From a virus, in the IMG/VR virus record IMGVR_UViG_3300030430_002967, positions 1-21,517 of that record: a stretch of DNA of 21,517 nucleotides. One strand, written 5' to 3'. Shown piece after piece: positions 1 to 21,517 of this stretch. The number at the start of each line of letters is the position of its first letter. Positions within the stretch are counted from its first letter, which is position 1. The notes beneath the pieces were generated by a model. The model saw only the letters and a program-made list of their open reading frames with translations. It was not told where the DNA came from and made no database searches. Made by a program: the position numbers and the translations under genes.

Positions 1-6
1 CTCCTA
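1..6 (-). promoter_or_regulatory. Ribosome-binding site of the next gene beyond the left edge
   Basis: The minus strand reads TAGGAG at 6-1, right after the stop codon at 13-15. It suggests that another gene of the same operon starts just outside the window. Confidence 0.45.
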
Positions 7-12
7 GATCCA

Positions 13-411
13 CTATTGCCCCCCTAGCATAGATGCTCCGCCTTCGGCTCCGCCACCCATTTGTTCCATCATCTTTTCAAGCATCTTTAAAATAATCATC
101 ATAATCAGCATCTTCATGATCTTTTCAAGATCCATTTGCCCCTCGCCAGATTGACCCATTTCAGATCCGCCACCAATTTGAAGGCTTTGTTCCGAACTCA
201 TGTTCTGGAAAGAACTGACTTCATTTGTAATATTAATGTTGATAGACTGCCCGTCTTTCCCGCCTTCCGGTGTGCCGCCCATTTCAACACCTTTATTGTT
301 TTCATCTCCTGTGGCCGCTGCTCCATCTGATGGAGTGACCCTTTGGCTAGAGGCTGGTGCCGCTGCTGCGCCACCGCTGCCTCCAGAGCCGATTGCTCCC
401 GCACTAGACAT
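13..411 (-). CDS. Gly/Met-rich low-complexity protein
   Basis: The ATG at 411 is chosen because AGGAG lies upstream; a GTG at 441 overlapping the previous stop would add ten residues without a ribosome-binding site. The 132-residue product begins with a Gly/Ala/Ser-rich stretch, has QSININITNEVSSFQ in the middle, and a helix at 93-118 with nine Met among hydrophobic and Lys/Glu residues (EKIMKMLIMMIILKMLEKM), then a Gly-rich end. No Cys. No family recognised. An amphipathic Met-rich helix between flexible Gly tails could be membrane-active or self-assembling; this is only a suggestion. Confidence 0.65.
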   Translation of the reverse strand: MSSAGAIGSGGSGGAAAAPASSQRVTPSDGAAATGDENNKGVEMGGTPEGGKDGQSININITNEVSSFQNMSSEQSLQIGGGSEMGQSGEGQMDLEKIMKMLIMMIILKMLEKMMEQMGGGAEGGASMLGGQ

Positions 412-437
412 AGTTTTGGTTCTCCTAAAACTCAAGA

Positions 438-1358
438 TCACAGTGCCCCCTCAGACTTGAGCAAGTTATTGATTTGAGTGGTGCGTTTAGACACTGCACT
501 GTTATTACTAACTATGCTGCTGATCAGCGTTTCAAACTTATCATTGTGTATTAAAATATGATCGCTTTGCTCTTCGCAGACCAGTGTGCATTCCTCTACA
601 ACAGTTCTACTGGTTGAGTCAAGATAAATTTCTCTGCTGTACTCTTTATCTTTATATGTTGCGACTCTACGCCCTTTCAATCCTTTCTCCTTGAATAAGC
701 CTCCGACTTTCATTCTACACATTGTATCAGAGAACTCAAACATGTTAATCTGTTCTTTAGAAAGAAATGACTTGCATAGCAAATCTATATCTGTTTTCTT
801 TGCGCCATTTCTTTGACTTGGATAAATAAGAATCTCTTTTACAAAGTCATCATCACCTTGAATGTATCCGATCCTTTCATCATTATTAAAGTGCTTTAAA
901 TTAATTTTATCATAAACTTTATATGTGACATTTTCTTTTTTAATTTTTAGTCCACTAATATTTTCTGAAGAGAATAGATGCAGTTTTTTATGTGCAAAAG
1001 AATATTTCCTTGCGTTAGAAAAGCATTCTAGAGAATCATTGCCCACCTTAATATTGGTTAATGGGACTGAGTTTAGCATTAAACCAGCGACGGACAAATG
1101 CAAAACAATCGCAGCCTCAACATTTAATTTTGACACACCCCGGTTGACACTTCCTTCTGGCATACTAACTTGAGTAATCTCGTTTTGAATGCCAAAAGCA
1201 CTAAGATTAAGTTCTGGTGGACAATAGTCAAACGGGCTTGTATTCAGGGCTGTGTTGATAATTATTGGGTAATTGTTGATGAAACTAAATGCTAGGGCGG
1301 GTAAAGTGTGACCAATGACAATATTTTCGTGAATTGAAGTTGGTGTTTTAAAAGGCAT
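438..1358 (-). CDS. Uncharacterised 306-residue protein
   Basis: I cannot assign a family. The N terminus, ENIVIGHTLPALAFSFINNYPIIIN, has the feel of a nucleotide-binding or Rossmann-type opening strand and helix (read as ENIVIGHTLPAL and AFSFINNYPIIIN), but the Gly-rich loop is not conserved. The C-terminal half is rich in Lys and charged residues, with several Cys (CPPE, CKSF, CRMK, CTLVCEE). No signal peptide or membrane helix. It starts at the base after the previous stop (TAA then ATG) with no clear ribosome-binding site, so it probably depends on translational coupling. Confidence 0.6.
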   Translation of the reverse strand: MPFKTPTSIHENIVIGHTLPALAFSFINNYPIIINTALNTSPFDYCPPELNLSAFGIQNEITQVSMPEGSVNRGVSKLNVEAAIVLHLSVAGLMLNSVPLTNIKVGNDSLECFSNARKYSFAHKKLHLFSSENISGLKIKKENVTYKVYDKINLKHFNNDERIGYIQGDDDFVKEILIYPSQRNGAKKTDIDLLCKSFLSKEQINMFEFSDTMCRMKVGGLFKEKGLKGRRVATYKDKEYSREIYLDSTSRTVVEECTLVCEEQSDHILIHNDKFETLISSIVSNNSAVSKRTTQINNLLKSEGAL

Positions 1359-1607
1359 TTAATTTGCTTTTTTAAAAAAGTTATTGGTTTCCTTTTCTTC
1401 AATGAAGAATTTAGGCGTGTTATAAGAATCATTCTTATACTTGGCAGACTTATCGTCTCCTTGCATATTAAAGTTTCTTAGGTCGTTGAGTGTCTCATCT
1501 GTAGAGTCAATGTATTTTATGTGATACTTTATTTCTGGCTCTTCTTGCGCCATGACCGGCGCAGCGACAGCCATTACAGCAGCAATCACAGCAAAAGTAA
1601 GTTTCAT
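1359..1607 (-). CDS. Small secreted/periplasmic protein
   Basis: This 82-residue protein starts with a clear signal peptide: MKLTFAVIAAVMAVAAPVMA, with a likely cut after A20 (VMA then QEE). The mature part is about 62 residues, charged and hydrophilic (EIKYHIKYIDSTDETLNDL near the start, FFIEEKETNNFFKKAN at the end), with no Cys. No family is recognised. Export by Sec suggests it acts in the host periplasm or is released. It appears to be controlled by the hairpin and motif upstream, so it would be a late protein. The stop TAA directly abuts the ATG of the next gene. Lysis control or envelope modification are possible but unsupported. Confidence 0.7.
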   Translation of the reverse strand: MKLTFAVIAAVMAVAAPVMAQEEPEIKYHIKYIDSTDETLNDLRNFNMQGDDKSAKYKNDSYNTPKFFIEEKETNNFFKKAN

Positions 1608-1613
1608 TATTTG

Positions 1614-1659
1614 TTTCCTCGCAATCTTTTTTTACGACTGTAAATAGTCTACGAGGAAA
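1614..1659 (-). promoter_or_regulatory. Ribosome-binding-site-hiding hairpin with an embedded late-type promoter motif
   Basis: In minus-strand mRNA UUUCCUCG (1652-1659) pairs perfectly with CGAGGAAA (1614-1621), extendable to about 11 bp with G-U pairs. The second arm is the ribosome-binding site of the gene starting at 1607. Between the arms lies ACTATTTA (1641-1648). Read-through transcripts would hide the site; transcripts starting just after the motif would lack the first arm and leave it free. This mirrors T4 late genes such as e. Confidence 0.6.
1641..1648 (-). promoter_or_regulatory. Candidate late-promoter motif ACTATTTA before the secreted protein gene
   Basis: The octamer lies 33 nt before the ATG at 1607, inside the loop of the hairpin at 1614-1659. 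No -35 box is evident. Function is inferred from recurrence upstream of other starts. Confidence 0.45.
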
Positions 1660-1672
1660 TAAAAAGTACTTA

Positions 1673-1942
1673 TTATTCTAACAGCCCTACAATATAATTT
1701 TCTAATACAATTTCGTAGGTTTCCCCTGATACACTCACTTCTTCAAGCATTGTTGCGTCAACGACTACTTTCGTGCCTCCAGTGACCCTTTCTTTGCAGT
1801 CAGAAGCAGTATCAAGAACAGTCGCAACGACATACTTGTCTTTGGTGAGAGCGAATCCCTCTGGCAAAAGAACGCCGGAGTCGGCGTCCTCCTGCTTTTC
1901 GGTTTGCACTAAGAGATATCTATTCTTTGGACAAAACTTCAT
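1673..1942 (-). CDS. GroES-like co-chaperonin
   Basis: This 89-residue protein fits the GroES fold in length and order: an N-terminal strand NRYLLVQTEKQ, a mobile loop QEDADSGVLLPEG (GVLLP at 23-27, corresponding to GIVL, which docks into GroEL), a central YVVATVLDTAS strand, GGTKVVVDAT and a last strand IVLENYIVGLLE. T4 gp31 plays this role: it caps host GroEL to fold the capsid protein. That task is likely here but inferred. The ATG at 1942 is preceded by GGGGGT. It shares a promoter with the GapR-like gene. Its usual partner GroEL is not encoded in the window. Confidence 0.75.
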   Translation of the reverse strand: MKFCPKNRYLLVQTEKQEDADSGVLLPEGFALTKDKYVVATVLDTASDCKERVTGGTKVVVDATMLEEVSVSGETYEIVLENYIVGLLE

Positions 1943-1950
1943 GGCACCCC

Positions 1951-2196
1951 CTAGTATGGAACCTTGGATACTTTTTCATACATATCCAGCAATTGCTCAA
2001 TGTCCTCGTCGTTTTTCAACATACGATAAGCACGGATAGCAGAAGACAGTTCTTCCTTCGTAAGCCATCCATTTTGGACATAACTCTTTTTGAGATCTTT
2101 GCGGTGTTCCTGATAGGGTAGCATCTCTGCCTCCACCTCCGCAAGAGCACGAATGAAGTTTCCAATATACTCTTGCTTTGTTTTATCGTCAGACAT
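1951..2196 (-). CDS. Small helical protein resembling GapR/DUF2312
   Basis: The 81-residue product is helical throughout. FIRALAEVEAEMLPYQEHRKD, read here as FIRALAEVEAEM and PYQEHRKD, then a GWLTKEELSSAIR segment and EQLLDMYEKV match the order of GapR (DUF2312), where an antiparallel coiled coil (F-I-x-R-I-x-x-L-E), a G-F-D turn, an L-R-x-x-x-x-L-R-x-x helix and LLDLY follow each other. GapR is an alphaproteobacterial protein that grips overtwisted DNA in front of forks. A generic coiled-coil phage protein is possible. The ATG at 2196 has GGAGG upstream; GroES-like follows after 8 bases. Confidence 0.45.
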   Translation of the reverse strand: MSDDKTKQEYIGNFIRALAEVEAEMLPYQEHRKDLKKSYVQNGWLTKEELSSAIRAYRMLKNDEDIEQLLDMYEKVSKVPY

Positions 2197-2226
2197 ATTT
2201 CCTCCGTTTGTCTAGGTTACTTGTAT

Positions 2227-2254
2227 ATAATAATCATTTTTGCAAGAATGTCAA
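2227..2254 (-). promoter_or_regulatory. Sigma70-like promoter for the GapR-like/GroES-like unit
   Basis: On the minus strand a perfect TTGACA (2249-2254) is followed after 16 bases by TATTAT (2227-2232). It lies in the gap between the reductase stop and the ATG at 2196. Confidence 0.7.
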
Positions 2255-2262
2255 GTGCTTTT

Positions 2263-4131
2263 TTACTTTACTTCACAGGCACCACCAGCACAAGCCAACT
2301 CGCCTGAAAGGTCTGTGTTGTCCTCTATCTCAACAACCTTGGTCAAGTCAATATCAGACAAGGTTTCTAGCATAGCCTCATAAGTTTCTTTTGAGCAATC
2401 TTCAAAAGGTGCTTGCTTATAAGTCCCTCCGTCGTATGGCAAGACAGACAGACCGTTGTATACCTCTCGATTCTCCCACATCCACTCGCCGACATCAGTC
2501 CACTCATCCTCTTTGATTGAGATAGTTGCTGATACATTGTGTGTATTCTGACCATTTCTTGTTCCCGGCTTAACCCACTCGCTACTAATCTTGGAGACTC
2601 GCTTAAGCAACTGAAGCGCACTCTCTGTTCGCATGATTGCTCCCTCTGGTGCCTTTTGTGGCACAGAGATCACTGCCGTATCATGCGGTCTAAAATACTC
2701 ATCCTCAACCATGTCTGGATGGTAAAGGGATAGATAGGTATAGATTGCTTCATTCTTGCCCACACGAAGACGACGAATGTAATAGTCGTTGTGCCAAGCA
2801 TGGATTCCGCTGGATGTTCCAACCGTCAGAGATGTTGTCCCTGCTGGCTTGACCGTTGTGCATCGTGCTGCCGATTTGATTCCAAGCAACTTGGCAACTC
2901 TTTCGTTTTCTATCTTCACCACTTGTGCGGCCTCAGTTGTATCTAAGCCAAGTATTTTTCCGGAGGCAATCCCAGTCATGCTGACACCAATAAGGGCTTC
3001 TTTTTCTGTGGTTCTACGCCATATATCACGCAAGTAATGAAAGTCGGTGTAGCCTGCTTGTAGTGTGCCGATCAGTGCAGCCGCTTTCACACGACTGTTT
3101 AGTTCCCCCTGACTCTCAACATCGCTTACATTTACCTCCGTTAAGTTGCAGAACTGATAAGGTCGTAGCGCAATTTCACAACAGGGGTTGGTTCCCCAGT
3201 CTTTATCATTAGAAAAATAAAATCCCGGCTCTCCACTGCCTGATTCTTTTACTCTTTCCCAAAGATCTTGGAAGTATTCTTTAGTAATACGGTGGCGAAG
3301 GAGCACAACAGAGTTGTTTGCTCTACCTCGCTGGGGGGCTGTCTCCCACCAGTTGCCTGTCTTGGCAGCAATCATTTCGTTATCATCAGCAGAAAAGAGA
3401 GATATAAGGGCAGCACGACGGATACCACCGGCAAGAACTGCGTCGGCAATGTGACAGATCATATCGTGGGCTTCAATTGTAGTAAGTTTGTCTCCGTTTT
3501 CTTTGGCTTCAAACATACCATGGAGTTTCACCAAACATTCTTTGAGAGGCTGGGGTCCCGGCGCTTTTCCACCAGAGGTGACGAGGCGAGCGCCTTTTGG
3601 GCGGATATCTGAATAATCAAATCGCAGCCTAGATCCACCTTTAAAATATGATTGAACTAGCGCCTTGACTGCATCTGCCCAGCCCTCGATGGAATCATTA
3701 ATCAAAAAACGACGGGTTCTTTTTGATGTGGGCTTTTGTATTTCTGGTAGTTTTTCTACGTGATGCTGTTGCACACTGTAACCCACTCCTGTCCCTCCGA
3801 GGAGGAGGAACATGACTTCGCTAAACACACGCCAGTCATCAATTGGGGCAAAGGCACAATTGTATATGCGGTTAGGCGCTACTTCAATTGGCTTGCCTCC
3901 AAACTGCATTGATCGCATAGAAGGGAGCACCTTTTTTTGATATACCATTTCATAGGCAGACTCAATCTCTTCCGATAGTTCTGGGTACTTCTTCTGATGC
4001 ATTGCTTTGTTTCTATCAACAATCTCGCTCCATGTTTCTCGCCTCTCTTTTTCTGGCAAGTAACGAGCATATTTCATGTGGACTGTGATGTCCGACAAGA
4101 TGTCTCTTGCTACTTTATGTTTATCTGTCAT
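2263..4131 (-). CDS. Adenosylcobalamin-dependent (class II) ribonucleotide reductase, compact
   Basis: This 622-residue enzyme reduces ribonucleotides to deoxyribonucleotides with coenzyme B12 as radical source. Key residues keep the spacing of monomeric Lactobacillus RTPR: C92 in IYNCAF and C328 in FCNL as the reducible pair, thiyl C317 and E319 in NPCCEIAL (11 residues from C317 to C328, as between C408 and C419 in RTPR), the loop VKPAGTTSLTVGTSSGIH, and a C-terminal redox pair C614/C619 in CAGGAC (spacing 5, as C731/C736). RTPR is about 739 residues; most of the difference lies between C92 and C317, where RTPR has an insertion carrying its allosteric site. The ATG at 4131 has AGAGG upstream. 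No cobalamin riboswitch fits in the 12-base gap after helicase. Confidence 0.9.
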   Translation of the reverse strand: MTDKHKVARDILSDITVHMKYARYLPEKERRETWSEIVDRNKAMHQKKYPELSEEIESAYEMVYQKKVLPSMRSMQFGGKPIEVAPNRIYNCAFAPIDDWRVFSEVMFLLLGGTGVGYSVQQHHVEKLPEIQKPTSKRTRRFLINDSIEGWADAVKALVQSYFKGGSRLRFDYSDIRPKGARLVTSGGKAPGPQPLKECLVKLHGMFEAKENGDKLTTIEAHDMICHIADAVLAGGIRRAALISLFSADDNEMIAAKTGNWWETAPQRGRANNSVVLLRHRITKEYFQDLWERVKESGSGEPGFYFSNDKDWGTNPCCEIALRPYQFCNLTEVNVSDVESQGELNSRVKAAALIGTLQAGYTDFHYLRDIWRRTTEKEALIGVSMTGIASGKILGLDTTEAAQVVKIENERVAKLLGIKSAARCTTVKPAGTTSLTVGTSSGIHAWHNDYYIRRLRVGKNEAIYTYLSLYHPDMVEDEYFRPHDTAVISVPQKAPEGAIMRTESALQLLKRVSKISSEWVKPGTRNGQNTHNVSATISIKEDEWTDVGEWMWENREVYNGLSVLPYDGGTYKQAPFEDCSKETYEAMLETLSDIDLTKVVEIEDNTDLSGELACAGGACEVK

Positions 4132-4143
4132 TCCTTTTCCTCT

Positions 4144-5499
4144 CTATTTTTTAAATTCTTTATAAACTTGATTAATTTTTTCTTGTTGTTTTTTTGCGTC
4201 TGGCTTTTCTGATTCCTCTAGTTCGCTCTCAAGCACTTCTAACTTAATATTAGATGTGTCCATTTTGATTGGATAAGGCACACCATCTTTGCCATTTCTA
4301 TTCTTAGCAACAAAAATCTTACCTCTGTTCTTTGCTTTGTCTGTAATTGTCCTTGACAAGGAGAAAATAAAATCAGCCACGAAACACTTTCCAAAGGACT
4401 CGGATATAGAATCCATGGTGATCAATTCAGCATTAAGACCTGAACGATTGGTTTGAGAAGCCGTCCAAAGTGGACACTCGTAAACCTGAGCAATTGCTCT
4501 CAACTCCTCATAGATTGACTCCAGATCATGTCGCTTTTCGCTACCCCGAGGAGCAGCCAGCGGCTTAAGCAAGTCTCCGTAGTCAACGATAATCATATCA
4601 ATAGGTATGCCCTGCTGCTTTAATTTATCCAAGTGAGCCCGAATAGTATTTGTGTTTGCAGACTTTGTTGGATACTCTTTAATTATGACATTACCTTCTA
4701 TATCTTTCACTTTTTCGTAAATTTGTTCCTTCAAAGAAAACAAATCCTTTAAATTTACACCAGTTAGACAACTATCATATCTTTGCCCAATGGTCGTATG
4801 TGAGAGTTCTAAGGTATAATGCACGATATTTAAGCCTGCTTTTACTGCTTGTGCTCCCAAATGCACAAGCACCATAGACTTTCCAGCGCCAGTTGGAGCG
4901 ATTACGACACCTAACTCTCCACTTCCAAGACCGCCCTTGCAGATATCGTCTATCTTTTCCCACCCAGTTGTAACTGGGTTGCGAGCCTTTAATGTGTATC
5001 TTTCTTCAAAATCTTTCTTATAGTCATAGCCATGATCGCTGTCAGCACCCAACTTAATTGCATCGTTGATTACATTACTGATCTCGTCAAAAGACGAGTT
5101 ATTCAGCAACTTAACTGACTTCATCATTGCCTCTTTTAGTTTCTGCTTCTTGCAAAAATCTAGTGAAGTCTCCTTGATGTAGTCACTGTCACGCAGCATT
5201 TCAACATCTGTAATAGATCTTTTAAAGTAATCCACAACCTGTTCTTTTACTGCCTCGTCTTCCGGTGAAACTTCTGATTTGATTATGGAGCCAAGGACTT
5301 TAAGAGACGGGTGCGTCGTGTACTTGCTTTTGTATTCATAAATCTTAGAGGTAAGCACCTGAAGGTATTTCAATTCCAAGAAAGATACATCTAGCACTTC
5401 GCCAATCTGGTCACAGAAAGGTCTTTCAGTCATAATCAAATAGACTAGTTTCTCTTGAAAATCTTTCCCGTAGTTTGAAAAACTTGCTTGTTCTGTCAT
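4144..5499 (-). CDS. Replicative DNA helicase, DnaB/gp41-like
   Basis: This 451-residue protein is a hexameric 5'-3' helicase of the RecA-like DnaB family. The N-terminal 160 residues are helical, as in the DnaB/gp41 N domain. The ATPase domain starts at TTGWEKIDDICKGGLGSGEL, with Walker A APTGAGKS (201-208, K207), a catalytic Glu region VHYTLELS, Walker B MIIVDYGDLL (D306) and motif H3/H4 TASQTNRSG (347-354). The length is near T4 gp41 (475). The ATG at 5499 overlaps the membrane-protein stop. No primase domain is attached, and no primase was seen in the window. It would work with the family A polymerase and the gp32-like protein at the fork. Confidence 0.88.
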   Translation of the reverse strand: MTEQASFSNYGKDFQEKLVYLIMTERPFCDQIGEVLDVSFLELKYLQVLTSKIYEYKSKYTTHPSLKVLGSIIKSEVSPEDEAVKEQVVDYFKRSITDVEMLRDSDYIKETSLDFCKKQKLKEAMMKSVKLLNNSSFDEISNVINDAIKLGADSDHGYDYKKDFEERYTLKARNPVTTGWEKIDDICKGGLGSGELGVVIAPTGAGKSMVLVHLGAQAVKAGLNIVHYTLELSHTTIGQRYDSCLTGVNLKDLFSLKEQIYEKVKDIEGNVIIKEYPTKSANTNTIRAHLDKLKQQGIPIDMIIVDYGDLLKPLAAPRGSEKRHDLESIYEELRAIAQVYECPLWTASQTNRSGLNAELITMDSISESFGKCFVADFIFSLSRTITDKAKNRGKIFVAKNRNGKDGVPYPIKMDTSNIKLEVLESELEESEKPDAKKQQEKINQVYKEFKK

Positions 5500-5765
5500 T
5501 TTACATCCAATAGGTCGTATTCTTTAGCCCATGCTTGAACTTGCTCCAGCGAAGGCTTCGTATCTACTTTCTTTGTCGTAAACATTTGTATACAAGAAAG
5601 CAAGATACTAATTCCAATAAACGAAGCATACAACATTAGCATCCATTTTGCAAGCGTTAAATCAACAAAATACATCATAAATGTCATAAAGCCTGTCGCT
5701 TTACCTAAAATAAAAAATGCTGACGATATTTTCGTCAGCATGGATAGTTCATCCCAAAATTCCAA
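5496..5765 (-). CDS. Small two-helix membrane protein
   Basis: The product (about 89 residues) has two membrane segments, roughly 14-35 and 39-62, around ILGKATGFMTFMMYFVD and WMLMLYASFIGISILLSCI, then a soluble tail (SLEQVQAWAKEYDLLDVK). The start is chosen at a TTG with GGGAGG 8 nt upstream, directly after the exonuclease stop. The frame stays open to another TTG at 5849, but that start has no ribosome-binding site. ATG codons at 5741 and further in are alternatives; 5741 lies in the terminator-like stem. It overlaps the helicase by ATGA. Two-helix phage proteins of this size include holins and membrane anchors; no role can be assigned. Confidence 0.6.
   Translation of the reverse strand: MEFWDELSMLTKISSAFFILGKATGFMTFMMYFVDLTLAKWMLMLYASFIGISILLSCIQMFTTKKVDTKPSLEQVQAWAKEYDLLDVK
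5707..5741 (-). terminator. Terminator-like perfect hairpin inside the start of the membrane-protein gene
   Basis: On the minus strand ATGCTGACGA pairs perfectly with TCGTCAGCAT (10 bp, 5-nt loop), followed directly by TTTTTATTTTA. It is 29 nt past the exonuclease stop and lies inside the coding frame that starts at 5765. Ribosomes translating that frame would melt the stem, so it may be an attenuator rather than a simple end point. Confidence 0.7.
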
Positions 5766-5769
5766 ATCA

Positions 5770-6735
5770 TTATCCTCCCTTGCTTTCCACCACCATTCTC
5801 CTAAATAGTGCGAATAAATCTGCCATATCGTATGCGCCGAAGCCATCAACCATCATCATGGTCTGCACACCTGTCTTGTTAAACATTAACTTTTGCTCTT
5901 TTAATATTGACCTTATATGCTGTGCGCTTCTTGCAGAGATGTTTGGCACATATAGTTGCATCATTTTATAATTCTTTTCAATCAGTTGTCTTTTTTCTAC
6001 AACATTTTTAAAGACCTTGAGTTTACTATCGACTCCCTCTGCGAAGTCGACCAGTTCTTGTATTGTGTATGGTTTTTCCTCAGAAAGAAAAGGAAATCGC
6101 TTAGATACGGTCGGCAAACCTGCTCCGCCGATGCCGGGGAGGTTGTCACTCTTATCCCCTGCAATTGCTCTAGCAAGTGCAAAATTTGTTGGGTGTATCT
6201 CATACTGCTCCAAGATCCTTTTCTTATTTAGAATTTCTTTTTGGATTGGTCTGTATAGGATTGTTGAGTCATCACACAACTGAATGAAGTCCTTATCTGA
6301 ACTCAGGATAATCTTGTGATATTCAGACAAGGCTTGAGACTGGCTTGCCAAAGCAATAATATCATCGGCCTCTACATTGTCAACATAAGACTGGAGGATT
6401 GGCATCTCATTTAGATACTCAATCAATCTTTCCTGCTGCCAGTTCTTGTTATCTTCTTGCTGTCCAGCAGTCATATTGTGGATGCCACGATTAAGTCTCA
6501 CCGGTTTTCTGCCAGCCTTATAGTTCTTATCAATGCTCTTGCGCTTTTGCGAGCCGCCATCCCATGCCACAAAAATTAGGTCTGGGTTGACAGTTCTGCA
6601 AACAGACTGTAGTGATTTTAAGAAACCTTTCGTTCCGCCGATTGGCTGACCATTCGTAGAGAGACTGGGGTCTACAATGTAGTTTCTCATAAAAAGATTT
6701 AATGCGTCAATAAGTAATACTCTTCTTTTAGTCAT
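5770..6735 (-). CDS. 5'-3' exonuclease / RNase H, FEN superfamily
   Basis: This 321-residue nuclease would remove RNA primers and flaps from lagging strands, like T4 RNase H or the exonuclease domain of Pol I. Acidic metal-binding motifs appear in order: LLIDALNLF (D10), FVAWDGG (D59), VEADDII (E122, D124, D125), SSDKDF (D147, D149) and a helix-hairpin-helix region at AGDKSDNLPGIGGAG (D194, D197). The ATG at 6735 is preferred to an upstream TTG at 6741 because it gives the ATGACTAA coupling to the preceding gene and better spacing from GAG. It supplies the activity that the short family A polymerase lacks. Confidence 0.88.
   Translation of the reverse strand: MTKRRVLLIDALNLFMRNYIVDPSLSTNGQPIGGTKGFLKSLQSVCRTVNPDLIFVAWDGGSQKRKSIDKNYKAGRKPVRLNRGIHNMTAGQQEDNKNWQQERLIEYLNEMPILQSYVDNVEADDIIALASQSQALSEYHKIILSSDKDFIQLCDDSTILYRPIQKEILNKKRILEQYEIHPTNFALARAIAGDKSDNLPGIGGAGLPTVSKRFPFLSEEKPYTIQELVDFAEGVDSKLKVFKNVVEKRQLIEKNYKMMQLYVPNISARSAQHIRSILKEQKLMFNKTGVQTMMMVDGFGAYDMADLFALFRRMVVESKGG
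5802..5809 (-). promoter_or_regulatory. ACTATTTA motif at the end of the exonuclease gene (weak candidate)
   Basis: The octamer lies inside the last codons of the exonuclease gene and 36 nt before the probable TTG start at 5765. The spacing matches the other sites, but being inside coding sequence it may be chance. A copy within the tape measure gene at 16572-16579 shows that chance copies occur. Confidence 0.25.
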
Positions 6736-6901
6736 CCTCAAACTCGATGTTAAGTTCTCTTATAATTTGCTCTAGTTCTTCTTCAAGTTTTACTTTATCT
6801 TCTTCAGAATTATAATCTTCATTCTCTAACGCAGAAATAAAATAAAATGCCTCTTCAATTAGTTCTTTACGTTGATTAAGAATACCTTTTAAATTTTCCA
6901 T
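6728..6901 (-). CDS. Hypothetical 57-residue acidic helical protein
   Basis: This gene begins MENLKGILNQRKELIEEAF and ends with REL, NIEFEDD. It is a short acidic helical hairpin or coiled coil with no Cys. The ATG at 6901 has GAGGAG 7 nt upstream. Its last 8 bases overlap the exonuclease start (ATGACTAA), which implies translational coupling. Function unknown; an accessory factor of the exonuclease or a small regulator is possible. Confidence 0.7.
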   Translation of the reverse strand: MENLKGILNQRKELIEEAFYFISALENEDYNSEEDKVKLEEELEQIIRELNIEFEDD

Positions 6902-6954
6902 ATAAATGCTCCTCAGTATACATATAGAATCTAAAAAAGAAAAGTAAACTTATT

Positions 6955-7134
6955 TTATACGATAGCTCGGAAAGGATAATTTCCTAAGTACAAGAAAGGA
7001 TCATAATTCTTTGCTTTATAAATGGGAATTTTGTGTCGCTTTGGATGTCCAGTTACAATTGCTACGGTGTCCAAAGTGACTGCTGTTGGGTTCGAAAATG
7101 TAAACGCTATGCTGAGAATAATGCTGCTTGCCAT
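6955..7134 (-). CDS. Hypothetical 59-residue protein
   Basis: This small gene reads MASSIILSIAFTFSNPTAV and ends NYPFRAIV. The ATG at 7134 is preceded by AGGAGG at ideal spacing, and a good sigma70-like promoter lies 29 nt further up. The first half is hydrophobic and strand-prone; the second half is basic (GHPKRHKIPIYKAK) with several Tyr. I recognise no family. Its strong expression signals and position at the head of an early-type unit suggest a host-directed small protein, which is inference. Confidence 0.7.
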   Translation of the reverse strand: MASSIILSIAFTFSNPTAVTLDTVAIVTGHPKRHKIPIYKAKNYDPFLYLGNYPFRAIV

Positions 7135-7162
7135 GTTGCCTCCTGCTGTCTATTACTTAAAT

Positions 7163-7191
7163 AGTATATCAGCATGGGGTCAATAAGTCAA
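7163..7191 (-). promoter_or_regulatory. Sigma70-like extended -10 promoter upstream of the 59-residue gene
   Basis: On the minus strand TTGACT (7186-7191) and TATACT (7163-7168) are spaced by 17 bases, and the -10 is preceded by TGA. The -10 runs into ACTATTTA (7158-7165), the octamer seen at other starts, so the site might also respond to the late system. It heads the unit 59-residue gene, 57-residue gene, exonuclease and beyond. Confidence 0.75.
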
Positions 7192-7197
7192 GAACTT

Positions 7198-7479
7198 TTA
7201 GTGATGGTGGAAGTATTTTTTCTTCTTATATTTCTTTTTGAAATACTTTTTCTTGTACTTCTTTTTGTAGTGCGTATGCCCTTTGTATTTATAGGGATGA
7301 CTATGGTATTGATTACTGTGAGTGTGCCAGTAATGGTCATAGTATTCATAAACTACGTAATGCGAAGGATATACAATGTAGTATTGCTTATACTCTTGAT
7401 GAGGGTTGTGGGTGGAGTGAGCAAAAGCACATCCTGACAGGAGTGCTAGAAATAAAGTTAAGGTAATAATTCTTTTCAT
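7198..7479 (-). CDS. His/Tyr/Lys-rich small lipoprotein
   Basis: This is a 93-residue protein with a lipoprotein signal: MKRIITLTLFLALLSGC, where LSGC is a lipobox and C17 the expected lipidated residue. The mature part is low complexity: HSTHNPH and repeated H/Y units, then a Lys/Tyr/Phe segment (KKKYKKKYFKKKYKKKKYF) and a terminal HHH. Such a chain could bind divalent metals or acidic surface polymers; both are guesses. Phage lipoproteins are known to block receptors or superinfecting phage (T5 Llp for example), which is another option. The ATG at 7479 has GGAGG 5 nt upstream. It lies between the recombinase and a promoter. Confidence 0.7.
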   Translation of the reverse strand: MKRIITLTLFLALLSGCAFAHSTHNPHQEYKQYYIVYPSHYVVYEYYDHYWHTHSNQYHSHPYKYKGHTHYKKKYKKKYFKKKYKKKKYFHHH

Positions 7480-7519
7480 GTCAACCTCCGTTCCTTTATT
7501 AGACGAAGGACAAAATTAT

Positions 7520-8620
7520 TTATTCACCAGTTTCCTCATAAAAGTCTTCTGCTTTGCCCAATCGTTGATCAAACTTCTGGATGACTTCCTCGTCCATAAT
7601 GTCATAGACTCGCTGCTTGAATGCAGGGTCAGCCATCTTCTGTTCCCACTTGGAAGGTTGGAACTTTTCTACTTTACCATCAGCCATTTCCATGGAATAC
7701 CAAGCACCTGAAGAACTCATGTACTTTGAGCTCTTGACTGCCTCAAACAAACTCTGGTCATCCTGAACGCCAATGTTGTCAGTTCCCCATAAGATCTTGA
7801 AGTTGCATTGCCGACCTTGTGTTCCAAACCTGCTCTTCTCCAACTTGACCTTAACCTCAGAGCCGATTCGGAAACCACTTTCATCTGTGATGTAAGCAGC
7901 CTTAGCCTTGCGACCCGTCAGCCAGATACGAAGAGAGTAAGCATAAATCATAGCCTTACCACCGGGAGTGACATACGGAGTGGTCAAAGCCTCTGCGGGT
8001 CGGTTGGTGATATTAGTCTTCAACTGATTTAGAACCAAAAAGGTAGACTGGCTGTTGGCAATTGGTACAGTCAACTTGGACATACCCTTAGCCAAGATTC
8101 TTGCTTTTACTGCCATGGAGGATTGTGGATTAAAGTCTCCTTCCACGTCGGAAATAGCAGGCGTAAGAGCAAGAGAATCCCAGATAAAAAGCATCCGATT
8201 TTCATTATTAGCCAAAAGGTCTTCGATAGTTTCGAGTACAAACTCAACAGACTGAGCCTGAACATAAAGTAGAGTGTCGACATCGCATCCTGCCCTTTCC
8301 AAGAACGCAGGGTCAATGGCAGACTCAGAGTCGAAATAGACAACATCAATTCCTTTTTTCTGTGCATTTGCTGCGACTTGTGCCGCCAAGAACGATTTGC
8401 CTGTTGCTTCAAGACCTGCGATCTCCGTTACTTTGCCGACTGGAATGCCAGCCAATTTGCCTTTGCAAACAATAGAGTCTAGCCATCTAGACCCTGTTGG
8501 AATCCAGTCATTAACCTCTGTTGGGTTTTCCTCATTTAAATTGTGTGCTACGGTCATGCCAGCCCTTTTATTAATGAGCTTTCGCATATCTGCCATAGAC
8601 AACTTACCGGCTTTTGCCAT
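7520..8620 (-). CDS. uvsX: Recombinase, UvsX/RecA family
   Basis: This 366-residue protein is a RecA-fold strand-exchange ATPase. Walker A is GLEATGKS (69-76), a catalytic Glu lies in VVYFDSES (E99), Walker B is MLFIWDS (143-149, D148) and the motif-III/Gln switch is LVLNQLK (195-201, Q199). The length is close to T4 UvsX (391) and E. coli RecA (353). It lacks the C-terminal features of RecA that I would recognise, so the UvsX name is by phage context with gp32-like, gp41-like and FEN genes around it. The ATG at 8620 has AAGGAG upstream. It would drive recombination-dependent replication and repair. Confidence 0.88.
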   Translation of the reverse strand: MAKAGKLSMADMRKLINKRAGMTVAHNLNEENPTEVNDWIPTGSRWLDSIVCKGKLAGIPVGKVTEIAGLEATGKSFLAAQVAANAQKKGIDVVYFDSESAIDPAFLERAGCDVDTLLYVQAQSVEFVLETIEDLLANNENRMLFIWDSLALTPAISDVEGDFNPQSSMAVKARILAKGMSKLTVPIANSQSTFLVLNQLKTNITNRPAEALTTPYVTPGGKAMIYAYSLRIWLTGRKAKAAYITDESGFRIGSEVKVKLEKSRFGTQGRQCNFKILWGTDNIGVQDDQSLFEAVKSSKYMSSSGAWYSMEMADGKVEKFQPSKWEQKMADPAFKQRVYDIMDEEVIQKFDQRLGKAEDFYEETGE

Positions 8621-8633
8621 TATATCTCCTTAC

Positions 8634-8660
8634 AAAAAAGTAGGGGGGCTTGCGCCCCCC
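8634..8660 (-). terminator. Intrinsic terminator with GNRA loop between ssDNA-binding protein and recombinase
   Basis: On the minus strand GGGGGGC, loop GCAA, and GCCCCCC form a 7-bp all-GC stem with a GNRA tetraloop, followed by TAC and six T. It lies between the stop at 8666 and the next ribosome-binding site. No promoter is visible after it, so recombinase expression depends on read-through. Confidence 0.9.
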
Positions 8661-8665
8661 ATTGG

Positions 8666-9406
8666 TTAGAGCAACTCGTTAAGAGCCGCCTGAACATCAT
8701 TGGACGGGGCAGTGTACTTGCTAGTTTCAGCCGAGTTTGCTTCGGCATCCAAGTCAGAGTTCATTGCCTCATCTAAGATTCCAGCAACTTCTTCGCTGGT
8801 TTTGCGCTCAAAAAGAGTGTCAAAATCAGGGACATTGCTGATCAACTCTTGACAATCTGCATCTTCATCTTCGCAAAGAGGAGACGACTTACGGCGGGGT
8901 GTCAAAGAGGTTTTGGGATAGAGCATGCCCGGATCTTTGGCATACTTCAGAACAAGGTCTACACCTTCATCCGCATCAGTAATATCACCAAAGTCTGGAT
9001 TGAGCACAAGGCTCAGGAGTTCTTGGTATACAGTCTTGCTGTAGCCCCATACTCGCACCCCTTCTTTCTCTTCTCCACGGACAATCACCGGAGAGAAGAA
9101 TCGTTGACGAGCAAACAACTTCTTTGCCATGTTAATGCTTTCAGTGTCTCCCTGATTGAAGAGTTTAGTTGCAAACTCACACACGGGGCAATCATCACCA
9201 AAATTGCGCTTCGGGCAAAGGAAGCCATTTTGCTTACCAACATTATAATGGAAGTGAAACTCCTTAAATGGATCTCCATCCTCCGATGGCAGAATACGAA
9301 CCGTATGTTCGCCCTCTGTCAATTTCCAAAAATCAGACTTACCACCCTTTCCGTTGTTTTGAGCAGCAGCCAGTTTTGCTTTCATTTTCTTAAGATCAAT
9401 TCCCAT
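8666..9406 (-). CDS. Single-stranded DNA-binding protein, T4 gp32-like
   Basis: This 246-residue protein coats ssDNA during replication and recombination. It has the gp32 plan: a basic N terminus (DLKKMKAKL), an OB-fold core starting at FWKLTEGEHTVRILP, a zinc site made by H51 (or H53), C64, C73 and C76 with spacing almost the same as in T4 gp32, and an acidic C-terminal tail (DSD, EDEDAD and later Asp/Glu) that usually contacts polymerase, helicase loader and recombinase. T4 gp32 is about 301 residues, so this one is shorter. The ATG at 9406 has AAGGAG upstream. A strong sigma70-like promoter precedes it and an intrinsic terminator follows it, so it can be made in excess of the recombinase downstream. 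Confidence 0.88.
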   Translation of the reverse strand: MGIDLKKMKAKLAAAQNNGKGGKSDFWKLTEGEHTVRILPSEDGDPFKEFHFHYNVGKQNGFLCPKRNFGDDCPVCEFATKLFNQGDTESINMAKKLFARQRFFSPVIVRGEEKEGVRVWGYSKTVYQELLSLVLNPDFGDITDADEGVDLVLKYAKDPGMLYPKTSLTPRRKSSPLCEDEDADCQELISNVPDFDTLFERKTSEEVAGILDEAMNSDLDAEANSAETSKYTAPSNDVQAALNELL

Positions 9407-9435
9407 TAGTTCTCCTTTATCAAAGTTATGTGTGT

Positions 9436-9464
9436 ATTCTATAGCACTGTTTTTGGTTTGTCAA
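9436..9464 (-). promoter_or_regulatory. Consensus-like sigma70 promoter for the ssDNA-binding protein
   Basis: On the minus strand a perfect -35 TTGACA (9459-9464) is followed after exactly 17 bases by TAGAAT (9436-9441). It lies in the 70-base gap before the ATG at 9406. This is the best host-type promoter in the window and fits early expression of replication genes. Confidence 0.8.
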
Positions 9465-9476
9465 CACTTTTTTTTA

Positions 9477-10319
9477 TTATTGTACCTGATTACTTCTTGC
9501 GACGAAATAAGCGTATTTCTGCTCGTAATTTGTGGGAAAGACGCCATAAGATACATTTACATCTTCCATTTGTGGTTTTTCTAAGATTTGTTCTTTTATA
9601 TTATTCAAAAGTTTCTTGTCAGTTTTTAACTCCTCTTCAGGGATTGCATAGTAATATGACTTCTCTTTTAGACTATCTAGGTCAAAAAACGGGTTTTCCT
9701 CCCCTGTGTCGGGGTTTAGAATGCCAAAGGTTGCAATTCTGGAGGTTTCGTTTGGCTTAGAGAAAGTTCCGATGATTTTCTTTTGATTTTTAAACACATT
9801 AATCATATGAATTGTAGAAACCAAAACTTCATTTAAAAAATCATAGTAGCCCATGATTGGTGCTCCGTCAATGATTTTATCCAACAAAGCGTTGTCAGCA
9901 ACATACATGTTTTGAAAAACACCAGATCGGGCGTACTCCTGCAATACCTTAAAGCAGGTTTGCTCTTGTAGCGTTCTCAACTCAGACAACGAATCCATGT
10001 CTGGTCTAATATACAAGATATTGATTTTTGTTTTCTTGTGAAGATATTCCAAGATTCTAAGTGCAGCACCAGAAATAATTGATGCACCAGACAATACAAA
10101 CAGGGCTTCACCTTCAATGTTGTTGAACCTTCTAGACAAATCCGGCACAGCCTCTTCATATTTTTCTGGATGATCGCACTCGTCCAGTTCAATAAACCTA
10201 GAGTTGCCAATGTCCTCTGGCAGTTCCCAGTCAATGGTGTACCCGTTATACTGTGGGTACTGCAAAAACTTATTTACAATGTTGTGCCCTACCGAGCCTA
10301 GTCCTACTATTGTATACAT
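9477..10319 (-). CDS. Divergent tubulin/FtsZ-like protein (candidate)
   Basis: The 280-residue sequence follows the FtsZ layout. YTIVGLGSVGHNIVNKF at the start resembles the FtsZ N-terminal Gly-rich loop. FVLSGASIISGAALRIL (74-90) lies where FtsZ has its GGGTGTG phosphate loop. ILYIRPDMDSL, then LQEQTCFKVLQEYA, then NMYVADNALLDKI parallels the FtsZ segment with TKPFxFEG and IPNDxLL. A helix and a T7-loop-like region follow (IIGTFSKPNETSRI, 182-195), and a beta-rich C-terminal part ends in KYAYFVARS. The G-box is degenerate and the catalytic-loop Asp of FtsZ is not obvious, so nucleotide hydrolysis is doubtful. A Rossmann dinucleotide-binding protein is the main alternative. It overlaps the polymerase gene by 13 bases and precedes the promoter of the ssDNA-binding protein gene. 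Confidence 0.5.
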   Translation of the reverse strand: MYTIVGLGSVGHNIVNKFLQYPQYNGYTIDWELPEDIGNSRFIELDECDHPEKYEEAVPDLSRRFNNIEGEALFVLSGASIISGAALRILEYLHKKTKINILYIRPDMDSLSELRTLQEQTCFKVLQEYARSGVFQNMYVADNALLDKIIDGAPIMGYYDFLNEVLVSTIHMINVFKNQKKIIGTFSKPNETSRIATFGILNPDTGEENPFFDLDSLKEKSYYYAIPEEELKTDKKLLNNIKEQILEKPQMEDVNVSYGVFPTNYEQKYAYFVARSNQVQ

Positions 10320-11497
10320 AATTCTTTCATCTCTCCGAAGTTCTTTCCTGCCGACACATTTACTTTGAATGTTCCAAAGGGTGTGCTTGAGAACTCTTTG
10401 ACCAACATGTTTATCACACTTAGGTCTTGTTTGTCAAGGTCTAAAACGATACTGTCATGAATAATAAATGCGATGTTTGATTTTAAATCTTGCAGTGCCT
10501 CTTTTATCAAGTAAGCCCTGTCCATAATAAGATCACTACATGTGCTTTGGATGATATAGTTTAGTGAGTGATACTCATCGCTTTCTATTTCTCTTTTGTA
10601 ATAGTTTTTTACAGACTTACCATCCCAATATTCATTCATCACCTTCTTTCTGTCATAGTGCTTGTCCAAGGCTTTGTCCTTAGAATTAGGATTGTAAAGC
10701 CATGAAAAGATATTCTTCTTTGCTTGCTCTCTACTAATGCTACCCTCGTACAAATTTCTGATGTTCCAGTCATGGATATCTTCATCAGGCTGTGGCATAC
10801 CAAGCAAGCCTATCAGCACCCTTAGTTCGGCCGCATTGTAGTCTAGTTCAACAAACATATCGTTGTTTGGCTGGAGTACATTACGAAATCTTTTGTCCAT
10901 GGTAAGTATAGGGAATGAATTTCTTTTCGTAGTTAGCCTACCAGTCTTAGTGCCAAAGGGATTGTAGTTAACATAGGGCGATGCTGCCTTGAACCTTTTA
11001 AAAAATTCTCTTGTTCTTGGATTCTCGTAGGATTCTTTAAGGGGCTCTAGGTTTACATTCAATCTTTGATTAGATATTTCTGTGGTGATAGATACGATTT
11101 TCTGCTGTAGTTCGTAGTTGTCTGGTCTTTGGTATGTCTCAAACACATGCTGTGTAATTTTATTCTTTACCTCGCAGAAATCCTTTACAAATTGTTCTGG
11201 CAGGAGGTCAAAGAAGCAGTTTTGGTTTAGGTCAATCTTGGCAATCGTAAAAGACTTGTAGAATGCCTGCATTTTTTTCCAAGCCAAGTCAAATTCTTCT
11301 TGGTGTTGGGGTGGGCAAATTTCTTTTAGGGTCTTGCCTTTGGTGTAGATCTGGGCAAACTCTATGCCTTTATCTTGCAAAAATGACGAATATGACCAAG
11401 TTTTAGTCAAATTGGGTGGAATATGATCGTATACCATCTTACCATTTAGGTAAATGCCGACACAGTATTCTTTATCATCTAATGCTTGAAATAACAA
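10307..11497 (-). CDS. Short family A DNA polymerase (polymerase domain only)
   Basis: The 396-residue protein has the Pol I-type palm and fingers motifs in order: TGRL (185-188), motif A DYNAAELR (219-226, catalytic D219), an O-helix REQAKKNIFSWLY (256-268, with R256, K260, F264 and Y268 at the usual spacing), a Q-helix-like IIQSTCSDL with Q317, and motif C IHDSI (H347, D348), where Pol I has HDE. There is no room for a 3'-5' or 5'-3' exonuclease; a separate FEN nuclease is encoded at 5770-6735. The stretch between O-helix and Q317 is short, so the fingers are reduced. The start appears to be TTG with a weak site, so the N terminus is uncertain. It overlaps the tubulin-like gene by 13 bases. 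T4-like phages usually encode a family B polymerase instead. Confidence 0.85.
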   Translation of the reverse strand: MLFQALDDKEYCVGIYLNGKMVYDHIPPNLTKTWSYSSFLQDKGIEFAQIYTKGKTLKEICPPQHQEEFDLAWKKMQAFYKSFTIAKIDLNQNCFFDLLPEQFVKDFCEVKNKITQHVFETYQRPDNYELQQKIVSITTEISNQRLNVNLEPLKESYENPRTREFFKRFKAASPYVNYNPFGTKTGRLTTKRNSFPILTMDKRFRNVLQPNNDMFVELDYNAAELRVLIGLLGMPQPDEDIHDWNIRNLYEGSISREQAKKNIFSWLYNPNSKDKALDKHYDRKKVMNEYWDGKSVKNYYKREIESDEYHSLNYIIQSTCSDLIMDRAYLIKEALQDLKSNIAFIIHDSIVLDLDKQDLSVINMLVKEFSSTPFGTFKVNVSAGKNFGEMKELCIQ

Positions 11498-11504
11498 ATA
11501 TTAC

Positions 11505-12683
11505 TCAACTGGTTTGAGATTTAATTCTGTCATTAATGTAATCTAAAGTTTGGTCAAAGTCAAGAGAATTGTAGATTTGCTGTATTTTTTGCAACTCTTT
11601 TGTTAATAGAAAATCTGATTGAACTATTCTCATTTCATCCAATTTTAATCTGTAGTATATTTTTAGCCAAAACAAATCATCATAATTATTCTCATATGCG
11701 GCTGTAGTTAGCGACTCTCTTTCAACTAATTTTTGATTTGGCTGCTTGTACGGTGGACACTTTTGATTAAGGAAAGTAGGTATTTCTACCGTATATTCTG
11801 GCGATATTGACAAAAAAGATTTATACATTTGCTGCATGTAAACTTTTAAGTTTTGTATATCATATTTGTAAGTTTTTACAAAAATGTTTTCAAAAACATT
11901 TGACACATTAAATCCATATTTGCTCATGTAGGCAATCATAGCAGGAGAATTTAAATTTGCAACCAATCGCCAAGGAGCATTTTTGTCGACAAGAAATCCG
12001 AATTTTGCAGCGACCAACAGATAAAAATCAAAATTTGGACTTTTGATAAAGTTTTCTAACTTAACCGAATCTAAAGAATGACTGTCGTCTGCTATTTCAA
12101 TACAAAGCCCAGTATTTGTAGGGTTAAAAAATTTCGAACGAACAATGCCGCTCTTTGTTATTGGCATTTTCTTATTCATGTTAGGGTAGAAATCATTAAA
12201 AAACGTCTTTAAAAAATCATCAATATTCTTTACAGGTGACTGACTGTCAGAAGGTAAAAGGGAGCCCACAACATAAACTTGATATAAGTCATTCATTCTG
12301 CTATCATAAAAGTTATGTGGAGACGACCATGCATTATATGCATCCCAGTTTGTTGTCAAAAATTTGTCCGGAATCAACTTGCTAAAAGTCTGCTTTTTAA
12401 GATAATTTCTTAGGTCCTCAAATGCATCGGCTACAAAATTAAAACAAAAAATATTTTCACTTTTACTGCTTTCAATCTGCTTTAGATAATATTCATTGGC
12501 ATGAACAATGTTATCATTTAGATCCAGTCTTCCATATAAAATATTTTTTCCATCATGAAAATCAAAAGATGCAACCTCATCGGGAAACACTTTCGCATAA
12601 GTTTCTCTTATTTTAAAGATATCTTTTGGTCCCGAGTTACTGCTATTTTTTATCGTTATGTCTTGATATTTTTGCTCAATCAT
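11505..12683 (-). CDS. Uncharacterised 392-residue protein in the tail operon
   Basis: I recognise no family. The protein is rich in Asn, Tyr, Phe and Lys, has no signal peptide or membrane helix, and has a conserved-looking centre, PWRLVANLNSPAMIAYMSKYG, given here in pieces as PWRLVANLNS and AMIAYMSKYG. A TTG at 12692 is possible, but the ATG at 12683 is preferred because AGGA lies 9 nt upstream. It starts 12 bases after the hub-like gene and is followed by DNA polymerase 7 bases after its stop, so it marks the switch from tail to replication genes. Its base composition is more AT-rich than the tape measure or recombinase genes. It could be a baseplate or virion protein; that is inferred from position only. 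Confidence 0.6.
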   Translation of the reverse strand: MIEQKYQDITIKNSSNSGPKDIFKIRETYAKVFPDEVASFDFHDGKNILYGRLDLNDNIVHANEYYLKQIESSKSENIFCFNFVADAFEDLRNYLKKQTFSKLIPDKFLTTNWDAYNAWSSPHNFYDSRMNDLYQVYVVGSLLPSDSQSPVKNIDDFLKTFFNDFYPNMNKKMPITKSGIVRSKFFNPTNTGLCIEIADDSHSLDSVKLENFIKSPNFDFYLLVAAKFGFLVDKNAPWRLVANLNSPAMIAYMSKYGFNVSNVFENIFVKTYKYDIQNLKVYMQQMYKSFLSISPEYTVEIPTFLNQKCPPYKQPNQKLVERESLTTAAYENNYDDLFWLKIYYRLKLDEMRIVQSDFLLTKELQKIQQIYNSLDFDQTLDYINDRIKSQTS

Positions 12684-12694
12684 TTTTAACAATC

Positions 12695-14776
12695 CTAAAA
12701 GTATACAAACGCTGTCTCAATCTGATCTGACGAATAAGTGTCTTGTTGACTCGCTGGGACAATAGAAACCGCTTGAACGCTCGTTGTCCATTTTGGAATA
12801 TAATTATGGTTGACGGATGTTACCAAGTAGTATCCCCCAAGTCCCATTAAGTTTGCAACAGTCCCTTTTTTAAATGGAGATCCAAGACCTGTGATTGAAG
12901 GGTCTAAATATATTGTCTTTCCAACACTCATAAGGTTATTGCCTATGAATTCTAGGCTTACATCAAATATTGTCCATAGTTGCTGAAAAGGGTTTCCTTC
13001 TTCTAAATTTCTTATTATTGCAATTCCTTCTCCAATATTTGATTTTTGAAAACTAAATTCCTTTAATAAACCTTTATTTGCACCAATGTAAAAATGCGGA
13101 ATACCAGATACAACGTTGTAAAAATATCTATCGGAGTCTTCAATTCGTTCGGTTTCGACAGACATTATGTCGCTATAATACTTTTCATCGTATATTGTGT
13201 AGTATTCATAATAAGAGTCCGTTGCGTTTTTTGCATATGATGTTATGCCTTTTACAGGTCTAAACTCTGTAAAGCCACTAGTGCTCTTGTTATCCTCCAA
13301 GCCATTTGGAACTGTTAATAATTGTCTTACTAAATTTGGCTTATAGTCTGCACCAACCTGCTGATCTGTTCTTGTATTTAAAATTCCAGTCAAAAAGTTT
13401 TGAGTAATGTTTTTCATAAAATCCATTAAAGAATAAATCTTTTGATCTTTGTCTATGATGTTTTTTTGAAACCACTCATCAAAAGAACTTTGAGCAATCG
13501 GTAATTTAGAAATGTTAAATACAGAAATTTGATTGCCTTTTATGAATTGATAAGCAACGTTATCTAGCAAAAAAGCAAATCTTCTTGACTTCATTTGTTC
13601 ATATACTTCTGGATTTGAACCCAGAACAGCGTCCAAAAGATCACCAAGAAAAAAATAAGTTACTACCCTTTTCCCATTGTACTTTACTGGTAAAATATCA
13701 GATAAAGTTTCGGGGTCGCCAGATTTTAATTTTATTAATTCACCCGACATCTCTTCTTTGTAGTCAGCAGTTTGACCGCTAGACACACAAGGATTTTGGC
13801 TGAAAAAATAGTCCCCTTTCAATATGTCATCCACAACAGAAGCATCAAATTTAAACATTGTGCAGTTCTCTGCCATATATCTTTGTATACCACCGTACAA
13901 AGCCTCAACATCAACAGAGTCTCTTGTGTCTGAGCCTGTCTGATCCTGCGGGTTTGGGTCGCCTGCTCCGAGAAGAGTTTTCAATCCCAATATTTCATTA
14001 CGGTTATCGGAGAAATAATCTACGTTTGCGCTTTTGTATTCTATTGATACGTTAATCATACCATTTGGGTTGAACACTAAATCGTATCCAACCATTCCTA
14101 AGCGAACCATCCTCTCCTGCCTCTTTAGTGCATCTCTGACTTCATGAGAAACGGTCTCGGATATCCCGTCTAGTTCGTAGCCAACTTTTAAGATAATATC
14201 ATATTTACCTCTATCCACCTTATCGCTAGCGCCTTTGTTGTCTTTTCTATCAAATGCAAACAGATCAAGATATCTAAACCCAGAATTTCTTTGGATAGTT
14301 ATGGCCTCTGCATTATCGAAAACCATTTCAATAGTGCACCCAAGCAGTGTCTCTGCAACAGCAGGGTTTTGATTATCATATGCAAAAGAAACCGACTTAA
14401 TACCAACATCGTCACCTCTATAGTTTCTATTGTCAAAAATTCCCGCTACATAGTTTTTAGCACTATACGAATATGGAATATACACTTCTTTAGTTATTTT
14501 ACCTTTATCATCAGTATACACTTTCCAAAATTGAACCTTTGGAACTAAAGATGCCATATCAATATTATTGACTTGCAAAATAGCAGATATGTCTTCTTCT
14601 TTGGGCAGATCAACTCTATTTGGAGGATTCTTGCTGTATCTAGTATTGTCTGACCTGATATAAAAAGACGGAGGGAGATCTAGATGTTTTTTGTTATCCA
14701 GAAAAATATAAGGTAGCGATGCCATTAAAACGTGCTGATCTGAGAGTTTATTAGATGGTTTAGACTTAGAACTCAT
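12695..14776 (-). CDS. Large baseplate/hub-like structural protein
   Basis: This is a 693-residue beta-rich protein without signal peptide or membrane helix. The C-terminal region holds NLMGLGGYYLVTSVNHNY and then KWTTSVQAV, a pattern similar to the end of hub proteins (gp27, gpD, VgrG-type), in which a strand reading G-Y-x-V-x-x-V-x-H is followed by W-x-T-x-x-x-A. The N-terminal half is unlike anything I can name. It starts only 2 bases after the stop of the LysM wedge gene, inside the same operon. A central hub role is plausible, but spike or wedge roles are possible. No lysozyme or peptidase motif is visible. Confidence 0.5.
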   Translation of the reverse strand: MSSKSKPSNKLSDQHVLMASLPYIFLDNKKHLDLPPSFYIRSDNTRYSKNPPNRVDLPKEEDISAILQVNNIDMASLVPKVQFWKVYTDDKGKITKEVYIPYSYSAKNYVAGIFDNRNYRGDDVGIKSVSFAYDNQNPAVAETLLGCTIEMVFDNAEAITIQRNSGFRYLDLFAFDRKDNKGASDKVDRGKYDIILKVGYELDGISETVSHEVRDALKRQERMVRLGMVGYDLVFNPNGMINVSIEYKSANVDYFSDNRNEILGLKTLLGAGDPNPQDQTGSDTRDSVDVEALYGGIQRYMAENCTMFKFDASVVDDILKGDYFFSQNPCVSSGQTADYKEEMSGELIKLKSGDPETLSDILPVKYNGKRVVTYFFLGDLLDAVLGSNPEVYEQMKSRRFAFLLDNVAYQFIKGNQISVFNISKLPIAQSSFDEWFQKNIIDKDQKIYSLMDFMKNITQNFLTGILNTRTDQQVGADYKPNLVRQLLTVPNGLEDNKSTSGFTEFRPVKGITSYAKNATDSYYEYYTIYDEKYYSDIMSVETERIEDSDRYFYNVVSGIPHFYIGANKGLLKEFSFQKSNIGEGIAIIRNLEEGNPFQQLWTIFDVSLEFIGNNLMSVGKTIYLDPSITGLGSPFKKGTVANLMGLGGYYLVTSVNHNYIPKWTTSVQAVSIVPASQQDTYSSDQIETAFVYF

Positions 14777-14778
14777 TT

Positions 14779-15117
14779 TTATGCTCCGTAAAAACTTAAT
14801 ACTCTCTCTAGAGGATGCGGTATGAAAACAAGATCACCAAAAGAAAAATTTGACTCCGTTGGTTGTTGGTTAAAAAAAGCAATAACCCACCACAACTTTG
14901 CATCACCATAATGTTCGTGTGCTAATCTATAGTACCTGTCACCATACTTCCAAGTGTGCGACAGTATATTTAACTCAGTAATTTGATCTGTTGTAGGATA
15001 TTTTAGGCTCCTTGTGCCATATTGAACTACTTGCTTGATCCCACGATCTTTAAATATGTTTTTATATATTTTATCGCTGTTTGCAAACTGTTCAACACCA
15101 TCATATCTTAAAACCAT
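14779..15117 (-). CDS. LysM-domain baseplate wedge protein, gp53-like
   Basis: The 112-residue product ends in a LysM-type domain at about residues 53-100: HTWKYGDRYYRLAHEHYGD, then WWVIAFFNQ, then FSFGDLVFIPHP. In phages this fold occurs in small baseplate proteins such as T4 gp53, which link the hub to the wedges, and in P2 gpX-like proteins. The N-terminal half is unlike LysM. The ATG at 15117 has AGGAG 8 nt upstream. It lies between the tube-cap protein and a large hub-like protein, consistent with baseplate assembly. A peptidoglycan-binding role is less likely in this position. Confidence 0.65.
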   Translation of the reverse strand: MVLRYDGVEQFANSDKIYKNIFKDRGIKQVVQYGTRSLKYPTTDQITELNILSHTWKYGDRYYRLAHEHYGDAKLWWVIAFFNQQPTESNFSFGDLVFIPHPLERVLSFYGA

Positions 15118-15128
15118 GACTATTGCTC

Positions 15129-16124
15129 CTATTTAGTACCTAGAGTCGCCTCTATGCCTGCTCCCAGCAAAACCTGTAAAACTCCACCAGATTTAGCGTC
15201 TCCTGCTGTTGCTCCATCATTTGGAACTTCATTTTCATCATACACTGCGCTATTAATTATATCGTCACCGACTGACCCACCAATTGCTCCGAGGGCTGCG
15301 CCCAGAGGACCACCGCTCTCTCCTCCCAAGATTCTGCCGATGTCCTCGCCACTGCCCAGTTCTGGGAACAGTTCTGCTAAAAATCCAGTTGAGGCTTTCC
15401 AACCTAAATCGTAATCATGTAGCACATTAAATGATAAAGATATATCAATAGTTTTCGGGTAAATAAAATTGCCATTATTCTTATCTTCATATCCCCCATG
15501 GTCAAACTGCGGGGTTATAGTAGAAGATCCCACATAACCCACTAAGTAGCCTCCATCGACCGCCTCTCCGTAACTTTGGATTAATTGCATATGCTTAATT
15601 GCAATAATTGGGGGGGATGCAATTGTTTTATAGTTACCAACCTCTTTATATGTGGGGTAAAACATATTTGTAAGACTTACTCTTTCTAAGCCTCCTCGAC
15701 CAAGAGTTTTGTTGTAATTGTACTTAGCCTCTTTTAAATCTGCTGCAACTAATTTAAAACCGATTGTCATGCTCCTTCGAGTGTTTGAGTATCCCACAAT
15801 CGGGTCTGGGCGTCCATATACCTGCTCTTCATTCCAATTCATTGTATAGTTGTTAGAAAAACTAGTAAGCATAGCAAAAAGTCCAATATGCTTTTTACTA
15901 GCAACGTGTCTGATATAAAGCAATTGCTCTTTTCGTTGGGCTCCAATATGTGGATCAAAATAGGTTGTGGCATTAGTTTGTCGATCAAAAAGTTCTGGCT
16001 TTCCAATACCAAACCTATCTTTAAGATACTCTTCAGCGTAGTCTCTGCCTAATTCAAATGCATCACCCGCTGGACCTTGTAGAGGCGTTGGAAGTTCTGA
16101 TATAAAGTCTGGCTTGAATCCCAT
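15129..16124 (-). CDS. Baseplate tail-tube cap/initiator protein, gp48/gp54-like
   Basis: This 331-residue protein carries SFSNNYTMNWNEEQ and VYGRPDPIVGYSNTRRSM (about 102-119), a pattern I associate with the tube-like domain of T4-type baseplate proteins gp48 and gp54, which start tube polymerisation on the hub. A later segment, TIDISLSFNVLHDY, fits another strand of that fold. The C-terminal 80 residues are unusual: Gly/Ala-rich and mildly hydrophobic (GGPLGAALGAIGGSVGDD). The ATG at 16124 has AGGAG upstream. Neighbours are the tape measure upstream and a LysM-type wedge protein downstream. I cannot decide between gp48 and gp54 by eye. Confidence 0.6.
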   Translation of the reverse strand: MGFKPDFISELPTPLQGPAGDAFELGRDYAEEYLKDRFGIGKPELFDRQTNATTYFDPHIGAQRKEQLLYIRHVASKKHIGLFAMLTSFSNNYTMNWNEEQVYGRPDPIVGYSNTRRSMTIGFKLVAADLKEAKYNYNKTLGRGGLERVSLTNMFYPTYKEVGNYKTIASPPIIAIKHMQLIQSYGEAVDGGYLVGYVGSSTITPQFDHGGYEDKNNGNFIYPKTIDISLSFNVLHDYDLGWKASTGFLAELFPELGSGEDIGRILGGESGGPLGAALGAIGGSVGDDIINSAVYDENEVPNDGATAGDAKSGGVLQVLLGAGIEATLGTK

Positions 16125-16139
16125 TGTGTTGTTCTCCTG

Positions 16140-18032
16140 TTATCCTATATTTCCACCACGAGCGGCTGATGAAAATGCGTTAACTACAGCCCCTTGAAAT
16201 GATTGCCTACCGATTTTTACAACTATGGTGTCAGGGATGTTTCTTGCCGATGAGCTATCGCCGGGGGCAGAACCCGGAAGCACATCCTTTAATTGTTCTT
16301 GAAGACCATCAAGCGATTCCCCCAATTCTTTTAATCCCTCTTTTAATCCACCAAACGCCTCTGTGGACCCTTTTATGACTGCTGCTTCAATGTTGTCGAA
16401 GAATGCCTCGCCCTCTTTTGGGGTCACAGTTGCTGCGTTGGGGTTCATTACGTTCTGAGTTAATTCTTGGGCGCTCTTTCCTACACCGGGAATTTGCGCT
16501 TGACCCATCTTAATTGCTGCGTCTGTTAATGGACCGGTCGTGAATTTTTCTATGCTTTCCGTCAATCTGTTAAATAGTTTTCCAAAATCTCCCAACATTA
16601 CACCAAGACCTTTTTCCATTGCTACAATCGTCGCTTGCTCAGTCGCTGCTTTTATCACCTCGTCTTGGTTTAGTGCTTCAATTTGTGCTCTATCAAAAGC
16701 CTTTCTTGCTGCCTCTGCCTCGGGTGTTCCGGGCATTACTCCTTGATTTATTTGGTCTAATTCTGCCTGAGTTTGGTCTGTTGTTAGTAGCCTTCTTGCC
16801 GCTTGTGCAGAGCCAAAGCCCAACTGCGACAGCATTTGAAGCCTTGCTGCTCCTGCACCTCCTGCTAATAATTGCTCTAAGTCTAGCCCGGATTCGGCTA
16901 TTTTTGCTTTAACCAATTGAAGTGCACCTGCTGGACCTGCTGTATAAAATGTTCGCACCAGTTCTGCTGGGTCTGTGATAATTGGTGCTCCGAATGTGGC
17001 GTTAATTGTTTGTGCAGTCTGGGCTGCTTGTGAATAGCCCTTGAAGTTGTCGGCAAATCCTGTTATCGCACCAGTATCAACCTTAGCCTTTTCTGCCATG
17101 AATGACACTTTCGCTATGTTTAGCGCTGCCTGATTTCCGAACATTCCAAACGTACCAATCAACTTATCATAATCTTCTTTTAATTTAATAGGAGTCAAAC
17201 CTAATTGCATCATTTGACCTGTCAAGCCTTTAAACATATCAATCGCTTTTTCTGCGTCTTCGAAGCCGCCCTCAGATATTAAAGACTCAATTATCGCACT
17301 ACCACCTTCAACTCCCATTGCTTTCATTTGCGCTTGAAAGCCTACAATTGCCGCTTGAGCCTCTAGGCTTTGGACCGAGAAAAGACCAAAGTCACTACTA
17401 ACTTGAGATACTGAATTTCCCAGATCAGATAATGGTATTTTTGTTTCGCTTGCTACAGAAGCCAATTGATTCTGTAATTCGTTTGCCCTCTCAACAGAAG
17501 TTGCGAATGGGATAATACTTCTTCTAGCATCATCTAAACCAACAGCATAGTCTCTAAACATCTCTTTTACTTTTGGAATGCCTATTCCAAACATGCCCAC
17601 GAGAGCAGCAGTTTCTCCAAACTGCTTTGCCGCTTCTGTATCAAAGTCAGAGAACATGTCTGATACTTTATCTTTGATCTGTGTCAGGACATTTTTTAAG
17701 TCTCCTAACACACTCGTTCTCTCTCTTATGTCTTCTATGAACTCTTCTTGTGTCTCACCCTCAAGATCTCTTAAAGTTTCAAGCAACTCTATTCTAGTCT
17801 CAAGAAGTTCTGCCTGCTCTCCCTCTGCTCTTTTTAAAGTACTGTAAAGACTATCTATTCGTTTTTGCAATTCAGTCGTTGACATCTCAAAGTAATCTTC
17901 CATTGCAGTATACAAGTCTTTCTGGATTTCTTTTTGAGCTTGTGTGTTGCCTTCACGAAGTTCTTTAGTCCTCTTTTCAAATTCGTCAAGAAGTTTAATA
18001 GATTCTTTTAATTGTTCTGGATCTAATGCCAC
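16140..18032 (-). CDS. Tail tape measure protein
   Basis: The 630-residue product is almost entirely helical. The first 110 residues are heptad-like and rich in Glu, Lys and Leu, as expected of a coiled coil. A more hydrophobic part follows (for example AALVGMFGIGIPKV), then long Ala/Gly/Gln-rich stretches and another helical region near LKEGLKELGESLDGLQEQL. Size is close to T4 gp29 (590). Position downstream of the tube and chaperone locus and upstream of baseplate genes is the normal place for a tape measure, which sets tail length inside the tube. The start is a GTG, with GAGG 9 nt upstream inside the previous gene's last codons. I see no lysin or peptidase motif. A generic helical virion protein is the alternative. 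Confidence 0.75.
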   Translation of the reverse strand: MALDPEQLKESIKLLDEFEKRTKELREGNTQAQKEIQKDLYTAMEDYFEMSTTELQKRIDSLYSTLKRAEGEQAELLETRIELLETLRDLEGETQEEFIEDIRERTSVLGDLKNVLTQIKDKVSDMFSDFDTEAAKQFGETAALVGMFGIGIPKVKEMFRDYAVGLDDARRSIIPFATSVERANELQNQLASVASETKIPLSDLGNSVSQVSSDFGLFSVQSLEAQAAIVGFQAQMKAMGVEGGSAIIESLISEGGFEDAEKAIDMFKGLTGQMMQLGLTPIKLKEDYDKLIGTFGMFGNQAALNIAKVSFMAEKAKVDTGAITGFADNFKGYSQAAQTAQTINATFGAPIITDPAELVRTFYTAGPAGALQLVKAKIAESGLDLEQLLAGGAGAARLQMLSQLGFGSAQAARRLLTTDQTQAELDQINQGVMPGTPEAEAARKAFDRAQIEALNQDEVIKAATEQATIVAMEKGLGVMLGDFGKLFNRLTESIEKFTTGPLTDAAIKMGQAQIPGVGKSAQELTQNVMNPNAATVTPKEGEAFFDNIEAAVIKGSTEAFGGLKEGLKELGESLDGLQEQLKDVLPGSAPGDSSSARNIPDTIVVKIGRQSFQGAVVNAFSSAARGGNIG

Positions 18033-18038
18033 TGATTA

Positions 18039-18365
18039 TTACCTCACTGGCCATTTAATGCCAGTTGATTTTTCGAAGTCTGCGATTGCTGACTCTAATT
18101 GATGTCTCAATTCCATTATTTGAGGGTCGCCTGCGCTTGACTCTACGAGTGCTCTGATATACTTCTCTTCATATCCCAAAGCCTTTGCAAATGCTTTTAC
18201 CTTTGCTGCGTCACCCTTAACTGACACTGGGGAATGCCTTCCAGTCGTCATCGATTTTAAAATTTCCGACACCTTGTGTGCAAACGACTTAACATACTCT
18301 TCTGATAGGTTATTGGAAAAATTAATTGTGTGTTGTTTTAGTTTATCTTCTTTGATTGAATTCAT
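18039..18365 (-). CDS. Small helical protein upstream of the tape measure, function unknown
   Basis: I do not recognise a family for this 108-residue protein. It is mostly helical and charged, has no Cys, membrane segment or signal peptide, and ends with ADFEKSTGIKWPVR. The ATG at 18365 is preceded by AAAGGAG. It is the first gene after a terminator and a candidate late promoter, and the tape measure start follows 6 bases after its stop, so the two are probably translated together. That position suggests a tail assembly factor or tape-measure chaperone, but nothing in the sequence itself proves it. Confidence 0.6.
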   Translation of the reverse strand: MNSIKEDKLKQHTINFSNNLSEEYVKSFAHKVSEILKSMTTGRHSPVSVKGDAAKVKAFAKALGYEEKYIRALVESSAGDPQIMELRHQLESAIADFEKSTGIKWPVR

Positions 18366-18385
18366 ATTGCAAACACTCCTTTATT

Positions 18386-18393
18386 TAAATAGT
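18386..18393 (-). promoter_or_regulatory. Candidate late-promoter motif ACTATTTA before the tape-measure operon
   Basis: ACTATTTA sits between an intrinsic terminator (18404-18437) and the ribosome-binding site of the gene starting at 18365, with 20 nt between motif and ATG. A promoter is expected here because the terminator blocks read-through into the tape-measure genes. The leader would be very short, beginning close to the AGGAG. Function is inferred. Confidence 0.5.
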
Positions 18394-18403
18394 TGTTTAT
18401 TAC

Positions 18404-18437
18404 AAAAAATAAGACCAAAAACTAGTGCCTTTGGTCT
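18404..18437 (-). terminator. Rho-independent terminator after the tail-chaperone locus
   Basis: On the minus strand AGACCAAA pairs perfectly with TTTGGTCT (8 bp, 10-nt loop) and is followed by TATTTTTTG. It lies just after the small overlapping ORF and just before the ACTATTTA motif and ribosome-binding site of the next gene, so it cleanly separates two transcription units. Confidence 0.8.
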
Positions 18438-18450
18438 CTATAAACTTCTG

Positions 18451-18651
18451 TTATGTGTTTTTTATTGCTCTACGTTGACGCTCTGTTTTGTCTTCATAAT
18501 ACTTTGCGATTCTTCTTAAAAACCACCTTCGTATCTGCACTGGGAGATTGTACGCTTCCATGAAAGACCAATTTCCATGCATTTTTAAATTAAAGATTTC
18601 TTCGTATACGCTTTCAATGTAATCATTTGTTAGGCCAAAAAAAGTCCGCAT
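18451..18651 (-). CDS. Small overlapping tail-assembly protein (chaperone partner or frameshift extension)
   Basis: This ORF of about 66 residues begins inside the end of the gp26-like gene, in the +1 frame. The ATG at 18651 is chosen because GGAGG lies 9 nt upstream; a longer in-frame TTG start at 18711 has no ribosome-binding site. The product is basic and helical, with NWSFMEAYNLPVQIRRWFLRR near the middle, split here as NWSFMEAYNLPV and QIRRWFLRR. That kind of short Leu-Pro-x-x-x-Arg-Trp segment is reminiscent of the second ORFs of tail-chaperone pairs. A run of seven T at 18637-18643 would allow +1 slippage from the gp26-like frame into this one, giving a fused product. Independent initiation and frameshifting are both possible. 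A terminator follows directly. Confidence 0.6.
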   Translation of the reverse strand: MRTFFGLTNDYIESVYEEIFNLKMHGNWSFMEAYNLPVQIRRWFLRRIAKYYEDKTERQRRAIKNT

Positions 18652-19510
18652 TGAGCGGAACCTCCAGATCTTGAGTGTGTCCACAATTTGAGCAGGAAAA
18701 TTCACTTTCAATAGACACTGTAGGCACTATGCGTCGGTACGCTGTTCTGATATATCTTGACTGCCTAGCAGGTAAAGTATCAACAAATTGATTGACAGTT
18801 GCTCTGCTTGAGTCTCCGTTAACTGAAACTATGTAAGACTTCAGCGTGTCTGTGACAAACGACTCTACTAATTTGTTTTTGTTCTTAGCCTTTGTAATTT
18901 GAGACAATCTTTTTTCGTCATGACCGTTCAACAATTTTACTTCGACTGTGCAATTTAATGCAGGGACTTCAAAAACAAAAGTACCGTTTTGAGTCTCTGC
19001 GGCTTCCTCCTCAAGCAAGCCATATTTTATCGGCTGGGCTTCTGACTTTACTTGTGCCTCGGACAAATCAAATGTGAACTCAGATTTGTTTGAACATGAT
19101 GGACACTGGACTTCTGTTTCATATTCTGGTCCATATCCAGAAATTCTAGTAGCGATTAAAAGAGCGTTCTTGTCTCCAATTAAAAGATCATTGGGGTCAA
19201 TCCTGTCAAGCATGACAGACTGTAAAAGCCTTTCAAATACAACTCCTCGACGAATCAAAGCAGTGGATGCTAGAATGTCTTCCTCTTTGGCTGTCATAAA
19301 TTTAACTTCGACAGACTCTCTTCCACGGAGAGGGTGACCTTGTGGATAGTATTTGCCCTTCGAAGGTAGATCAACGAACTCTGTTGGAACGGAGAACTGC
19401 ATTGGTTGAGGCTTCTCAACGTTGGGTATTTGAATTTGATTTGTTTGAGTCGATTCAGGTGGGACTTGCTGTGGTACAGCAACTCTGTCTTGGTTGTTTC
19501 TTTCAGTCAT
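18623..19510 (-). CDS. T4 gp26-family baseplate/tail assembly protein with a split zinc ribbon
   Basis: This 295-residue protein resembles the T4 baseplate (gp26, Pfam T4_baseplate) family. After a Gln/Pro-rich N terminus comes the family segment EFVDLPSKGKYYPQGHPL (about 44-61), then KFMTAKEEDIL and NALLIATRISGYGPEYE. Two CxxC pairs, C136/C139 and C273/C276, lie far apart and probably form one zinc site. The ATG at 19510 is preceded by GAGG. The gene sits between tail tube and tape measure, where long-tailed phages keep tail assembly chaperones, and its 3' end overlaps a second ORF in the +1 frame with a run of seven T in the overlap. It may therefore act as a chaperone for the tape measure rather than only as a hub subunit; that role is inference. 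T4 gp26 is shorter, about 208 residues. Confidence 0.7.
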   Translation of the reverse strand: MTERNNQDRVAVPQQVPPESTQTNQIQIPNVEKPQPMQFSVPTEFVDLPSKGKYYPQGHPLRGRESVEVKFMTAKEEDILASTALIRRGVVFERLLQSVMLDRIDPNDLLIGDKNALLIATRISGYGPEYETEVQCPSCSNKSEFTFDLSEAQVKSEAQPIKYGLLEEEAAETQNGTFVFEVPALNCTVEVKLLNGHDEKRLSQITKAKNKNKLVESFVTDTLKSYIVSVNGDSSRATVNQFVDTLPARQSRYIRTAYRRIVPTVSIESEFSCSNCGHTQDLEVPLNADFFWPNK

Positions 19511-19542
19511 TTTTTCCTCATGAAATAATTAAAGCACTAATA

Positions 19543-19570
19543 ACTATATCATAATTTTAAAAAATGTAAA
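19543..19570 (-). promoter_or_regulatory. Sigma70-like promoter upstream of the gp26-like gene
   Basis: On the minus strand a -35 TTTACA (19565-19570) and a -10 TATAGT (19543-19548) are separated by 16 bases. The -10 is preceded by TGA, an extended -10 feature. Each hexamer differs from consensus at one position. It sits in the gap between the tail tube stop and the next ATG at 19510. Activity is inferred from sequence only. Confidence 0.5.
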
Positions 19571-19576
19571 GTTTTA

Positions 19577-20194
19577 TTATGGTCCGATCTCGGCATCACC
19601 AATTGGAGGTAGGTCTGCACTAATTGAAAAGTCTGCTCTTCCGTCAATTCTTTCCAATGTCGCCCAATCATACCTAAGAGTTATTGCGGCATTAACCATA
19701 TCTTGCGAAGCATATTCATATTCGCCCATATCTACTTTTGTAATAAAAGCATTCTTCAAAGTCCACTTTTCAATAGAAACACCCTCGCCATCAAAAGCAG
19801 TAATGGTAACAGGATTTAACGCATCAACAGAGTCAACCTTATTAATCGAACTAAAGTTGTATCCGTTTCCTCCAAATTGCTTATCGGGAAATTCATATCC
19901 TGATGCATAAAGCAACTTCATTAAGATACCAGCAGCGTCAGGATTTATTGGGTCTACAGTTGTGAAACTGACTGGATCCCACTCTACTCTGCCCGGATAA
20001 GCAAATCTGTGGTTGTAGAAAAAATGATTAGTTTCCGTAATAGTAAAACTTGGTCGGGTTACTTTAGTGATTGTCCAAACAGGCAAGCCAGCAATATCGA
20101 AGGTAAATCTATATTTTCTTTTTGGCTCAGTCGTTGGGGAGGACCAAAATCCTGCATTTCCCGGCAAACTATCTTTGATTCCTTTGAGTGACAT
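19577..20194 (-). CDS. Tail tube protein, gp19-like
   Basis: At 205 residues this is the size of the T4 gp19 family of tail tube subunits, which stack as rings around the tape measure and form the DNA channel. The sequence is beta-rich, with KRKYRFTFDIAGLPVW near the N terminus and the late segment AFITKVDMGEYEYASQDM followed by ITLRYDWATLE, which resembles the strands typical of tube proteins. Its place directly downstream of the sheath supports the call. The ATG at 20194 is preceded by AAGGGG, a usable ribosome-binding site, and an ACTATTTA motif 38 nt upstream may drive it. The product probably assembles onto the baseplate cap protein encoded at 15129-16124. Confidence 0.85.
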   Translation of the reverse strand: MSLKGIKDSLPGNAGFWSSPTTEPKRKYRFTFDIAGLPVWTITKVTRPSFTITETNHFFYNHRFAYPGRVEWDPVSFTTVDPINPDAAGILMKLLYASGYEFPDKQFGGNGYNFSSINKVDSVDALNPVTITAFDGEGVSIEKWTLKNAFITKVDMGEYEYASQDMVNAAITLRYDWATLERIDGRADFSISADLPPIGDAEIGP

Positions 20195-20232
20195 GTTATT
20201 AATTCCCCTTAAATGGTTTTGTGTCTATAATA

Positions 20233-20240
20233 TAAATAGT
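20233..20240 (-). promoter_or_regulatory. Candidate late-promoter motif ACTATTTA upstream of the tail tube gene
   Basis: On the minus strand ACTATTTA is followed by TATTATAGACAC and lies 38 nt before the tail tube start. No TTGACA-like -35 box sits at the right distance. The same octamer occurs upstream of other starts in this window. A T4-like late promoter has only a -10 element, which fits, but the role is inferred from recurrence and position. Confidence 0.45.
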
Positions 20241-20254
20241 GTGAATTTACTTTT

Positions 20255-21517
20255 TTAGTCGTCGAAACTCGCACCAGTATTGGTGATGTTAAAGTCAATC
20301 GCAATATATTCAATCGCTCTTGCTGGCTTTAAGAAAATCTTTGCATACATGATGTTTCTATCAACCAACTCAGGAGTTGTTGTTGTTTCATCAAGCACAA
20401 CCTTAAAATCTGTCAAGCCGAAAGCAGTTCTAATATTACTTAAGAAAGGATCAACCTGTGACTTAAATCTATCCCAAGTTGCATTTACATTTTGCTCGAA
20501 CAATAGATTTGCTGCGATTCTAGATACTTGCTTCTTAACAAAGATCATCAGTCTTCTCACATTGATTCTATCAAGTGCCGATGGAGTAACTTGTAGTGTC
20601 TTCTGACCAAAAACTACGATACCTTCATTCGGGAAAGAAGCGATTGGATTAATGTTTGCTTCATATAAGTCATCTCTTTCTTTAGAAGTTAACTTTGAGC
20701 GAACATTTACTACTGGGAAGCCTGCGGCTCCTCGGCTAATTCCACCCCTATTGAATCCTGCTGGTGCAAACCAAACTGCTTTTTGTCTATCAGAATAAGC
20801 CATGGTCCCAATTGCGGCGATTGATGGTGGAACATAAAGTGATCCGCCAGAAATATCATCGTTGATCCTAACCCATGGGTAGTATGCACACCCGTAACTA
20901 GAATTCATTGCTCTTCGCTGCATGTTTGTTACAACATCTTTCACATGGGTTGCAGAAATCCTTTCTTGCTCGGTTTTTTTACCGTCCTCTGACGCTGGTT
21001 CATATCCTCCAAGTGGATCAATAATTGCCAAAGCGTCCCCTCGGTCTTCGCAAACATTTACAAGATGTTGCGTTAGAGATTCATTAACAATACCCGGAGC
21101 AGTTACCAAATTCATTTCAACAAACTCAGGGTCTGCCAGAATGTCAATTGCTTTTTTTACAGAGTAATACATGGCGTATGTTGTTTCTGTTGCATCAGCT
21201 TTAAGTGCTCTCGTATTATTAAATGGTTCTGCTTCTGTAACATCAAGCCCATCAAATCCTCCGAAGAGAGGAACTGTAAACCTGTCATATCCAGCATCAA
21301 GAATGTCTTTGTAAGAACCAGATGCAGCCGTTACAGACTTTCCAGTTGCTCTAGAGCCAGAAACATAGGAATAGTTTCCAAGGTCTGCACTAGCACTAAT
21401 ATCATCTAAAGAAAATACAAACATTCTAGTTGTGTAATCACCTGTATCAAATTGTGTGTAATCGCTTGGCAATGCACGAAGCAGATCTAAATTACTTGCT
21501 TGGAAAGTAGTGTCAGT
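20255..21517 (-). CDS. Contractile tail sheath protein, gp18-like (5' end beyond window)
   Basis: This is the subunit of the contractile sheath around the tail tube. The C-terminal part fits the phage sheath family: a region around VPPSIAAIGTMAYSDRQKAVWFAPAG is split here into the recognisable pieces VPPSIAAIG and KAVWFAPAG, followed by NPIASFPNEGIVVFGQKTL and a C-terminal domain with RRLMIFVKKQVSRIA and FNITNTGA. A TTG at 21472 could be mistaken for a start, but the frame stays open for 15 more codons to the right edge (21517), so the gene is truncated by the window rather than starting there. The tail tube gene follows 60 bases downstream, the usual sheath-tube order of myoviruses. Family assignment is from recognised motifs and context; no search was run. 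Confidence 0.9.
   Translation of the reverse strand, partial: TDTTFQASNLDLLRALPSDYTQFDTGDYTTRMFVFSLDDISASADLGNYSYVSGSRATGKSVTAASGSYKDILDAGYDRFTVPLFGGFDGLDVTEAEPFNNTRALKADATETTYAMYYSVKKAIDILADPEFVEMNLVTAPGIVNESLTQHLVNVCEDRGDALAIIDPLGGYEPASEDGKKTEQERISATHVKDVVTNMQRRAMNSSYGCAYYPWVRINDDISGGSLYVPPSIAAIGTMAYSDRQKAVWFAPAGFNRGGISRGAAGFPVVNVRSKLTSKERDDLYEANINPIASFPNEGIVVFGQKTLQVTPSALDRINVRRLMIFVKKQVSRIAANLLFEQNVNATWDRFKSQVDPFLSNIRTAFGLTDFKVVLDETTTTPELVDRNIMYAKIFLKPARAIEYIAIDFNITNTGASFDD

Follow-up and report, generated by a model that had tools for sequence, protein, structure and literature searches.

A gene set between the DNA polymerase and single-strand DNA-binding protein genes of a large group of uncultured marine phages encodes what is, according to predicted structures, a new and highly divergent family of the FtsZ/tubulin superfamily, here called family A; the superfamily and phage tubulins are themselves already known. 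The gene was studied in a 21.5-kb virus record (IMGVR_UViG_3300030430_002967), analysed over its whole length and referred to below as the window, whose T4-type baseplate, tail tube and tail sheath genes indicate a tailed phage with a contractile tail. Chances seem about even that the family A protein binds its ligand weakly or statically, lacks tubulin-type GTP hydrolysis and serves phage replication as a static partner or scaffold. The gene and its neighbours are as follows.

9477..10319, minus strand: FtsZ-like gene (family A; FTSZL), 280 aa, ATG start (ORF, AF2 and Foldseek)
10307..11497, minus strand: short family-A DNA polymerase (polA; here a polymerase family, DNA_pol_A), 396 aa (PF00476, E 3e-13)
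9436..9464, minus strand: sigma-70-type promoter TTGACA-N17-TAGAAT (11/12 matches), between the FtsZ-like gene and ssb
8666..9406, minus strand: gp32-like single-strand DNA-binding protein (ssb), 246 aa (PF08804, E 1.5e-14; phrog_1192, E 2.1e-31)
7520..8620, minus strand: RecA/UvsX-like recombinase of the replication cluster (PF00154, E 6.8e-36; synteny)
5770..6741, minus strand: 5'-3' exonuclease of the replication cluster (PF02739, E 1.4e-27; synteny)
4144..5499, minus strand: DnaB-like replicative helicase of the replication cluster (PF03796, E 1.2e-19; synteny)

The reading frame at 9477-10319 had been proposed in an earlier, sequence-only reading of this DNA, and it holds, on the minus strand, which that reading had left unstated; the plus-strand frame of the same interval has stops throughout. 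The 13-base overlap with the polymerase ORF was likewise confirmed (shared bases 10307-10319), and all the segments singled out at the time are present in the protein, namely VGLGSVGHN (residues 5-13), SGASIISGAA (77-86), IRPDMD (104-109) and NMYVADNALLDKI (137-149). Comparison of the window protein with close relatives, where dS is finite, gives a dN/dS of ~0.02-0.05 (about 0.03), and since dN is 0.02-0.06 at dS 0.6-2.4, the protein is under strong purifying selection. This low dN/dS, the encoding of the protein at no fewer than 590 loci and its presence as a single copy per contig in 12 of 12 long contigs (95-194 kb) rule out a chance ORF.

The AlphaFold2 model of the window protein, built on a 34-sequence alignment, has a pLDDT of 90.2 and a pTM of 0.90. 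When it was compared with the PDB using Foldseek, all top 50 matches were FtsZ or TubZ (best match FtsZ, E 7.5e-14, prob 1.00), with query-normalised TM-scores of 0.67-0.74 against these proteins and both domains matched. Among viral models, the best match is a phage protein annotated as FtsZ (E 8.4e-12), followed by other phage tubulin/FtsZ-like models, and Rossmann-fold viral proteins rank much lower (E 2.8e-3, TM 0.41). A second model (pLDDT 93.0), made for L043, a 283-aa protein of a different branch that shares 43% identity with the window protein, retrieved TubZ, FtsZ and CetZ (best E 4.7e-13, prob 1.00), TubZ being its top PDB match. Both models contain a long central helix, equivalent to H7, and a C-terminal domain; helix H8 is not present in either. 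At the level of the modelled fold, family A is a member of the FtsZ/tubulin superfamily, with a predicted N-terminal GTPase-type domain, H7 and a C-terminal activation domain. The FtsZ-like fold, originally assigned by eye, is thus upheld: a Rossmann dehydrogenase does not fit better, since both fold searches return FtsZ/TubZ, which the two predicted structures match far better than any protein of that kind.

Sequence similarity to FtsZ appears real but weak. Profile-profile comparison (hhalign) of family A with 11 FtsZ sequences aligned window residues 3-171 with E. coli FtsZ 14-194 at an E-value of 0.0016 (for one comparison). The score of 32.4 (25.2 on query-anchored columns) exceeds those of 60 block-shuffled profiles (mean 14.9, maximum 20.6). 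As had been proposed, H7 and the IPND Asn came into register, as did the G1 loop and the G-box position, but the probability assigned to the match is only 15.9%. Identity with bacterial FtsZ is 12-15%. A single-sequence Pfam scan of 34 members returned TrkA_N for 12 of them (best E 7.4e-5) and Tubulin for three (best E 0.058). With a weak profile signal and a Pfam scan favouring TrkA_N, homology therefore rests mainly on predicted structure.

Family A is numerous, with at least 590 confirmed relatives in IMG/VR, and absent from the family libraries (Pfam, PHROG, NCBIfam) and open-access literature searched; the window protein gets no meaningful score from any model in these three libraries. 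No relative was found by tblastn with three different members against 50,697 phage records, and a pattern search of 84,980 prokaryote genomes gave 69 matches, none of which was confirmed as family A. Searching the PDB with the family A sequence profile yielded chance matches only, and a scan of viral contigs with E. coli FtsZ patterns, which are too specific, produced no match. The cyanobacterial-host sign psbA was sought in 12 contigs and is absent from them.

Column statistics over 76 family A sequences, read together with the alignment and the models, locate the following elements in the protein.

10281..10304, minus strand: G1 (T1) loop GLGSVGHN, residues 6-13 (column statistics, hhalign)
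10065..10088, minus strand: G-box (T4) position GASIISGA, residues 78-85 (hhalign, column statistics)
9924..9941, minus strand: family-specific motif QEYARS, residues 127-132, end of helix H5 (column statistics)
9891..9893, minus strand: N143 (76/76; aligned with E. coli FtsZ N165 of IPND)
9789..9851, minus strand: helix H7 region, residues 157-177 (AF2, hhalign, column statistics)
9753..9791, minus strand: T7-loop position, residues 177-189, KNQKKIIGTFSKP (AF2 models, column statistics)

Residues G6, G8, G11 and N13 of the G1 loop align with G17, G19, G22 and N24 of E. coli FtsZ, and on H7, Y158 (70/76) aligns with F182 and N163 (76/76) with N186. Positions N165, F182 and N186 of E. coli FtsZ are those which we take to serve guanine recognition, and going by the alignment they appear to be conserved in family A as N143, Y158 and N163. 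The G-box is two residues shorter than the GMGGGTGTGA of FtsZ, with most of its glycines and threonines replaced (family consensus GxGxISGA); the T4 signature GGGTG(S/T)G is not present in family A, which has GASIISG or GxGxISG instead. The stretch after H7 has the consensus FKNSEPVxGTF, and the catalytic T7 motif NxDxxD was not found, there being no conserved acidic residues at this position in the 76 sequences; both T7 acids are invariant in the FtsZ comparison set. The suspicion that the G-box and the catalytic Asp were altered is thereby borne out, whereas the T7-loop-like stretch that had been described is not, there being no conserved acidic pair after H7 and no H8 in either model. Because two defining features of the GTPases, the G-box and the T7 motif, are lacking, the protein is best named an FtsZ/tubulin-fold protein and not a tubulin GTPase. 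Four other residues are invariant, Q127, R131 and S132 (76/76 sequences) and H171 on H7; going by the topology of FtsZ, these residues, located where H5 ends and in the lower part of H7, would be close to the side that faces T7 and the domain junction. An acidic DDQ(D/E)I tail ends 18 of the 76 members.

For tubulin-type GTP catalysis, the adjacent subunit has to supply its T7 acids. As these are not conserved in family A, GTP hydrolysis by the tubulin mechanism is not expected, and the family is, judging from its motifs, probably non-hydrolysing.

The gene keeps the same company wherever it occurs. Across 137 loci (a few contigs being represented twice), polA is the recognised gene directly upstream in all 120 in which the contig reaches that far, and ssb lies downstream in 134 of 134. 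The order in the window is tail genes, polA, the FtsZ-like gene, ssb, recA, 5'-3' exonuclease, DnaB-like helicase and ribonucleotide reductase. In 55 of the 120 loci polA shares bases with the FtsZ-like gene, in most cases 4 or 13 of them, and in 53 others the two are more than 200 bases apart, most often with an ORF of ~105 aa in between. By eye, this insert (YxKLVRDRIPEII...EEVxEFxENPCxEEAADI) resembles MazG-type nucleotide pyrophosphatases, although an NCBIfam scan does not recognise it; it marks one large branch, in which polA and the FtsZ-like gene stand about 300 bp apart, for example in L043, L050 and L028. A sigma-70-type promoter with 10 or more of 12 matches is found between the FtsZ-like gene and ssb in 63 of 134 loci; it points to a bacterial host and suggests that the unit transcribed with polA has the FtsZ-like gene as its last member.

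Flavobacterium phage immuto, Microcystis phage Mel-JY01, several IMG/VR contigs and one uncultured phage of 484 kb have related clusters that lack the gene, so that what occupies the polA-ssb slot is clade-specific. A split or degenerate homologue in the slot of immuto was considered and rejected, as the two small ORFs found there are without similarity to the family.

Several other features of the window were recorded. A 395-aa protein (11505-12692, minus strand) lies directly upstream of polA throughout the family A loci; it has no Pfam match, no meaningful PHROG match and none in sequenced phages. Between ssb and recA there is a strong terminator-like hairpin (8641-8661, minus strand; GGGGGGCGCAAGCCCCCC) followed by a T run. 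At 7198-7479 (minus strand) a small, secreted-looking protein with a lipoprotein-like N-terminus carries an extreme His/Lys/Tyr-rich repeat (HYKKKYKKKYFKKKYKKKKYFHHH), and relatives of it occur in some loci (e.g., L005 and L008). The ribonucleotide reductase (2263-4131, minus strand) shares 66% identity with its counterpart in Microcystis phage Mel-JY01 and 61-64% with those of Oceanospirillum and Vibrio phages, whereas the helicase is only 38% identical to the nearest phage record, a difference that makes horizontal transfer possible.

Some of these phages encode a second, more canonical FtsZ. One contig (G005, IMGVR_UViG_3300025131_009739) carries, besides family A, a gene for a 364-aa FtsZ (L155:890-1981, minus strand; relatives L158-L237) in which the motifs GVGGGGG, GGGGGTGS and FDSKDL are intact, with matches to PF00091 (E 3.1e-7) and TIGR00065 (E 9.5e-8) that are both below cut-off. 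This family B (P0004 and its relatives) is characterised by an FDxKD T7 motif and a conserved acidic N-terminal segment, DDFDFV, and has at least 107 relatives in IMG/VR, on viral contigs of up to 281 kb; none was found in sequenced phage isolates. Both families are thus found in related marine phages, but only family B has intact GGGGGTGS and FDxKD motifs, and the hhalign score between the two (22.7) is not above its controls (reversed profile 22.0, shuffle maximum 23.4). They occur together in 7 of 28 long contigs (G005, G014, G015, G016, G017, G019 and G028); family B is absent from 11 of 12 long family A contigs and family A from 10 of 16 family B contigs, all counts from contigs that may be incomplete. 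Hidden family A genes in the family-B-only contigs were sought and rejected, since other genes occupy the polA-ssb slot: small MNEExLRxYIRKML-type proteins (L251, L253 and L254) and, in several of these relatives, a DEDD-like exonuclease (MKHLE...VIDVETTGL).

How such a protein might act can be pictured as follows. It would be made together with the phage DNA polymerase, would bind, weakly or statically, a guanine nucleotide or a ligand related to it, without splitting GTP by the tubulin mechanism, and would hold or position the polymerase and SSB-coated replication sites in the infected bacterium. A role in organising replication or partitioning, as the sequence-only reading had put forward, is plausible in view of the complete polA/ssb synteny. 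Loss of the phosphate-gripping and GTP-splitting motifs suggests a probably static partner or scaffold of replication and not a moving filament, and the invariant place beside polymerase and SSB makes this its most likely role. Counting against it, sister phages with the same replication cluster lack the FtsZ-like gene.

The same absence (in immuto, Mel-JY01 and the family-B-only contigs) weighs on the closest rival, in which an FtsZ-fold monomer or small oligomer would couple the short polymerase to SSB and DNA as a coupling or processivity factor and would play no part in a cytoskeleton. That the gene adjoins polA and ssb in every locus, often overlapping polA, would suit such an adaptor, Q127, R131, S132 and H171 could form a protein-binding face, and the T7 acids that dynamic filaments need are missing; the conserved guanine-pocket residues, on the other hand, suggest a ligand, and we hold this explanation to be rather unlikely. 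Less probable again is a decoy, in which a catalytically dead relative of FtsZ would join or cap the filaments of the host's FtsZ and block division of the infected cell. In its favour are the place of FtsZ among the nearest solved folds, the lack of catalytic residues and a host that, given the promoter beside the gene, is probably bacterial. Host-takeover genes, however, usually lie in variable early regions, so that a gene found within the core replication cluster in every locus fits this explanation less well, and the sequence resembles that of bacterial FtsZ too little to hint at a protofilament interface having been conserved.

A match to both TubZ and FtsZ in a protein of phage origin would also be expected of a dynamic GTPase filament of the PhuZ/TubZ kind, by which phage DNA would be moved or centred. 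This appears very improbable with a degenerate G-box and without the T7 aspartates on which PhuZ dynamics depend (PMC7950403). The link with PhuZ and nucleus-forming jumbo phages that had been suggested is not supported: the catalytic T7 aspartates are missing, most long contigs are shorter than 200 kb, and a search for the phiKZ shell protein (gp54) in 12 contigs of 95-194 kb gave no match, though without a positive control and in contigs that may be incomplete. As for a Rossmann-type NAD(P)-binding or TrkA_N protein resembling FtsZ in its glycine loop only, the TrkA_N matches of 12 of 34 members raise the idea, and the two fold searches reject it: two independent models have the FtsZ H7 connector and C-terminal domain, the top 50 PDB matches are FtsZ, TubZ or CetZ, and viral Rossmann-fold proteins come far behind. 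Hardly any weight is left to it.

With the static scaffold or partner as the preferred reading, a broader proposition can be put forward tentatively, as possible but less than likely: that a tubulin-superfamily protein has abandoned GTP hydrolysis and turned into a permanent part of the replication module in a large clade of marine myoviruses, apparently not nucleus-formers, some of which have a canonical FtsZ as well. If true, these last would have a two-tubulin system, with one catalytic and one non-catalytic member. Family A would then be a natural, catalytically altered tubulin conserved across great divergence, and it raises the question of whether DNA replication can make use of a tubulin fold that does not hydrolyse GTP.

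Precedents exist for several of these traits. Bacterial FtsZ (PDB 7ojb, 3wgj and 4dxd; E. coli FtsZ) shares with family A the two-domain fold throughout (TM about 0.70-0.74), and the G1 glycines, the IPND Asn and the H7 Phe/Tyr and Asn are in register; family A differs by its shortened or replaced GGGTGTG loop, its missing T7 NxDxxD and H8, and its location in a phage replication cluster. Loss of motifs has been described for the thaumarchaeal Nmar_1262, an FtsZ homologue that lacks both the T7 loop and the GTP motif and did not polymerise in yeast (PMC3684127); the likeness is one of description, and Nmar_1262 is a cellular archaeal gene. Very divergent branches of the superfamily are also known, as with FtsZl2, found through the GGGTG(S/T)G motif, and FtsZl1, which contains it (PMC2875224), but family A is without this motif, and FtsZl1 differs further in its coiled coils and its C-terminal part.

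Also comparable are TubZ (Bacillus cereus 4ei8/4ei7, 2xka) and PhuZ/phiKZ TubZ (PMC3678025), tubulin/FtsZ folds that are likewise carried by mobile elements; the acidic tail of some family A members is loosely like that of PhuZ. Family A departs from them in having no catalytic T7 aspartates or canonical G-box, and its neighbours, compared with those of TubZ partition systems, are the replication genes polA and ssb and, in many loci, the small MazG-like gene. Mutation of the T7 catalytic residues of PhuZ results in non-dynamic filaments and misplaced phage DNA (PMC7950403). In published descriptions, phage tubulins fall into a TubZ partition type and a PhuZ spindle type, and both of these subgroups are GTPases. 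Family A looks like a third group, far more divergent and numerous than the other two, which escapes the family libraries searched, is missing from sequenced isolates and is tied to a DNA-replication cluster of marine phages.
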